59,596 bases of DNA from Syntrophomonas sp. DTU019 (GTDB lineage Bacteria; Bacillota; Syntrophomonadia; Syntrophomonadales; Syntrophomonadaceae), in contig LFSQ01000011.1 in assembly GCA_001512785.1 (NCBI GenBank), forward strand, positions 1 to 59,596, read 5' to 3'. Within the stretch, counting starts at the first letter, position 1; every line of letters begins with the position of its first letter. Below are positions 1 to 59,596 of this stretch, piece after piece. Both the position numbers and the translations under genes were made by a program. The notes under the pieces are model-generated. The model was not told where the DNA came from. It ran no database searches and saw only the letters and a program-made list of their open reading frames with translations.

Positions 1-10
1 AAGCAACACG

Positions 11-47
11 AAACCCCCGCTAAATCTGCGTTTTAACGGGGGTTTTT
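11..47. terminator. Rho-independent terminator-like hairpin
   Basis: A nine-pair stem (AAACCCCCG at 11-19 with CGGGGGTTT at 37-45) encloses a 17-base loop, and a run of T follows on the plus strand at 43-47. It could end a plus-strand gene lying left of the window or back up the spoIVA terminator. Seen directly; the strand in use is not certain. Confidence 0.65.
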
Positions 48-59
48 CGACAGTCTGAA

Positions 60-77
60 ACCGGCCCTAAGGCCGGT
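60..77 (-). terminator. Hairpin downstream of spoIVA
   Basis: A perfect seven-pair GC-rich stem (ACCGGCC with GGCCGGT) with a four-base loop lies 24 bases past the spoIVA stop. On the minus strand it is followed by TTTC, a weak U tract. It probably serves as the spoIVA terminator together with the hairpin at 11-47. Confidence 0.55.
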
Positions 78-100
78 CTCAAAACCCTTTTCAAATTTAG

Positions 101-1579
101 TCACACTATGATGCAGATCAACCCTCCGCTGCCATCGTTGACGATGCGCTGCAGGGTATCTTGCAGTTTGAGCTGAGCGTTCTCGGGCATACGATGCAGC
201 TTGTTCTGTATCCCTTCTCTGACCAGATCATGCAGGGATTTGCCAAATATATTGGATTCCCAGATCTTGCCGGGATCTTCTTCGAATTCATCCAGTATAT
301 AACGCACCAGCTCTTCGCATTGCTTCTCGGTTCCAATAATTGGCGTTATCTCAGTGGTTATATCGGCACGGATAATATGCAGTGAAGGTGCCTTGGCCTT
401 CAGCCTGACTCCAAAACGGCTTCCCTGGCGGATCAGTTCGGGTTCTTCCAGGAGCATCTCCTCAAGGCGCGGGGTGACTACGCCATAACCGGATTCCTGC
501 ACCTCAAGCAGGGCAGAGGACACTTTGTCATACTCTTTTTTGGCAAAACTCAGATCTTTCATCAAGCGCATAATATCCTGAGTACCTTCCACGGAGAAAC
601 CGCTGACATCGCTCAGCGAGCGATAGAACAATTCTTCCGGAATGGTTATGTCCACTTCAGCAGTTCCAGTACCCAGGTTCATCTCTTCCAAGCTCACATA
701 GCTTATATGTTCAACATTGGAAAGCCTTTCAATAGCCTGATCTATGTCGCGCACCTTGCGTATATCGTTCAATATATCGCGGATGGCGTTTTCCAGGCTG
801 TCCCTGAGCCAGAAGTCTTCATCCAGTTCATCCACCCAGCCGGGCAGCTTGATGTTGACTTCATGAACCGGGAATTCATACAAGGCTTCTTCCAAAAGGC
901 CGTAGATCTGTTCCACGGACATCCGGGCTACATCAAGCGGCGTGACACTTACCCCGTATTTTTCAGCCAATTCCTCAGCCAAACTCAGTGTTTCCGTGCT
1001 ATAGGGATTCACGGAATTTAATATGATTATAAATGGTTTTCTGAGTTCTTTGAGTTCTTGAATAACCCTTTCCTCCGCCGGGACATAGTAGGAACGTTGA
1101 ATATCACTGATGGAGCCGTCCGTAGTCACTACAATCCCGATGGTGGAATGATCTACAATGACCTTCCTGGTCCCTATTTCGGCCGCCTCTTCGAAGGGTA
1201 CCTCATAGTCAAACCAGGGAGTTCTTACCATACGAGGCTGTTCATCCTCTTCGTAACCCAGTGCCCCTTCAACTGCATACCCCACACAGTCAATCAAGCG
1301 AGCCTTAAAGCTCAGGCCTTGCTGCGTGGTTATTTCGATGGCTTCGTTGGGGACGAATTTGGGTTCGGTGGTTGTGATGGTTTTCCCAGCACCACTCTGG
1401 GGAAGTTCATCTACAGCCCTTTCCCGATCATATACGTTCTTGATATTGGGGATGATCATGAGCTCCATGAAACGCTTGATAAAGGTTGACTTACCTGATC
1501 TTACGGGGCCTACAACTCCCAAATAGATATCGCCGCCAGTTCTTTCAGCGATATCGTTCAAGATGTTATTACTATCCAC
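101..1579 (-). CDS. spoIVA: Stage IV sporulation protein A
   Basis: SpoIVA is the ATPase that polymerises on the mother-cell face of the forespore membrane and forms the base layer of the spore coat. The 492-residue length is normal for the family. The N-terminal GTPase-like fold carries a Walker A motif, GPVRSGKST, at residues 24-32. The family also has a C-terminal region that anchors the protein to the forespore surface; here it ends in the hydrophobic CIIV with one Cys. The gene sits alone between a strong gpsA terminator upstream and two hairpins downstream, so it is probably transcribed by itself, fitting mother-cell sigma-E control. The product is clear; the regulation is inferred. Confidence 0.97.
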   Translation of the reverse strand: MDSNNILNDIAERTGGDIYLGVVGPVRSGKSTFIKRFMELMIIPNIKNVYDRERAVDELPQSGAGKTITTTEPKFVPNEAIEITTQQGLSFKARLIDCVGYAVEGALGYEEDEQPRMVRTPWFDYEVPFEEAAEIGTRKVIVDHSTIGIVVTTDGSISDIQRSYYVPAEERVIQELKELRKPFIIILNSVNPYSTETLSLAEELAEKYGVSVTPLDVARMSVEQIYGLLEEALYEFPVHEVNIKLPGWVDELDEDFWLRDSLENAIRDILNDIRKVRDIDQAIERLSNVEHISYVSLEEMNLGTGTAEVDITIPEELFYRSLSDVSGFSVEGTQDIMRLMKDLSFAKKEYDKVSSALLEVQESGYGVVTPRLEEMLLEEPELIRQGSRFGVRLKAKAPSLHIIRADITTEITPIIGTEKQCEELVRYILDEFEEDPGKIWESNIFGKSLHDLVREGIQNKLHRMPENAQLKLQDTLQRIVNDGSGGLICIIV

Positions 1580-1663
1580 TTCTCTTTTTCCCTCCCTTGT
1601 TTCAGACTTTAAAAGGCATCCTCCCTCCGATGCAAGACACCCCTTAATATCCCATGACGCTAT

Positions 1664-1691
1664 AACAGTACAAATATATTTATCAATATTC
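1664..1691 (-). promoter_or_regulatory. Possible sigma-E-type promoter of spoIVA
   Basis: On the minus strand GAATATT (1691-1685) is followed after 13 bases by GTACTGTT (1671-1664). This loosely resembles the Bacillus sigma-E pattern of ATATT and CATACAnT. It is about 90 bases before spoIVA. The match is imperfect and rests mainly on the known sigma-E dependence of spoIVA. Confidence 0.3.
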
Positions 1692-1709
1692 GGTAATATA
1701 ACCAGAAAA

Positions 1710-1736
1710 GAAAAAAAGTATGGGTTTGTCCATACT
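1710..1736 (-). terminator. Rho-independent terminator of the gpsA operon
   Basis: On the minus strand the stem AGTATGG/CCATACT, six to seven pairs, has a six-base loop and is followed directly by seven T residues. It lies about 70 bases past the gpsA stop and isolates spoIVA from the operon upstream. Confidence 0.85.
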
Positions 1737-1805
1737 CAAAAAACTTGCATTTTAAGGGCATCAATATCAAGTTGTGCATATCATCTATGAGCGCAACATC
1801 ATTTA

Positions 1806-2825
1806 TCAATCAACCAGCGGCTCCATTTCATGCCGTTTGGCCCGGCACATGATAGCAGTCACTTCCTGCGACACCGGCGCCTGTTTGTACAATATATTGT
1901 AACAGGACTGGGTGATGGGCATTTCTATACCCAATTTGTCAGCCAGGTGCTTGACCACCTTGGTGGTGTGTATACCTTCCACCACCATGCCCACTTCTTG
2001 CATAGCATCATCCATACTATAGCCCTTGCCGATCAATATACCGGCCCTGCGGTTGCGCGAAAAGTTGCTGCAGCAGGTCACCACCATATCTCCCAAACCA
2101 CTCAGCCCGGTAAAGGTGCGATGATCACCGCCCAGCCTGACCCCCATACGGATTATTTCCACCAGGCCGCGCGTCATCAAAGCGGCCACTGTATTATCGC
2201 CATAGCCCAGCCCAACTACCATGCCGGCTGCCAGGGCGATGATGTTTTTCAATGCTCCCCCCAGTTCCACACCGGCTATGTCCGGATTGGTATAAACCCT
2301 CAAAGAGCGGGACATGTAAGCATCCTGTACGAAAAAAGCCGTACTTTCACAGGATGAAGCCACAGTAACTGCGGTGGGAACGCAGCGGGCTACCTCTTCG
2401 GCATGACTGGGTCCGGACAGCACCGCATAGCTTTGCAGAATACTATCACCCATCACATCCCGGGCCACCTGGCTCATTCTCATCCCGCTGTTTATTTCAA
2501 TCCCCTTGGCGGTGTTGACCAGGACGGTGCCAGGCCTGTATACAGCTTTTAGCTGCTGCAGCACCTCACGAACCGCCTGCGATGGAACCGCTACAACTAT
2601 CATGCCGGCATCTTGCACCGCTTCATGCAGATCACTGGTCAGGCTGATCTCTTTGGGTACAGGCAAACCCGGCAGATAATGCCGGTTTTCCCCTGCTGCA
2701 GCAATCGCTTCTATCTCCCCCGGCCTGCCCCAAAGGGTGATGGCAAATCCATTCTTATTCAAAACCAGGGCCTGAGCCGTACCCCAACTGCCGGCTCCCA
2801 TTATGCAAACCTTCTCCATCCCCAA
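1806..2825 (-). CDS. gpsA: Glycerol-3-phosphate dehydrogenase [NAD(P)+]
   Basis: GpsA reduces dihydroxyacetone phosphate to sn-glycerol 3-phosphate, the phospholipid backbone precursor, in the cytoplasm. The 339-residue protein has the N-terminal dinucleotide-binding motif GAGSWGT near residue 10, the substrate-binding stretch GALKNIIALAAG, and the typical GLSGLGDMVVTC segment. It is the last gene of the long cluster and lies 12 bases after plsY, whose enzyme acylates its product, so the pair forms the first steps of phospholipid synthesis. A strong terminator follows. Assignment is secure. Confidence 0.97.
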   Translation of the reverse strand: MGMEKVCIMGAGSWGTAQALVLNKNGFAITLWGRPGEIEAIAAAGENRHYLPGLPVPKEISLTSDLHEAVQDAGMIVVAVPSQAVREVLQQLKAVYRPGTVLVNTAKGIEINSGMRMSQVARDVMGDSILQSYAVLSGPSHAEEVARCVPTAVTVASSCESTAFFVQDAYMSRSLRVYTNPDIAGVELGGALKNIIALAAGMVVGLGYGDNTVAALMTRGLVEIIRMGVRLGGDHRTFTGLSGLGDMVVTCCSNFSRNRRAGILIGKGYSMDDAMQEVGMVVEGIHTTKVVKHLADKLGIEMPITQSCYNILYKQAPVSQEVTAIMCRAKRHEMEPLVD

Positions 2826-2837
2826 TCCTCCAGTTGG

Positions 2838-3428
2838 CTAAACCGCCTTATCGGTGATGCGCGCTTCCTGACCTGAAATCAGCCGCTTGATATTGGAATG
2901 ATGCCTGAATAGAACCAGGGCCGCCAGTAATAAGCTCATTACCGTATAAGACCACGGCTCCACCAATATCAGGCACAAAACAGGCAACAAGGCCGCGGCC
3001 AAAACCGATCCCAGGGATACATAGCGGGTCAACAGCACAGCCAGTATCATCACGGCTAGCAGTACCAGAAAAATCTGGGGCATCAAGTACAGAATCACAC
3101 CGGCTGCAGTAGCTACCCCCTTGCCGCCTTTAAATGATAAAAATATGCTAAAACAGTGGCCAACCACTACCAAAACACCACAAACCGCAGCTATAACCTC
3201 ATTGCCCCAGGTCAGTCCGATCCATGCCGCCAGCAGGCCTTTTAAAAGATCCCCCGCCAGGGCCAGAACCGCAACCGATGTTGTGGTGGAGCGCAGCACA
3301 TTGGTGGCCCCGATATTCCCGCTGCCGCGCTGGGATATATCCACTTTGCCCAGATACTTGCCAAATATATAAGAGAACGGAATGGCCCCCAAAAAATAGC
3401 TCACTAAGAACAAAACCCAATAATTCAC
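2838..3428 (-). CDS. plsY: Glycerol-3-phosphate acyltransferase PlsY
   Basis: PlsY is a multi-pass membrane enzyme that transfers acyl from acyl phosphate to glycerol 3-phosphate to form lysophosphatidate. The 196-residue form has several hydrophobic helices and the signature GSGNIGATNVLR and FKGGKGVATAAG loops. I chose the GTG at 3428 over the ATG at 3446 because GAGAGGGG stands eight bases before the GTG while the ATG has no good ribosome site; the resulting start NYWVLFLVSYFLGAIPF matches family starts. It lies between der and gpsA in the same direction. The substrate donor, acyl phosphate, is known from the family. Confidence 0.95.
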   Translation of the reverse strand: MNYWVLFLVSYFLGAIPFSYIFGKYLGKVDISQRGSGNIGATNVLRSTTTSVAVLALAGDLLKGLLAAWIGLTWGNEVIAAVCGVLVVVGHCFSIFLSFKGGKGVATAAGVILYLMPQIFLVLLAVMILAVLLTRYVSLGSVLAAALLPVLCLILVEPWSYTVMSLLLAALVLFRHHSNIKRLISGQEARITDKAV

Positions 3429-3465
3429 AATCTCATCCCCTCTCATGCAGCTTGCCCATGCTCAT

Positions 3466-4788
3466 TTATAGAGATTTTGAGGTTTTCTTGCGCACCAAGA
3501 GGCGCAGCGGTGAGCCTTCAAAGCCGAAGTTCTGTCGCAATACGTTTTCCAGATAGCGCAGGTAAGAAAAGTGCACCTCTTCCGGAGCGCTGCAAAACAA
3601 CACAAAGGTAGGCGGCGCAGTAGCCACCTGCGTGGTATAAAAAATCTTCACCCGCTTGCTGCCCCCTGGCAGGGGGTTGAGCAATATGGCTTCATTGATA
3701 ACCCTGTTCAGCTCAGCGGTGGTAATGCGGCGGTGATACTGCTCCACTACGAAATCCACCAGTTCAATTATCTTGAAGATGCGCTGGCGAGTCAGTGCAG
3801 ATACATAAAGGATAGGCGCATAAGCCAAAAATTTCAAGTCCTGACGGATATCCTGGTCATAGCGGTTCATGGTATGCTCATCCTTTTCGATCGCATCCCA
3901 CTTGTTGACCACCACAATATTGGCCTTGTTCTGTTCATGTACATATCCGGCTATACGCTGATCCTGCTCGGTCACTTTTTCCACCGCATCCAGCATGATC
4001 AGAACCACGTCCGCTCTTTCTATGCTTTTTAAGGCGCGGATTACGCTGTATTTTTCGGTAGCTTCCTTGATGCGGGATTTTTTGCGTATACCGGCGGTAT
4101 CGATCAGTATGTAGCGGTTGCCTCCATACTCAAAAGGCGTATCTATGGAATCTCGAGTAGTACCTGGTATATCGCTGACAATAACCCGCTGCTCGCCCAA
4201 CAGGGCGTTGACCAGGGATGATTTGCCCACATTGGGCCGCCCGACGATGGCGATTTTAACCGCATCGGGGTCTTCTTCAAACTCTTGCCATGGAGGGAAA
4301 CAGGCTATGACCGTATCGAGGAGGTCGTTGGTATTGAGTCCATGTATGGCTGAAATGGGGATGGGATCTCCCAATCCCAGGCGATAGAAATCCAGCCATT
4401 CCAGCTGGCGATCGAAATTCTCAACTTTATTTGCGGCCAGGACTACCGGCTTTCCGGAGCGGCGCAGCATATCCGCAACCTGTTCGTCTTCAGAGGTGAT
4501 GCCCTGCCGGGCATCCACCACAAAGATGATTACATCGGCCTCATCGATGGCTATCTCGGCCTGCAGCTGCACTTCGCGGGCTATGCTGTCGGCACTCTCA
4601 AAGCGCAGTCCCCCGGTGTCAATAATGATAAAAGCCCGGCCCGACCATTCCGAAACATCATAGAGGCGGTCGCGGGTAACCCCGGGGGTATCTTCCACAA
4701 TGGCTTTGCGCTTCCCCGCCAGGCGGTTAAAAAGGGTCGATTTTCCTACATTGGGCCTGCCCACTATGGCAACCACCGGTTTAGACAT
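3466..4788 (-). CDS. der: Ribosome assembly GTPase Der (EngA)
   Basis: Der is a tandem GTPase needed for maturation of the 50S ribosomal subunit. The 440 residues contain two complete G domains, each with its own P-loop: GRPNVGKST at about residue 10 and GRPNVGKSS at about 183. DTPG and DTAG, then NKVE and NKWD, complete the two GTP sites. A C-terminal KH-like domain follows and ends in lysines. The gene starts three bases after the DUF512 gene stops, implying coupled translation. Confidence 0.97.
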   Translation of the reverse strand: MSKPVVAIVGRPNVGKSTLFNRLAGKRKAIVEDTPGVTRDRLYDVSEWSGRAFIIIDTGGLRFESADSIAREVQLQAEIAIDEADVIIFVVDARQGITSEDEQVADMLRRSGKPVVLAANKVENFDRQLEWLDFYRLGLGDPIPISAIHGLNTNDLLDTVIACFPPWQEFEEDPDAVKIAIVGRPNVGKSSLVNALLGEQRVIVSDIPGTTRDSIDTPFEYGGNRYILIDTAGIRKKSRIKEATEKYSVIRALKSIERADVVLIMLDAVEKVTEQDQRIAGYVHEQNKANIVVVNKWDAIEKDEHTMNRYDQDIRQDLKFLAYAPILYVSALTRQRIFKIIELVDFVVEQYHRRITTAELNRVINEAILLNPLPGGSKRVKIFYTTQVATAPPTFVLFCSAPEEVHFSYLRYLENVLRQNFGFEGSPLRLLVRKKTSKSL

Positions 4789-4791
4789 GTG

Positions 4792-6108
4792 TTACTCTCC
4801 GTTATAATCATGATTTAGCACCGCATCGATAAGGGCCTGGGCCTCTACCGGCACCACCTTGATATCAGCCCCCGATGCTTTTATTATATCTTCCACTGAG
4901 ATATCGTCCAACAACAGCTCTTCACCGGCTTTGAGCACAATCTCCGGGAGCAGCACCTTTTGCCCCTGGTATTTGTGCCCTAAGGCCTGGATAATATCCT
5001 GCCCGGTCAACAGGCCGGTCACAGTTATGCTTTCGCCCCAGAAGCGATTGGCTACCGGTATGAGCTGTACCGAAACCCCGGCAACCTGGTTTAAGCGCTC
5101 GACTATGGGCTGTAAGGCAATAGATCCCGAAATCCCGGTGATGATATGCGTCTTATGTGGGGCAAGCGCATCCGGCAAGGCTTTTTCCGCCTGAGCAAAT
5201 TCGTCCCACAACAGCCGCACCAGTCCGATCCCGTTTTCCACTTGTTCAAAACCATCATAGTAACTGCTGTCAGGTATGCTTTGACCGGCTTTGAGATAAA
5301 ACTCGTCCGCCAGGTATACCAGCCCCAACCCATGCTGGTCACGGTAGCTTTTTTGATACGCGTCGACCAGCGTGATCAGGCTGTTGGACTGTTCGGGGGT
5401 TACAGCGTGAAGCTCCGGCAACCCCTGGCGGTATTGGGTTAATCCCACCGGAACGATGCCTATTGACTGCACACTGGGATAAAACCCGGCCAGCTGTTCT
5501 ATAGTCTCCTTTAGCACCTCTCCGTCATTGATACCCGGACACAATACGATTTGGGTATGAATTTCTATGCCGGCATTATACAGGCGCTCCATATCCTGCC
5601 TGATGTTAACCGCATTTTTGTTTTTCAACAATCTGGCTCGTACCTCAGGCCGCATGGCATGTACGGAGATATACAGCGGGCTCAGCCGCATGGACAGGAT
5701 CTTGTCCCAATCCGGCCTTTTCAAATTGGTCAGGGTGATATAATTGCCAAACAGAAAGGAGTGCCGGTAATCATCGTCTTTTATTTTCAGAGTAGGGCGC
5801 ATGCCGTCAGGGAGTTGATCGACAAAGCAAAACAGGCAGCGATTCCTGCAAGTCTTCATCTGGTCGAAGATAAAACCGTCCAGAATCAATCCCAGGTCTT
5901 CATCGTCTTCTTTTTCCACCTCGACCAGCCAGGTTTCACCATGGGGCTTGTTGATTTGCATGCGCAGGAAAACATCCTGTGCCATAAAGCGATAATCGAG
6001 AATATCGCATATATCCCTGCCATTTATGGAGCATAATACATCACCGGCCGCAATGCCTATATCTTCGGCTATACTGCCCGGGATCACTGCTTGAATGGGC
6101 GCTGCCAC
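4792..6108 (-). CDS. DUF512 family radical SAM protein with N-terminal PDZ-like domain
   Basis: The 438-residue protein belongs to the DUF512 family found beside der in many anaerobic Firmicutes. Residues 1-70 form a PDZ-like domain (PGSIAEDIGIAAGD). Residues 87-94 hold the radical SAM cluster motif C-x3-C-x2-C (CRNRCLFC), and the C-terminal half is the DUF512 region. Its substrate and reaction are unknown. A GTG start with GGGAGG eight bases upstream is clear. The PDZ-like domain could bring it to a partner or membrane site, but that is inference. Confidence 0.88.
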   Translation of the reverse strand: MAAPIQAVIPGSIAEDIGIAAGDVLCSINGRDICDILDYRFMAQDVFLRMQINKPHGETWLVEVEKEDDEDLGLILDGFIFDQMKTCRNRCLFCFVDQLPDGMRPTLKIKDDDYRHSFLFGNYITLTNLKRPDWDKILSMRLSPLYISVHAMRPEVRARLLKNKNAVNIRQDMERLYNAGIEIHTQIVLCPGINDGEVLKETIEQLAGFYPSVQSIGIVPVGLTQYRQGLPELHAVTPEQSNSLITLVDAYQKSYRDQHGLGLVYLADEFYLKAGQSIPDSSYYDGFEQVENGIGLVRLLWDEFAQAEKALPDALAPHKTHIITGISGSIALQPIVERLNQVAGVSVQLIPVANRFWGESITVTGLLTGQDIIQALGHKYQGQKVLLPEIVLKAGEELLLDDISVEDIIKASGADIKVVPVEAQALIDAVLNHDYNGE

Positions 6109-6198
6109 CTAAATACCTCCCGCTCTCCGTCTATCCCCATTATTATCCCTTATCGCTTGCCCCCCTGCAATAGCAGTGCTTCATTGTTATTGTATTGA

Positions 6199-6648
6199 TT
6201 ATTGCCGGGCAAAACTGAGTTCAGCCTTAAAGGCCAGGGTTTCTTTTTCTATGTGTTCATATTGCTTTCTGGCCAGGTAATGCGCGGCCAGGTTTAAGAG
6301 GTACCGGCCTCCCAGTCAGGGCGGCAGGTAACTCAGCACATAAAGCCACAGATTGCCGGGGACCGATACCGCTCTGGCAATTAAATCCCTTTCGCCAAAA
6401 CCGAACAAGTCGCGAAAACCGGCGATGATGGCAGGAGCCAATTCGTGATTTGGCCCGGCCCCAAAGGTATAAACCTTTACCCCCTCAGCCGTTTGACCGA
6501 CATACAAAAGCTCCCCTTTTGAATCCAGTCTTATATCACCATAATGCTCAATAAAGCGGTAATCGTTGCTATGAAGATTGCCCATAAAAATATGGGCGGC
6601 TATAAGTGCATGATGCACCCCGGTAGGGCCCACAAATATCACATGCAA
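6199..6648 (-). pseudogene. DUF3189 family gene interrupted by an in-frame TGA
   Basis: This is the second of two tandem DUF3189 genes. A TTG at 6648 with AGGTG six bases upstream starts a frame of 110 codons that stops at TGA (6316-6318). The same frame then continues for 38 sense codons (LGGRYLLNLAAHYLARKQYE and onward) to TAA at 6199-6201. The rejoined product is about 149 residues, against 151 for the neighbouring paralogue at 6663-7118. The TGA aligns with an Arg in the paralogue's RRLGW, so a single CGA-to-TGA change is the simplest explanation. The N-terminal HVIFVGPTGVHHALIAAH matches the paralogue's start. The short form may still be made. Alternatives are a sequencing error or UGA recoding. 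Confidence 0.75.
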
Positions 6649-6662
6649 TGCTTTCACCTGCT

Positions 6663-7118
6663 TTATTGTGAGGTTTTGAGCCGGGTGATCTCTACCAGAT
6701 TGCAAATGCTGCCAAAAGCCCCTCTGGTGCCGAGAAGCAGAAGGGGACGCCCGATGGCTGTCCAGCCCAAACGCCTGGAAATAAAGCCGCCCATGGCCAT
6801 CAAGAGATTGACCCTGCTCATACAGTTTACTGCCATGACCTCATGCTCCACCCCCAGTAAACCGGCCACACCCATAAGCATGGCACTGCACCTCTCGCCC
6901 ATGCCTTTTTTGCCCAGTATATAAATGTCATGGCCTGATTCATCGGTCCCCATATAATGGATGCGGCCAAAATCGCTGTCCTGGGTTTTATCAAAGTAAG
7001 GCAGATGTATCAAGTCAAGCGGGTCGGGCAAGCGGGTTGGGTCGAGCCATTTAAGATGCAGGGCTGCAGCCACAACTGATGAATGTGACCCCCCATAGCA
7101 GTGATAAATAACCTTCAT
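6663..7118 (-). CDS. DUF3189 family protein
   Basis: The 151-residue protein belongs to DUF3189, a family of unknown function found in spore-forming clostridia. It opens with a beta strand and glycine-rich turn, IYHCYGGSHSSVVAAALH, that resembles a nucleotide- or phosphate-binding loop, and has a second glycine-containing stretch, ILGKKGMGERCSAM. A good AAGGAG site precedes the ATG. It lies after the YIEGIA pair and 14 bases before its broken paralogue. Function is unknown; the setting suggests sporulation or envelope work. Confidence 0.8.
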   Translation of the reverse strand: MKVIYHCYGGSHSSVVAAALHLKWLDPTRLPDPLDLIHLPYFDKTQDSDFGRIHYMGTDESGHDIYILGKKGMGERCSAMLMGVAGLLGVEHEVMAVNCMSRVNLLMAMGGFISRRLGWTAIGRPLLLLGTRGAFGSICNLVEITRLKTSQ

Positions 7119-7133
7119 ATAAGCTCCTTAACC

Positions 7134-7328
7134 TCAGTGTTTGCAAATGATAAAAACCCCGTTTTCCAGGTCGTGAACATTGCCTCCCAGAATCCTGGCC
7201 AGCATTAAGACCAGGCGCTTCTGTTGCCCGCTTTCATTAGCCACGAAAACCGGGCATCCACAGCCCTGCACCAGACCGGGATCCTGGGTGACAATGGCCA
7301 ATATATACTCCTTTACCGTGATTTCCAC
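7134..7328 (-). CDS. Small partner protein of YIEGIA (capping complex subunit type)
   Basis: This 64-residue protein matches the small family annotated as the capping complex subunit for YIEGIA proteins. It has VKEYILAIVTQDPG and a GCGCPVFVA segment, and no membrane helix or signal peptide. It begins with GTG one base after the YIEGIA stop, so the two are almost certainly translated together and may form a complex. Biochemical function is unknown. I recognise the pairing with the neighbour more firmly than the sequence alone. Confidence 0.75.
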   Translation of the reverse strand: MEITVKEYILAIVTQDPGLVQGCGCPVFVANESGQQKRLVLMLARILGGNVHDLENGVFIICKH

Positions 7329-7329
7329 T

Positions 7330-8220
7330 TTAATCTGCTGCCTTTCTGCCCCAATAGCTTTTCAGGGTAGAGCTGCGGGCCGACTCCAATACCGGCACCC
7401 TTTTAATCATCTCCATCAGCACATCCATATCAGGTTCATTGGGCACTATGAACAACGCCAGATATCCCTTGTCAGCATGCATGCGCGCCATAGGGAGCAA
7501 TTCTGTTTCACCGATATCCACTTTAGCCCCCAAAATCGAGGTTACATCATGGATAATGGCCATACGCTGTCCCGGGCTCTGCAGGGTCAAGCGGCCTTCA
7601 TCATCAAAGGGATGGATTAGAACTGCCAGGGCTTCTGACATGATTTTATCCCGGGCGGCTTTTAAGCCCACATTCATCATCGGCACATCGGCCACTTTTA
7701 ACAGGGCGCCGTCAAAAGAGACCTCTGCCGGTTCTATCGAAGCTATCTCGCCAATGGTTGACCCGCTCATCAATTTAGTTGTCCCGTATATCATCAACGG
7801 GCCGGCCACCAGGGCCAGCTGCCATCCCCATAAATGAGCCACCCCTGCTGTCACCAAGGCGGTCAATATCACCAGATAATTGCGCATTTCAAATACACGG
7901 GCAATGCCTTCAATATAGTCATGACCCCGGGTTATCAGCTTGTGCTCTTCCAGGCTGGACAGGGTCTTGCGCTCCATATCCCTGATTTCCCGGAATTGCT
8001 GCGCTGCCAGGGCCAGAAAAGTGACGGCTACCCAATCGGGTTCAGTAATCGCAGGTATGGCCACCGCACCCAGGCTGGCGGCAATAAAACCCAAGGCCAG
8101 ATGGGTTATATGACCGTGGGGATAAGTTGGATAATGGCGGTAATCATAGCGCAGTAATACCCAGCGGTTGATAAAACCGGCTACGATGCCCGCCAAAATA
8201 ACTGTTCCATAACTTTGCAT
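7330..8220 (-). CDS. YIEGIA family membrane protein
   Basis: The 296-residue protein carries the eponymous YIEGIA motif at residues 102-107. Its N-terminal half has several hydrophobic segments (about 5-22, 38-60, 62-75 and 113-150), and the C-terminal 150 residues form a soluble domain. The family is conserved in endospore-forming Firmicutes and has no established biochemical role. The ATG overlaps the spoIIP stop as TGATG, and the small YIEGIA partner follows one base after its own stop, so spoIIP, YIEGIA and partner are translationally coupled. A role with SpoIIP at the engulfing membrane is inference. Confidence 0.85.
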   Translation of the reverse strand: MQSYGTVILAGIVAGFINRWVLLRYDYRHYPTYPHGHITHLALGFIAASLGAVAIPAITEPDWVAVTFLALAAQQFREIRDMERKTLSSLEEHKLITRGHDYIEGIARVFEMRNYLVILTALVTAGVAHLWGWQLALVAGPLMIYGTTKLMSGSTIGEIASIEPAEVSFDGALLKVADVPMMNVGLKAARDKIMSEALAVLIHPFDDEGRLTLQSPGQRMAIIHDVTSILGAKVDIGETELLPMARMHADKGYLALFIVPNEPDMDVLMEMIKRVPVLESARSSTLKSYWGRKAAD

Positions 8221-9281
8221 CAGCGACCGGCACTGCTTTTATTTAATAAATAGAAGCCCGCTCCGGCTGCTACAGCAACGGTGAGAAGGATCAAAATCGT
8301 GGTCCAGGCCGAGGGGGAATCCTGCTGCAGGGGTTTGGCCCCTGCTGCCCCGGCGCTGTCAGTGCTCCCCCCCAGGGTGGCAGCCAGCACATCGGCAAAA
8401 GCGACCGCCCCTTGCGCAGCATCATCTTTGGGATTGGTGTGTGATCCGACCTCAATCAGCATAGCCCGCGGGGTGAGATCCTGATTAAAATCGCCCTTGC
8501 CCATGAATATCCCATTGGAAAGCCCGGGCTTGGTCTTGTCCATCATTGCTTTGAGCTGTTTGGCAAAATCCAGATTGGTTTTTGCGTTAGGGTTGGTTCT
8601 TCCCACCACCAGTTTTATCTTGGTAGCTTCCTGTCCATTAATTGTGGTCTGGTATTGGCCGGGCGGCACCGCGTCACGGTGCACATCGATCAATACCTGT
8701 GCGCCATTCTTCAGCAATGAAGCCGCAGTGCGCCTGGAGCGGTTATAAGCATTGACGTCATGGGGATTGTGGTTGTTTTTGTTATATTCCACCGTGTAGC
8801 CCAGCTCTTGCAGGCGCTGGGCCAGGGCCTGACCTACATCATAAATGCCGCCATTGCCCGGTTTGCTCTCCTTGCCGTCAGTAGGCACATAAGACTCGTC
8901 ACTATGGGTGTGATATATGGCTATAGTGGGTTTGGCGGCTGCCACCGGGATCTCCTGGCTGTCTACTACCCAGGCCTGGCGCTGCTGGTCAAAGTTGACC
9001 TGCGGCATCTGCTCTTTGCCCACAAACACGCAGCGCGCGGTATGACCTGAAACCTCCACCACCTGGTATCTGCCGTTATCGCTGCTGATGTATTCGTCAC
9101 CAACATATACCTGGGCCCCAGTCTGGGTGATAATATTATTGTTTTCGTCTACCAAAGAGAAATAGTAGCCTGACGGCAACTCCTCATAAACGGCTTCAGC
9201 CTCACCTGCCAGGACGAAACTCAATCCCGCCATCAGGCTGACAGCCAGCAAAAAGGCTATGGTTTTTCTATGCACCTTCAT
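8220..9281 (-). CDS. spoIIP: Stage II sporulation protein P (SpoIIP-like peptidoglycan hydrolase)
   Basis: SpoIIP is a septal peptidoglycan amidase and endopeptidase that works with SpoIID and SpoIIM during forespore engulfment. The 353-residue protein has an N-terminal signal or anchor segment and the catalytic-domain motif AIYHTHSDESYVP, whose His and Glu belong to the zinc site of this family. DVHRDAVPPG carries a further His, and the C-terminal transmembrane helix is TTILILLTVAVAAGAGFYLL. I prefer the ATG at 9281, with AGGAG seven bases upstream, to the in-frame GTG at 9284. It overlaps the DUF1614 gene by 14 bases. A C-terminal helix is unusual for the best-known members. Confidence 0.85.
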   Translation of the reverse strand: MKVHRKTIAFLLAVSLMAGLSFVLAGEAEAVYEELPSGYYFSLVDENNNIITQTGAQVYVGDEYISSDNGRYQVVEVSGHTARCVFVGKEQMPQVNFDQQRQAWVVDSQEIPVAAAKPTIAIYHTHSDESYVPTDGKESKPGNGGIYDVGQALAQRLQELGYTVEYNKNNHNPHDVNAYNRSRRTAASLLKNGAQVLIDVHRDAVPPGQYQTTINGQEATKIKLVVGRTNPNAKTNLDFAKQLKAMMDKTKPGLSNGIFMGKGDFNQDLTPRAMLIEVGSHTNPKDDAAQGAVAFADVLAATLGGSTDSAGAAGAKPLQQDSPSAWTTILILLTVAVAAGAGFYLLNKSSAGR

Positions 9282-10092
9282 CACCTCGCTCCTGCGACTC
9301 CCTCATTCCGGTGATTTCCATGCGCTCTTCCCAATCCCTGAACCCTTCCGGGTCAGGTTCATCATCTTTATCATGGGCAGTGTAATCAGCCTGCATGCTG
9401 TCCTGGTCCGGTTTACGGGCCGGGGCCGGCTCTTTGAGGTTTTCCACCAACCTGGGGTCTTTGTCTTCACTGCTCGGTCCTCCAGCCATGCGCTCCAGGC
9501 TCTCGCCCACCAGCTCAGCCAGCAGAATAGCCAGTATACCGGCTAAAACCAGGGAGTCAAAGGCCCCGGCTCCGCCTAAATGAACGGTTCCCCGCACCCC
9601 GCTCTGCAGCAAGTAAACCAGTTGACCGATGTCTAAGGCCAGGACCGCCATTACTGCCGCAAAGAAGGCCCCGCGCCGTGATCTGCCCGCCAGGTAGCCA
9701 ACTATGCCGGCTATTAAAGGATAAAGGTAGATCGGGTCAATAAAAACGTTTTCCGGCTCGGCCCCCAGAAAACGAGCCCCAATGAATAGCACCAAAGCAG
9801 TGACCACAGCAGCGATGGCCGAGCGCATTTTTTCAAACGCAGTCCCGGCTCCCAGCCACAACCACACTGCCAGGCCTACCGTAATCACCCCGCCCACATT
9901 GATGATCAGGCGGTCGCTTACCGGGATATCGATGAAGCTGCCGATAATGATGGCCGCTATCACCGCCAAAGCCGCCCGGTCAGTTAGCCGTAAACGGTCT
10001 AAGGCCCGCTGGGCTACACCAAAATAGATGAGAATCGATATCACCACCAGGGCAATTAGACCAAAGGGGAAATTGGCCATTTTGTGCCACAT
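9268..10092 (-). CDS. DUF1614 family membrane protein
   Basis: The 274-residue integral membrane protein matches the DUF1614 family: about seven or eight hydrophobic helices up to residue 205, with the conserved GGVITVGLA and HLGGAGAFDSLVLAGILAILLAE stretches. A hydrophilic, charged tail of about 65 residues follows and is probably cytoplasmic. The function of the family is unknown. It lies immediately before and overlaps spoIIP. The start is uncertain: the ATG at 10092 has AAGG directly against it, and the ATG four codons later is spaced better. Confidence 0.8.
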   Translation of the reverse strand: MWHKMANFPFGLIALVVISILIYFGVAQRALDRLRLTDRAALAVIAAIIIGSFIDIPVSDRLIINVGGVITVGLAVWLWLGAGTAFEKMRSAIAAVVTALVLFIGARFLGAEPENVFIDPIYLYPLIAGIVGYLAGRSRRGAFFAAVMAVLALDIGQLVYLLQSGVRGTVHLGGAGAFDSLVLAGILAILLAELVGESLERMAGGPSSEDKDPRLVENLKEPAPARKPDQDSMQADYTAHDKDDEPDPEGFRDWEERMEITGMRESQERGDEGA

Positions 10093-10160
10093 CCTTTCTC
10101 AGTCTTATGGCAATAGATTTCCCCACATAGTTGTTTTTATGTAAAGAGGAGCGGTAATGG

Positions 10161-11207
10161 TTAGCGGCGGGACCAAAGATCGCAATCGATATGGCGGGCT
10201 TCAAGCCAGGCCCGGGTGTGACCCAGAATTATCAAGGGCTTTTCATGAATTGCGGCAAGATCGGGGGAAGAAGTCATCAAGAATATGGCTTTGAGCCGAT
10301 AAAGCCATTGTTCCATAAAAGTTGACAGCGAATCTGACCCTTTTTGTACATAGTGTTTTACCAGAGGGCCTGCCATTCCTACCAGGGCAGCCCCCATGCA
10401 CAGGGCTTTGGCAGCATCCACAGCGGTCCTGATACCACCGGAAGCGATTATTTTTACCGGAAGCCCCAGTGCAACGATTTCCGCCAGGCTGACCGCAGTA
10501 GGCAAGCCCCAGCAGTCCAGTTCATGGTCAAAACAACCCTGGCGCAGATTCTCGATAACTATAAAATTGGTGCCGCCCTGACCACCGGTGTCAAATAGCC
10601 TTACCCCGGCTTCATAAAGCTGCTTCACGCTTTCCCTGGATAAACCGAAGCCTACCTCCTTGGCAATAACCGGTACCGGCGACAGGGCTGCAATCCGGGC
10701 GATATTGTCCAGCATGCCGCTAAAATGCCTCTCACCTTCGCGCATAGCCAGTTCCTGCGGCACATTGAGGTGAAGCTGCAGAGCATCTGCGGCGATCATC
10801 TCCACTGCCTGCAGAGCCTCCTCCGGCCTGGCCAGAGCGCTTATATTGGCAAGTATGATCCCGTCTGGATTGACTTCCCTGACCACTGTAAAAGTAGGCT
10901 TTCTCTTTCGATCGGTTACTGCTATGGACTGGGACCCCACTGCCATTGCCAGTCCAAAATCACGGGCCAGAAGGGCTAAAGCCCGGTTGATTTCTTTGGA
11001 CATTTCAGTACCACCAGTGATGGCATTGATAAGCAGTGGGTATTGCAGCGGCTTGCCCAGGAAATCCTGGCTCAAATCGATGCTGTCAAAATCCAGTTCA
11101 GGCACGGCATGATGCAGCAAATACACATCATCAAAACCATTCTTGCCCGGTCCATCCTGGCAGAGGCAACTTATCTGGATATGCTCGTCTTTGCGCCTGG
11201 CCCTAAT
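10161..11207 (-). CDS. fni: Type 2 isopentenyl-diphosphate isomerase, probable AUU start
   Basis: Fni is the FMN- and NAD(P)H-dependent enzyme that interconverts isopentenyl and dimethylallyl diphosphate. The first ordinary start in the frame is GTG at 11126, but the 27 codons upstream encode RRKDEHI and more, the conserved N-terminus that binds substrate and flavin in this family. The open stretch between the preceding in-frame TAA and that GTG has no ATG, GTG or TTG. ATT at 11207-11205 lies eight bases after GGAGG and gives 348 residues, the usual length. Motifs include NAITGGT, AVGSQSIA, TGGQGGTN and IIASGGIRT. It begins just past the mobA stop. Confidence 0.9.
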   Translation of the reverse strand: MRARRKDEHIQISCLCQDGPGKNGFDDVYLLHHAVPELDFDSIDLSQDFLGKPLQYPLLINAITGGTEMSKEINRALALLARDFGLAMAVGSQSIAVTDRKRKPTFTVVREVNPDGIILANISALARPEEALQAVEMIAADALQLHLNVPQELAMREGERHFSGMLDNIARIAALSPVPVIAKEVGFGLSRESVKQLYEAGVRLFDTGGQGGTNFIVIENLRQGCFDHELDCWGLPTAVSLAEIVALGLPVKIIASGGIRTAVDAAKALCMGAALVGMAGPLVKHYVQKGSDSLSTFMEQWLYRLKAIFLMTSSPDLAAIHEKPLIILGHTRAWLEARHIDCDLWSRR

Positions 11208-11209
11208 TG

Positions 11210-11797
11210 CTAATTCCTCCCTGCGATTTCCCTGGCTTTATCCAATGCAGCCAGATCATTGATGTTAAAAAACACTTCTGCTACCGGCCCAAAGCGGGCC
11301 AAGTCGGTTTCATCCAGGTACAGGGCATTGAGATCATCAAAGATCCTGGTTAATTTCAACTTATCCTTTTTAAGGCAATCAGTTAACAGGGGCACACAGC
11401 TCTGATTATAGACTGCAGCCGTAGGCTGCAGACGCCCGCCTATTACCGGGACCACAGAGTCGCAATCTGCAGCCCTCTCCATCATATAATTGATCACATC
11501 TGTATTGACAAAGGGCATATCGCAGCTCAACACAAAAATCTCAGTCCTGGAGGTATTCATCAAAGCGGCATGTATACCGGCAATCGGGCCTTTACGGGGG
11601 AATATATCGGTTATCACCCGGGCCGGGTATTTTTCGTATAATTCCGGCTCATTGGTTACAATCAGCAGTTCATCAAAATAGGGCTTTAGCCGGGCTAAAA
11701 TATACTCTATCACCTTGATGCCGTTTAGAGAGGCCAGGGCTTTGTTGATGCCCATGCGCGAACTCTTTCCGCCAGACAAAATAGCCACAGCAGGCAT
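11210..11797 (-). CDS. mobA: Molybdenum cofactor guanylyltransferase
   Basis: MobA joins GMP to molybdopterin to form the guanine dinucleotide cofactor used by enzymes such as formate dehydrogenase. The 195 residues start with the nucleotide-binding motif LSGGKSSRMG and K20, followed by the fold's LSCDMPFV metal-binding Asp motif. Its stop lies two bases before the probable AUU start of fni, and the fni ribosome site is inside its last codons. A terminator-like hairpin separates it from fmdB upstream. Formate metabolism is expected in a syntroph, but no formate dehydrogenase lies in the window. Confidence 0.9.
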   Translation of the reverse strand: MPAVAILSGGKSSRMGINKALASLNGIKVIEYILARLKPYFDELLIVTNEPELYEKYPARVITDIFPRKGPIAGIHAALMNTSRTEIFVLSCDMPFVNTDVINYMMERAADCDSVVPVIGGRLQPTAAVYNQSCVPLLTDCLKKDKLKLTRIFDDLNALYLDETDLARFGPVAEVFFNINDLAALDKAREIAGRN

Positions 11798-11827
11798 TTA
11801 CAAGCTCCTTTCCCGTCTACTAATAAG

Positions 11828-11850
11828 AAAAGGCTGCCATTGGCAGCCTC
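11828..11850 (-). terminator. Rho-independent terminator after fmdB
   Basis: On the minus strand AGGCTGCC/GGCAGCCT form an eight-pair stem with a three-base loop, followed by TTTCTTATT. It ends the aroA-to-fmdB segment or makes downstream expression partial; mobA begins 31 bases further on. Confidence 0.75.
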
Positions 11851-11855
11851 TTGCT

Positions 11856-12071
11856 CTATCGCGGATAATTGCTGCAATGGGTGTTGCTGCAGCCCTGGCA
11901 GGCCGGTGGCCCAACTTTGTCAGCAAATGATTTGGTACTGAAAGAAGAGAACAGGGCCTGGATATTCGCTGACTGACACCCCGGACATTTGACGTTGTCA
12001 CGCTTATCCATCTTGGTTAGAACCTCAAAGGTTCGTTCGCAATCCCTGCATTTATACTCGTATATCGGCAT
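11856..12071 (-). CDS. FmdB family zinc ribbon protein
   Basis: The 71-residue protein begins MPIYEYKCRDCE, the hallmark of the FmdB family, with a second CPGC pair completing a zinc ribbon. An extra Cys-rich tail (CQGCSNTHCSNYPR) ends it. The ATG at 12071, preceded by GGGGAGA, is the right start; an upstream in-frame start has no support. FmdB proteins are small putative regulatory or chaperone-like proteins whose role is not settled. It follows the ispH-S1 gene by 19 bases. Confidence 0.88.
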   Translation of the reverse strand: MPIYEYKCRDCERTFEVLTKMDKRDNVKCPGCQSANIQALFSSFSTKSFADKVGPPACQGCSNTHCSNYPR

Positions 12072-12090
12072 GGTTCTCCCCATCCTGCTA

Positions 12091-14082
12091 CTAAATGTCA
12101 TCGTCTGGTTTGGATTCCAGGTACTGTTCCACCTCTAGGCGGTTCAGCTCATTGCGGGCTTCTTTAATAGATAAACCAATCCGCTTTTCATCGGGGTCAA
12201 TGCTGATTATCTTTACCATCACTTTGTCCCCGGCTTTAACTACATCTTCGGGTTTTTCCACGCGATAATCGGCCAACTGGGAGATGTGAACCAATCCATC
12301 CACTCCCGGATCCAGCTCGACGAAAGCGCCGAAAGGAGCTATTCTGACCACCGTTCCCTCGACTATATCGCCTTGATGATATTTTTCCAAAGCCAATTCC
12401 CACGGACTCTTCAAGAGCTTCTTACGGCTCAGCGAGACTCTTTCTTTTTCCCGATCCAGCCCCAGTATATAGACCTCAATCTGATCGCCTTCATTGAGGA
12501 CATCCGCAGGGTGTTCAACCCGGCGGTGGTCCAGTTCGGATACATGCAACAGCCCTTCATAACCCCCCAGGTCGATGAAGGCCCCGTAATCTACGATGCG
12601 TTTTACAATTCCGGTGCGGGTTTGACCTTCAGCAATATTCTGCCAGAATTCCATTTTTTGCCGGTTCTTTTCTTCTAAAACCAGCTCCCGCCGGGATAAA
12701 ACCACCTGTGAACCGCGGCGTTTGTTGCGGTTGAATTCAATGATATTGAACAGCATGGTCTGCCCGATGTAATCGTCCAGATTTTTAACATAACCGTCAT
12801 CCACATGCGATGCAGGCAAAAAGCCAACCACACCGACATCCGCCAACAGCCCGCCTTTTACGCTTTCAATAATGGTGCCTTCTACGGGGCGTTTTTCATT
12901 GAAAGCTACTTCCAGTTCATCCAGGGTCTTTTTGAAGTCCACTTTTTTCTTGGACAGGAGAATAGTGCCATCATCATCCCATTTCAATACCAATACTTCA
13001 ATTTCATCCCCGACCTGAACCAGATCACGGGCAGAACTGACTTCCTTCAAGGACAGCTCGCGCAGTGGAATCACACCTTCGGATTTGCCACCGACATCAA
13101 CCATAACCTCATCATCCAATACTTGAACGACCGTGCCCTTTATCACTTCTCCCCTGCTGGGAGTTGCAAGACCTGCCATTTCAGCCTCAAGTTTGGCAAA
13201 AGACTCCTCGTTGCCTGGCTTCTCCCCGGCCTGATTCTGATCTTCTCTTTCTTCGTCGTAACCTGTCATCCTGCTTATTACCTCCTTAATAATCCAATCC
13301 GGAGTAGAAGCACCTGCAGTAATACCGATTCTATCAGCGTCTTGAAACCAGTCTGGCTGGATATCTGCCGCGGTCTGTACTCTGTAGGTCGTAACCCCGG
13401 TATTTAAACACTCTCTCACAAGAGTGGCTGTATTAGAACTGTGGGCATCGCCGATTACTATCATCAGGTCAACCTGCTGACTTAATTCCCGGGCTACTTT
13501 GATCCTGTTGGTGGTAGCCGAACATATAGTGTTGAATACCCTCAACTCTTTAACTTTGGGCAGTATGGCGGCAATGGCTGCGAAATAATCCTGGGGTTCT
13601 TTAGTGGTCTGTGAAACCACCCCCACCTTATCCATTCTGGGCAACAATTCGGCCTCAGCCCGGTCTTTTACCACCCGAGCGGTTTCGCACCAGCCTACAA
13701 TACCCTGCACCTCGGGGTGTGCTGCATCCCCAAATATTACTACATCATACCCTTGCTCATGCAAATCGGCAACCAACTGATGGATCCTGGCAACTCGCGG
13801 GCAGGTAGCATCTATTAGCATGATGTCCCGTTTTTGAGCCTGGTCTATAATCTGTGGAGAACAACCATGCGAGCGAATGACCAGCTTATCTCCAGCTTGC
13901 AGTTGTTCGACATTATCCACCGGGTCAATACCTTGTTGGGCCAGTTCTGCGACTACAGCTTGATTGTGCACCAGCGGCCCCAGGGTATAACAGCCACCTG
14001 GAACACAGGCCTCCCGGGCGATTTTCACCGCCCGCTTAACCCCGGCGCAAAACCCGGCGTGCTCAGCTAATAGGATCTGCAA
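12091..14082 (-). CDS. ispH: IspH-S1 fusion: HMBPP reductase with four S1 RNA-binding domains
   Basis: The 663-residue protein joins two functions. Residues 1-280 are IspH (LytB), the Fe-S enzyme that makes IPP and DMAPP in the last step of the MEP pathway; its three cluster Cys lie in AGFCAGV (C12), DATCPRV and NTICSAT. After a charged linker, residues 300-660 hold four S1 repeats like ribosomal protein S1, for example [16 protein letters not shown] and [18 protein letters not shown]. Such fusions are known in Clostridia. TTG appears to be the start codon. It lies in an operon with cmk and plsC; cmk-rpsA adjacency is widespread, so this ORF replaces separate rpsA and ispH genes. Confidence 0.94.
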
Positions 14083-14137
14083 TCGTTTTACCCCGCAAAT
14101 ATATAATAGATTCTAAATATATTGGCTAAATCCTTCT

Positions 14138-14731
14138 TTATTTACATAAAAGTAGATTAATTTGGGCCATAATTTCCTGACTCACTGTTCCCAGAAGCCT
14201 GGAACTGTATTTTTCCTGGTAATATGTCGACAAATCAAGGGGTTTGCCGATTATTACCCGTAATGGCTTGATCCAGCCCAAAGGGAATCCCCCTTTTGTA
14301 CCGATAACTGCTACCGGTACTACTGCCGCCCTGCTTTTCATAGCCAGCATCCCCACCCCGGGCTGAATGCTGCTTTCAGCAGTGTCCTGGCGCCTGCCGC
14401 CCTGGGGAAAAATCCCCAGGGTTTCGCCTTTTTCAAGCAATTCCAGGGCCTGCCTGATGGCATTGCGATCTGCTGACCCCCGGTTTACCGGAAAAGCATT
14501 CAGGCCCCGCAATATGGTGCCTAACAGGGGATTGTGAAACAGCTCCGCCTTGGCCATAAAATGCACCGGCCGATTAATGGCTACACCCACCAGAATCGGA
14601 TCCCAGTTGCTGACATGGTTAGCAGCCACGATAACAGGTCCTTTTGGGGGTAGGTTATGTAATCCCTCAACTTTCAAACCAAGAATAATCAAAAAGCTTC
14701 TTAAAAGGCCTCTGATGAGTGCGTAAAACAT
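14138..14731 (-). CDS. plsC: 1-acyl-sn-glycerol-3-phosphate acyltransferase
   Basis: PlsC acylates lysophosphatidate to phosphatidate at the inner face of the membrane, the step after PlsY. The 197 residues contain the catalytic H-x4-D motif NHVSNWDP, the FPVNRGSADR substrate loop and the FPQGGR motif. An N-terminal hydrophobic segment anchors it. It starts one base past cmk. Members next to cmk are common in Clostridia. Confidence 0.93.
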   Translation of the reverse strand: MFYALIRGLLRSFLIILGLKVEGLHNLPPKGPVIVAANHVSNWDPILVGVAINRPVHFMAKAELFHNPLLGTILRGLNAFPVNRGSADRNAIRQALELLEKGETLGIFPQGGRRQDTAESSIQPGVGMLAMKSRAAVVPVAVIGTKGGFPLGWIKPLRVIIGKPLDLSTYYQEKYSSRLLGTVSQEIMAQINLLLCK

Positions 14732-14732
14732 C

Positions 14733-15389
14733 TTACGCCCCCTGAATCTTCATCATAATGGCATGTAGAACCTCATCTTCGGTCATATTGCTGGTATCGA
14801 TAACAATATGATCGGGCAATACCCTTAAAGCGCCCACCGGGCGTTGGGAATCAATCTGATCCCTTTTTATCATTTCCTCTCGTACCGCAGAAGGATCAGA
14901 CTTGTAGCCGAGCAGTTCCATTTCCCGTACCCGGCGCTGCGCACGTTCCTCTAAACCGGCGGTAAGGAAGAATTTATAGTCAGCATCGGGAAGCACATAT
15001 TCCCCGATGTCTCTGCCATCCATGACCACCGAGCACTTGCCGGCCATGGCCTGCTGGAGTTTAACCATAACCGCTCTCACCGCAGGGTGTGAGGATACCG
15101 TTGAAACCGCCTCACCGACCTGTGGCGCTCTGATCAAATCGGTAACATCTACCCCATCGCTGATTATTCTCTGATCACCGCTGTGGTTTTGGAAATGGAT
15201 ATCAGTAGCTTCTGCAAGCTGTTGCAGCAGGTTGGAATCGTAAAGGTCAATACCTTGTTGCAGGGCTTTCAAAGTGAGGGCTCGATACATTGCACCGGTA
15301 TCAATATAAGTAAAGTTCAGTTCACGGGCTAATCTCCGCGCAACAGTGCTCTTGCCGGCACCAGCCGGACCATCAATCGCTATCTTCAT
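14733..15389 (-). CDS. cmk: Cytidylate kinase
   Basis: Cmk phosphorylates CMP and dCMP using ATP. The 218-residue form begins MKIAIDGPAGAGKST, an exact family start with the P-loop; AGGTGG precedes this ATG at 15389, so 13 in-frame upstream codons are left out. The FTYIDTGAMYRA, VVMDGRDIGEYVLPDADYKFFLTA and RDQIDSQRPVGALR segments are all family hallmarks. It stands between aroA and plsC. Confidence 0.96.
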   Translation of the reverse strand: MKIAIDGPAGAGKSTVARRLARELNFTYIDTGAMYRALTLKALQQGIDLYDSNLLQQLAEATDIHFQNHSGDQRIISDGVDVTDLIRAPQVGEAVSTVSSHPAVRAVMVKLQQAMAGKCSVVMDGRDIGEYVLPDADYKFFLTAGLEERAQRRVREMELLGYKSDPSAVREEMIKRDQIDSQRPVGALRVLPDHIVIDTSNMTEDEVLHAIMMKIQGA

Positions 15390-15467
15390 TCCTTTACCAC
15401 CTACGTCTGCTCCTATATATTTTAGCACACCTCAACTCACTACAACACCTTGCCGTGAGTTTTTGCC

Positions 15468-16757
15468 TCAACAATTGCGGGTCAGGCTCTCAAGCAACTG
15501 CCAGAACCGGGGAAAGGATATATCCACCGCTTCGGCCCCTTTGAGCAGGGTTTCTCCCCGGGCAACAAGCGCAGCTACAGCCAGGCTCATAGCGATGCGG
15601 TGGTCACCCAGGCTGTGCACTTCTGCTCCCCTTAAGTGTTGCGGCTTACCGGTGATCAGCAATCCCTGCGGCAATTCCTCAACACAGGCTCCCATTTTAT
15701 TAAGCTGAGTGGATATGGCGGCCAGGCGGTCTGATTCCTTGACCCGCAGTTCCCCGGCATCGTCTATTCTCGATTCGCCATCAGCTGCTGCCATGGCCAC
15801 AGCCAGAATCGGTACTTCATCTATCATTCGCGGTATGATGCTACCGCCGACGGAGGTACCATGCAGCGCAGCGCTTCTAACCAGGACATCCGCAACCGGC
15901 TCACCCCCCACCACCTGCTGATGCTCCAGTACTATGTCGGCCCCCATACGCCTCAAGACCTCAATAATACCTGTACGGGTGGGATTAACCCCCACACCCT
16001 TGATCAACAGTTCCGATCCGGGAATAAGGGAGGCAGCCACCATGAAATAAGCCGCTGAGGAAATGTCACCGGGAACCACAAAGTCCTGCGGCTCTAATAA
16101 TCGCCCCGGATTGAGAGTGATGCTGTCAGAGGTCAAAATGAGATCGGCCCCCATGGCTGACAGCATGCGTTCGCTGTGGTCCCGGGAAGGCTGTGGCTCT
16201 GATAGCACGGTTTGGCCTTCCGCCTGCAGCCCGGCCAAAAGCAAGGCTGTTTTGAGCTGGGCGCTGGCCACCGGCAGGCGGTATTCAATCCCCCTGAGCT
16301 GCTTGCCCATTATCACCAGCGGAGCCCGGCCATCCTGCCTGGCATATACCGCCGCACCCATCATCCGCAAAGGCTCCATCACCCTTTGCATGGGCCGCCG
16401 GTGCAAAGAATCATCCCCGCTTAAAATCGACAAAAAGGGGCGTCCGGCCAGTAATCCAGCCAGGAGGCGCATGGTGGTCCCGGAATTGCCGCAATCCAAA
16501 ACATCATCAGCTTCCTTTAGCCCTTCCCAGCCCGTTCCCGATATGATCAGTCCCGGTTTTTCGCTTTTTATATCAACCCCCAGCCGGCCTAAACACCTTA
16601 AGGTGGCACAAGTGTCCTGGGCTTGTAGAAAGTTCTGCACCCTGCTCTTGCCCCTGGCCAGGCTGGAAAAGATCAAAGCCCGGTGAGATATGGATTTGTC
16701 CGCGCTGACGGTTATTTCTCCCCGCAGGGCTTTGCATGGGCTCAGCCTCAATTCCAA
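15468..16757 (-). CDS. aroA: 3-phosphoshikimate 1-carboxyvinyltransferase (EPSP synthase)
   Basis: AroA transfers enolpyruvate from PEP to shikimate 3-phosphate, the sixth step of the chorismate pathway. I choose the TTG at 16757: GGAGGAGG stands eight bases before it and the product (ELRLSPCKALRGEITVSADK) fits the family start, leaving 429 residues. Motifs are DKSISHRA, GNSGTTMRLLAGLLAG, PSRDHSERM and VKESDRLA. It is the first gene of the long cluster, with 78 bases to cmk. Other chorismate-related genes, DAHP synthase and chorismate mutase, lie at 22.9 and 25.2 kb. Confidence 0.96.
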   Translation of the reverse strand: MELRLSPCKALRGEITVSADKSISHRALIFSSLARGKSRVQNFLQAQDTCATLRCLGRLGVDIKSEKPGLIISGTGWEGLKEADDVLDCGNSGTTMRLLAGLLAGRPFLSILSGDDSLHRRPMQRVMEPLRMMGAAVYARQDGRAPLVIMGKQLRGIEYRLPVASAQLKTALLLAGLQAEGQTVLSEPQPSRDHSERMLSAMGADLILTSDSITLNPGRLLEPQDFVVPGDISSAAYFMVAASLIPGSELLIKGVGVNPTRTGIIEVLRRMGADIVLEHQQVVGGEPVADVLVRSAALHGTSVGGSIIPRMIDEVPILAVAMAAADGESRIDDAGELRVKESDRLAAISTQLNKMGACVEELPQGLLITGKPQHLRGAEVHSLGDHRIAMSLAVAALVARGETLLKGAEAVDISFPRFWQLLESLTRNC

Positions 16758-17031
16758 TCTGCTAACCTCCTCCATTCTGCAGGCCTTTGTCTGGCAGCAT
16801 GCTTTCATCATGACCGCTTATTAGTAAAACCATCAATGGCCTTTCCCAATCCTGTTGCATCCTAACAGGTTTTTCCTGAACATTTCGTATATACCTTATT
16901 CGGTTAACAGCTTATCCAACTGAGCATCTACATACGCCTGATTTAGATAGAAAATTTCCGCTCCTGGGCTCACATTTGATGCACTGAGGTCACCATTGCC
17001 TCAATTCATCATCATAACCGGTCTAATCCCT

Positions 17032-17928
17032 TTAGCACTGCCTCGTTTTAGCAGGCCCAGGGGTATCGCCGGGCTTTTCGTTTACTGCGGCCAGATAGAT
17101 GCCTGCCAGAATCATGCCCCCTCCGCTGAGCTGATACCATACCAGGGCTTCATTAAAGATGATCCAGCCCAAAATACTCGCCATAACCGATTCTCCCAGG
17201 ATGGAAACCGCCACTATCGGCGCTTTGACGAATTTCAGGGCCCAATTGAGCACTGCATGCCCCCCCAGTCCCGGTCCCAATCCCATCAAGACGAATAATA
17301 GCCAGTCTACTGCCGGATAGCCGGTAAGAGGCATCTGCATGATTATAACAGTCAAGAATATGACCAGTGCAGCTACAGTGGACACCACCAGGGTGTATTC
17401 CATAGTATTCACTCTGGCCCGCACCTGACGACCCAGGAGAATATACACGGCTATAAAAAGGCCGCTGGCCAGAGCCAGCATATCTCCCCACAAACGGCCC
17501 TGGCCCAAATCGCCGCCGACAATCAGGGCTGACCCTCCCAGGGCCAATACAACCCCCAGAATAGCCCAACGGTTTAAGCTCTCTTTCAGTATAAAGGTGG
17601 AAAAAGCTAGAACAAAAATAACCTGCAGATTGGTAAACAGAACTGAGCTGGAAATGCTGGTGTAGTCCAGTGAGCTGATCCAGAAGGCTAGATGCAAGGC
17701 CAAAAAAAAGCCGGATAAGGCCATTAACCCGATATCCCGGCGGTTAAGGCGACTGATGGCAAAGGGCAGGCTGCGTCCCTTTATAAAGGCCGCCAGGCTG
17801 GTAGTTGCTGCCAGGCGATACAGGGTTATGATCAGGGCTGGGGCTGAACACCAGCGGATCATTATAGAGGAGGTCGACATGCACAAAACCCCGAAAAAAA
17901 TGGCTGCCAGAATCGGGGCGGTTTTCAT
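17032..17928 (-). CDS. EamA/DMT-type ten-helix transporter, coupled to livG
   Basis: The 298-residue protein has two EamA repeats with about ten hydrophobic helices and resembles drug/metabolite-type exporters. Its ATG overlaps the livG stop by four bases (ATGA), so it is translationally coupled to the branched-chain amino acid transporter and takes the place livF normally holds. The substrate cannot be read from sequence; amino acid or metabolite export is plausible from the family and the operon. Confidence 0.88.
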   Translation of the reverse strand: MKTAPILAAIFFGVLCMSTSSIMIRWCSAPALIITLYRLAATTSLAAFIKGRSLPFAISRLNRRDIGLMALSGFFLALHLAFWISSLDYTSISSSVLFTNLQVIFVLAFSTFILKESLNRWAILGVVLALGGSALIVGGDLGQGRLWGDMLALASGLFIAVYILLGRQVRARVNTMEYTLVVSTVAALVIFLTVIIMQMPLTGYPAVDWLLFVLMGLGPGLGGHAVLNWALKFVKAPIVAVSILGESVMASILGWIIFNEALVWYQLSGGGMILAGIYLAAVNEKPGDTPGPAKTRQC

Positions 17929-18689
17929 CGTTCAACCCCTAAATAAGACTGTATAACCCGGGGATCGCTCTTTATTTGGGCAGGGTCGCCTTCGGCAATC
18001 TTGCGCCCGTAATCCAGTACCGCTATGGTTTCGCAGATGTTCATCACCAGATGCATATCATGTTCAACCAGCAATATGGTGAGCTGCATATCATCCCTGA
18101 TTTTCCAAATTAATTCCATCAACTCAAGCTTCTCCGCGCTATTCATCCCTGCTGCGGGCTCGTCCAAAAGCAGCAGGGAAGGATTGGCGGCTAAGGCCCG
18201 GGCAATTTCCAGGCGCCGCTGTTCGCCGTAGGAAAGGCTTTGCGCATACTCCATTCGCTTCTCGTAAAGTCCCATCATATTGATCAGTTCTTCAGCTTTG
18301 GCACTGCATTCCCGCTGCTCGCGTACATAAGCAGGCAACCCCAACAAACTGGCCAATAACCCTGAGGCACGCTTCCAGTTGGCGGCTACCTTAACATTAT
18401 CCAAAACCGACAGGCGGTTAAAAAGGCGAATATTCTGAAAGGTGCGCCCGATTCCCAGCCGGGCCACTTTGTAGGGGGATAATGAGGCAATATCAGTGCC
18501 GTGGAAAAACAATCTTCCTTCAGTGGGGGCATAAATGCCGGTTATCACGTTGAAAAGCGTGGTTTTGCCCGCACCATTGGGCCCAATTATGCCAAAGATG
18601 GCGTTTGGCTCGACCTTCAGATCAATGCCGTCCAAAGCCCTGAGCCCGCCGAACTCCTGACTGACGCCCTGCAGCTCTATGATTGGCAT
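17925..18689 (-). CDS. livG: Branched-chain amino acid ABC transporter ATPase LivG
   Basis: LivG is one of two ATPases that normally power the Liv importer. The 254 residues contain Walker A GPNGAGKTT, the signature LSYGEQRRLEIARAL, Walker B LLLLDEPAAGM and a switch His in LVEHDM. GAGGTGA precedes the ATG, which overlaps livM by 13 bases. No livF is present: the next gene is an EamA transporter. A second ATPase must come from elsewhere or LivG may act as a homodimer. Confidence 0.94.
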   Translation of the reverse strand: MPIIELQGVSQEFGGLRALDGIDLKVEPNAIFGIIGPNGAGKTTLFNVITGIYAPTEGRLFFHGTDIASLSPYKVARLGIGRTFQNIRLFNRLSVLDNVKVAANWKRASGLLASLLGLPAYVREQRECSAKAEELINMMGLYEKRMEYAQSLSYGEQRRLEIARALAANPSLLLLDEPAAGMNSAEKLELMELIWKIRDDMQLTILLVEHDMHLVMNICETIAVLDYGRKIAEGDPAQIKSDPRVIQSYLGVER

Positions 18690-19573
18690 GCTTTCACCTC
18701 TTCCTTGCGTTTGCCTTTAAGCAGATCATAGAGGCGGATGTCGCCTAACAGGCCATTGGGCCGGAATATCATCAAAATAACCAGCAAAGCACCATAAAAG
18801 AGCAGGCGGTATTCAGCCACTATGCGCAGCATCTCCGGCAGTACGGTAAGAATGGCCGCTCCCACAATAGCCCCGGGTATGCTGCCCAAACCACCCAGAA
18901 CCACCATGTTGAGCATTTCGATGGAACGCATGAAATCGAAGTCCTGCGGGTTGATGTAATACATGTAGTGGGCATACAGGGCTCCGCCCAATCCGCCCAG
19001 AAAGGCCCCCAAAACAAAGGACAAGACCTTCAAATGAGTGGTATTGATGCCGCAGGCTTCAGCGGCAATCTCGTTTTCTCGTATGGAATACATGGCTTTG
19101 CCGATACGCGAGGACAACAAGCGCTGAGTAAAGAATATCACCACGATGGTCAGGAGCAGAACCAGGCTGAAAGTGGTCTGTTGAGGTATGCCGGAAAGTC
19201 CCACCGCTTTGCCGCCCGGTTCGAAATTGAGAAAGAACACCCTGACGATCTCCGCAAAGCCAATGGTGACCATGGCCAGGTAATCGCCCTCCAGGCGCAG
19301 AGCCGGCAGTCCGATAATAAATCCGAAAACCGCCGCCACAGCCGCACCGGCCAGCAGCGTCAGCCAGAAAGGTATGCCCAGCTCTAAGGTCAGTATGGCT
19401 GAGGTATAGGCCCCCAGGCTCATGAAGCCGGCATGTCCCATGGACAACTGCCCGGTAACGCCGGTGGTTATATTCAGACCCAGGACCATGATGATGTTAA
19501 TCCCCATGAGGATAAGAATGCGCAAATAATAGGGGTCGATGATTTCTGTAATCCATTGCTCCAAAAGTGTCAC
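18677..19573 (-). CDS. livM: Branched-chain amino acid ABC transporter permease LivM
   Basis: LivM is one of two membrane subunits of the Liv importer. The 298 residues contain about eight hydrophobic helices, with the family's HAGFMSLGAYTSAI, ALRLEGDYLAMVTIGFAEIVR and GGLGSIPGAIVGA segments. A GTG starts the gene immediately after the livH stop. It probably pairs with LivH. Confidence 0.94.
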   Translation of the reverse strand: MTLLEQWITEIIDPYYLRILILMGINIIMVLGLNITTGVTGQLSMGHAGFMSLGAYTSAILTLELGIPFWLTLLAGAAVAAVFGFIIGLPALRLEGDYLAMVTIGFAEIVRVFFLNFEPGGKAVGLSGIPQQTTFSLVLLLTIVVIFFTQRLLSSRIGKAMYSIRENEIAAEACGINTTHLKVLSFVLGAFLGGLGGALYAHYMYYINPQDFDFMRSIEMLNMVVLGGLGSIPGAIVGAAILTVLPEMLRIVAEYRLLFYGALLVILMIFRPNGLLGDIRLYDLLKGKRKEEVKACQS

Positions 19574-20449
19574 CTATACCTTTTTGCTGATTTTTTGTCC
19601 CAATATGCCCTGGGGGCGAAGGATAAGCACCAGGATCAAGATGCCGAAAGCGATGGCATCTTTAAAAGAAGAGGAAATATAAGCTACCCCCATGATCTCC
19701 AGAACTCCCAGGGTGATACCCCCCAGCATGGCGCCGGGTATAGAACCGATTCCACCCATCACAGCAGCGGCAAAGGCCTTCAGTCCGGCCATGGTTCCCA
19801 TATACGGCCATACCGCGTTGTAATAAATACCCACCATCACGCCCCCGGCAGCTGCCAGGGCCGAGCCGATAGCGAAAGTATAGGATATGACCCGGTTCAC
19901 ATTAATCCCCATCAAAGCAGCCGCTTCGAGATCCTGCGAACAGGCCCGCATGGCTTTGCCGATACGGGTTCTGCGTACCAGCATATGCAGCCCTATCATC
20001 AGAAACGCCGAAACCAGCAGTATTATCACCTGCATGGAGGAAACCTGCACCGGACCTAAAGAGTATGAGCTCAAGTCCACGATGGCCGGATAACGCCGGG
20101 TATTGACCCCGGCCAGCAGGGCCATCAGTGTGGACAGGAAAATGGAGGCTCCCAAAGCGCTGATCAAAGGTGAAAGTCGCGATGATTTGCCGCGCAGGGG
20201 ACGATAAGCCACCCGCTCCACGGTCATCCCCAGCATCATGCAGACTGCCATAGCCCCTAACATAGCCAGGCCCAGATTGACATTCCAGGCGGTGACCAGG
20301 AACAGGCCTACGAAGGCCCCTACCATATAGATTTCGCCATGGGCAAAATTAATCAATTGTACGATACCATAAACCATGGTATATCCCAGGGCAATCAATG
20401 CATAGGTGCTGCCCAGGGTAAGGCCATTGACCAATTGCTGCAATAACAT
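19574..20449 (-). CDS. livH: Branched-chain amino acid ABC transporter permease LivH
   Basis: LivH is the second Liv permease. The 291 residues have about eight helices and the typical NGLTLGSTYALIALGYTMVYGI start and AVMGGIGSIPGAMLGG loop. The gene follows livK after 167 bases that contain a nine-pair hairpin, a usual arrangement for making binding protein in excess of permease. Confidence 0.94.
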   Translation of the reverse strand: MLLQQLVNGLTLGSTYALIALGYTMVYGIVQLINFAHGEIYMVGAFVGLFLVTAWNVNLGLAMLGAMAVCMMLGMTVERVAYRPLRGKSSRLSPLISALGASIFLSTLMALLAGVNTRRYPAIVDLSSYSLGPVQVSSMQVIILLVSAFLMIGLHMLVRRTRIGKAMRACSQDLEAAALMGINVNRVISYTFAIGSALAAAGGVMVGIYYNAVWPYMGTMAGLKAFAAAVMGGIGSIPGAMLGGITLGVLEIMGVAYISSSFKDAIAFGILILVLILRPQGILGQKISKKV

Positions 20450-20573
20450 AATATGCTTCCTCTGCTTTTACTTGTCCCAATTAGACCATACATCAACCTG
20501 CTGGCAGTCTCCATCAGCAATTTCTGCCATCAGGTTCATATATGAGCTAAAAGGGGATGAAGAACAGGCCGGC

Positions 20574-20596
20574 AGCCCGGATCGCAAATCCGGGCT
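20574..20596 (-). promoter_or_regulatory. Intercistronic hairpin between livK and livH
   Basis: A perfect nine-pair stem (AGCCCGGAT with ATCCGGGCT) with a five-base loop lies 21 bases after livK. There is no U tract, so full termination is unlikely. A structure here could protect the livK message from decay and lower permease expression. Confidence 0.5.
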
Positions 20597-20616
20597 ACCA
20601 GATCTGGTTCTAATAA

Positions 20617-21801
20617 TTACACTTGCGGGGCGCTGGTGGGAATCTTCTCCAGCAAGGCCGGGAATTTATCGCCTTTAACGGTCAACAGGAACACCGGGCT
20701 CTTGAGAGGCTCACGGTCCGGCAGGAAGGTGGTGTTGCCGGATACCCCGGGGTAGTCCTTGAGCTTGGCCAATTCATCCTTAAACACCTTGGGATCGCTG
20801 CTCTGAGCCTTCTCCATGGCCTGGGCGATAATCATCACCGCATCATAGTACTGGGCTGAAAACATGTCGGGATCTTCATTGTATTTGGCCCGGTAAGCCT
20901 TGATAAAAGCATCGGTTTCAGGACTGGGCTGATCCGCTGAGAAACCGGCATAGAAGATGACCTTTTCTTCAACCGCGGAACCGCCTAATTTCTTAAGGTC
21001 TTCCCCATACAGTCCATCGCCGCCTACCAAGATGATGTCCAGGCCCTGCTTCTGGGCTTCCAGCATAATCAGGGCGGCTTCGGTATAATAGCCGGTAAAT
21101 ACCAAGACATCCGGGTTAGCCTGTTTCAGTTTGGTTACCTGCGCGGTAAAATCGGTCTCTCCGTCATTGACAGACTCTTCCAAAATGATGTTGCCGCCTT
21201 TATCCTCGATGGCGCTCTTAAATACCGGTGTCAAAGCAGTGCTATAGCCGTTGTTCAAAGAGGTGATGATAGCTATATTTTTCCATCCCTTGGTATTGAT
21301 CATCCAGTCAACCACTGAAGGAGCGGCAAATTTGTCCAATAAGGTGTTGCGGAAAACAAAATCCCCGATCTCTACTACGCCAGTACCAGTAGCTCCAGCG
21401 GAAAAGATGACCACCTGATTCTTCTGAGCAATGTCAGCAGCTATTTTAGTTAAGCCAGTAGCCGGATCACCTATCATAGCAGCTACTTTGTCAACCGTGC
21501 AGTATTTTGTAGCAATATTGGCAATCTCTCTAGAATCGCCTTTGTTGTCCTCATAAATGCCTTCCAGCTTTTTGCCTAAAACCCCACCTTTGGCATTGAT
21601 CTCTTCAATGGCCATTTTCATGCCTTTTTCACCGGGTATGCCGTAGTTGGCATTTTTGACCGTCTTGGCCCCCAGGAAGCCGAGTTTAATAGTATCCTCA
21701 GCCGGAGCCGGGGTTTCACTCTTGCCGCACCCGGCCACCAGGGCCAGCAGCATAACCAGGCATAACACCACAGCCCATTTTCTTGCAGTTTTCCTTCTCA
21801 T
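20617..21801 (-). CDS. livK: Branched-chain amino acid ABC transporter substrate-binding lipoprotein
   Basis: The 394-residue extracellular binding protein has a signal peptide and lipobox LVAGC, with lipidated Cys at residue 25, so it is tethered outside the cell. The periplasmic-binding type I fold shows in IKLGFLGAKTVKNANYGIPG, MIGDPATGLT and FSAGATGTG. It probably binds Leu, Ile, Val or related amino acids. A consensus GGAGG precedes the ATG, and it is first in its operon. Specificity is inferred from the permease neighbours. Confidence 0.93.
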   Translation of the reverse strand: MRRKTARKWAVVLCLVMLLALVAGCGKSETPAPAEDTIKLGFLGAKTVKNANYGIPGEKGMKMAIEEINAKGGVLGKKLEGIYEDNKGDSREIANIATKYCTVDKVAAMIGDPATGLTKIAADIAQKNQVVIFSAGATGTGVVEIGDFVFRNTLLDKFAAPSVVDWMINTKGWKNIAIITSLNNGYSTALTPVFKSAIEDKGGNIILEESVNDGETDFTAQVTKLKQANPDVLVFTGYYTEAALIMLEAQKQGLDIILVGGDGLYGEDLKKLGGSAVEEKVIFYAGFSADQPSPETDAFIKAYRAKYNEDPDMFSAQYYDAVMIIAQAMEKAQSSDPKVFKDELAKLKDYPGVSGNTTFLPDREPLKSPVFLLTVKGDKFPALLEKIPTSAPQV

Positions 21802-21886
21802 CCAGATTCCTCCTCAGTAGCTTTTTATTCAGGCGTAAAAGTTCTCCCCCTTCCCCGCCAGACAACAGATAAATATATTCCCCATT

Positions 21887-21898
21887 ATTCTGCAGAAT
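21887..21898. promoter_or_regulatory. 12-base palindrome between livK and the divergent CBS gene
   Basis: ATTCTGCAGAAT is a perfect palindrome 86 bases upstream of livK and about 200 bases upstream of the divergent CBS gene. It may be an operator. No regulator is identified. It stands out because the surrounding sequence is AT-rich. Confidence 0.35.
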
Positions 21899-21963
21899 TC
21901 CTGCTTAATCTATATTTAGATGCAGCATGGCAGGTCTGTTGGAAACAGGCAGGAAAACCGCAA

Positions 21964-21991
21964 GCTGGTTTAGAATAAAAACTAAACCAGC
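21964..21991 (+). promoter_or_regulatory. 10-pair perfect hairpin upstream of the CBS gene
   Basis: GCTGGTTTAG and CTAAACCAGC pair perfectly around the A-rich loop AATAAAAA. There is no U tract on the plus strand. It lies 106 bases before the start codon, so it may be a DNA operator or a 5-prime leader structure. Confidence 0.45.
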
Positions 21992-22097
21992 AGTTAATGT
22001 GAATTACCAGCCTTATCTAAACCCAGGTCGACTATTTACATGCTCTACAGGGGAAAATCAGGATACCACCATGGCCAGGATACAGGGAGGTGCAATA

Positions 22098-22757
22098 ATG
22101 AAGGTCAAAGACATGATGTCAACCGATGTACTCACCATCAACCTCGATACCAACATAAACGAGGCGTTCCGTATCATGAAGGAAAAGAAGGTGCGCCGGC
22201 TTCCGGTCATGGACCGGGGAAAGCTGGTAGGCATAATCACCTTGAGCGATTTGAACCGGGCTGCTCCATCCGCTGCCACCAGCCTGAGCATACATGAGTT
22301 GAATTACCTCCTGGCCAGAACCAAAGTCAAGGACATTTTCCCCGCCAACCGCAAAGTTGTCACCGTTTCCCCGGAAAACTATATTGAGACCGCAGCCAAG
22401 CTCATGCTGCAGCATCGCATAAGCAGCCTGCCGGTTATGGATGGCGAAAAGCTGGTGGGCATTATAACCGAAACCGACCTTTTTAGGGCCCTGGTTGATA
22501 TACTGGGGGTGAAGCGGCCTCATACCCGGATTGACACCTTGATTCCTGAAGGCCCGGGCAGTCTGGCTGAAATAACCGGCTTGATGGCCTCCCGGGGCAT
22601 AAATATCATCAATACGGTGGTATACTATGATGCCGGCCTGGATAAATACAAAGCCATCCTGCGCATTGAAGAACTTGACTATGAACCGGTGGTCGAAGCC
22701 CTGAGAGCCAAGGGTTTCGAAATAGAATCAGTGATAGTAAGCGATCAGGTCGAATAA
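22098..22757 (+). CDS. AcuB-like protein: two CBS domains and an ACT-like domain
   Basis: The ATG at 22098 with GGGAGG upstream is the start; an in-frame start 57 codons before it precedes non-conserved sequence. The 219 residues hold two CBS domains (MMSTDVLTINLD with VRRLPVMDRGKLVGIIT; then IFPANRKVVTVSPENYI with ISSLPVMDGEKLVGIIT) and a C-terminal ACT-like domain (GPGSLAEITGLMASRGINI). The family resembles AcuB, and CBS pairs usually sense adenine nucleotides. The gene stands alone, divergent from livK and convergent with the DAHP synthase gene. Its target is unknown. Confidence 0.88.
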   Translation: MKVKDMMSTDVLTINLDTNINEAFRIMKEKKVRRLPVMDRGKLVGIITLSDLNRAAPSAATSLSIHELNYLLARTKVKDIFPANRKVVTVSPENYIETAAKLMLQHRISSLPVMDGEKLVGIITETDLFRALVDILGVKRPHTRIDTLIPEGPGSLAEITGLMASRGINIINTVVYYDAGLDKYKAILRIEELDYEPVVEALRAKGFEIESVIVSDQVE

Positions 22758-22802
22758 CCTACCCAAACACGTTTTTGGCATAATAGGGATTATGGGGGTT
22801 CG

Positions 22803-22830
22803 CAAACCCGCCGGCTTTCCGGTGGGTTTG
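22803..22830. terminator. Shared hairpin between convergent genes
   Basis: A 12-pair stem with one G-U (CAAACCCGCCGG with CCGGTGGGTTTG) encloses a CTTT loop. It lies 45 bases after the plus-strand CBS gene and 34 bases after the minus-strand DAHP synthase gene. U tracts are short on both sides. Confidence 0.65.
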
Positions 22831-22864
22831 TTGCCGTGAGTAGTATGCAGGTGCTATTTGGGGG

Positions 22865-23707
22865 CTAGCGGGCTGTGGAGGGCTGTTTGCGGTTGATTTG
22901 GGCATGCTTGAGAAGCTGTGCCCGCATTTGCGCAAAATTCTCCGGGGTTAAGGATTGTTTGCCATCAGACAGGGCATGGTCAGGATCCTGGTGCACCTCT
23001 ACCATGACCCCATCAGCTCCTGCGGCGATAGCCGCATTGGCTATGGGCGCAACCATTTTCCACTTGCCGGTGGCATGGCTGGGGTCAACGATAATGGGCA
23101 GGTGGGTCAGCTGTTTGATCAAGGGCACTGCACCGATATCAACCGTGTTACGGGTATAGGTTTCAAAGGTTCTTATGCCGCGCTCACAGAGGATGATCTG
23201 CCTGTTGCCGCCTTTCAGCACGTATTCGGCTGCCAGCAGCCATTCTTCAATAGTAGCCGATAATCCCCGCTTTATCATGACCGGTTTATCCAGCCTGCCC
23301 AGTTCCTCCAAAAGCGAGTAATTCTGCATATTGCGGCTGCCCACCTGCAGTATGTCGACATTGGCATAGAGTATGTCCAAATCCCGAATATCCATGATCT
23401 CGGTAATTACCGGGAGGCCGGTTTCTGCACGGGCTTCAACCAGAATATCAACCCCGCTGCGCCCCAGGCCTTGAAAAGAATAGGGGGAGGTACGGGGCTT
23501 GAATAAGCCGCCACGCAGGATATCCGCTCCCAGTTCCTTGAGGCGAATGGCCAGCTTGATATAGTCGGTCCGGTTCTCGACCGCACAGGGTCCGGCGATA
23601 ACAGTGCAATAGCCCTCCCCCACCATTACTGAATCGGCTGGTGAGGCAATGGTTATTACCGTATCGCTTGCACAGTATTCCCTCGATGCTAAATGAAACG
23701 GTTTCAT
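22865..23707 (-). CDS. aroF: DAHP synthase, class I-beta, without the N-terminal regulatory domain
   Basis: This enzyme condenses PEP and erythrose 4-phosphate, the first step towards chorismate. The 280-residue catalytic barrel includes [47 protein letters not shown] and DPSHATGKW. Homologues such as those of Thermotoga carry an extra N-terminal ferredoxin-like domain that mediates feedback inhibition. Here the protein starts [11 protein letters not shown], exactly at the linker that normally follows that domain. GGGGGC precedes the ATG, so this is the real start. It may be insensitive to Phe and Tyr. Confidence 0.93.
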
Positions 23708-23882
23708 AGTGACACAGCCCCCATCGAAAATAGTATATCAAACCCGGGCTTTTATTCGAATGCTTTTATAAAAGCTTTTGCTGAGGTCTTGTGGATATGT
23801 ATAGCGATAAGCCGGTCTATGGCTCATAAACCATGGTATTTTGTGCTATATTGATAATTAACATACCAAAGGGGGCTTTGCC

Positions 23883-24758
23883 GTGAAAAAACTGCCAGTG
23901 GCCTTGTGTCAGATGAAGGTGACCGCCGACAAAGACCTCAATTTGCAGACCGCCCGGAATTTTGTGGAAAAAGCGGTTCAATCCCATGCCCGGCTGGTGG
24001 TCCTGCCGGAGATTTTCAATGCCCCTTATGAGGCCAGGCTTTTTGAACAGTATGCTGAACCGGTTCCCGGACCCAGCAGTATTGCCCTGCAGAGCATGGC
24101 CCGGGATTTTAAGGTGGCTATTGTCGGAGGTTCTATTATCGAGAAGGATGAAACCGGCCGTTTATACAATACCTCGCTGGTATTTGACCATAACGGGCGC
24201 CTCCTGGCCAGGCACCGCAAAGTGCATCTCTTTGACGTATGCATCCCCGGCAGGATCGTTTTCCAGGAATCCCGGGTCTTATCGTCCGGGCAGAATATTG
24301 CCTTATTCAAGCTCAACGGCTTCACCGCTGCGCTTTTAATCTGTTACGACATCCGCTTTCCGGAGATAGCTCGCCTGGCCGTTTTGCACGGTGCAGACCT
24401 GCTGATAGTGCCGGCCGCATTCAATTTGACTACCGGTCCCCTGCACTGGGACCTGCTCATGCGCAGCCGGGCGGTGGACAATCAAGCTTATGTTCTTGCC
24501 TGCTCCCCGGCACGCAACCATCAAGCCTCCTATCAGGCCTGGGGACATTCCGCAATCGTAGACCCCTGGGGTAAAATCATAGCTCAGGCCGGTCCAGGTG
24601 AGGAAATCATCCATGGTCTGCTGGATCCCGGGGTGGTGCAGGAGGTGCGCACTGCCCTGCCGGTATTAAAGCAGCTGCGTACCGACCTTTACGAGACCGC
24701 AGCTAAGCATGCCGGGGTAATAACAGAAAGGGGAGTTGACAATGAAATCCCACACTGA
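23883..24758 (+). CDS. Nitrilase-superfamily carbon-nitrogen hydrolase (omega-amidase-like)
   Basis: The 291-residue enzyme belongs to the C-N hydrolase family, Nit2/omega-amidase-like branch, which hydrolyses alpha-ketoglutaramate and similar amides. The catalytic triad is visible as Glu in [10 protein letters not shown], Lys in RKVHLFD and Cys in [16 protein letters not shown] lies before a GTG start. It overlaps yjbQ by 17 bases. The precise substrate cannot be fixed from sequence. Confidence 0.9.
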
Positions 24759-25155
24759 GTATCTGTGGTTCAACACCAGGCGCAAACATGAGTATATTCG
24801 CATCACCGATAAGGTTCAAGCAGCCTGTTCAAAATCCGGCATCAAAGAGGGCATGGTGCTGGTGAGCGCTATGCACATCACCGCGGGGGTGTTTGTGAAC
24901 GACAATGAGCCCGGCATACTGTCTGACATCGCCCACTTTGTTGAGAGACTGGCACCCAAAGGACCCGACTACCTGCATCATCGCACTGGCGAAGATAACG
25001 GCGACGCTCATCTGAAAAGCATTCTGGTTCATCACCAGGTCATTGTTCCTGTTACCAACGGGCGTTTGGATCTGGGTCCCTGGCAGGAGATATTCTATGC
25101 CGAATTCGACGGGCAAAGGGACAAGCGGGTGATTATCAAGGTTTTAGGTGAGTGA
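24742..25155 (+). CDS. yjbQ: YjbQ/UPF0047 family protein
   Basis: The 137-residue protein is a member of YjbQ (UPF0047), a single-domain family linked to thiamin-phosphate-synthase-like activity in E. coli; the natural role is uncertain. Typical elements are [14 protein letters not shown], a central [15 protein letters not shown] with His and Asp likely at the active site, and [14 protein letters not shown]. The ATG at 24742, with GGGGAG upstream, is preferred to the earlier in-frame TTG. Its stop abuts the stop of the convergent aroH with no base between. Confidence 0.88.
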
Positions 25156-25518
25156 TCAATCGCTTAGGTCCGGGCGCAAAGAGCGGGCCTGGCCGAGATA
25201 GATATGTTTGATGCTCTCCTGGGGTTTATCGGTGTTGATATGTATCAACACCCGGATGCAGCGGGGTAAAGCGCCGGGCACCTCGATTTCCTGGAAACAG
25301 AGCAAGGGCACTTGCTCCCACCCCATCAAGCGGGCTGCTTCTGCGGGGAAGGCTGAACGCACATCCGGTGTTACTGTAAAAAGAACACTGGCAATATCCT
25401 CGGGCAGAAAACCATTGGCGGCCTGCATGGCCGTGAGCAGTTCCTGAGTTGCATCCAATACCTGGCTTTTGTTGTCCTCGTCAATGGTGATGGCGCCGCG
25501 AATCCCTCTTACCTGCAT
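25156..25518 (-). CDS. aroH: Chorismate mutase, AroH class
   Basis: AroH-type chorismate mutase converts chorismate to prephenate. The 120-residue protein begins MQVRGIRGAITIDEDN, the standard AroH start; AGGT lies about nine bases before that ATG. It has FTVTPDVRSAFPAEAARLMGW and EIEVPGALPRCIRVLIH, matching the trimeric Bacillus enzyme in order. The gene follows hutP by 21 bases. Together with DAHP synthase and AroA it shows a separated set of aromatic-pathway genes. Confidence 0.93.
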   Translation of the reverse strand: MQVRGIRGAITIDEDNKSQVLDATQELLTAMQAANGFLPEDIASVLFTVTPDVRSAFPAEAARLMGWEQVPLLCFQEIEVPGALPRCIRVLIHINTDKPQESIKHIYLGQARSLRPDLSD

Positions 25519-25539
25519 TTCAATCTTACCTGCCATTGC

Positions 25540-25962
25540 TTATGATACAGCTCTATGCCCTAACCCGATGCTGACCTCATCCAGATGCAGCAGCCCTATG
25601 CCAAAAAACAAGGCCACACTGACATGATCACCAAACCTGGCTATGCCGATCTTGCCGCCTACATTTAAACCCAGGGCCTTGGGCATTATCTGGGCTACGG
25701 CTTCGCGGGTGGCGCCTGCTACGGCGCCTTCATCAGCATGGGTGTCCTTAATTACCCCTTCTCTTTTGGCCGCCACTACGGCTCGTTCCACGATTTTACC
25801 GACTGAGGACACGAATTCGCCGCCATAGTCTACCGCTACTGCCTTAATACGAGCTTTTTCATACAATTCTTTTTTCAACTGGCTTTCTTCCTGGCGGGAA
25901 GACGATAAGGCCATGCGAATGGCAGCGCTGGCTACTTTCTTACTACCGATCTCCATGTTCAT
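25540..25962 (-). CDS. hutP: HutP family protein
   Basis: HutP is the histidine-responsive RNA-binding antiterminator of the Bacillus hut operon. This 140-residue homologue keeps the fold (GLNVGGKIGIARFGDHVSVALFFGIGLLHLDEVSIGLGHRAV) and a central THADEGAVAGATREAV. In B. subtilis the His pair of HALYHATMEAL binds metal; here GATREAV lacks it, although a His two turns earlier and the C-terminal HRAV remain. No hut genes are nearby. It may respond to another ligand. The gene lies between a membrane-anchored protein and aroH. Confidence 0.82.
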   Translation of the reverse strand: MNMEIGSKKVASAAIRMALSSSRQEESQLKKELYEKARIKAVAVDYGGEFVSSVGKIVERAVVAAKREGVIKDTHADEGAVAGATREAVAQIMPKALGLNVGGKIGIARFGDHVSVALFFGIGLLHLDEVSIGLGHRAVS

Positions 25963-25983
25963 CCCACCCTAAATGATGTACAT

Positions 25984-26469
25984 TCATTTTACTATAATTT
26001 TTCCCACCATGACCATACTCTGGTTGGCGGTATAAACCTGCCCCTGACGGGGATAAGCCAGATTGGGAGAGCGGCTCATGACCTGGTATTCCACCGGGAA
26101 ATTATAAGCAGTGGAATCTATCTCCACCACATCCTGGGGGTTTACTTTCAATTCCACTTTGGAAGTATCAAAGCTGGCGTACTCTTGTCCGTTGACCAGC
26201 ACTTTGGCCCTGGGCAGTGCGGTAAAATCCTTTACCCCCAGGGTCAACCAGGCCTGTGGCGCAACGGCTACCTGTGCGGCATTATCCGGTGCTGTTGGTA
26301 TTTCCTCTTCCTGCAGGTTTAGAGCCTGACCTTCCATCCGTTCCGACCAGCTCAGGTAAAAACGCAGCTGATCATTGGTCATAATCCCCTGCACTACTAC
26401 CAAAGCCACCAGGGCAATCACGATAACCCGGATCAAAGTGCGCTCTACTCGGTCGAAAAATTTACGCAT
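25984..26469 (-). CDS. Membrane-anchored protein with extracytoplasmic domain, unknown function
   Basis: The 161-residue protein starts at the ATG at 26469, preceded by GGGGAG at eight bases. A basic start (MRKFFDRVERTLIR) and one hydrophobic helix (VIVIALVALVVVQGI) anchor an outside domain with a beta-rich character, KVLVNGQEYASFDTSKVELKVNPQDVVEIDSTA. I do not recognise the family. It is followed 21 bases later by hutP, and the two are probably co-transcribed. Confidence 0.7.
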   Translation of the reverse strand: MRKFFDRVERTLIRVIVIALVALVVVQGIMTNDQLRFYLSWSERMEGQALNLQEEEIPTAPDNAAQVAVAPQAWLTLGVKDFTALPRAKVLVNGQEYASFDTSKVELKVNPQDVVEIDSTAYNFPVEYQVMSRSPNLAYPRQGQVYTANQSMVMVGKIIVK

Positions 26470-26552
26470 AAAACACATCTCCCCGGAATCATTCTCCTCT
26501 ATCTTATGCCCGGTTAAGTGCAATTATCCATAGAGGTCAGGATATTAAACGC

Positions 26553-26596
26553 CAGGGGGATAGCTTCATCGCCCGGGCAATGAAGCTATCCCCCTG
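26553..26596 (-). terminator. 17-pair hairpin downstream of the kor operon
   Basis: CAGGGGGATAGCTTCAT pairs perfectly with ATGAAGCTATCCCCCTG around a ten-base loop that itself contains GCCCGGGC. The minus-strand tail (GCGTTTAATA) is a weak U tract. It ends the kor operon 29 bases past korC. Confidence 0.8.
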
Positions 26597-26625
26597 CTTT
26601 GTTATTATTAAGCCCCTCCGGGTCC

Positions 26626-27180
26626 TTATTTCCAATGCTTGCGGGCGTACTCTACCCCTATAAGGAAGGCTTCTTTGTTCTTGGTGATTACCGACTCTTT
26701 TTTGCCCTTAAACACTACTTCCAGGAATTCCAGGGCCTGGTCGATGTCCAGCAATTGCTGTTTTTCCACAAAAGCACCCAGCAGTACCATGTTGGCTACC
26801 CTTGGGGTTCCCAATTGATCGGCAATCATATTTACCGGCATTTGCAGTACTTCCACATCGTTGCGCCGGGGCAGGCGGTCCACCATTGATGAGTTCAAGA
26901 CCAGAGTGCCACGCGGTTTGACTTTGTCCTCAAAGCGGTCCAGTGAAGGACGATTCATAATAACAGCAGTCATGGGGTTTTCAGTCAAAGGTGAGCTGAT
27001 CTCCTCATCGCTTATTGTAACCAGGCAGTTGGCGGTACCGCCGCGCATCTCAGCCCCATAGGACAGGGCACAGGAGACCTCTTTGCCGGTGTGCATGGCC
27101 AAATGGGTCAGGAATTGACCCATGGATATAACCCCCTGTCCGCCGAATCCTGCAAATAAAACCTGCTTTTCCTCTGCCAT
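26626..27180 (-). CDS. korC: 2-oxoacid:ferredoxin oxidoreductase, gamma subunit
   Basis: The 184-residue protein is the gamma subunit, with the FAGFGGQGVISMG motif near the start and SYGAEMRGGTANC. Gamma works with alpha to hold CoA and substrate. The gene is last of korD-A-B-C, four bases after korB. The complex oxidatively decarboxylates a 2-oxoacid to acyl-CoA and reduced ferredoxin, or runs in reverse. Whether the substrate is 2-oxoglutarate, branched-chain 2-oxoacid or pyruvate cannot be settled from sequence. Confidence 0.92.
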   Translation of the reverse strand: MAEEKQVLFAGFGGQGVISMGQFLTHLAMHTGKEVSCALSYGAEMRGGTANCLVTISDEEISSPLTENPMTAVIMNRPSLDRFEDKVKPRGTLVLNSSMVDRLPRRNDVEVLQMPVNMIADQLGTPRVANMVLLGAFVEKQQLLDIDQALEFLEVVFKGKKESVITKNKEAFLIGVEYARKHWK

Positions 27181-27184
27181 TGCA

Positions 27185-27925
27185 CTATTCTCCCTTCACC
27201 TTGAATTCCCCCAACGGGTAATACGGTATCATATGCTCTTCAATCCACTGCATGGCATCAGCCGGGCTCAACCCCCAGTTGGTAGGGCAGGCCGACAAAA
27301 CCTCCACCATACTGAAACCGAGTCCTTTGGCCTGGGTCTGAAAGGCCTTTTTGATGGCCTTTTTGGTTTTGATTATATTGCTGGGACTATTGACCGCTGT
27401 GCGGCAGATATAAGCGGCACCTTCATTATGGGAGAGCAGTTCGCACATTTTGGCCGGATAGCCTTCGACCTCAGCTTTGCGCCCATAAGGTGAAGTGGTG
27501 GTAACCTGCCCCAGAAGGGTGGTGGGGGCCATTTGGCCGCCCGTCATGCCGTACAGGGTGTTGTTGACGAATATAGTGGTTATTTTTTCACCGCGTAAGG
27601 AAGCGTGTACGATTTCGCCCATGCCGATTGAAGCCAGGTCCCCGTCCCCCTGATAGGTGAATACGAATCGGTCCGGCAAAAGGCGCTTTATAGCCGTGGC
27701 GATAGCCGGGGCTCTGCCATGAGCCGCTTCCGCCATATCGCAGTTGAAATAATCATAAGCCAATACCGAGCATCCTACCGGGCAAATGCCGATGGTCTGT
27801 TCACGAATATTCAGCTCATCCATCACTTCCGCCACCAGACGGTGAATGATGCCATGGCTGCAGCCCGGGCAGTAATGGTATTTGGCCCCGGTGAGACTCT
27901 TCGGTTTGGTGGCTACTATCTTCAT
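27185..27925 (-). CDS. korB: 2-oxoacid:ferredoxin oxidoreductase, beta subunit
   Basis: The 246-residue beta subunit binds thiamin diphosphate through GDGDLASIGMGEIVHA and NNTLYGMTGGQ. Two Cys near the N-terminus (CPGCSHG) and more at CPVGCSV bind a cluster as in related enzymes. It overlaps korA by four bases. The substrate is discussed under korC. Confidence 0.93.
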   Translation of the reverse strand: MKIVATKPKSLTGAKYHYCPGCSHGIIHRLVAEVMDELNIREQTIGICPVGCSVLAYDYFNCDMAEAAHGRAPAIATAIKRLLPDRFVFTYQGDGDLASIGMGEIVHASLRGEKITTIFVNNTLYGMTGGQMAPTTLLGQVTTTSPYGRKAEVEGYPAKMCELLSHNEGAAYICRTAVNSPSNIIKTKKAIKKAFQTQAKGLGFSMVEVLSACPTNWGLSPADAMQWIEEHMIPYYPLGEFKVKGE

Positions 27926-28983
27926 CTCAACCCCTCCTTTTCAGCAATTACCAGCAGCTGCTGGGTAATCTCCTCAGGGTTGGGGGTTCTGCCGATTTCC
28001 CCAATGTAATGAATGGGAACCTTCCCTTCGGTGGCCAGCCTGATGTCTTCAATCATCTGGCCAGTGGTGCTTATCTCCACTGATACCATAGCTTTGCAGG
28101 TTTGAGCGGCCTTATTCAGCACCCCATAAGGATATGGCCACAGGGTAATGGGGCGAATCAGGCCGGTTTTTATACCTATCTCACGAGCGGTCAATACCAC
28201 TTTTTTGGCAATACGCGCCATGATGCCATAAGCCACCAGAATGAGATCCGCATCCTCAATCAAAAACTCTTCATATCTGACTTCCTGCGCCCGCATAGCT
28301 TCGTATTTTTGGGTGAGATACTTATTGCGGGCCTGTAATTCCTCTACAGGCATATGCAGGGTGTTTACTATATTGGGTTGACGCCCCTTACACCCCGTAA
28401 TCGCCCAGGGCTTATCCACGAATTCGGTCACCGGGTTGCGCAGCACCACCGGTTCGATCAGATTGCCCAGGGTGCCCTCAGCCATCAGCATCACCGGAGA
28501 ACGATGTTTATCCGCCAATTCAAAGCCCAGCATAGTGAAATCCATCATTTCCTGTGCGCTGGAAGGCGCTAAAACGATAATATAATAGTCTCCATGTCCA
28601 CCGCCGCGGGTAGCCTGGAAATAATCGGCTTGAGATGGCTGTATGCCTCCCAGGCCGGGTCCGCCCCGGCAGATATCAACGATCAGGCAGGGCAGTTCCC
28701 CTTCAGCCAGAAAGGAAATACCTTCCTGTTTGAGGCTGATGCCGGGACCGGATGAAGCGGTCATGACTCGGAAACCGGTAGCTGCGCCTCCGTATACCAT
28801 GTTGATGGCTGCCAGCTCACTTTCCGCCTGGACAAAAACCCCCCCGATGGCAGGCATTTTTCTGGCCATGTATTCGGCGATTTCACTGGAGGGAGTGATG
28901 GGATAGCCAAAAAATGCCTTGCATCCGGCTCTTATAGCCCCTTCGGCAATAGCCTCATTGCCTTTCATCAAAACTCGCTGCAC
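27922..28983 (-). CDS. korA: 2-oxoacid:ferredoxin oxidoreductase, alpha subunit (VorB/KorA type)
   Basis: The 353-residue alpha subunit carries GNEAIAEGAIRAGCKAFFGYPITPSSEI and SSGPGISLKQEG, as in the VorB and KorA groups. It is 353 residues long, typical for the four-subunit form without fused gamma. Order is korD, korA, korB, korC, overlapping or nearly so. The family includes 3-methyl-2-oxobutanoate and 2-oxoglutarate enzymes. Confidence 0.93.
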   Translation of the reverse strand: MQRVLMKGNEAIAEGAIRAGCKAFFGYPITPSSEIAEYMARKMPAIGGVFVQAESELAAINMVYGGAATGFRVMTASSGPGISLKQEGISFLAEGELPCLIVDICRGGPGLGGIQPSQADYFQATRGGGHGDYYIIVLAPSSAQEMMDFTMLGFELADKHRSPVMLMAEGTLGNLIEPVVLRNPVTEFVDKPWAITGCKGRQPNIVNTLHMPVEELQARNKYLTQKYEAMRAQEVRYEEFLIEDADLILVAYGIMARIAKKVVLTAREIGIKTGLIRPITLWPYPYGVLNKAAQTCKAMVSVEISTTGQMIEDIRLATEGKVPIHYIGEIGRTPNPEEITQQLLVIAEKEGLR

Positions 28984-28987
28984 AGCT

Positions 28988-29203
28988 CTACTCCCTCCCT
29001 ACCTCAATAACCAGATCAGGGCACATCATGGCACAGATACCGCACCCGTTGCAATCCTCTGGTTTAACCAGGCTTACTGGATGATAACCCAGTATGTTGA
29101 TGCGGGTCTTGTCAAAGCCCATTATTTGCCTGGGACAAAACAATATACATAATCCGCAAGCTTTGCAGCGGTCGCTGGAAAACGTAACCACTCCCCTGGC
29201 CAA
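28988..29203 (-). CDS. korD: 2-oxoacid:ferredoxin oxidoreductase, ferredoxin (delta) subunit
   Basis: The 71-residue protein has two 4Fe-4S motifs, CKACGLCILFCP and CNGCGICAMMCP. It moves electrons from the alpha-beta core to free ferredoxin. It is the first kor gene, four bases from korA and 21 bases after the MinD-like gene. Confidence 0.93.
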   Translation of the reverse strand: MARGVVTFSSDRCKACGLCILFCPRQIMGFDKTRINILGYHPVSLVKPEDCNGCGICAMMCPDLVIEVGRE

Positions 29204-29224
29204 CCTGTATACCCCCTTGTAACC

Positions 29225-29887
29225 TTACAACCAGTCAGGCCTCAGGTAAAGATTTATCTGCTTCACTATTTCACCGAATTCGAGGCAGGCTTCATGGTAA
29301 AAGGCATCAGTAACGGTCAGCCCGACCAGGGGTATTCCCTGTATAGCAGCAATCTCTTGCACATGCCGATGCCCTTTTACAATCACCTCAAAGTCAGTGT
29401 CCTCAGCCAAATGCGGATTGCTTACCATACCCGTAACCGGGTGCTGTGCGAAGCATTCCAGCATTGCTTTAAGTTCTGCGATATCCTGTAATTCCCAGGA
29501 AAAGGGACGATATGGATTAATGACCATATAGAGGCGTAAATCGACAGGATTAATGAATTTGGTTAAATACCCCAAAACCAAGGCTCCGGCTTTGTCGCCC
29601 GCAAGATCAACTACGATATTCGTATTTCGCCTGATCGTGCCGATAATGCCTGGAGGTAAATTGGGGATATCCCCGTATGCCATGGCATTGTCAGGAGCCA
29701 TCATCTCTATATTGTACTGACTGAGCACCCTCACCGCATCACGAGACACAAAATAAGGGCTGGCCAAATCCAGATCAGCCAGAACTGTTGCAATGTTTTG
29801 CTGTGCGCATGCGATAGCGTAATTTACGGCTATCTCACTTTTTCCACTGCCGAAAGCACCTGCAAATACCGTAATAATCCCTTTAAC
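29225..29887 (-). CDS. MinD/ParA-like P-loop ATPase with no standard start codon
   Basis: The obvious reading frame starts at TTG 29767, but 40 in-frame codons upstream encode a clear deviant Walker A, FAGAFGSGKSE, and DLDLASPYF that leads into the recognised body. Between the in-frame TAG at 29888-29890 and that TTG there is no ATG, GTG or TTG. GTT directly after the stop (29887) or ATT three codons on (29878) are candidate starts; AAGGG and AGGTT are possible ribosome sites. The rejoined protein has 220 residues and a normal fold, so the frame is not decayed. It lies 21 bases before korD and may be a MinD-like partner or maturation factor of Kor. Exact function is unknown. Confidence 0.7.
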   Translation of the reverse strand, partial: VKGIITVFAGAFGSGKSEIAVNYAIACAQQNIATVLADLDLASPYFVSRDAVRVLSQYNIEMMAPDNAMAYGDIPNLPPGIIGTIRRNTNIVVDLAGDKAGALVLGYLTKFINPVDLRLYMVINPYRPFSWELQDIAELKAMLECFAQHPVTGMVSNPHLAEDTDFEVIVKGHRHVQEIAAIQGIPLVGLTVTDAFYHEACLEFGEIVKQINLYLRPDWL

Positions 29888-30193
29888 CTAGCCCTTCTGA
29901 AAATTAGTACACTGTACATTATTATAAGAGAATCCAATTATGAAACAATAAAATTTGTGTTAAGAAATGATTAAGCGAGAGGAATATGGTGAGGCTGGCT
30001 GCCTGATGAGTAATACTGCGATTAAGTGAAAATGCTGTTATTGGCGTGTGTTTAAATACCTGGCTGAGCCAGAGCAATTGCCCGGGGCTCGCAAGTTAAG
30101 GCTATTATTGAATAAGCCATCCGGGCAAGCAGGGCAGTCATGCACTGCCGCAATTGTAGCCATGCGCACTGCAGTCATGCTGGCCGCCGCGAT
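29888..30193. other. 306-base intergenic region
   Basis: Contains only a short minus-strand frame of about 46 codons with no family signature, short near-repeats of CATGACTGC/GCATGGC, and AT-rich sequence upstream of the MinD-like gene that may hold its promoter. I see nothing else. Confidence 0.5.
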
Positions 30194-30622
30194 TCACTTC
30201 CAGTTGTCCATTTTCTTCTCCAGGTACAGCCGGTAATTCTGCAAGCCTTCGTTGATTCTGGATAAAAGTCTCTCTGTCTCAAGTCGGCTCAAATTTATCT
30301 CATTGGGCTCAAGCACCTCAATGGTACGGAATTCGTCCTTCATGATGAATTTGATGGCATCTTCCAGGCTTTCCACGGAAAAGGTGATGGAAACCGGCGC
30401 GCAGGAAGCAAAGCGATTGGTAAACTCATCGAAAAGGGTATATACCTCCATGCTCATATCAATCTCTTCGATATTGACCCCCTGCACAGGAACATTTCTT
30501 ATCAGGGCGATTTTGTGCTGCCGCAGTTCTTCGGCCTGCTCATCGCTGCTTTTGCCGGCAAAAAACCGCCGGCTGCTTTTGCCCTCAGCCACATAATCGA
30601 AGCGCACTTTCAAGCGGATCAA
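30194..30622 (-). CDS. Conserved-looking protein of unknown function, 142 residues
   Basis: I do not recognise this protein. It is acidic, about 142 residues, starts MIRLKVRFDYVAEGK, and has no signal peptide or membrane helix. The last 40 residues form an amphipathic helix (LSRLETERLLSRINEGLQNY) that could be a coiled coil. Codon use looks like its neighbours. It lies between the kor locus and the cobT fragment, so no operon links it to a pathway. Confidence 0.6.
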   Translation of the reverse strand: MIRLKVRFDYVAEGKSSRRFFAGKSSDEQAEELRQHKIALIRNVPVQGVNIEEIDMSMEVYTLFDEFTNRFASCAPVSITFSVESLEDAIKFIMKDEFRTIEVLEPNEINLSRLETERLLSRINEGLQNYRLYLEKKMDNWK

Positions 30623-30678
30623 ATGTCAGGCCTCCCATCATTGATGTCCATCAGCTCATGCTTTCCCCAGGAACAGGC

Positions 30679-30888
30679 TCATAACCGCTGCCACCAGCAA
30701 CAGCCTGCCAGTTCGCTTGGATTGACGCCAATTACTGCCGCTGCTATGGCTGCAGTCAGGGTATTGCCAATACACGGTTCACCAACTCCTATTATATCAA
30801 AACCTTCTCCCATCTTTTCCTGAAAAAGGCTCTTTGCCTCAGTGCTGATAGCGTGACCGGCAGCACAATAACCAGACCGTAACGGCAT
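30679..30888 (-). pseudogene. cobT: Remnant of cobT (nicotinate-nucleotide:DMB phosphoribosyltransferase)
   Basis: A 69-codon frame contains GEGFDIIGVGEPCIGNTLTA then AIAAAVIGVNPSELAG, which resembles the central CobT segment with its GEMGIGNTT motif. Both ends are lost: an in-frame TAA lies immediately upstream, and the residues after ELAG turn into CCWWQRL and stop, with GGSGYE nearby in another frame. CobT is about 350 residues, so this is a relic of the cobalamin lower-ligand gene rather than a working enzyme. I rely on pattern recognition; a profile search would decide. Confidence 0.55.
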
Positions 30889-31016
30889 TTATCCATATTA
30901 ACGGAAGCGATCCCCAATAATGCCCGGGTGCCCCCGGTCCGAACGGGATTCTGTTGCCTGCCGGGTTGGGCTTGCTGCTTATATTCTCCAGTTGATAGCA
31001 AGCCCAGGCCCGGTAT

Positions 31017-31733
31017 TTATGAACCCCGGGCCATAGCGGTCAGCTTTTTCACCTCTTCGGGCAGTAAATGGCGGTATTCCCCGGGGGCTAAGCCCTGCAG
31101 GGTCAGGAATCCCAGAGCGGTTCTCTTTAAAGCCAGCACAGGATGTCCTATGGCTTTGAGCATGCGTTTTACCTGGCGTTTGCGTCCTTCGTACAACACC
31201 AATTCTATCAAAGAACAGCCGTTATTAATGCGCAACATCCGCGCAGATGCAGGCGCGGTCATGCCTTCTTCCAATTCAATCCCATGGCCTAAGGCTTTTA
31301 AATCCTTATCGTCAATTATACCCTTAACCCAGGCCTGGTAAGTCTTGGGTATGTGGTAGCGGGGATGTGTCATCAGATTCATAAACTCACCATCATTGGT
31401 CAGAATTAAAAGGCCTTCCGTATCCAGGTCAAGGCGCCCTACCGGATATACCCTTTCATCAACATCTTTTAACAGATCAACCACTGTTGGCCTGCCATGC
31501 GGATCTTTAACACTGGAGAGATAACCCCCCGGTTTATTGAGCAATAGGTAAACCCTGGCCCTGGGTTTGATCAACCGGCCATTCACACTCACCTTATCAT
31601 GAAGGGGATCAACATTGACACCAACTGTGGTGACGGTAACCCCGTTGACCGCGACCATGCCGCTGGCTATAAGCTCTTCAGCGCGGCGCCGGGAAGCAAT
31701 ACCGCTGTCCGCAATATATTTGGTCAGTCTCAT
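31017..31733 (-). CDS. rluB: Pseudouridine synthase, RsuA/RluB family
   Basis: The 238-residue enzyme makes pseudouridine in rRNA, probably 23S as for RluB. An S4 RNA-binding domain fills residues 1-60 (MRLTKYIADSGIASRRRAEELI), and the catalytic domain has VGRLDLDTEGLLILTNDG with the catalytic Asp. GGGTGAG precedes the ATG. The gene stands alone, with an intergenic stretch on each side. The exact rRNA target is uncertain within the RsuA group. Confidence 0.9.
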   Translation of the reverse strand: MRLTKYIADSGIASRRRAEELIASGMVAVNGVTVTTVGVNVDPLHDKVSVNGRLIKPRARVYLLLNKPGGYLSSVKDPHGRPTVVDLLKDVDERVYPVGRLDLDTEGLLILTNDGEFMNLMTHPRYHIPKTYQAWVKGIIDDKDLKALGHGIELEEGMTAPASARMLRINNGCSLIELVLYEGRKRQVKRMLKAIGHPVLALKRTALGFLTLQGLAPGEYRHLLPEEVKKLTAMARGS

Positions 31734-32021
31734 GTACTCACCCTATCCTGCTCAGGCCGCAGCCCAAAAATCATGCCGGACCAGTCTCCTCCTGGCTGCT
31801 CTCCCTGCTAATGGTAGAACGGCGGGATGAAGATAAAATCCATTGGTCTGACGACAGCATGGGGAAACAGCCATATTATAGCAACTTGCTATTTATTATA
31901 ACCCGGGCATACTAAATATAAAATGCATGTGCAGAGTGACCCGCTGCCTGTGGGCATGGGGGTTGGGGCCTTCCCCGCACCGACAGTACTCGCCAACTTC
32001 ACCTCTGCCAGGCCTGCCCAT
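31734..32021. other. Intergenic region between rluB and the EMO terminator
   Basis: About 290 bases hold the upstream region of rluB and a small GGGGcctTCCCC hairpin near 31968. I see no ORF with family signature, no tRNA and no clear promoter. Confidence 0.5.
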
Positions 32022-32052
32022 AAAAAGAACCCCTCATCGCTGAGGGGTTCTG
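32022..32052 (-). terminator. Rho-independent terminator of etfBA-EMO
   Basis: AGAACCCCTC pairs with GAGGGGTTCT, ten pairs around a six-base loop, followed on the minus strand by TTTTTAT. It is 25 bases after the stop of the membrane oxidoreductase. Confidence 0.9.
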
Positions 32053-32076
32053 CAGATCGCTAAATATAAGTTTTAT

Positions 32077-34221
32077 CTACTGTTTGATTGACTGCCAGAT
32101 TACTTCAGCCACATCGAACACCTTGGTCTGTTCTTCGGCTTCCGCACCTTTTACACCGTCTGAGATCATGGTCAGACAGAACGGGCAGTTGGTTATGATC
32201 ATTTCCGGATTGGGCACCAAGAGCTGATCAGTCCTGGTATCATTGATGCGTTTGTAACCTTCTACTGCATGTTCTTCCAGCCACATCCGACCGCCGCCAG
32301 CGCCGCAGCAGAAGCCGAATTGTTTGGCCTGTTCGATCTCAGTGATGTTGACTCCAGCAGACTGCAGGACCTGCCTGGGCGCATCGTAAACGTTGTTGTG
32401 CCTGCCCAGGAAGCAGGAGTCGTGGTAAGTTGCCTTGGCACCGAGTTTACCCGGTTTGATCTTGCCCTGAGCAATAAGCTGGGCCAGGAATTCGGTATAG
32501 TGGTAAACCTCGTAGTTGCCGCCCAACTGCGGGTATTCGTTCTTCAGGGCGTTGTAACCGTGCGGGCAAACCACGATAATCTTCTTGACCCCGTAGTTGT
32601 TGAAGGATTCGATGTTCTGCTGTGCCAGGGTCTGATACAGGTATTCGTTGCCCAACCTTCTGGCGGAGTCGCCGCAGCAGTATTCTTCAGTGCCCAGGTA
32701 GCCGAAGCTGACCCCGGCCTCATGCAGAACCCTGACCAGAGCTTCACCGACCCTCTTATAGCGGTCGTCGAAGGAAACCGCACAGCCGGCATAGAGCAGG
32801 TACTCAAATTCACCGCCGTCTTCAGGCAGCAGGTTGACTAAATCACGTACATTTCTCTCGGTGAGCCACTGAGCGCGGTTGGCCCAGCCCACACCCCAGG
32901 GATTGTAGTTGCGTTCCATGTTGGTGAAGGCCATTTGGGCTTCACCCGGCATATCGCCCTGCCACATAACCAGATTGCGTCTCATTTCTACAATCTTCGG
33001 TATGTGTTCGATGAACATCGGGCAGTGCTCCATACAAGCACGGCAGTTGGTGCAATCCCAGATAACATCAGTGGTGACCACGTCGTAGATCAGGCTCTGT
33101 TCCATGGGATTGACCACCTCAGCAGCTGCTTCTTCGGTCATAGCCACTGCAGCATCCTCTTCAGCGGGATGATCCTGGGCAGCCAGCAGATAGGGCACCT
33201 TGGCATCCCAGTGTTGTTTCATGTGCTGAATCAGGGTGATCTTGGGATTGAGGTGCTTGCCGGTGTTATATGCCGGGCAGTTCTCCTGGCAGCGACCGCA
33301 GCGAATGCAGGCATCCAGATCAACGATGTCTTTCCAGCCAAAGTCCTCGATGTTTTCAACACCAAAGGTCTCAGCCTCTTCAATGTTTTCCACATGGCGC
33401 AACGCTGAAGGACCAAGGTCGCGGAAAGCATAATTGATCATGCTGGTTATGATGTGCCAGAGTTTGGTGAATGGAATCAGCGCGATAAATGCGAAGGCTA
33501 TCCACATGTGGAACCACCACATGATGCGATGCCATACCAGTACCGATTCCAGAGACATGCCAGCGAACAGATAAGCAAAATACCAGCCAAAAGCTGATGC
33601 TATTTGCTCGTATTGAATCTGTTCCATAGTAGTGGCGAGTTTAATCTGAGCTGCTATCCTCAGTCCTTCAATGAAGAACCCGGTTAACAGAATGGTGAAT
33701 ATCAATAAAATAATCCAACCATCGGAGCTCTTTGTGTCGTTTAACCGATCCGGCTTCTGAATATACCTTATATAAGCCAGAGCCATTATACCTATTAAGG
33801 CCAGGAAGCCCAACAGGTCAACAACAAAAGAGAAGGCAATATAAGCTGTGCCTTCTATAGGAGGCCAATGTATCCAAAAATGGGCTGCGTCAACGCCTGC
33901 AGCCAATGCCAGGACTAAAAAGCCCCAGAATAAAAAGGCATGCATAAAGCCAGCAAAAGGTTTTCTGATTACACGAGCCTGTGCAAAGGAGAAGGTAAGC
34001 CATGATAAGAGCCGTTGCCAACCGTTATCGACCCTATGAATCTCGCCCTTCGCAAGCCACCACACCTTGGCCTTTTCATAAACCCCAAAACATAAAATAC
34101 CGATGGGGATGAACATAAAGATATAAATAAGCCATTCATAAGGTATGTTAGCCCCGACCACCCTCATAGGAACTTCATAACCACCTTGCAGTGGTTCAAA
34201 TCCAAAAATCATGTACAACAT
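32077..34221 (-). CDS. ETF-linked membrane Fe-S oxidoreductase (EMO type)
   Basis: The 714-residue protein has an N-terminal NarI-like membrane half (about six helices to residue 275, with His in the helices, likely b-heme ligands), two 4Fe-4S motifs (CIRCGRCQENCP and CTNCRACMEHCP), and two CCG domains typical of HdrD (EYCCGDSARR and GFCCGAGGGR). This architecture with etfB and etfA matches the ETF:menaquinone oxidoreductase of Syntrophomonas-type bacteria, which passes acyl-CoA electrons to menaquinone so that butyryl-CoA oxidation can be linked to H2 or formate formation. GGAGG lies two bases before the first ATG; ATG four codons on is also possible. Function is known from the family, not shown here. 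Confidence 0.9.
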   Translation of the reverse strand: MLYMIFGFEPLQGGYEVPMRVVGANIPYEWLIYIFMFIPIGILCFGVYEKAKVWWLAKGEIHRVDNGWQRLLSWLTFSFAQARVIRKPFAGFMHAFLFWGFLVLALAAGVDAAHFWIHWPPIEGTAYIAFSFVVDLLGFLALIGIMALAYIRYIQKPDRLNDTKSSDGWIILLIFTILLTGFFIEGLRIAAQIKLATTMEQIQYEQIASAFGWYFAYLFAGMSLESVLVWHRIMWWFHMWIAFAFIALIPFTKLWHIITSMINYAFRDLGPSALRHVENIEEAETFGVENIEDFGWKDIVDLDACIRCGRCQENCPAYNTGKHLNPKITLIQHMKQHWDAKVPYLLAAQDHPAEEDAAVAMTEEAAAEVVNPMEQSLIYDVVTTDVIWDCTNCRACMEHCPMFIEHIPKIVEMRRNLVMWQGDMPGEAQMAFTNMERNYNPWGVGWANRAQWLTERNVRDLVNLLPEDGGEFEYLLYAGCAVSFDDRYKRVGEALVRVLHEAGVSFGYLGTEEYCCGDSARRLGNEYLYQTLAQQNIESFNNYGVKKIIVVCPHGYNALKNEYPQLGGNYEVYHYTEFLAQLIAQGKIKPGKLGAKATYHDSCFLGRHNNVYDAPRQVLQSAGVNITEIEQAKQFGFCCGAGGGRMWLEEHAVEGYKRINDTRTDQLLVPNPEMIITNCPFCLTMISDGVKGAEAEEQTKVFDVAEVIWQSIKQ

Positions 34222-34299
34222 TCCCTCCTTAAATAAAGCGGGATAAACTGGATATACCCGAAGGCATATCCAGTATAAGCCCTTACCCCGGGATACAGG

Positions 34300-35256
34300 T
34301 TATTTCTTTAACTCGCTGCATACAACCGGAATGACTTTGAAGAGGTCGCCCACTACGCCGAAATCGGACACATTGAAAATGGGAGCTTCTGGGTCAGTAT
34401 TGATACAAGCGATGTACTTGGAGGAAGACATACCAGCTAAATGCTGAATGGCACCTGAAATACCACAGGCAATGTACAGGTTGGGGTTAACCACTTTACC
34501 GGTCTGACCAACCTGCAGTTCGTGGCCAAGCCATCCAGAGTCAATGGATGCACGGCTACCGCCAACTGCGGCACCCAGCATATCAGCCAACTGCTCCACC
34601 AGCTTAATACCCTCAGGTCCTTTACAGCCGCGACCGCCGGATACAACCACGTCAGCCTCGGTGAGTTCCGGTCTGGCGGATACGGTGGGAATGAATTCCT
34701 TTACGGTCTGGTAGACATCAGCGGCAGTAGCAGCGATGGCGGGTTTAACCACAGCGCCGGCTCCGGCTGATTCGGCTACTTCCATAACACCAGCGCGAAC
34801 CGTAGCCAGAACGGGAACGGTAGTTACTTCTACCTCAGCCAGGGCTTTACCGGCATAAATAGAACGGGTGAATACACCTTTGCCCGGGCTCACAGCGGCT
34901 TTAATTACGTCAGTGGCCAGCCCTGCTTCCAGCTTCTGGGCCAAGCGGGACGCAAAATCCCTGCCGTTGAAGGTATGAGCAAAAATTATCGCATTGGGCT
35001 GATATTCATTGATCATAGCCACCAACTGGGCTACATATGCACCGGTATTGTAATTAACAAAAATGTCGCCTTCCACAACATATACCTTGTCAGCGCCATA
35101 TTTGGCAAACTCGGGAGCCAATGCCTCAACACCCTGGCCAAACACCACTGCGCTAACTTCGTCGCCCCATTTCTTAGCTTCAGACAACATTTCGTAAGTA
35201 ACTTTACGGATGTTGCCGCCTTTTTGTTCTACAATAACCCATGTTCCTGCCATCAA
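34300..35256 (-). CDS. etfA: Electron transfer flavoprotein alpha subunit
   Basis: EtfA binds FAD and passes electrons from acyl-CoA dehydrogenases. The 318-residue protein has the N-terminal ETF domain and the C-terminal FAD-binding signature, GGRGCKGPEGI, VGGSRASIDSGW and ACGISGAIQHLAGM. It lies between etfB and the membrane oxidoreductase. It is of the simple ETF type; nothing indicates a bifurcating Bcd partner in the window. Confidence 0.96.
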   Translation of the reverse strand: MMAGTWVIVEQKGGNIRKVTYEMLSEAKKWGDEVSAVVFGQGVEALAPEFAKYGADKVYVVEGDIFVNYNTGAYVAQLVAMINEYQPNAIIFAHTFNGRDFASRLAQKLEAGLATDVIKAAVSPGKGVFTRSIYAGKALAEVEVTTVPVLATVRAGVMEVAESAGAGAVVKPAIAATAADVYQTVKEFIPTVSARPELTEADVVVSGGRGCKGPEGIKLVEQLADMLGAAVGGSRASIDSGWLGHELQVGQTGKVVNPNLYIACGISGAIQHLAGMSSSKYIACINTDPEAPIFNVSDFGVVGDLFKVIPVVCSELKK

Positions 35257-35290
35257 TTACCCTCCTTTATTATTTAACCTGATTAGGCAC

Positions 35291-36049
35291 TTATTTCACT
35301 TCTACCTTGACAGTGTTGAGCATCCATTCAGCCAGCTTGGCACCGGTGACTGCGGGCTCGTCTTCGATCTTGATACCGGCTTGTTTTGCAGGCGGTAAGG
35401 AAACGCCGACGATGGAAACCTTGTTCGGTATAGCCGGGGCATCCACAGTGGCAACCGGTTTCTTCTTGGCTTGCATGATGCCCTTCATAGAGGGATAACG
35501 AGGCTCATTCCAGCTTACCTGGCTGGAAATAACTGCGGGCAAGCTTACTTCAGTAATCTGAGTTCCGCCATCAGCCTCACTGGTGCAGGTAGCTTTGCCA
35601 CCGTCAATTTCAAGCTTGGTGATTACGTTAACATGCGGTAAACCTAGGATCTCAGCAATGCGGGTGGGAACCTGTGATGAACCGTCATCAGCGGCTACGT
35701 GACCGGCCAGGATGATGTCAGGATTTTCGCCTTTGATTACTTCGGCCAGTGCGCATGCCCGGGCATATTCGTCAGCAGCCGTATCCTGTTTTACCAGTAT
35801 ACCCCGGTCTGCACCCATGGCGAGAGCGGTACGGATTGCATCCATGGCCTTATCGGAACCGGCAGAGACAACCACTACCTCTTTCGCAATGCCTTTTTCC
35901 TTTAACTGGATGCCGCCCTCTACGGCAACCTCATCATAGGGGTTGATGATGAGATTGATCCCCGCATCAGAGATCTTACCATCCTTTAACTCGATTTTTG
36001 CCTCAGTGTCAAATGTCTGCTTAACACAAACCAGAACCTTCAAGTTCAT
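35291..36049 (-). CDS. etfB: Electron transfer flavoprotein beta subunit
   Basis: EtfB is the AMP- or FAD-holding partner of EtfA. The 252-residue protein contains the N-terminal NPYDEVAVEGG and the family's DGSSQVPTRIAEILGLPHV motif. AAGGAGG precedes the ATG. It starts the etfB-etfA-EMO operon, 34 bases before etfA. Confidence 0.96.
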   Translation of the reverse strand: MNLKVLVCVKQTFDTEAKIELKDGKISDAGINLIINPYDEVAVEGGIQLKEKGIAKEVVVVSAGSDKAMDAIRTALAMGADRGILVKQDTAADEYARACALAEVIKGENPDIILAGHVAADDGSSQVPTRIAEILGLPHVNVITKLEIDGGKATCTSEADGGTQITEVSLPAVISSQVSWNEPRYPSMKGIMQAKKKPVATVDAPAIPNKVSIVGVSLPPAKQAGIKIEDEPAVTGAKLAEWMLNTVKVEVK

Positions 36050-36320
36050 TCCTCCTTTTCATCTGATGATAATTGGTCAACAAAGCATAACGGAGCTTCA
36101 CATGTTGAGTAATCAGCCACCACCCCCATGACAACTGCATATATTTATTCTGCTTGCCTACGGCAAAATTACCGCCAAACTCATTTAGGTAGGGAATATT
36201 ATTGTTCAGGGAATAACATTATAGATAGTCAATAATATATCTTCGCTACCAGCCTTTCATTTCCTGCTTTTCTGCTTTGAATGGCAACTTTTTTATCGAC
36301 CTGTATCAATACTTCGGGGA
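36050..36320. promoter_or_regulatory. Upstream region of etfB
   Basis: About 270 AT-rich bases between the hem terminator and etfB should hold the etf promoter. Weak TTGCCG/TATATG and TATAAT-like elements are visible, but I cannot choose one. No ORF is supported. Confidence 0.4.
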
Positions 36321-36357
36321 AAAAGGCCGTAAAAGGTTCAAAACCTGGCTGACGGCC
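36321..36357 (-). terminator. Terminator of the hem operon or etf leader
   Basis: On the minus strand GGCCGT and ACGGCC pair (36325-36330 with 36352-36357), enclosing a smaller AGGTT/AACCT stem, and are followed by TTTTTCCCC. It lies about 180 bases past hemL and 270 bases before etfB. Confidence 0.75.
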
Positions 36358-36387
36358 ACTGAAAATCTGCCCGCTTTACCTTATAAA

Positions 36388-36445
36388 AAGCATGCCCTCT
36401 GCTGGCATGGCTTTAGCAAACCGTGCATAAAGTTACGGTTTGGTT
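36388..36445 (-). ncRNA. Structured RNA of unknown type between hemL and etfB
   Basis: Two hairpins, CAAACCGT/ACGGTTTG with a ten-base loop and a CATGCC/GGCATG stem, flank the single-stranded GCTAAAGCC on the minus strand. The arrangement is a compact fold just before a Rho-independent terminator. It could be a 3-prime end of the hem message, a riboswitch for etf, or chance. The GCTAAAGCC core is only loosely like the GCAAAGCC of c-di-GMP-I aptamers. Confidence 0.3.
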
Positions 36446-36533
36446 TCCCCCGCGAAATTTATTACCACATAACCGCACAGAATCAAATCAGTATAGCCTG
36501 CAACGTGTCCCTAAAAGGATCATGCTGCTATCG

Positions 36534-37829
36534 CTAACCTCTTTTCGGCAGCATTTCCAGGGCTTGACGGGCCCGTTCCAGGGTACGGTCAATATCTTCT
36601 TCTTCATGGGCCAGGGATACAAAGGCGGTCTCAAATTGGGCTGGAGGCAAATACACCCCCAACTGCAGCATGGCCCGGAAAAACGCGGCATAGCGCTCCG
36701 TGTCAGAGCGCATCACGGTCTCATAATGGTTAACCTCAGAATCATTGAAGAAAACCGAAAACATCGAACCGAGATGGTTTATACACACCTTTTCCCCGGC
36801 ATCGGCAAATAAGCCGGCAAGGCCTTTTACCAGCTTCAGGCATCTCTGCTCCAGTATATGGTAAATGTGGCCTTCTTTTAGCATGCGCAAGGTAGCCACC
36901 CCGGCAGCCATAGCCAGGGGATTGCCCGATAGGGTGCCGGCCTGATACACCGGGCCCTGGGGCGCAATCAGATCCATGATTTCCTGACGCCCGCCATAAG
37001 CCCCCACCGGCAGTCCGCCGCCGATAATCTTGCCCAGGGTTGTCAAATCCGGTTTGATGCCTGCAATGTTCTGGTAACCGCCATAGGTCAGCCGGAATCC
37101 GGTTATAACCTCATCAAATATCAACAAACTATTATACTGGGTGGTAATGTCGCGCAAACCCTGCAGGAAATGCGGCTCCGGAAGCACCAAACCCATATTC
37201 CCGGCTATGGGCTCTACGATTACCGCGGCTATATCCTCATGATGTTCTTCAAACAGGGTGCGTACTGATTGCAAATCGTTATACCGGGCTATCAATGTAT
37301 AAGCGGTCCATTCCGGGGGAATCCCGGGACTGGTAGGAACCCCTGCGGTTAAAAGCCCTGAACCCGCTTTGATCAGAAACGCATCGGCATGGCCATGATA
37401 GCAGCCTTCAAACTTGATGATCTTATTTTTTCCGGTAAAGGCCCGGGCCAACCGAATAGCGCTCATGGTAGCTTCAGTACCTGAATTGACCATGCGTACC
37501 TTTTCTATAGACGGAAAAGCCTCACATATCATAGAGGCCATTTCCACCTCCTGCCGGCAGGGCGCCCCATAGCTGGTGCCTTTCAGGGCTGCTGCGGCGA
37601 TGGCTTTTATGACCTCGGGATGGGCATGCCCCAATATGAGAGGTCCCCATGAGCAAACGTAATCGATGTAGCTGTTGCCGTCGACATCAATCACCTTACT
37701 GCCCTCGGCCCTGTCTATAAAAAGCGGATCAGAGCCTACAGCCTTAAAGGCCCTCACCGGACTGTTAACACCGCCGGGAATCAAGCCCTGCGCCTGAGAA
37801 AAAAGCTGTTTGGAAGAGCTCAGCATCAT
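36534..37829 (-). CDS. hemL: Glutamate-1-semialdehyde 2,1-aminomutase
   Basis: HemL isomerises glutamate 1-semialdehyde to 5-aminolevulinate, the second C5-pathway step. The 431 residues include the PLP Lys in TTLGKIIGGGLPVGAYG and FEGCYHGHAD. It ends the operon and overlaps ahbB by four bases. The operon therefore covers C5-pathway enzymes at both ends (HemA near the start, HemL at the end). Confidence 0.96.
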   Translation of the reverse strand: MMLSSSKQLFSQAQGLIPGGVNSPVRAFKAVGSDPLFIDRAEGSKVIDVDGNSYIDYVCSWGPLILGHAHPEVIKAIAAAALKGTSYGAPCRQEVEMASMICEAFPSIEKVRMVNSGTEATMSAIRLARAFTGKNKIIKFEGCYHGHADAFLIKAGSGLLTAGVPTSPGIPPEWTAYTLIARYNDLQSVRTLFEEHHEDIAAVIVEPIAGNMGLVLPEPHFLQGLRDITTQYNSLLIFDEVITGFRLTYGGYQNIAGIKPDLTTLGKIIGGGLPVGAYGGRQEIMDLIAPQGPVYQAGTLSGNPLAMAAGVATLRMLKEGHIYHILEQRCLKLVKGLAGLFADAGEKVCINHLGSMFSVFFNDSEVNHYETVMRSDTERYAAFFRAMLQLGVYLPPAQFETAFVSLAHEEEDIDRTLERARQALEMLPKRG

Positions 37830-38344
37830 CTACTTTCCTCCTCATCCCATGCCTTCAGCCAATCCTCCAACTCATAGCGCATACTCACCTTTTTATACTC
37901 CTTGACACTATGCAAGACCTGGTAATTGTCGATACCGGTAGACTTGACTATAGCATTCACCACATCCTGTAGTTCCTCCGCACTGCGGGCATGTATCATG
38001 GTAAACAACTGATAGGGAAAATCCCCGGGAACCTGACGCAGGTAACAATGGCTCACCTGCGGGTAAGCTGCCATCTTTTGCCCTGTTTCATCTTCACGCC
38101 CTAAAGGGGCCTGCCAGGCTACCATGGCATTGCAGGTGAAGCCGGCCTGTTGATGCCGCAATATCGCCCCGAAGCGACGGATAATACCTTTAGCCTTTAA
38201 TTCCGCGATGATACTGACTATGTCCGCTTCAGTGCAATCCAGTTGCGCTGCCAGAGGCTTAAAAGGCCGGTGTACCGGGTCAATGTGCCCCTGTATAAAT
38301 TCCGCTACTTTTTTGGTCAAAAGCTTATTTTTCAACCTGATCAC
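37826..38344 (-). CDS. ahbB: Siroheme decarboxylase subunit (AhbB-like, Lrp/AsnC fold)
   Basis: AhbA and AhbB together decarboxylate siroheme to 12,18-didecarboxysiroheme in the alternative heme pathway. This 172-residue protein has an Lrp-type winged helix and a RAM-like C-terminal domain with YPQVSHCYLRQVPGDFPYQLFTMIHAR. It overlaps its partner by 20 bases and hemL by four. Assignment of A or B between the two paralogues is by length and order and could be swapped. Confidence 0.88.
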   Translation of the reverse strand: MIRLKNKLLTKKVAEFIQGHIDPVHRPFKPLAAQLDCTEADIVSIIAELKAKGIIRRFGAILRHQQAGFTCNAMVAWQAPLGREDETGQKMAAYPQVSHCYLRQVPGDFPYQLFTMIHARSAEELQDVVNAIVKSTGIDNYQVLHSVKEYKKVSMRYELEDWLKAWDEEESR

Positions 38345-38795
38345 TCATTTCGAAACGAGCATCAATTTTATACATCCTTAAGGCCGGCATAGAAACCATT
38401 TTTACCCCGGTCTGCTCTTCTAAGGCGGTTAACAATTGCCTGGCGGCTTCTTCAGAGGGTGCGCTGAGGGTGAACCACAGGTTGTAGCGATGATCACGGC
38501 TGTAATTATGGGTCACCGCAGGGAGAGCACTGACAGCCTTGGCCACTGCCTCCAAATCCTGGGGGGGAACCTGACAGGCGCAAAGGGTGGAATAATATCC
38601 TATCTTCCTGGCATCGATTATCGCCCCGATACGCCGGATAACCCCCTGTTCCAATAAAAGCCGCACATTATAGATAACTTCCCCTTCAGTTACTCCCAGT
38701 TCATCGGCCAGATGCAAAAAAGGGGTCTCACTGAGGGGAAAGCGGTTCTGCAGCATATCCAGCAATTGCTTTTGCACATCAGTCAGCCTGCTCAT
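38325..38795 (-). CDS. ahbA: Siroheme decarboxylase subunit (AhbA-like, Lrp/AsnC fold)
   Basis: The true start is the ATG at 38795 with AAAGGAAAG upstream; the open frame continues back through nirJ2 in another frame and was discarded. The 156-residue protein has the Lrp-like DNA-binding fold and PAVTHNYSRDHRYNLWFTL, with conserved His and Tyr residues. It overlaps nirJ2 by 17 bases and forms the decarboxylase with the next gene. Confidence 0.88.
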   Translation of the reverse strand: MSRLTDVQKQLLDMLQNRFPLSETPFLHLADELGVTEGEVIYNVRLLLEQGVIRRIGAIIDARKIGYYSTLCACQVPPQDLEAVAKAVSALPAVTHNYSRDHRYNLWFTLSAPSEEAARQLLTALEEQTGVKMVSMPALRMYKIDARFEMSDQVEK

Positions 38796-39792
38796 CTGCT
38801 TTCCTTTCAGGTGGCTTGTACAGACACCACTGATCTTCTGCCATATAATTGCCGCCGCTGTAGTAATAAGCCCGGGCCCGGCATCCCCCGCAGCTCTCCT
38901 TATAATTGCATATCCCGCATTTGCCTTCATATTCCAGGGTGCGCAGGGTAGCAAAAACCGGATTGTCCCGCCATATCTCATCAAAAGGGGTTTCTCTGAC
39001 ATTGCCCAGCGGCATATCCAAATAAGCGCAGGGCTGTACATCCCCACGGGGGTTGACGATACAGTAGCTGATCCCTGCCAGGCAGCCACGGCTGAAGCGC
39101 AGGGGAATGCCTTTTTTGTCGGCAACCCTGACAAACTGTGGTGCACAGGTAGGTTTGATCTCAATCGGAACGCTTTTCTGTTTATTCATCAAGCGGGCAA
39201 TGGTTTTCTCATATTCAGCCACCCGCAAAGCCTCCTGTTCAATATCAGCCCCGCGCCCGGTGGGCACCAGGAAGAATACGTGGTGGGCCATAGCCCCTAT
39301 TTTAACCGCCAGGTCAGTAATGGCTTCCAATTCACCGGAGTTCCAGTCCATCACCGTGGTGTGAATCTGAAAAGGTATACCTGCTTCCTTGAGGTGCTCA
39401 ATGCCTTCCATAGTCATCTTAGAGGCCTGAGCCAGACCGCGAAAAGCGTCATGTTTGCTTTCATCCAGGCTGTCCAGGCTGATGCCGGCTGCCATGATGC
39501 CGGCCTGTTTAAGCTTGATGGCGGACGAGGCATCGATTAAGGTCCCGTTTGAACCCAGTACCGCGCGCAGGCCCTGCGAGGTGGCAAATGCAATCAGTTC
39601 GTAAATATCAGGGCGCATCAAGGGCTCGCCGCCGCTGAATATCATGATCTTAAAACCGGCCTTTTTAATAGCCTTGATCAGCTGGCGGGCTTCAGCAGTG
39701 TCCAATTCGGCTTGCATGACACTTCCGGCATCCCGATAGCAGTGTTCACAGTATAGATTGCACTGATTGGTGGTATTCCATGAAACTAGCAT
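38779..39792 (-). CDS. ahbD: Radical SAM heme synthase NirJ2/AhbD-like
   Basis: The 337-residue radical SAM protein has CNLYCEHC for the 4Fe-4S-SAM cluster and a C-terminal SPASM-like Cys set (CAYLD, CGICNYKESCGGC). It matches NirJ2, the enzyme likely to decarboxylate Fe-coproporphyrin III to heme b (AhbD). The start MLVSWNTTNQCN fits the family, but GGAGGT is about 27 bases upstream, so translation may rely on coupling to hemB. Which NirJ does which step rests on the published family assignment. Confidence 0.88.
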   Translation of the reverse strand: MLVSWNTTNQCNLYCEHCYRDAGSVMQAELDTAEARQLIKAIKKAGFKIMIFSGGEPLMRPDIYELIAFATSQGLRAVLGSNGTLIDASSAIKLKQAGIMAAGISLDSLDESKHDAFRGLAQASKMTMEGIEHLKEAGIPFQIHTTVMDWNSGELEAITDLAVKIGAMAHHVFFLVPTGRGADIEQEALRVAEYEKTIARLMNKQKSVPIEIKPTCAPQFVRVADKKGIPLRFSRGCLAGISYCIVNPRGDVQPCAYLDMPLGNVRETPFDEIWRDNPVFATLRTLEYEGKCGICNYKESCGGCRARAYYYSGGNYMAEDQWCLYKPPERKADEQAD

Positions 39793-39826
39793 AATTCCGG
39801 ACAGAACAGGCCTGTCTGCTCACCTC

Positions 39827-40804
39827 CTAGCCATTCAGAAGCCGGGCTGCATCTTTGGCAAAATAGGTTATGGTCAAATCGGCACCGGCCCTTTTGATGG
39901 CAGTCAAGACCTCCATCATCACCCGTTCCTCATCAATCCATCCGTTAGCCGCCGCCGCCTTGATCATGGCATATTCGCCGCTCACATTGTAGGCCGCAGT
40001 AGGCATACCGAAGCGCTCTTTTACCGCGCGGATAACATCCAAATAAGCCAGAGCCGGCTTTACCATCACGATGTCGGCGCCTTCTTCCACATCCAGGTAA
40101 ACCTCACGCAAAGCCTCACGCACATTGGGGGGATCCATCTGATGAGTGCGGCGATCGCCGAATTGCGGGGCTGAATCCGCCGCTTCCCGGAAAGGCCCAT
40201 AAAACGCGGAAGCATATTTGGCAGCATAAGACATGATGGGTACATGAGAGTATCCGGCCTCATCCAGGCGTTCCCGGATAAAGCCAATTCTGCCGTCCAT
40301 CATATCCGATGGGGCTACCAGGTCACAACCGGCTTTGGCGTGGGAAAGGGCTTCCAAGGCTAACAGCTCCAAAGTGGCATCATTGTCGACTGTGCCGTCA
40401 GCATTGATTATGCCGCAATGCCCGTGATCGGTATATTCGCACATGCATACATCAGTAATGACCTGCAGATGCGGACAGGTATCCTTGATAAGCTTGATGG
40501 CCTGCTGTATCACCCCATCATCACTGTAAGCACTGCTGCCGCGGCTGTCTTTATGCTCGGGGATACCGAACAACAGCACCGCAGGTATGCCCAGGGCGTC
40601 AATCTCCTTGATCTCCCCGGGCAGCTGATCCACCGACAACTGGAAAACCCCGGGCATGGACTCAACCGGACGGCGTATACCCTGGCCGTAGTGGACAAAC
40701 AGCGGGTAGATCAGCTCTTTTATCGATAATCTGGTTTCCGCCACCATATCTCGCAACACCGCGTTGTTGCGCAGCCTTCTCAATCTGCTTATGGGAAAAC
40801 GCAC
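39827..40804 (-). CDS. hemB: Porphobilinogen synthase
   Basis: HemB condenses two 5-aminolevulinate molecules to porphobilinogen. The 325-residue protein has [15 protein letters not shown], with zinc-binding Cys residues, and the Schiff-base Lys in [17 protein letters not shown] and [10 protein letters not shown]. The gene lies between the two nirJ paralogues. The Cys-rich site indicates a zinc-type enzyme. Confidence 0.96.
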
Positions 40805-40854
40805 CTTAAATCACCTCACTGAGTTATTTGACCACCAGGGTGCCCGGACGCCAG

Positions 40855-42033
40855 TTAATTACCCATACGTTGTTCAGCTGAGAGGTAGCAGGCCGGATCC
40901 TCCGCCCACAGATCACCGCTCACTGCCCGGGCACGTATACGACATCCTCCACACAGGTGCTTGTACTGGCACTCGCCACATTTGCCGGTAACATAACGTT
41001 GTTTTTCCCGGAGTTTGATCAACAGAGGATCATCAGACGTCCAGATCTCGCTGAAAGGCTTCTCCCTTACATTGCCGATAGTGTAGTCCTGCCAGAATTG
41101 GCAGGGATGCACATTGCCGCGCGGGTCCACATTGGCGAACTTGGTTCCTGCAGAACAACCGCCGTGCATCTCCAGCAGCTGTATTACTTCAGCGGCTCGT
41201 TCTGGATCTTCAGCCTTTATCCGGTTTAAGAGATATATTCCATCGGCATGATTATCGGTGGTCAGGATTTCGGTTTGTATGCCCTTATTGGCCAGCTCAA
41301 CCGTCTTTTGGCATACATAGTCGAGAATAGCCTGTTTCTCCTCAGTGCTGGTATCCATATCAGTCATTTCCGCACCTCGTCCGGCATACACCAGGTGGTA
41401 CATGCAGAAGCGGGGAATGCCCTCTTTTTCCACCAGGTCAAAAATCTCCGGCAAGTCCTCTTGATTATATTTGTTCACTGTAAAGCGTATCCCGGTTTTG
41501 ATACCGTAGTCCAGGCAGATGCGCATACCCCGCAAGGCCATTTCGAAGGCCCCGGGTATCATGCGAAAACGGTCATGAGTCTCAGGTCCCCCGTCTATGC
41601 TGATGCCCACGTATTGAAACCCGGCCGCTTTGATATTCCGGGCGGTTGCGCTATCGATTAAAGTGCCGTTAGTAGATATCACCGGTCTTAATCCTAAATC
41701 AGCAGCAAGGCTCCCCAGTTCGAAGATATCTTTACGCAGCAGGGGTTCTCCGCCGGAAAACAACAGAACCGGCACCTTCATTTGCGCCAGGTCGCAGATA
41801 AAAGCCTTAGCCTCCTCGGTGGTAAGCTCATCCTGGTATTTCCTGTCTTCGGCTTTGATATAACAATGCATGCACTTTAAATTGCAGCGGTTGGTCATAT
41901 TCCATACCACCAGGGGGCGGTTGGTGGCGGAGAACTGCAGCAGTTGCGGCGGTATATCCCTGTCCTGCCCTCTATGTTTAATGGCTTCTGACACAGTTGC
42001 TTGACCACACAGCAGTTTGGTACATCCTATCAC
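40855..42033 (-). CDS. ahbC: Radical SAM protein NirJ1/AhbC-like
   Basis: The 392-residue protein carries CNLKCMHC for the radical SAM cluster and CGECQYKHLCGGC at the C-terminus. It belongs to NirJ1/AhbC, which removes acetate side chains from didecarboxysiroheme to give Fe-coproporphyrin III. A GTG start overlaps the cobA-hemD stop (GTGA). Residues 1-35 have the extended N-terminus of NirJ1. Confidence 0.9.
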   Translation of the reverse strand: MIGCTKLLCGQATVSEAIKHRGQDRDIPPQLLQFSATNRPLVVWNMTNRCNLKCMHCYIKAEDRKYQDELTTEEAKAFICDLAQMKVPVLLFSGGEPLLRKDIFELGSLAADLGLRPVISTNGTLIDSATARNIKAAGFQYVGISIDGGPETHDRFRMIPGAFEMALRGMRICLDYGIKTGIRFTVNKYNQEDLPEIFDLVEKEGIPRFCMYHLVYAGRGAEMTDMDTSTEEKQAILDYVCQKTVELANKGIQTEILTTDNHADGIYLLNRIKAEDPERAAEVIQLLEMHGGCSAGTKFANVDPRGNVHPCQFWQDYTIGNVREKPFSEIWTSDDPLLIKLREKQRYVTGKCGECQYKHLCGGCRIRARAVSGDLWAEDPACYLSAEQRMGN

Positions 42034-43574
42034 TGCATTCTCTCCTCTCTCGTGCTGTTGAGAGCATCTTCAATTATAGCCTCAACTAGTCCCTCGATGG
42101 TGTATTCCCGGGCCATCACGTTGATGGTGAAGCCCAGGTCACTGGCCGTTTGGGCTGTGATCGGCCCGATGCAGGCCACTTTAACCACTGCATCGATAGC
42201 TGAGACATTGCCTTCACCTATCATTTTAACGAAATTGGTCACAGTTGATGAACTTGTAAATGTTAGATAATCGAAATCTCCGGCAAGCAATGCTGACACT
42301 AACCCGGGGTTGGCGGTTTGTGCCGCTACAGCCCGGTAAAGGCCGATTTCATGCAGGTATACCCCCCAGTTCTTCAGTGTCTCCGGCAGTATCGGCCGGG
42401 CACCGATAGCCCGGGGCAAAAGCACCCATTGGCCTGGAGTTATGCTCTTTTGCAGCTCTTCCAGTATGCCTTCCGCCTGAAACCTTTCCGGCATGATATC
42501 TACCCGCAGCCCATGTTCCTCCAGCCTTTTTCTGGTAGCCGGACCGATGGCCACCAGCCTGATCCCTTTTAGATCGCGTATATCCAGGCCATACTGCAGC
42601 ATCTCTTCAAGGAAAATATCCACCCCGTTGACACTGGTAAAAACCAGCCAATCATAATATTCCAGGCTTTTAAAAGCGGTGTCGAGGGCTGCCCGGTCGA
42701 CTTCTTTTTGGATGACGATGCTGGGGCACTCGGTGGCTTGCCCTCCTGCCTGGCGTATCCTGGCGACCAAGGAGCTGGCCTGAGCCCGGGCACGGGTAAC
42801 CAGGACCCTTTTGCCCCACAACGGTTTATTCTCGATCCATTTAAGCTGCTCCCTGAGCCTGACCACCTCACCGACTATGATCACTGCCGGGGGTTTGAAC
42901 TGCGCAGCTTCAACCTTTTCCACAATGTTCTCTAAAGTGCCGGTTAAAACCTGTTGTTGAGGAAGTGTGCCCCATCTGATAAGGGCAATCGGGGTCTGAG
43001 GACTGCGGCCATTATTCACCAGTTCATGGCAGATAGCCGGCAGGTTCTCAACCCCCATCAAGAATACCAGGGTACCGACACCAGTGCTGATCTTATCCCA
43101 CTGAATAGAGCTCATGGCTTTTTCTGGCTTTTCATGCCCGGTGATAACTGCAAAACTGGAGGTGATATCGCGGTGAGTTACCGGTATACCGGCATAGGCC
43201 GGCACAGCGATAGCGGAAGTAATTCCCGGAATGACCTCAAAATCCAGGCCATGCTCCCTGAGAAAAACGGCTTCTTCCCCGCCTCTGCCAAATAAAAAGG
43301 GATCCCCGCCTTTGAGCCGGGCTACCTTTTTGCCTTCCTGGGCCTTTTTTACCAGCAGTTTATTGATCTCCTCCTGGGGCAGGGAATGCCTTCCCGCAGC
43401 CTTGCCAACATAGATGAGTTCTGCTTCAGGGCTGGCCATAGCCAGGATCTCCTCTCCCACCAGGCGGTCGTATATTACCACATCAGCCTCTTGCAATACC
43501 TTTTGGGCTCTAATGGTCAGCAGGCCCGGATCTCCAGGGCCTGCTCCTATTAAATAAACCAAACCACTGCTCAT
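42030..43574 (-). CDS. cobA: CobA-HemD fusion: uroporphyrinogen-III methyltransferase/synthase
   Basis: The 514-residue protein has an N-terminal SAM-dependent uroporphyrinogen-III C-methyltransferase (LIGAGPGDPGLLTIRA, GGDPFLFGRGGEE, VIPGITSAI) and, from about residue 250, uroporphyrinogen-III synthase HemD (RVLVTRARAQASSLV, PGQWVLLPRAIGARPILPETL). Together they turn hydroxymethylbilane into precorrin-2. It sits three bases from hemC. Such fusions are common in Clostridia. Confidence 0.95.
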   Translation of the reverse strand: MSSGLVYLIGAGPGDPGLLTIRAQKVLQEADVVIYDRLVGEEILAMASPEAELIYVGKAAGRHSLPQEEINKLLVKKAQEGKKVARLKGGDPFLFGRGGEEAVFLREHGLDFEVIPGITSAIAVPAYAGIPVTHRDITSSFAVITGHEKPEKAMSSIQWDKISTGVGTLVFLMGVENLPAICHELVNNGRSPQTPIALIRWGTLPQQQVLTGTLENIVEKVEAAQFKPPAVIIVGEVVRLREQLKWIENKPLWGKRVLVTRARAQASSLVARIRQAGGQATECPSIVIQKEVDRAALDTAFKSLEYYDWLVFTSVNGVDIFLEEMLQYGLDIRDLKGIRLVAIGPATRKRLEEHGLRVDIMPERFQAEGILEELQKSITPGQWVLLPRAIGARPILPETLKNWGVYLHEIGLYRAVAAQTANPGLVSALLAGDFDYLTFTSSSTVTNFVKMIGEGNVSAIDAVVKVACIGPITAQTASDLGFTINVMAREYTIEGLVEAIIEDALNSTREERMQ

Positions 43575-43577
43575 TTT

Positions 43578-44507
43578 CTATTCCCCTAATCCACGAATTT
43601 CGCTCAATACTTCACGAGCGCCAGCGGCCAAAAGCTGATTGGCCAAATCGCGCCCGATTTCTTCAGCTTTTTCGGGCTTGCCCTGCAAATCGCCCTGGTA
43701 CTTGACGCTTCCATCCAGTGAAGCCACCATGCCTGAAATACTCAACTTATCCCCCTCTATCTGTGCCAGGGCAGCGATAGGGATCTGGCATCCTCCCTCC
43801 AGAACCCGTAAAAAGGAACGTTCCGCCAGCACCTCTAATCTGGTGGCTTCATGGTTAATCAAGGCCAGCATGGCGGCGGTATTCTCATCATCGCTTCTGA
43901 TTTCCACCCCGATAGCCCCCTGACCCACCGCCGGAAGCAACAACTCGCAGGGCAGGACTTCAGTAATCAGCTCTTCGTAACCAAGGCGCTTAATCCCGGC
44001 ATAGGCCAGCACAATAGCATGCAGGCCTTGTTGCTGCATCTTTTTGATACGCGTATCCACATTGCCCCTTAAGTCAACTGTATTGAGATCAGGCCTGACC
44101 GCCTTGAGCTGCGCGATCCTACGCAAACTGGAGGTACCTACCCGGGCCCCTCGGGGAAGCTCGGCAAAACCACTGCCATGCGATGAAAGCAAAACATCCC
44201 TGGGGTTTTCACGCGCTACAACCGCCCCCAGGCAAAGCCCCGGTTGCAGCACCGAAGGCAGGTCCTTCATGCTGTGAACCGCCAGATCGACCCTTTTATC
44301 AAGCAAAGCCAGTTCTATTTCTTTGGTAAAAAGGCCTTTGTCCCCTATCTTCGACAGGGACACATCCAGGATTTTATCACCCTGTGTCTTGATCACCTCT
44401 ATAGCAATTTCAAGCCCGGGTACCGCCCGGCGCAGCAGGTCAGCCACATGATTAGCCTGCCATAGAGCCAGTTTGCTACCCCTTGTTCCTAACCTCAGTG
44501 TGCTCAT
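43578..44507 (-). CDS. hemC: Hydroxymethylbilane synthase
   Basis: HemC joins four porphobilinogens. The 309-residue form starts at ATG 44507, with GGGGGA about nine bases upstream; an in-frame TTG three bases earlier is less likely. It has RLGTRGSKLALWQ, the catalytic Asp region SMKDLPS and the dipyrromethane Cys in LEGGCQIPIAA. The start lies inside hemA by 32 bases. Confidence 0.96.
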   Translation of the reverse strand: MSTLRLGTRGSKLALWQANHVADLLRRAVPGLEIAIEVIKTQGDKILDVSLSKIGDKGLFTKEIELALLDKRVDLAVHSMKDLPSVLQPGLCLGAVVARENPRDVLLSSHGSGFAELPRGARVGTSSLRRIAQLKAVRPDLNTVDLRGNVDTRIKKMQQQGLHAIVLAYAGIKRLGYEELITEVLPCELLLPAVGQGAIGVEIRSDDENTAAMLALINHEATRLEVLAERSFLRVLEGGCQIPIAALAQIEGDKLSISGMVASLDGSVKYQGDLQGKPEKAEEIGRDLANQLLAAGAREVLSEIRGLGE

Positions 44508-45789
44508 CAACTTGTTCCCCCAGATTTACCTGCAGGCCAAACAGCTTCTTGGCCACCTCTGCACTGAGATGGCCTTCATTGCTAACCGCCATTTCCTTCA
44601 AAGCAACCATGGGATTATGCAACAACTGGTTTATGATGTTATGTGCCATGGAGGAGATTACCTTGCGCTCATATTCGGACATTTTTCCCAGACGATTGAA
44701 TGCCTTTTTCAATTCCTGTTCCTTGATGCTTTCAGCCTGCTGCTTGAGAGCGGTAATAACCGGAACTACATATAATCCCGCCAGCCATTGATTAAACTTC
44801 TCCAATTCAGCGGCGATAATCTGCTCGGCCTTACGGGCGGCCTTCTGGCGCTGCAGGTAATTGCTGTCCACCACATTGTGCAGATCATCGATATCAAAGA
44901 TATGCACCCCGGGTATTTGGCCCAATTCGGGATCAACATCCCTGGGCACAGCTATGTCGATTATTATAATCCCCCTGCCCTGGCGGGAGCGAAGCTGTTC
45001 ACCGCAATTGTCCGGTCGGATAACATAGTGGTTGGCAGCCGTACAGCTGATCACAATATCTGCTCTAAGCAGTTCAGCGGGCAGCTGATCAAATTGTACT
45101 GCCCGGCCATTGAAACTCTGCGCCATTTTTTGAGCCCGGTCAAAGGAGCGATTGGATACTATCACAGATCTTACGCCATTTACCATTAAATAGCGGGTCG
45201 CTAATTCGCTCATCTCACCCGCACCGACGATCAAAACGGTTTTATCCTCCAGGGACTGAAAATGCTGGCGGGCCAATTCCACCGCCGCATAGCTTACTGA
45301 TACCGGATGCTGGTCAATGCCAGTTTCAGTGCGAGTCTTTTTACCCACAAAAATAGCCTTCTGAAACAGGGCATTCAAGACCCCATCAGATACCCCGTTT
45401 TCCATAGCAGTCTGATAAGCTTCTTTAACCTGGGCTAGAATCTGGGCTTCCCCCAGGATCATGGAATCCAGGCCGGAAGAAACCCTAAAAAGGTGGGAAA
45501 TTGCATCATAACAGCTGGGCTGGTATAAATACCTCTGCAATTCGCTATAAGTTAATCCAGAAAATTCCTTGAAAAATCGGTTCAGTACCGCCGTACCGCT
45601 ATCGATGTTGCGGGTTGTTGCGTAAACCTCGGTTCGGTTGCAAGTAGCTAGAATTACGGCCCCTTCAATTTCTGGGCTCTTTTTCAGGTATTCATAGGCC
45701 TTTTTTTTCACCGTATCGGAAAAGGCCAGTTTTTCACGTACTTCAACCGGCGCAGTGCGGTGGTTTAATCCTGCCAGAAGGACATACAT
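44476..45789 (-). CDS. hemA: Glutamyl-tRNA reductase
   Basis: HemA makes glutamate 1-semialdehyde from Glu-tRNA, the first C5-pathway step. The 437 residues include GLNHRTAPVEVREKLAF, the nucleophile Cys in TCNRTEVYA and LGEAQILAQVKEAY. It overlaps the precorrin-2 dehydrogenase gene by 25 bases, and hemC by 32. Confidence 0.96.
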   Translation of the reverse strand: MYVLLAGLNHRTAPVEVREKLAFSDTVKKKAYEYLKKSPEIEGAVILATCNRTEVYATTRNIDSGTAVLNRFFKEFSGLTYSELQRYLYQPSCYDAISHLFRVSSGLDSMILGEAQILAQVKEAYQTAMENGVSDGVLNALFQKAIFVGKKTRTETGIDQHPVSVSYAAVELARQHFQSLEDKTVLIVGAGEMSELATRYLMVNGVRSVIVSNRSFDRAQKMAQSFNGRAVQFDQLPAELLRADIVISCTAANHYVIRPDNCGEQLRSRQGRGIIIIDIAVPRDVDPELGQIPGVHIFDIDDLHNVVDSNYLQRQKAARKAEQIIAAELEKFNQWLAGLYVVPVITALKQQAESIKEQELKKAFNRLGKMSEYERKVISSMAHNIINQLLHNPMVALKEMAVSNEGHLSAEVAKKLFGLQVNLGEQVDEHTEVRNKG

Positions 45790-46406
45790 CGCCTAATCTT
45801 CTCCTTCGCTTTCTCTTTCTCCCCCACTTGAATCAGGTCAAGTATATCCGAATAAACCAGAGATTCAATTATTTGTTTCCGCTTATCAATATCGGCTACA
45901 TGCTTTTGCAGATAAACCCGGACCTCGCCTAACAGGTCGACAAACTCACCATAAGCCGGAGTGATAACCTCCTCCAGTTGCTGGCGCAGTTTGCGGGCAT
46001 AGGCCGGGCTTTTTCCCTCGGTAGATACAGCAATCACCAGCGAGTTTCGGCGTACCACGGCAGGAATAACAAAATCACACTGATCTGGATTATCAACTAC
46101 ATTGGCCAGTATCCCCTTCTGGCGGCAGAGCCGGCTGATCTCGCTATTGACCTGGCTGTCATTGGTGGCGACAAAAACCAGAAATACACCGTTTAAGTCC
46201 TCTTCTTGAAAGCCCCGCAAGGCAGTTTGCACCAGGTTTTCCCGCTCCCATTGTTTTATTTGAGCGGTTATATCGTTACTGACCACCTTGACCCTGGCCC
46301 CATGCTCTAAAAGGGCTGCTATTTTGCGCTCGGCAACTTTACCGCCGCCTATCACCAGACAGAGCTTGTCTTCCATATTCAGGCATATAGGGAATAACTG
46401 TTTCAT
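45765..46406 (-). CDS. sirC: Precorrin-2 dehydrogenase (SirC/Met8-type)
   Basis: The 213-residue protein has an NAD-binding Rossmann motif GGGKVAERK and the Met8/CysG-type C-terminal dimer domain. It oxidises precorrin-2 to sirohydrochlorin; members of the family can also insert Fe. It is the first gene of the heme operon, with 52 bases to tatA. No separate ferrochelatase gene for sirohydrochlorin is seen in the window. Confidence 0.9.
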   Translation of the reverse strand: MKQLFPICLNMEDKLCLVIGGGKVAERKIAALLEHGARVKVVSNDITAQIKQWERENLVQTALRGFQEEDLNGVFLVFVATNDSQVNSEISRLCRQKGILANVVDNPDQCDFVIPAVVRRNSLVIAVSTEGKSPAYARKLRQQLEEVITPAYGEFVDLLGEVRVYLQKHVADIDKRKQIIESLVYSDILDLIQVGEKEKAKEKIRRCMSFWQD

Positions 46407-46458
46407 AATAGCTCCATTTTATGGTGATTAACCGGGATGCTAACAGTATATTATTAGG

Positions 46459-46647
46459 TTATTTGCCAGGTTTATCGTCATTATCCTCGTCAGCATCTTC
46501 ATCTTTCGACTTCCTGAAATTCTGCAGGGCTTCACCCAGGGATCGCCCTACTTGCGGCAGTTTCCCCGGTCCAACGATAATCAGCAAAATAACCAGAATA
46601 AGAATTAATTCCCACGGACCAACATTAAATGGCAAGAATGCAAACAA
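46459..46647 (-). CDS. tatA: Twin-arginine translocase subunit TatA
   Basis: The 62-residue protein has one N-terminal membrane helix (ELILILVILLIIVGPGKLPQVGRSLG) followed by an amphipathic helix and an acidic tail, the typical TatA design. TTG is the start codon, about nine bases after GGAG. tatC lies 164 bases upstream in the same direction. Confidence 0.9.
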   Translation of the reverse strand: MFAFLPFNVGPWELILILVILLIIVGPGKLPQVGRSLGEALQNFRKSKDEDADEDNDDKPGK

Positions 46648-46811
46648 AACGCTTCGCTCCTTCGTTCAAAATGAGCCGCTGAAATTGCACCGACTTTTTT
46701 ACCTCATGCCCCATTCATAGTGCTATTATGACAAAAGGGCAATACTTTGTAAAGCGTGACAGCCCGCCATTAACGGTCTACCAGTATCTTGCAACAGTAC
46801 TCTCAACGGTT

Positions 46812-47573
46812 TTAAGTAGTCTTCTGGCTGTCATCGCCTCCTGTTTCAGACTGGCGAGTTCTTCCCCGGGCAGCCCATTTACAAACCCATATGCTGACCT
46901 CATAGAGCAAATACACCGGAATAGCCATCATCAGTTGGGAGATGGGATCCGGGCCAGGGGTCAAGGCAGCTGCTATGACCACAATAACCAGCAGTGCGTA
47001 CTTGCGGTTTCTGCTCATCCAGTCAGGCTTGATTACGCCTATCTTGGTGAGGAAAAACACTACCACCGGCAGTTCGAAAACCAGACCAAACGGGATGGTA
47101 AATGCGGTTACAAAAGCTACATACTGGTCAACCTTGAATAAGGTATCCAGATTTTCCCCGGCAATATAAATGAAGAAATTCAACACCAGGGGCAATATGC
47201 CAAAATAGGCAAATAAAACCCCGCTGACAAACAACAATACCGTAACTGGCAGCAGTATATAAACATAGCGGCGTTCGTGAGGATACAAGGCCGGTTTGAC
47301 AAAACGCCACAGAGCCCATACCATAATGGGGAAAGCCAGCACAAATCCGGCATATAAGGCCAGTCTGATCTTTACAAAAAAGGCCTCGGTCACCCCGGTT
47401 ACGATCAACGATTGCTGCAAGGCACTCAGAGGAGCAACAATAATGCTCAGAATAGCCTCATTGTAATAAAAAGATATACCCGCACCGATGACAATGGCGA
47501 TGACACTGATTAAAATAGCCCGGCGCAGCTCTTCCAGATGGGTGATAAAGGTTTGTTTTTCCTCTACAGTCAT
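46812..47573 (-). CDS. tatC: Twin-arginine translocase subunit TatC
   Basis: TatC is the twin-arginine signal receptor. The protein is about 253 residues from the ATG at 47573 (MTVEEKQTFITHLEELRRAI, the family start). It has six membrane helices and the conserved FELPVVVFFL and AAALTPGPDPISQLMMAIPVYLLYE segments. The earlier in-frame GTG codons at 47609 and 47597 are possible but less likely. Tat is likely to export folded cofactor proteins such as hydrogenase or formate dehydrogenase subunits. Confidence 0.93.
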   Translation of the reverse strand: MTVEEKQTFITHLEELRRAILISVIAIVIGAGISFYYNEAILSIIVAPLSALQQSLIVTGVTEAFFVKIRLALYAGFVLAFPIMVWALWRFVKPALYPHERRYVYILLPVTVLLFVSGVLFAYFGILPLVLNFFIYIAGENLDTLFKVDQYVAFVTAFTIPFGLVFELPVVVFFLTKIGVIKPDWMSRNRKYALLVIVVIAAALTPGPDPISQLMMAIPVYLLYEVSIWVCKWAARGRTRQSETGGDDSQKTT

Positions 47574-47616
47574 TTCTCCAAAGTTGAAAAAGGCCACTGG
47601 TGTGAGCACCTCTAAT

Positions 47617-48585
47617 CTAATAATCTCGGTGAGAAATGAAATCAGCCATTTTCCCCAGATTCTGGGTTATGGGCTTGCTGGGCAGGAATTGCAACTGCCG
47701 TTTGGCTTTTTCCGCGTAATACTGCGCCACGTAATGAGCGTAATCGATCCCCCCGGCATCGATGATCAAATCGAGTATTTCATCGGTTCTGCTTATGCAC
47801 TGCTCAGGGGATGACAACCACTGGTGCAGGTCCTGGCGATAAGGGCTGAAGCGCAGGGCGTATATAGCCGGCAGGGTGATAATGCCCTGCCTTATATCGC
47901 TGCCGGTTGGTTTCCCTAACACCTCCGGGCAGGCAACACAATCCAATATATCATCGGTTACCTGAAAGGCCATGCCCAGATAATAGCCATATTTTTGAAA
48001 AGCCGCCACTTCGCGGCTGCTGGCGGGGGTAAGCAAAGCCCCCAGCTGGCAGCTCACCGAAATCAGCAAAGCGGTCTTGCGTTCGATGCGCCGCAGATAG
48101 TTTTTCAAACCTACCCGGGTATTATAAGCGCCTAACAGCTGAATGATCTCGCCTTCACAGATCTTCGTGCTGGTGTCGGCCAGTATCTTGATCATATCGC
48201 AGCGCTGATAAGCCGCCACCAGGGCCAGGGAGCGCGCGAAAATGAAATTGCCGGCATTTATGGAGAGGCGATTGCCCCACAGCTGTTTGACCGTATCCGT
48301 ACCGCGCCGGGTTTTGGAATCATCAATCACATCATCGTGCACCAGTGTAGCCATATGCGTCAATTCCAGGGCTACTGCCAGCGGAATGATGGGCTTGAGG
48401 TCGTCAACAAAAACCCTGGCGGCCAGCAGGGCAAAAGCAGGCCGGAGCCGCTTGCCACCAGCCCTGATGAGGTGGGTGGAAGCCTCTTGCAGCACTGCTA
48501 ATGAGGAGTTGATATTGGTTTCCAGGTTGCTTTCCACTGTTTTCAGCTCATCGGCAACTGGAGCAAAGAAATCACCGGGTTCCAT
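47617..48585 (-). CDS. hepT: Polyprenyl diphosphate synthase (heptaprenyl type component II)
   Basis: This 322-residue enzyme extends FPP to a C30-C40 diphosphate, most likely the side chain of menaquinone. The first and second Asp-rich motifs are intact (LVHDDVIDDS and QVTDDILD), as is GGKRLRPAF. I use the ATG at 48585; in-frame TTG and ATG codons upstream are weaker. It is the catalytic-looking partner of the divergent paralogue at 50443-51180. Chain length cannot be read from sequence. Confidence 0.9.
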   Translation of the reverse strand: MEPGDFFAPVADELKTVESNLETNINSSLAVLQEASTHLIRAGGKRLRPAFALLAARVFVDDLKPIIPLAVALELTHMATLVHDDVIDDSKTRRGTDTVKQLWGNRLSINAGNFIFARSLALVAAYQRCDMIKILADTSTKICEGEIIQLLGAYNTRVGLKNYLRRIERKTALLISVSCQLGALLTPASSREVAAFQKYGYYLGMAFQVTDDILDCVACPEVLGKPTGSDIRQGIITLPAIYALRFSPYRQDLHQWLSSPEQCISRTDEILDLIIDAGGIDYAHYVAQYYAEKAKRQLQFLPSKPITQNLGKMADFISHRDY

Positions 48586-48676
48586 ATGTTCCCCCATATT
48601 TGTCAATTAAACTCATTATAATCCTTTGTTCGACTGTTTCCAACCGATTAGCCGGTCTGATTTTCCCAGGCATGTA

Positions 48677-49264
48677 CTATTCATATCCATAGCGTTTAAA
48701 CAACTGATGGGGCAGTTTTAGTAAATCCATGACCTTGCCCACCATGAAATAAACCATGTCCGGCAACCCCTGAGGATGGTGGTAGAAAGCCGGCATGGCT
48801 GGAACGATATGAGCGCCTGCTTCTGCCAGCATGAGCATATTTCTTAAATGGATTTTATTTAATGGCGTTTCCCTGGGTACCACCAGCAGCATCCGGTTCT
48901 CTTTAAGTATTACATCTGCAGCCCGTTCCATCAAGTTGCTGGCACTGCCATGAGCCAGTGCTGATAAAGTTGACATGGTACAGGGCATGATGATCATGGC
49001 ATCGATTACATATGAACCGCTGGCCATGGGCGCGGTGATGTCATTGTTGTCATAGAAGAACAAGCCGGGTTTTGAGCGCATGGCCTCCAGGGCCTGGGCG
49101 GCGGTTTGACCCGGCACCAGGCCTTCTTCCTGTTCCATAACCAGCCTGGCGGCTTGACTGACGATTACATGTACCTCTGCTCCGGAAGCCAGCAATTCGC
49201 CGATCAGGGCAATGCCGTATATCACCCCGCTGGCTCCGGTCAATCCGACTGCATATCTTTTCAT
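48677..49264 (-). CDS. ubiX: Flavin prenyltransferase UbiX/MqnM-like
   Basis: UbiX makes prenyl-FMN, the cofactor of UbiD-type decarboxylases. The 195-residue protein starts MKRYAVGLTGASGVIYG at 49264, with GGGGGCC upstream, and has TGASG and the MPCTMSTLSALAHGSASNLMERAADV family block. UbiA lies 57 bases upstream. A UbiD partner must be elsewhere. In the futalosine route the same functions are named MqnM, MqnL and MqnP. Confidence 0.93.
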   Translation of the reverse strand: MKRYAVGLTGASGVIYGIALIGELLASGAEVHVIVSQAARLVMEQEEGLVPGQTAAQALEAMRSKPGLFFYDNNDITAPMASGSYVIDAMIIMPCTMSTLSALAHGSASNLMERAADVILKENRMLLVVPRETPLNKIHLRNMLMLAEAGAHIVPAMPAFYHHPQGLPDMVYFMVGKVMDLLKLPHQLFKRYGYE

Positions 49265-49321
49265 ATAAGGCCCCCGTGTTAGGATCACAGCTTTACCCAA
49301 TTGTTATCATGGTACCCGCAA

Positions 49322-50170
49322 TTACCCCAATATATCTGCCAGAGTAGTAACAAAAATCAGCAGGCCTACATAGCGATTGATTTTGAATGATGCGAAATTA
49401 ACCCGGCTCAGGTTTTCCGGGGTGACTATTCTGTGTTCATAAAGCAGGATTAAGGCAGCGATTGTCACCCCGATATAATACCATACCCCCAGGCTTAAAA
49501 CCAGGCCGACGGCTATCAATAAAACCACCATTATAAGATGAAGGGTTTCAGAAAAACGAAAAGCGCCTTTAATGCCAAAGCGGGCGGGAATGGAATATAG
49601 CCCCTGCTTTCTATCGAATTCTATATCCTGACAGGCATAGGTTATGTCAAAACCGGCCACCCAGCAGGCTACAGCCAGACTCAACAGTATGGGCTGCCAG
49701 TCCAAACGCCCGGTTATGGCAATCCATGCACCGACCGGTCCCATCCCAATCGCCAGACCAAGTATGATATGGCACCACCAGGTAAAGCGTTTGGTATAGG
49801 AATAACCCCATAGAACCACCACCGCCAGCGGGGCTAATTGCAGGCATAAAGGGTTGAGCCGGGAAGCCGCCAGGAAAAGCAGTAAAAAGCCTATTAGTAC
49901 CGTCCCCCAAACCAAAGCCAGGGGAAGCTGCCCCGATGCCATTACCCAATGGGCGGTGCGGGGATTGGCACGATCCAGATGGCGATCTATGATGCGGTTA
50001 AGGCACAGCGCAGATGTGCGTGCGCTTATCATGGCCAGGGTAATCCACCCCAGCTGGCTCAGAGTGGGGACCCCCATGACAGCCAAAAAGGCTCCCAGGT
50101 AGGCGAACGGCAGGCCAAACAATGTATGGCCGAAATCAATCATCTTCAAGAATTTGAGTAGTTTTTCCAA
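49322..50170 (-). CDS. ubiA: UbiA family prenyltransferase (MqnP/UbiA-like)
   Basis: The 282-residue integral membrane enzyme transfers a polyprenyl chain onto an aromatic ring. The Asp motifs are NRIIDRHLDRANPRT and DITYACQDIEFDRKQG, both conserved. I use the TTG at 50170 after AGGAGA (an in-frame TTG six bases earlier is also possible); the open frame upstream of that is not conserved. Its neighbours, ubiX and a polyprenyl synthase, point to menaquinone. Confidence 0.9.
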   Translation of the reverse strand: MEKLLKFLKMIDFGHTLFGLPFAYLGAFLAVMGVPTLSQLGWITLAMISARTSALCLNRIIDRHLDRANPRTAHWVMASGQLPLALVWGTVLIGFLLLFLAASRLNPLCLQLAPLAVVVLWGYSYTKRFTWWCHIILGLAIGMGPVGAWIAITGRLDWQPILLSLAVACWVAGFDITYACQDIEFDRKQGLYSIPARFGIKGAFRFSETLHLIMVVLLIAVGLVLSLGVWYYIGVTIAALILLYEHRIVTPENLSRVNFASFKINRYVGLLIFVTTLADILG

Positions 50171-50372
50171 TGCCAAGCAATCTCCTGCAGAATCCACAAT
50201 ATTACCGAAAAACAAATTAATATAGCCGATTTAAAACAGGCCCTGAAAAGCTGGTACGCTTCTGCACTAACATCTTTCATGATCAGGCAGCCTGCTCAAA
50301 TATGCCCGGATGTTTATCCACTGACTTTAAATGGCCGGACAAAACAGGCTTGGCCCAACAGCTGGCATAATA

Positions 50373-50399
50373 AATGGCCTGCCTGGCCAGCAGGCCGTT
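50373..50399 (-). terminator. Terminator after the divergent prenyl-synthase-like gene
   Basis: GGCCTGC pairs with GCAGGCC around a seven-base loop, extended by weaker pairs, and followed on the minus strand by TTTATTATG. It lies 43 bases past the gene and separates it from ubiA. Confidence 0.65.
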
Positions 50400-50442
50400 A
50401 TTCCATCTGCCAATGCATTATAATTATATATGTTCTAACGGG

Positions 50443-51180
50443 CTAAATGGCTGCCCGGGCCAATGGCCCATCGAGTTTGTCGCGGATGAGCAATTCCAGG
50501 CTGGTGCCGCTCAACACCGCCCCCTGATTGATGAAGTGAAACAATTCCAGGCTTTTTTTGCAGTGTTTTTTCACCGTCTCAGAAATAAATCCCTGTGAGG
50601 CCTGGATCTCCAAGGCCATGCCAATATGGTAGCCCAGCCTGCTGTACCCCACAATAACCTCTGCTGCCAGACCTGCTGAGCGAGCCGCGGTCAAAAAAGC
50701 TGCCCGGTAGAGAGAAGCCCGGGTCATCGCTATTACCTTTTCCGGGTTGGCGTGAAGCTTGTGCTTCATAACCATGCCTTCGTTGACTTGAGCGATGGTA
50801 TTGGAGAACACGTCCAAAAGGGGGTCAGCACCAATTTCCACCAACATCTTCAATATGCATCCGAATATATAGTCTCCAATCAAAATGGCGAACTGCATAT
50901 TGCGATCATATACCTGGCCTTCTTCATCATCTCCCACCAGTTCATGGATAAAGCTGGCCAGGTAGGTCATCTTGAAAATAGCTGCCATTTTTATGGAGTA
51001 TTCAACAGGATGGCCCAGGTAGCGATAAACCGCCAGAACTGCCCCCGGCAGTTGATCCCAGGTGCTCTCCTGTTTGGCTTTATCGACATATACCCGTATG
51101 TCACTCCACCACGGCAGGAGCTGGTTGTGTACTATTCGATTAACCTCATCCAAATCCAATTTTAATTCTCGTTCCACCAT
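50443..51180 (-). CDS. Divergent polyprenyl-synthase-like protein lacking the Asp-rich motif
   Basis: The 245-residue protein resembles trans-prenyl synthases in its order of helices: the FIHELVGDDEEGQVYDRNMQ region followed by LIGDYIFGCILKML matches the region around and after the first Asp motif, then YHIGMALEIQ replaces the second. DDxxD is lost: only GDDEE remains and no second Asp pair is present. It is therefore unlikely to be a catalyst alone; it could be a regulatory subunit as in heterodimeric heptaprenyl synthase. The ATG at 51180 is used with GGGGGGA before it. I infer the family from pattern only. Confidence 0.6.
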   Translation of the reverse strand: MVERELKLDLDEVNRIVHNQLLPWWSDIRVYVDKAKQESTWDQLPGAVLAVYRYLGHPVEYSIKMAAIFKMTYLASFIHELVGDDEEGQVYDRNMQFAILIGDYIFGCILKMLVEIGADPLLDVFSNTIAQVNEGMVMKHKLHANPEKVIAMTRASLYRAAFLTAARSAGLAAEVIVGYSRLGYHIGMALEIQASQGFISETVKKHCKKSLELFHFINQGAVLSGTSLELLIRDKLDGPLARAAI

Positions 51181-51384
51181 ACGTCCCCCCACTAACCCTG
51201 TTGCGTATGATTATCTTTGACACTTTCCGCAGCTGTTTGTCTATATTCTAAACTATCCTCGGGGAAATCCTGCTTCGCAATTATTTCCTGTTGGGTAGGT
51301 TGTTTTTTCTTGCTGCTATTATTAAATTATATAGGAAATATCCGGCATTAACAGTCCGAATTTAACTTCATCTAACCATAAAAC

Positions 51385-51421
51385 AAAGGCCTTACTTGCG
51401 ATATTGTCAAGTAAGGCCTTT
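51385..51421 (-). terminator. 14-pair Rho-independent terminator of speD
   Basis: AAAGGCCTTACTTG pairs with CAAGTAAGGCCTTT in a perfect 14-pair stem with a nine-base loop, with TTGTTTTA following on the minus strand. It lies 58 bases after speD. Confidence 0.88.
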
Positions 51422-51478
51422 CAGGTTGATTGAGCGCTAACATTTGACTTGCATCGGTCTACTAAAATAGTATCCCTC

Positions 51479-51862
51479 CTAAATATTTACCACCAGGCGC
51501 TCCTTCATCTGGCTCTGAACCGTTCCCCGCTTTACCTCTGATGCCGTTACATGGGTAGCCCCAAATTTCTCAGCCAGGTAATTACAGGCATCCCAGGGGT
51601 TAACCGATTCGCCGCAGGTAAAAACATCTACTGCTGCATATCCCAACTCCGGCCAGGTATGAATTGCCAGGTGCGACTCTGAAATAACAACCACTCCGCT
51701 GACTCCTTGCGGGCTAAACTTGTGAAAAACAACCTCTCTTACTTCGGCTCCAGCCTCCAAAGCAGCATTTACCATGATATTTTCTACCAGAGCAATATCA
51801 TTCAAAACCTCAAATTGACAGCCATATACCTCTGCCAGTACATGTCGCCCTAAAGACTGCAA
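51479..51862 (-). CDS. speD: S-adenosylmethionine decarboxylase proenzyme
   Basis: SpeD makes decarboxylated SAM, the aminopropyl donor for spermidine. The 127-residue class 1B proenzyme cleaves itself in VISESHLAIHTWPE, where Ser becomes the pyruvoyl group; the conserved Cys in FTCGES is present. The TTG start at 51862 follows GGGAGG by eight bases. It is monocistronic, with its own sigma-A promoter and terminator, apart from speE and speB 3 kb away. Confidence 0.95.
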   Translation of the reverse strand: MQSLGRHVLAEVYGCQFEVLNDIALVENIMVNAALEAGAEVREVVFHKFSPQGVSGVVVISESHLAIHTWPELGYAAVDVFTCGESVNPWDACNYLAEKFGATHVTASEVKRGTVQSQMKERLVVNI

Positions 51863-51938
51863 TCATGTCGCCTCCCTTCAATTTTTATGGTTGTGCTCCC
51901 AAACCTCCTTAATGTGACCGTGCAAACGCACATGTAGA

Positions 51939-51966
51939 ATTTTAGCATAATTCTTTGCATTGTCAA
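51939..51966 (-). promoter_or_regulatory. Sigma-A promoter of speD
   Basis: On the minus strand TTGACA (51966-51961), a 16-base spacer and TAAAAT (51944-51939) form a near-consensus promoter about 75 bases before the speD start. The leader contains a small GTGC/GCAC hairpin. Confidence 0.75.
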
Positions 51967-52089
51967 TAAAAATAATATGATTTTTCAGGGAAATTTGCCT
52001 TGATACCCGATGGTATGCTTTGAGGTCCAAATACTATTCATTTACTATAATATGCTCAAAATTTCAAAAGTATTTATTCTGATATACCT

Positions 52090-52512
52090 TCAATCCAATT
52101 CATTCATGAGATTGTTAATGGCGTGTATAAACTCCTTTTGATTGCCTTCCCCCAGCAGGTCATAGAGCAAAGCATTGAATTCATACATAATCTCTACCAC
52201 CCGGGCTGCGACTTCAGCCCCCTTCTCGGTGATAAATACCCGGATAGCGCGCCGATCATGGGGATCGAAACGCCTCTCCACAAGTTTATCCTTCTCCAAC
52301 TTGTCAACCAAAACGGTCATAGAAGAGCTGTCAATGAGCGTGCGGCTGCCTATTTCCTTTAAGGTAATACCATTCTCTTCCTGCAAACAGAACAGGATAA
52401 AACTCTGCGGGATAGTGATACCATTTTGCTCCAACCGGTTACTCAAGTGTTTGTCGATTTTTTTCATGGTAGCCCGCAAGTTGAAACCAATAAAGGCATT
52501 CAAACCATTCAT
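52090..52512 (-). CDS. MarR family transcriptional regulator
   Basis: The 140-residue regulator starts at the ATG at 52512, eight bases after GAGAGGAG. It has the winged helix-turn-helix, LKEIGSRTLIDSSSMTVLVDKLEKD, and the DHDRRAIRVFI-like wing (FDPHDRRAIRVFI), with helices at both ends for the dimer. MarR proteins repress their own or neighbouring genes in response to small ligands. The divergent neighbour is trpS. The ligand is unknown. Confidence 0.9.
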   Translation of the reverse strand: MNGLNAFIGFNLRATMKKIDKHLSNRLEQNGITIPQSFILFCLQEENGITLKEIGSRTLIDSSSMTVLVDKLEKDKLVERRFDPHDRRAIRVFITEKGAEVAARVVEIMYEFNALLYDLLGEGNQKEFIHAINNLMNELD

Positions 52513-52541
52513 AAAGAATACTCCTCTCTTCATATACAAAT

Positions 52542-52551
52542 GAGATATCTC
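52542..52551. promoter_or_regulatory. Palindrome GAGATATCTC, candidate MarR operator
   Basis: A perfect ten-base palindrome lies between the promoter and start codon of the marR gene, the usual place for an autoregulatory MarR site. Not tested. Confidence 0.45.
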
Positions 52552-52573
52552 TATCTAAACCACTTTATACCAT

Positions 52574-52603
52574 ATTATAAAAGCATGTATGTTTATAAAA
52601 CAA
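52574..52603 (-). promoter_or_regulatory. Promoter of the marR gene
   Basis: TTGTTT (52603-52598), an 18-base spacer and TATAAT (52579-52574) on the minus strand. The -10 is perfect, the -35 partial. Confidence 0.6.
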
Positions 52604-52704
52604 GCCAATTTCGCTCGAAATCAGCATTTTGGCCGGTATCTCGTCTTAATTCGCTAAATATGCCGCTTGGTAGGGCTGCCCCTTTTCAGTGTTCAGGAAA
52701 TACC

Positions 52705-52733
52705 TTGAAGTATAGCCCGCTTCGTGCTATCTT
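52705..52733 (+). promoter_or_regulatory. Promoter of trpS
   Basis: TTGAAG, a 17-base spacer and TATCTT precede a leader of about 245 bases to the trpS start. The match is fair. Confidence 0.5.
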
Positions 52734-52908
52734 ATTAGCATCGCAGCGTTGACCGAGAATGAGCAATTAAAGAGACACAGCAATCCACAGGCCAAGCACC
52801 GGATTCGGGCCTAATTGGATCTTCACAGCGTTGTCCGGCTAAAGTCAACTTGCATTAATGCCGGTTTCCAGGCAGGGTACATCACAGCCGGACTCGGGAG
52901 TACTAGGG

Positions 52909-52950
52909 CAAGACTACGCAGCCTCCGTGTCTTGAGGTATGGGGGCTTTT
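52909..52950 (+). terminator. Attenuator-like hairpin set in the trpS leader
   Basis: A Rho-independent terminator (AGCCTCC at 52920-52926 with GGGGGCT at 52941-52947, then TTT) overlaps an alternative hairpin in which CAAGAC (52909-52914) pairs perfectly with GTCTTG (52929-52934). The two overlap, with GTCTTG lying in the terminator loop, so forming one should weaken the other. The gene is an aminoacyl-tRNA synthetase, so a T-box or other attenuator is plausible, but I cannot match the T-box consensus. Confidence 0.6.
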
Positions 52951-52986
52951 ATATTGGGACAAATTGTGTAGTAGGGGGTATGAACT

Positions 52987-54009
52987 ATGACTGACAAGAA
53001 AAAGCGCATCTTGACCGGTGACAGGCCTACCGGGAAGCTGCATCTTGGTCATTATGTGGGCAGTTTGGCCAATCGGGTAAGGTTGCAGCATGATTACGAG
53101 AGTTTCATCATTATTGCCGATGTTCAGGCCCTGACCACGCATTGGGAGAAAGATGAAAACCTCTGCCGGGATATATACGAGATTACCCTGGACTACCTGG
53201 CAGCCGGATTAGACCCCCAGCTGGCAACCATATTCTTACAGAGCATGATCCCCGAAATCCATGAATTAACCATGTATTTCGCCATGTTTACCTCGGTAAA
53301 TGTCCTGCGCCACAACCCCACCGTGAAGAGTGAAGCGGCTCAACATGGCTTTAAGGATATGACTTATGGCTTTCTGGGGTATCCTTTAAGCCAGGCTGCT
53401 GACATCAGCATATTCAAAGCTCATCTGGTGCCGGTGGGTGAGGATCAAATTCCCCATATCGAACTGGCGCGCAAAATCGTAAGGCGTTTTAATGATATAT
53501 ACCAGCCAGTGCTGGTAGAGCCGGAAGCCCTGGTGGGTTCCACCCCCCGCCTGGTGGGTCTGGATGGCAAGAACAAGATGAGCAAAAGCCTGAATAACGC
53601 GGTCTATTTATCGGATCCGCCTGAGGTGGTGCATGAAAAGGTTAGAAATGCGGTTACCGACCCGGCCCGTATTCGCAAAACCGATCCGGGGCACCCTGAG
53701 GTTTGCACGGTTTATGAATACCACCGCGTTTTTAATGCCGGGGAGCTTGCGGCTATAGAGTCGGACTGCCGGCAGGGCAAGATCGGCTGCGTAGCCTGCA
53801 AAAAGAACCTGGCGGCGGTAATCAACCGGCTGCTCGAGCCGATGCGCGAGATCAGGCAGCATTACGAGGCCCGGCCGGACGAGGTGAGGGATATCCTCAT
53901 AACCGGGACCGCCAGAGCACATCAAGTAGCTAAAGAAACCATGGCCGAAGTCAGGGAAGCCATGAAAATAAACTATTTTGAGCATGAGTTTCCGGCATCC
54001 TGCTCTTGA
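52987..54009 (+). CDS. trpS: Tryptophanyl-tRNA synthetase
   Basis: TrpS charges tRNA-Trp. The 340-residue class I synthetase has the HIGH-like PTGKLHLGHYVGSL and KMSKS as GKNKMSKSLNN. Residues such as VGEDQIPHIELARKI are family standard. GGGGG lies nine bases before the ATG. It is preceded by a leader of about 245 bases with an attenuator. It is the only plus-strand gene with a long regulatory leader in the window. Confidence 0.96.
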   Translation: MTDKKKRILTGDRPTGKLHLGHYVGSLANRVRLQHDYESFIIIADVQALTTHWEKDENLCRDIYEITLDYLAAGLDPQLATIFLQSMIPEIHELTMYFAMFTSVNVLRHNPTVKSEAAQHGFKDMTYGFLGYPLSQAADISIFKAHLVPVGEDQIPHIELARKIVRRFNDIYQPVLVEPEALVGSTPRLVGLDGKNKMSKSLNNAVYLSDPPEVVHEKVRNAVTDPARIRKTDPGHPEVCTVYEYHRVFNAGELAAIESDCRQGKIGCVACKKNLAAVINRLLEPMREIRQHYEARPDEVRDILITGTARAHQVAKETMAEVREAMKINYFEHEFPASCS

Positions 54010-54146
54010 GCAGGCTGAGGCTTACCAACTGACAGCAGCAGGAATTTATGATCCGACAACCATGCTTCGGATTTATCCGGCATTGTACAGGATATCCAAT
54101 ACAGGTACAATTATTCTATATTTGATGTTTTTCAGGGAGTGAAAAT

Positions 54147-54584
54147 ATGCAGTCCGTCAGGGAATTCAGGTTGACACTGGTAAAACAAGACCGGCATCTG
54201 CGCTTGCCGACTGTAACCTCAATAATCGCGGTACAGAATCTATATGATATTCTCTTCCAGTATATTATAGACCCCGAGCAGGAAAGCCGCCTTAAACAAC
54301 TGATCGCTTTAATGGAGGCTCATATTAAAAGCAAGAGCAGGGCCCCTTTTTCCATACCGATGGAGGATCTGGACTTCCTGGGCGAAGGCCTGGAGGAGTT
54401 AAAGCTGCTGAATTGGGCTGAGGTGGAAGTGGCTGTGTTCCGTTTGGAGGTTTTGGGAGAGGAAGAGCCTGCTGACGCTGACCTGGAGGCTATTTTTGAT
54501 CTCTTAGAAGGGCTGTTGACGTTTAAGCGGGTCGAGGACAGCGATCTCATCTATGTATACCCTTCCCGGCTAAGCCTGTTCTGA
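54147..54584 (+). CDS. Acidic protein of unknown function, 145 residues
   Basis: I do not recognise this protein. It starts MQSVREFRLTLVKQDRHLRL with GGGAGTG before the ATG and is rich in Glu and Leu, with helical stretches (YDILFQYIIDPEQESRLKQL and LEAIFDLLEGLL). There is no membrane helix or signal peptide. It lies between trpS and the convergent speB with no family hint. Its codon use and ribosome site suggest a real gene. Confidence 0.65.
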   Translation: MQSVREFRLTLVKQDRHLRLPTVTSIIAVQNLYDILFQYIIDPEQESRLKQLIALMEAHIKSKSRAPFSIPMEDLDFLGEGLEELKLLNWAEVEVAVFRLEVLGEEEPADADLEAIFDLLEGLLTFKRVEDSDLIYVYPSRLSLF

Positions 54585-54608
54585 TTATCCCGTCAGAATA
54601 GTTCTCAT

Positions 54609-55475
54609 TTAAAAGGCCAGCAATGCCTCTCTGATTATCTTGGCACCCAGTATGGAGGTATTGTCGCCGGTTTCATAAGGGGGGGCTACCTCCACCAAAT
54701 CAAAACCCACCACATCAAGCTCCGCCAGGGAAAGCAGTACCTGCAGCAGTTCCCGGGAAGAGAAACCGCCCGGTTCGGGGGTGCCGGTACCCGGGGCGAA
54801 AGCCGGGTCCAAAACGTCGATATCCAGGGTAATATATACCGGGCGCCGGCCTATGTGCTGTTTAACCTCATCCACCGCAGTCGACAACCGGTCAAGATAG
54901 AGCATGGTATGGGCTGCGGCAAATAGCAGTTCATCCTCTGTAGCCGAACGAATACCCAGTTGATACAGGCGCTGTGGGCCGATAAGCTCAACCACCTGCC
55001 TCATCACGGTGGCATGCGACAATTGCTCCCCCAAATACTCCTCTCTGAGGTCAGCGTGAGCATCCAACTGCACCACCACCAGATCAGGGTAATACTTGCG
55101 ATAAGCCTTGATAACCGGCAGCGACACCAGGTGTTCTCCACCTATGCACAGGGTGCGCTTACCCTGCGCCAAAATGGCATCCACAGTCTGCTCGATACGC
55201 TTGAGGCTCTCCACCACATTGCCAAAAGGGATGACGACATCGCCGCCATCATAAAAATTGATGTCTAACAGGGAGCGGTTTTGATATATACTGAATTCTT
55301 CAAGTACTTCCGATACCCCGCGTATGCGGGCCGGTCCCAGCCTGGCTCCCGGCCTGAAACTGGTGGTGGAATCCATGGGCAGGCCGATAATTACCCTGGA
55401 ACATGCCTCAAAATCAGGGTTTGCGCCCATAAAACCCAAGTTCTTTTCCAGAAAAGGCAGCTTGCTTTCCCGCAT
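54609..55475 (-). CDS. speB: Agmatinase
   Basis: SpeB hydrolyses agmatine to putrescine and urea. The 288-residue ureohydrolase has the metal-binding motifs GGEHLV, QLDAHADLR and TLDIDVLDPAFAPGTGTPEPGG. It follows speE by three bases and completes the arginine-to-putrescine branch with the decarboxylase upstream. Confidence 0.95.
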   Translation of the reverse strand: MRESKLPFLEKNLGFMGANPDFEACSRVIIGLPMDSTTSFRPGARLGPARIRGVSEVLEEFSIYQNRSLLDINFYDGGDVVIPFGNVVESLKRIEQTVDAILAQGKRTLCIGGEHLVSLPVIKAYRKYYPDLVVVQLDAHADLREEYLGEQLSHATVMRQVVELIGPQRLYQLGIRSATEDELLFAAAHTMLYLDRLSTAVDEVKQHIGRRPVYITLDIDVLDPAFAPGTGTPEPGGFSSRELLQVLLSLAELDVVGFDLVEVAPPYETGDNTSILGAKIIREALLAF

Positions 55476-55478
55476 TTG

Positions 55479-56303
55479 TCAATCCTCAATTATCCGCCGT
55501 ACAAAACCGGGCAGCCTGAAGGCTGCTTCATGTACCTGGGGATTATAGTATTTGCATCCTTGGTGATGAGAAGACACTGGACAGACGGGGTTATACCGTT
55601 TGGAACCTATGGTAAAACTCCACAAGCCGCTGGGATAGGTAGGGATGCTGGCCAGGTATAATTCGGTAATCGGGAAGCTCTGCTTTATGCCCTGATAAGC
55701 CATTTTAATCACATCCGCATTGAAAAAAGGCGATTCGCTCTGCACTACCAGCATGCCGTCTTCCTTCAGCGATGAATAAACATCCCGGTAGAATTCGGGT
55801 GAAAAGAGCTTTACCGCCGGGCCTACCGGCTCAGTGGAATCGACAATCACTATATCGAAACAGGCCTGGTTTTCCTTGACATATTCGGTCCCGTCTCTTA
55901 TGATGAGCTCGGCTTTGGGATGGCTGAAAGCGCAGCATAACTCAGGGAAAAAGTCCCGCGAGGCTTGAACCACCTCTTCGTCAATCTCCACCAGAACGCC
56001 TCTTTTTACCCCCGGATGGCCTACCACTTCACGCAAGGTACCGCCATCACCACCCCCGATGATGAGTACCTGTTCCGGGTGGGGATGTGCATTTAAAGCT
56101 ACCAGGGAGATCATTTCGTGATATACCCATTCATCCTGTTCTGTAGTCTGAACCATTCCGTCCAACAGCAGCATCCTGCCGAACTGTTCGGTTTCAACCA
56201 CAGCCAGGTGCTGAAAACGGGTTCGCCTAGCCCTTAGGGTCTGGGTGACTTTGCAGCTAAAACCCAAGGCGGGGGTTTGATATTCGGTTACCCACAGTTC
56301 CAA
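55479..56303 (-). CDS. speE: Spermidine synthase
   Basis: SpeE transfers aminopropyl from decarboxylated SAM to putrescine. The 274-residue protein has LIIGGGDGGTLREV, the Asp-containing VIVDSTEPVGPA and LLLDGMVQTTEQDEWVYHE. A TTG start follows GGAGG by seven bases. It lies between the arginine decarboxylase and speB, and uses the product of the unlinked speD. Confidence 0.96.
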   Translation of the reverse strand: MELWVTEYQTPALGFSCKVTQTLRARRTRFQHLAVVETEQFGRMLLLDGMVQTTEQDEWVYHEMISLVALNAHPHPEQVLIIGGGDGGTLREVVGHPGVKRGVLVEIDEEVVQASRDFFPELCCAFSHPKAELIIRDGTEYVKENQACFDIVIVDSTEPVGPAVKLFSPEFYRDVYSSLKEDGMLVVQSESPFFNADVIKMAYQGIKQSFPITELYLASIPTYPSGLWSFTIGSKRYNPVCPVSSHHQGCKYYNPQVHEAAFRLPGFVRRIIED

Positions 56304-56349
56304 AGATAATCCTCCTAACCATTTCCAGATAGCGGCTTATAACCTGCAT

Positions 56350-56811
56350 TTAATACCATAGAGGAACCGCTGCGAATGCACAGCCGATCTTTTCCACCAC
56401 ATGTTCAGTGGCTACGATCTTTATGTCGGCAAGTTCAAGATTTCGTATGGCAAAGGCCTCTTTTACCATTTTTTCTACCATCATTTCCGCTTCCGCCTGG
56501 CTGCAGTGGCCTTCATATTCCATGATGACCCCAAAGCCATTGTTTTTTTGTACACCTACTGCTACTGCTGCAGCTATTCTGGTGCCTGGCTCCGAGCAGA
56601 TAATGGTGCCGTAAGCGATGGGCAGAAGAGAGCCTTCGGGTATGATCAGTTCCGGGCAGTACTGGCAACCAGGCGGCAGTATACTGCTGACTTTCAACAA
56701 ATTGGTGTTCCCCACCCGGGCCTTTAACAATGCGCCATCGAAAGCGGTGAGTTCTGTTTCTCCTTCGCACGAAGCCGCAGTTAAAAAGTATTTCTTGGGC
56801 AATGGAAGCAT
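56350..56811 (-). CDS. pdaD: Pyruvoyl-dependent arginine decarboxylase
   Basis: This 153-residue enzyme makes agmatine from arginine. Self-cleavage in LLKVSSILPPGC generates a pyruvoyl group from Ser, as in the archaeal and chlamydial enzymes. NNGFGVIMEYEG and the Glu in it belong to the active site. It is first in pdaD-speE-speB with a consensus promoter and GGGGAGG site. Using this rather than a PLP-type decarboxylase is less common in Bacteria. Confidence 0.9.
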   Translation of the reverse strand: MLPLPKKYFLTAASCEGETELTAFDGALLKARVGNTNLLKVSSILPPGCQYCPELIIPEGSLLPIAYGTIICSEPGTRIAAAVAVGVQKNNGFGVIMEYEGHCSQAEAEMMVEKMVKEAFAIRNLELADIKIVATEHVVEKIGCAFAAVPLWY

Positions 56812-56846
56812 CGCTGCACCTCCCCATATTTAGTGACAACAGGTAT

Positions 56847-56874
56847 ATTATATCCCAATGGGAGTTAAAATCAA
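56847..56874 (-). promoter_or_regulatory. Promoter of pdaD-speE-speB
   Basis: TTGATT (56874-56869), a 16-base spacer and TATAAT (56852-56847) on the minus strand, 35 bases before the pdaD start. A good match to a sigma-A promoter. Confidence 0.7.
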
Positions 56875-56902
56875 CCCAATTCACAAAGCAGGCAGGGCAT
56901 AA

Positions 56903-56926
56903 TTAAAGCCCGGTGTTTACCGGGCT
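56903..56926 (-). terminator. Terminator of lysR (suf operon end)
   Basis: AGCCCGGT pairs with ACCGGGCT around GTTT, followed on the minus strand by TTTAATTATG. The stem overlaps the lysR stop by one or two bases. It separates the suf operon from pdaD. Confidence 0.7.
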
Positions 56927-57821
56927 AGAGATCATGTTGCCACTGTTTTATGAAATCCAGGAAGGTATTGACCGATTTACGGCGCGATTTTTGCCGCGGA
57001 TAGATGACATATATGTGGCGGTTGCTGCTGGTTTCAGCTATGCTTAAACTGCTTATGCGGGCCGGTGCCAGCCTCTTGACCGCCCAGGACGAGACAATTG
57101 AGATACCCATACCCGATTCCACCGCGGCCAGAACCGCTTCAGTGCTGCCGGCTTCCATGTAAACATTGAGCTCTTCCTTCTTTATGCCACAGGACAAGAG
57201 CATTTCCTCAACCGCTTTTCTGGTTCCGGACCCCTTTTCTCTAAATATCCAGCGCTCATGAACCAGGTCCGGCAGGGCTACCTGTGCTGAGCCAGCCAGC
57301 CTGTGTTCTGCCGGCACCACTACCACCAGCTCATCTTCCAACCACTGAAAACCCTCAATTTTTCGTACATTCATCCATCCACCCACTATGCCCAGATCCA
57401 GAACCCGGTCTGCCACCAGGTTGATAACCTTCTCCGTGTCAGCGATCTCCATGGACAGGGTGATGCTCGGATAATGATCCTTAAAGTCTTTTAACAGGCG
57501 GGGCAGAATGTACTGTCCGGGTATGGTACTGGCACCGATGTATAAGGTCCCTTTGCGCCCGTCGGCAATTTCCTCCATGGCTTTCTCAGTCTTATCCATG
57601 GCCTTGATGACCTCACGGGCACAATGGTACAGGGTTTCACCTGCCTCGGTGGTCTTGAGGCGACGACCCGACCTTTCCAAAAGCAGTACCCCGAACATAT
57701 CCTCCAAAGACTGTATCTGCTTGGTCACCGCCGGTTGGGATAAACCGAATTCGTCAGCCGTGCGCGACAAATTCTGCGTTTCTACAACTTTTACATAGGT
57801 TTTCAACAGGTTGAGATTCAT
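56925..57821 (-). CDS. LysR family transcriptional regulator
   Basis: The 298-residue regulator starts MNLNLLKTYVKVVETQNLSR at 57821; the upstream in-frame start is not needed. The helix-turn-helix is TADEFGLSQPAVTKQIQSLE, and the C-terminal half is a substrate-binding-like effector domain. It lies 28 bases after sufB in the same direction, so it may be in the suf operon. The effector is unknown. A role in cysteine or sulfur supply would fit its place but is inferred. Confidence 0.9.
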   Translation of the reverse strand: MNLNLLKTYVKVVETQNLSRTADEFGLSQPAVTKQIQSLEDMFGVLLLERSGRRLKTTEAGETLYHCAREVIKAMDKTEKAMEEIADGRKGTLYIGASTIPGQYILPRLLKDFKDHYPSITLSMEIADTEKVINLVADRVLDLGIVGGWMNVRKIEGFQWLEDELVVVVPAEHRLAGSAQVALPDLVHERWIFREKGSGTRKAVEEMLLSCGIKKEELNVYMEAGSTEAVLAAVESGMGISIVSSWAVKRLAPARISSLSIAETSSNRHIYVIYPRQKSRRKSVNTFLDFIKQWQHDL

Positions 57822-57849
57822 TGCTTCACCAGCCCAGAAGTTAAAGGAA

Positions 57850-58773
57850 TTAACGCAAAAAGCCTTCAATAATGGTATCGATGGCCTGTTGTTCAGTCAG
57901 TCCCAAAGACATCAGCTTGATCAGTTGTTCGCCGGCAATCTTCCCTATAGCGGCCTCATGAGTCAGAACCGCGTTGGTATCTTCGGCCACCAGTTGGGGA
58001 ATAGCCTTTATCTTGGACTGGTCCATGATAATGGCATCGCATTCCACGTGGCCGGTACATTCAGCCCTGCCAATCAATGCGGCCTTGAATACCTGGGTGG
58101 AATTCTCTTTGGCTACCGAACGGGACAACACCTGCCCGGTTCCCCCCTGGCCTTCTATATACATCTCCACATGGGATTCGGCATGCTGATCCCCGTGTGT
58201 GAGCAGGCGTTCGACCATCTTCACATAGCCTTTTTCCTGAATATGCACCGTGGTGGTGCGCACCGCATCATCCACCCCGGCGATTTGCACCATTTCCATC
58301 TCAATGAGGGCACCTTCCGCAACCTGAACGGTGGTGGTCGGATTGAGGATTCTTTTGCCCTCACCGCTGCCTTCACCATAGTGCTTCTCTACATATTTTA
58401 ATTTGCTGTAGGGGTGAAGGATAAACTCATGTATGCCGTCATGCTGTGAATTCATGTGGCTGGAGTTGTGTATGCCGCAGCCGGCAATAATGGTAACTTC
58501 AGCATGCTCGCCGATAATAAAGGTGTTGTAGACCAGGTCTTTTAATCCGGATTTGGTGAGGATTACCGGAACATGCACGGTTTCCCCCTTGGTGCCGGGT
58601 GCAACTGTCAAATCGAAGCCCGGCTTGTCCTGTTTGGGGATAATCTGAATATTGGGCGAGGAGTGACGCAGAGCCGGACTGCCATCGATGCGGATGTTGA
58701 CGGCCCCTTTAGGCACTCCATCCAGATTAGCTATGGTTTTGAGAAGGTTTGTCTCAATTTCACCGAATTTCAT
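57850..58773 (-). CDS. sufB: SufB/SufD family Fe-S cluster scaffold protein
   Basis: The 307-residue protein is the beta-helix core of the SufBCD complex, with GGTGQVLSRSVAKENST and HVECDAIIMDQSKIKAIPQL segments and VLTHEAAIGKIAGEQL near the end. The ATG at 58773 follows GGGGAA by eight bases. It is short compared with SufB of proteobacteria and lacks a long N-terminal domain. With sufC alone it forms a minimal SufBC system like those of anaerobes. It overlaps sufC by 14 bases. Confidence 0.9.
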   Translation of the reverse strand: MKFGEIETNLLKTIANLDGVPKGAVNIRIDGSPALRHSSPNIQIIPKQDKPGFDLTVAPGTKGETVHVPVILTKSGLKDLVYNTFIIGEHAEVTIIAGCGIHNSSHMNSQHDGIHEFILHPYSKLKYVEKHYGEGSGEGKRILNPTTTVQVAEGALIEMEMVQIAGVDDAVRTTTVHIQEKGYVKMVERLLTHGDQHAESHVEMYIEGQGGTGQVLSRSVAKENSTQVFKAALIGRAECTGHVECDAIIMDQSKIKAIPQLVAEDTNAVLTHEAAIGKIAGEQLIKLMSLGLTEQQAIDTIIEGFLR

Positions 58774-59509
58774 AAGCCATTTCCCCACTGCACATTTCTT
58801 TCATTTTACATTCAATCTCATCTTTAATATGCGGCCAGATCTCTTCCGGAGTGCCCCGATGCACCACCATACCATCCTCCAGCACCAACACCTCATCACA
58901 GATATGGAGCATATTCTCATTATGAGTAATGATAATGGTAACCAAATCGGGTTTTCTCTTGTAACGGCCCACGATCACCGCGATCAGCTTCTGAATAGTC
59001 CATAAATCAACCCCCGCTTCAGGTTCATCCATAATGCTGACAACCGCCTCCCGGGCCAGTGTCTGCGCGATTTCAATGCGCTTCATCTCCCCGCCGCTCA
59101 ATCCCGGGCCCACATCGCGATCCAGATAATCCTCCGGGCATAAGCCCACATCGCGCAGGGTGCTGCGCAAGTGCAGGTTGTCAATCCCCGGACGGGCAAT
59201 ATTGATAAGATCTTTGACGGTTAAGCCCTTAAAGCGGGGTGGTTGCTGGAAGGCGTAAGCAATTCCCAGTTGGGCCCTTTCGCTGATACTCAGGGCGGTA
59301 ATATCCTGGTCCTGCAGGTAAATATGCCCCTGACTGGGCATGTATATCCCCATGATGAGCTTGGCTAAAGAGGTCTTGCCTCCTCCATTGGGTCCGGTAA
59401 TGCCATATACCTTGCCGGCGACAAATTCTGCGTTTATACCGCGAATAATCTCACGGTTCTCGCCATGATTATCCCCCACTACCATGGTCAAATTTTCCAG
59501 TCTCAGCAT
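58760..59509 (-). CDS. sufC: SufC Fe-S assembly ATPase
   Basis: SufC is the ABC-type ATPase that drives scaffold changes in Fe-S assembly. The 249 residues have Walker A GPNGGGKTS, the signature LSGGEMKRIEIAQTL and Walker B VSIMDEPEAGVD. It starts the operon, with GGAGG before the ATG and a TATAAT-type promoter overlapped by an inverted repeat. Confidence 0.95.
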   Translation of the reverse strand: MLRLENLTMVVGDNHGENREIIRGINAEFVAGKVYGITGPNGGGKTSLAKLIMGIYMPSQGHIYLQDQDITALSISERAQLGIAYAFQQPPRFKGLTVKDLINIARPGIDNLHLRSTLRDVGLCPEDYLDRDVGPGLSGGEMKRIEIAQTLAREAVVSIMDEPEAGVDLWTIQKLIAVIVGRYKRKPDLVTIIITHNENMLHICDEVLVLEDGMVVHRGTPEEIWPHIKDEIECKMKEMCSGEMAYEIR

Positions 59510-59538
59510 AATAGAGAACCTCCTGCTGGGTTATGACG

Positions 59539-59573
59539 ATTATAGGTATATATTAGCATAACTATTAGTTATG
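59539..59573 (-). promoter_or_regulatory. suf promoter overlapped by a 7-3-7 inverted repeat
   Basis: TATAAT (59544-59539) on the minus strand is a perfect -10. The expected -35 place lies inside the perfect inverted repeat CATAACT-ATT-AGTTATG at 59557-59573, and no consensus -35 is seen there. A repressor or activator of the Rrf2/IscR type, or another iron or redox regulator, could bind it to control sufCB. The regulator gene is not in the window. Confidence 0.6.
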
Positions 59574-59596
59574 AGTCTAACCCATCCCGCTCAAGG

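Follow-up and report, generated by a model that had tools for sequence, protein, structure and literature searches.

Gene content and limits of the locus

The window, a 59,596-nucleotide stretch of a Syntrophomonas sp. DTU019 contig (LFSQ01000011.1), carries on its minus strand six consecutive genes in the order DUF1614, SpoIIP, YIEGIA, YIEGIA_cap, DUF3189 and a second DUF3189. The first encodes a multi-pass membrane protein of the DUF1614 family (9268–10092; PF07758, 26.6 bits against a cut-off of 23.9) and is followed by a SpoIIP paralogue (8220–9284; PF07454, 202 bits against 24.4; TIGR02867, 177 against 123.15), a YIEGIA membrane protein of the B. subtilis YphB family (7330–8220; PF14045, 380 bits), its 64-aa small partner YIEGIA_cap (7134–7328; PF21835, 68 bits) and the first copy of DUF3189 (6663–7118; PF11385, 172 bits). 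NCBIfam has no models for DUF1614, YIEGIA, the cap or DUF3189. These profile matches confirmed the identity, order and strand of the genes given in the original prediction, in which five adjacent genes had been counted; those five are present, but a diverged second DUF3189 copy (6199–6657) makes a sixth, and the start coordinate of 6199 had been obtained by reading silently through an in-frame TGA at 6318–6316.

The operon is delimited by gaps at both sides. Upstream of it lies fni, the type 2 isopentenyl-diphosphate isomerase gene (10161–11126, minus strand; TIGR02151), and downstream a PDZ/radical SAM/DUF512 gene (4792–6108, minus strand), followed by der, plsY, gpsA and spoIVA; the gene order up to spoIVA is kept in many families. 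If the SpoIIP gene starts at the ATG at 9281, its likely start codon, it overlaps DUF1614 by 14 bases (by 17 with the GTG at 9284); the SpoIIP/YIEGIA junction is TGATG, and a single base separates YIEGIA from YIEGIA_cap. The tight packing noted earlier therefore stands, and it recurs across loci: the genes overlap or lie no more than 20 nt apart for DUF1614-SpoIIP in 98 of 102 loci, for YIEGIA-cap in 78 of 104 and for SpoIIP-YIEGIA in 71 of 96, against 0 of 41 (median gap 131 nt) for the comparison pair fni-DUF1614 and 11 of 75 (median gap 84 nt) for DUF3189-DUF512. Since this spacing recurs, the packing exceeds what chance would give.

A sigma-F-type promoter motif is located at 10114–10141 on the minus strand, ending 21 nt 5′ of DUF1614, and consists of CATA, a 14-nt spacer and GGGAAATCTA, that is, −35 and −10 elements of the sigma-F type at the proper spacing. 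A scan with strict textbook sigma-factor patterns gave no matches, even at the spoIVA control, and the motif was therefore taken from an upstream alignment of Syntrophomonadaceae, in which it is conserved, and tested afterwards. Of 103 loci, 29 have it ahead of DUF1614, where 2.0 would be expected; about 12 of these matches come from families other than the Syntrophomonadaceae from which it was derived. Ahead of SpoIIP, YIEGIA, the cap and DUF3189 it occurs in 0 or 1 loci each. The motif scan detected no internal promoter within the operon, and a sigma-70 scan returned chance numbers only. The operon is thus probably transcribed by sigma-F, and hence in the forespore, from the single promoter before DUF1614.

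Properties of the encoded proteins

The operon SpoIIP consists of an N-terminal hydrophobic signal, an amidase domain and a C-terminal transmembrane segment with a short tail. The latter is found in the window copy and in 105 of 106 operon SpoIIPs, against none of the 22 SpoIIPs encoded elsewhere. The amidase motifs (HxH..E, DxHRD and a late E) are intact in the window protein as HTH 125, DVHRD 200 and E278, and DxHRD is present in all 106 operon SpoIIPs. In a tree built by a quick method without bootstrap, the operon SpoIIPs form one clade apart from the canonical SpoIIPs (branch 1.6, SH-aLRT 100), which marks them as an ancient paralogue. With its C-terminal transmembrane segment and its position outside the canonical clade, the window copy does not qualify as the canonical SpoIIP of the DMP complex, and no operon SpoIIP was seen beside spoIID or spoIIM.

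For the DUF1614 protein, a relationship to B. subtilis YphA (PF24124) is indicated through intermediate sequences. PF24124 is not among the Pfam matches of the window protein; two other sequences, L117 and L042, match both the DUF1614 and the YphA families, with PF24124 scores of 36.7 bits (cut-off 28) and 23.6 bits, respectively. When the profiles of three YphA-like proteins were compared with DUF1614 directly, no significant similarity emerged, and the link is therefore claimed via the intermediates only.

The YIEGIA model (AlphaFold, pLDDT 88) has helices at the N-terminus, followed by an alpha/beta domain, and gave no significant match to PDB folds; sequence searches of the PDB with YIEGIA and with SpoIIP also gave none. 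The DUF3189 proteins had been described as nucleotide-binding-looking, a description that the analysis does not support: the Walker A motif GxxxxGK[ST] is absent from the first copy (6663–7118), and its AlphaFold model (pLDDT 95) matched no PDB fold at E < 0.001. The best hit was an arginine phosphatase (E 0.2, TM 0.36), and a low-molecular-weight phosphatase-like fold was considered and dropped because the matches were weak (TM about 0.36).

The in-frame TGA of the second DUF3189 is common to the window and the congener L044 and is replaced by TGT (Cys) in the congener L125. The reading frame past it is under selection (dN 0.16, dS 1.51), and the genome contains a tRNA-Sec (Rfam, 74.4 bits; tRNA-SeC (tca) by ARAGORN). 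At the same time, no SECIS element was matched by Rfam after the TGA, where the RNA fold z-scores were −1.37 and −0.65. Because the TGA is shared, is Cys in a congener, is followed by a selected frame and occurs in a genome with tRNA-Sec, this gene may be a selenoprotein or a readthrough gene. Frameshifts in YIEGIA and DUF3189 of the congener G155 were withdrawn from consideration, as the breaks proved to be runs of N.

Distribution and separability of the operon genes

The survey comprised 149 genomes of one phylum, with SpoIVA as the spore-former marker (131 genomes with it and 18 without). DUF3189 was present in 98 of the 131 SpoIVA genomes and in none of the 18 others, DUF1614 in 112 and in one (a weak match), and YIEGIA in 70 and in one; sampling centred on the L117 and L095 genomes, drawn from the same phylum again, contributes YIEGIA counts only. 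In the lone YIEGIA genome of the second group, SpoIVA is probably missing from the assembly, since SpoIIP is present there. All four families without a known role are thus almost confined to spore-formers, and the comparison of gene presence with sporulation that the original prediction had proposed rules out equal presence in non-spore-formers, because DUF3189, DUF1614 and YIEGIA are near-absent from genomes without SpoIVA.

Genomes with an operon SpoIIP nearly always hold another SpoIIP. Of the 113 genomes that have an extra SpoIIP, 111 carry DUF1614, compared with 1 of the 19 that have a single copy (Fisher p 5e-19, in a test that treats genomes as independent, though their ancestry is shared). 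YIEGIA and YIEGIA_cap occupy an identical set of 71 genomes. These near-perfect pairings, and the overlapping coding ends, go beyond what shared timing requires, and so the proposal that unrelated forespore genes use one sigma-F promoter and yield products without mutual contact seems improbable to us, although it accommodates the finding that parts of the operon are gained and lost separately.

The extent of this separate gain and loss also bears on the original prediction of one complex of five (or six) parts at a fixed ratio. Tight packing, the one promoter motif and a gene order conserved across many families would all suit such a complex. However, 41 spore-formers keep DUF1614, the second SpoIIP and DUF3189 and have neither YIEGIA nor the cap, the presence of YIEGIA in a spore-former is almost unrelated to that of DUF3189 (p 0.07 in the same kind of test), YIEGIA-cap also occurs as a stand-alone pair, and one congener has intact DUF1614 and SpoIIP genes but degraded copies of YIEGIA, the cap and both DUF3189 genes. 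The operon therefore consists of three separable parts, not one fixed machine, and we regard a fixed-ratio complex as very unlikely.

Proposed role and relation to known systems

Sigma-F is the early forespore sigma factor, and the motif, of the form GG(N)(R)AA, resembles that of sigma-F and not that of sigma-G. The reading that we prefer, and to which we give an even chance of being correct, is a sporulation operon switched on in the forespore by sigma-F from one promoter 5′ of DUF1614. Its core would be the second SpoIIP amidase, held by its C-terminal anchor in the forespore membrane, with the multi-pass DUF1614 protein, the putative YphA counterpart, as its partner. Acting from the forespore side and alongside the ordinary SpoIID-SpoIIM-SpoIIP complex, the anchored SpoIIP would most likely trim peptidoglycan at the septum or during engulfment; YIEGIA with its cap would be a separate spore-membrane pair riding in the same operon, and DUF3189 a cytosolic accessory going with the DUF1614-SpoIIP part. 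The envelope theme of the original prediction is retained in this scheme. The more specific combination of a forespore engulfment hydrolase separate from the DMP complex (C-anchored SpoIIP with DUF1614/YphA) and a selenoprotein as the second DUF3189 in the window's genus is put forward tentatively.

Considerably less likely than the preferred reading, in our view, is a late forespore or spore-envelope module, in which the C-anchored SpoIIP would act after engulfment on the germ-cell wall, the cortex boundary or germination peptidoglycan, and YIEGIA with its cap would serve the spore inner membrane. It gains from the presence of the canonical SpoIIP, which would make a second one unnecessary for engulfment, from the listing of a B. 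cereus YIEGIA protein among spore inner-membrane proteins (PMC8624511), and from B. pumilus spores, in which pulsed light depleted YIEGIA more than any other membrane protein. Against it stand the early action of sigma-F and the reported sigma-F regulation of B. subtilis yphB (PMC12017682). The yphB report and the B. cereus listing also count in favour of the preferred reading. What weighs against that reading is that the operon is not universally needed: B. subtilis is reported to sporulate and germinate without yphB, and no anchored SpoIIP paralogue occurs in the Bacilli-type loci examined.

Engulfment is understood chiefly through one amidase complex. If the preferred reading is true, most sampled spore-formers of the phylum would have more than one SpoIIP because a second one, paired with a membrane protein of its own, is widespread, and the unstudied families DUF1614, YphA, YIEGIA and DUF3189 would gain a common place and time. 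The putative YphA-DUF1614 link opens part of the system to study in B. subtilis, and the selenocysteine candidate, if real, would give selenium an unusual role in sporulation.

The operon had been put forward as an undescribed system, which holds in part. Makarova et al. 2015 (PMC5898192) reported DUF1614 (arCOG02159/COG4089), SpoIIP and YIEGIA as neighbours and proposed a membrane-remodelling complex for them; the portion of that account dealing with the neighbourhood does not include the small partner, DUF3189, the C-anchored clade, co-occurrence with a second SpoIIP, the promoter motif or the YphA link. The literature searched made no mention of the anchored SpoIIP paralogue or of its pairing with DUF1614, nor of the promoter or of a connection between DUF1614 and YphA.

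The second DUF3189 resembles bacterial selenoproteins of the Sec/Cys-exchange type in the alignment of its TGA with a congener Cys, the tRNA-Sec and the frame conserved beyond, but differs from them in having no recognised SECIS and in lacking Cys at this position beyond the genus. The yphA-yphB region of Bacilli (fni-yphA-yphB-cap-der-gpsA-spoIVA in L016) occupies the same chromosomal place and shares YIEGIA and the cap, as well as YphA with its probable link to DUF1614, whereas SpoIIP and DUF3189 are absent from L016. With the DMP complex (SpoIID-SpoIIM-SpoIIP), the operon shares a SpoIIP-family peptidoglycan amidase in spore-formers; unlike the amidase of that complex, the operon SpoIIP belongs to a separate clade, carries a C-terminal anchor and is tied to DUF1614.

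Gene order and the SpoIIP paralogue

The operon lies on the minus strand of the window and comprises genes for DUF1614 (10092-9268), SpoIIP (9284-8220, with ATG 9281 as the likely start), YIEGIA (8220-7330), its small partner YIEGIA_cap (cap, 7328-7134), a first DUF3189 copy (7118-6663) and a second DUF3189 (6657-6199) with an in-frame TGA at 6318-6316. On the same strand, fni (11126-10161) precedes it, and DUF512, der, plsY, gpsA and spoIVA follow in that order. The gene overlaps described in the original prediction were correct against these coordinates; the in-frame TGA was absent from it. Maps of 40 phylum loci and 80 named ones showed a gene order conserved over many families: cmk, plsC, ispH-S1, (fni), DUF1614, SpoIIP, (YIEGIA, cap), one or two DUF3189, DUF512, der, plsY, gpsA, spoIVA. 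Junctions from DUF1614 to DUF3189 were tight or overlapping (DUF1614-SpoIIP in 98 of 102 loci), and the operon ends were loose, with tight junctions in 0/41 loci for fni-DUF1614 and 11/75 for DUF3189-DUF512.

In a quick tree of 65 SpoIIP sequences, a branch of length 1.6 (support 100) separated all 43 operon SpoIIPs and two extra Syntrophomonad copies from the 20 SpoIIPs encoded elsewhere. In 105 of 106 operon SpoIIPs the amidase domain is succeeded by a membrane segment and then a short tail (the region is masked by N in the sole exception), an arrangement present in 0 of 22 encoded elsewhere. Judged by its sequence, the operon SpoIIP is a distinct paralogue. The HxH..E motif, the DxHRD motif and a late glutamate are retained, so amidase activity would be expected.

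A third Syntrophomonad SpoIIP belongs to the operon clade and has lost the C-terminal membrane segment (locus L002 1477-2454, contig C102 of the window genome; L143 633-1586, genome G015). Two Desulfotomaculum-like genomes carry a second operon-type SpoIIP ahead of DUF1614 (L065 3441-4823 and L070 3468-4799).

Restriction to spore-formers and separable parts

Among 149 phylum genomes, the spore-former marker SpoIVA was present in 131 and absent from 18. As the profile proposed in the original prediction anticipated, the families follow SpoIVA: DUF3189 occurred in 98/131 versus 0/18, DUF1614 in 112/131 versus 1/18, YIEGIA in 70/131 versus 1/18 (a genome that has SpoIIP) and SpoIIP in 131/131 versus 1/18. 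Because the genomes are related, p values of 8e-5 to 2e-21 overstate the significance; the direction of the association, confinement to spore-formers, is clear.

Upstream of DUF1614, the Syntrophomonadaceae alignment conserves TACATAA, 14-15 nt and GGGAAANNTA (10141-10114 in the window). The B. subtilis sigma-F consensus is GYATA, about 15 nt and GGNRANAHTR, with which the form of this putative promoter agrees. Searched back, the motif, derived from Syntrophomonadaceae, preceded DUF1614 in 29 of 103 loci (2.0 expected), about 12 of them outside that family; before SpoIIP, YIEGIA, cap and DUF3189 it occurred 0 or 1 time. This is consistent with the reported sigma-F regulation of B. subtilis yphB (PMC12017682). 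At L015, where DUF1614 and SpoIIP are absent, a sigma-F-like motif (GCATA, 15 nt, GGGGATTAT) precedes YIEGIA upstream of 4045.

DUF1614 was found in 111 of 113 genomes with at least two SpoIIPs, versus 1 of 19 single-SpoIIP genomes (p 5e-19), and among spore-formers DUF3189 tracks it (97/112 with DUF1614 versus 1/19 without). YIEGIA and cap occupy an identical set of 71 genomes, yet the distribution of YIEGIA is almost unrelated to that of DUF3189 (p 0.07). A single complex of all these products had been proposed, which is not supported, as the parts separate: YIEGIA is missing from 41 genomes that have the remaining families; second YIEGIA-cap pairs stand alone, away from der and spoIVA (L013 4662-5996, L023 3943-5024, L038 4792-6117); and in the congener G156 (L126 5960-8100) YIEGIA, cap and both DUF3189 genes have decayed together by many frame changes and stops, with DUF1614 and SpoIIP (85 and 79% identity) and spoIVA intact. 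The operon is best described as three separable parts, probably expressed in the forespore, with the SpoIIP variant at the core.

DUF3189 and its in-frame TGA

The AlphaFold model of DUF3189 is alpha/beta (pLDDT 95). The proposed nucleotide-binding look found no backing: no Walker A motif was present, and no solved fold matched the predicted one significantly. At three loci (L005 6315-7280, L021 6087-6986, L024 6928-7908) a single long reading frame fuses both copies.

The congener UBA4922 (L044 8574-9030) has TGA at the identical codon of the second DUF3189, within 25 identical surrounding bases, and another congener (L125 6616-6994) has TGT (Cys) there. Between the two TGA genomes, the 34 codons past the TGA are under selection (dN 0.16, dS 1.51; before it, dN 0.14, dS 0.90). 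The adjoining genes use TGA as an ordinary stop. The genome has tRNA-Sec, Syntrophomonas wolfei reportedly makes selenocysteine formate dehydrogenases (PMC3582634), and a SECIS element sought after the TGA was not demonstrated. Selenocysteine at this codon has roughly an even chance, making the product a candidate selenoprotein; near-cognate readthrough of the weak UGA-C context and early decay of the gene are each less likely, and equally so.

Relation to known systems

The operon finding is real and sporulation-specific, and partly known already. The operon had been put forward as an undescribed system, which fails for the DUF1614-SpoIIP-YIEGIA neighbourhood, reported with a suggested role in membrane remodelling by Makarova et al. 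2015 (PMC5898192); the small partner of YIEGIA is already named in Pfam. The literature searched held no description of the C-anchored SpoIIP, though an earlier one may exist; this variant at the core would be what is new. A search of one literature library for DUF3189 and DUF1614 found no papers. In 23 phylum genomes, other contigs or sites distant from the operon encode a second type of DUF1614, which is full-length (profile 1-171; e.g. genome G103, contig C41:7786-8280).

At L117, the DUF1614 profile built for this analysis recognises the protein in the DUF1614 position (E 6e-20, hhalign 98%), and so does Pfam YphA (36.7 bits, against a cut-off of 28); the DUF1614 of L042 also matches YphA weakly. 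The Bacilli-type locus L016 reads fni, YphA, YIEGIA, cap, der, gpsA, spoIVA. From these dual matches and this order, the yphA-yphB region of B. subtilis is likely to be a reduced counterpart of the operon.
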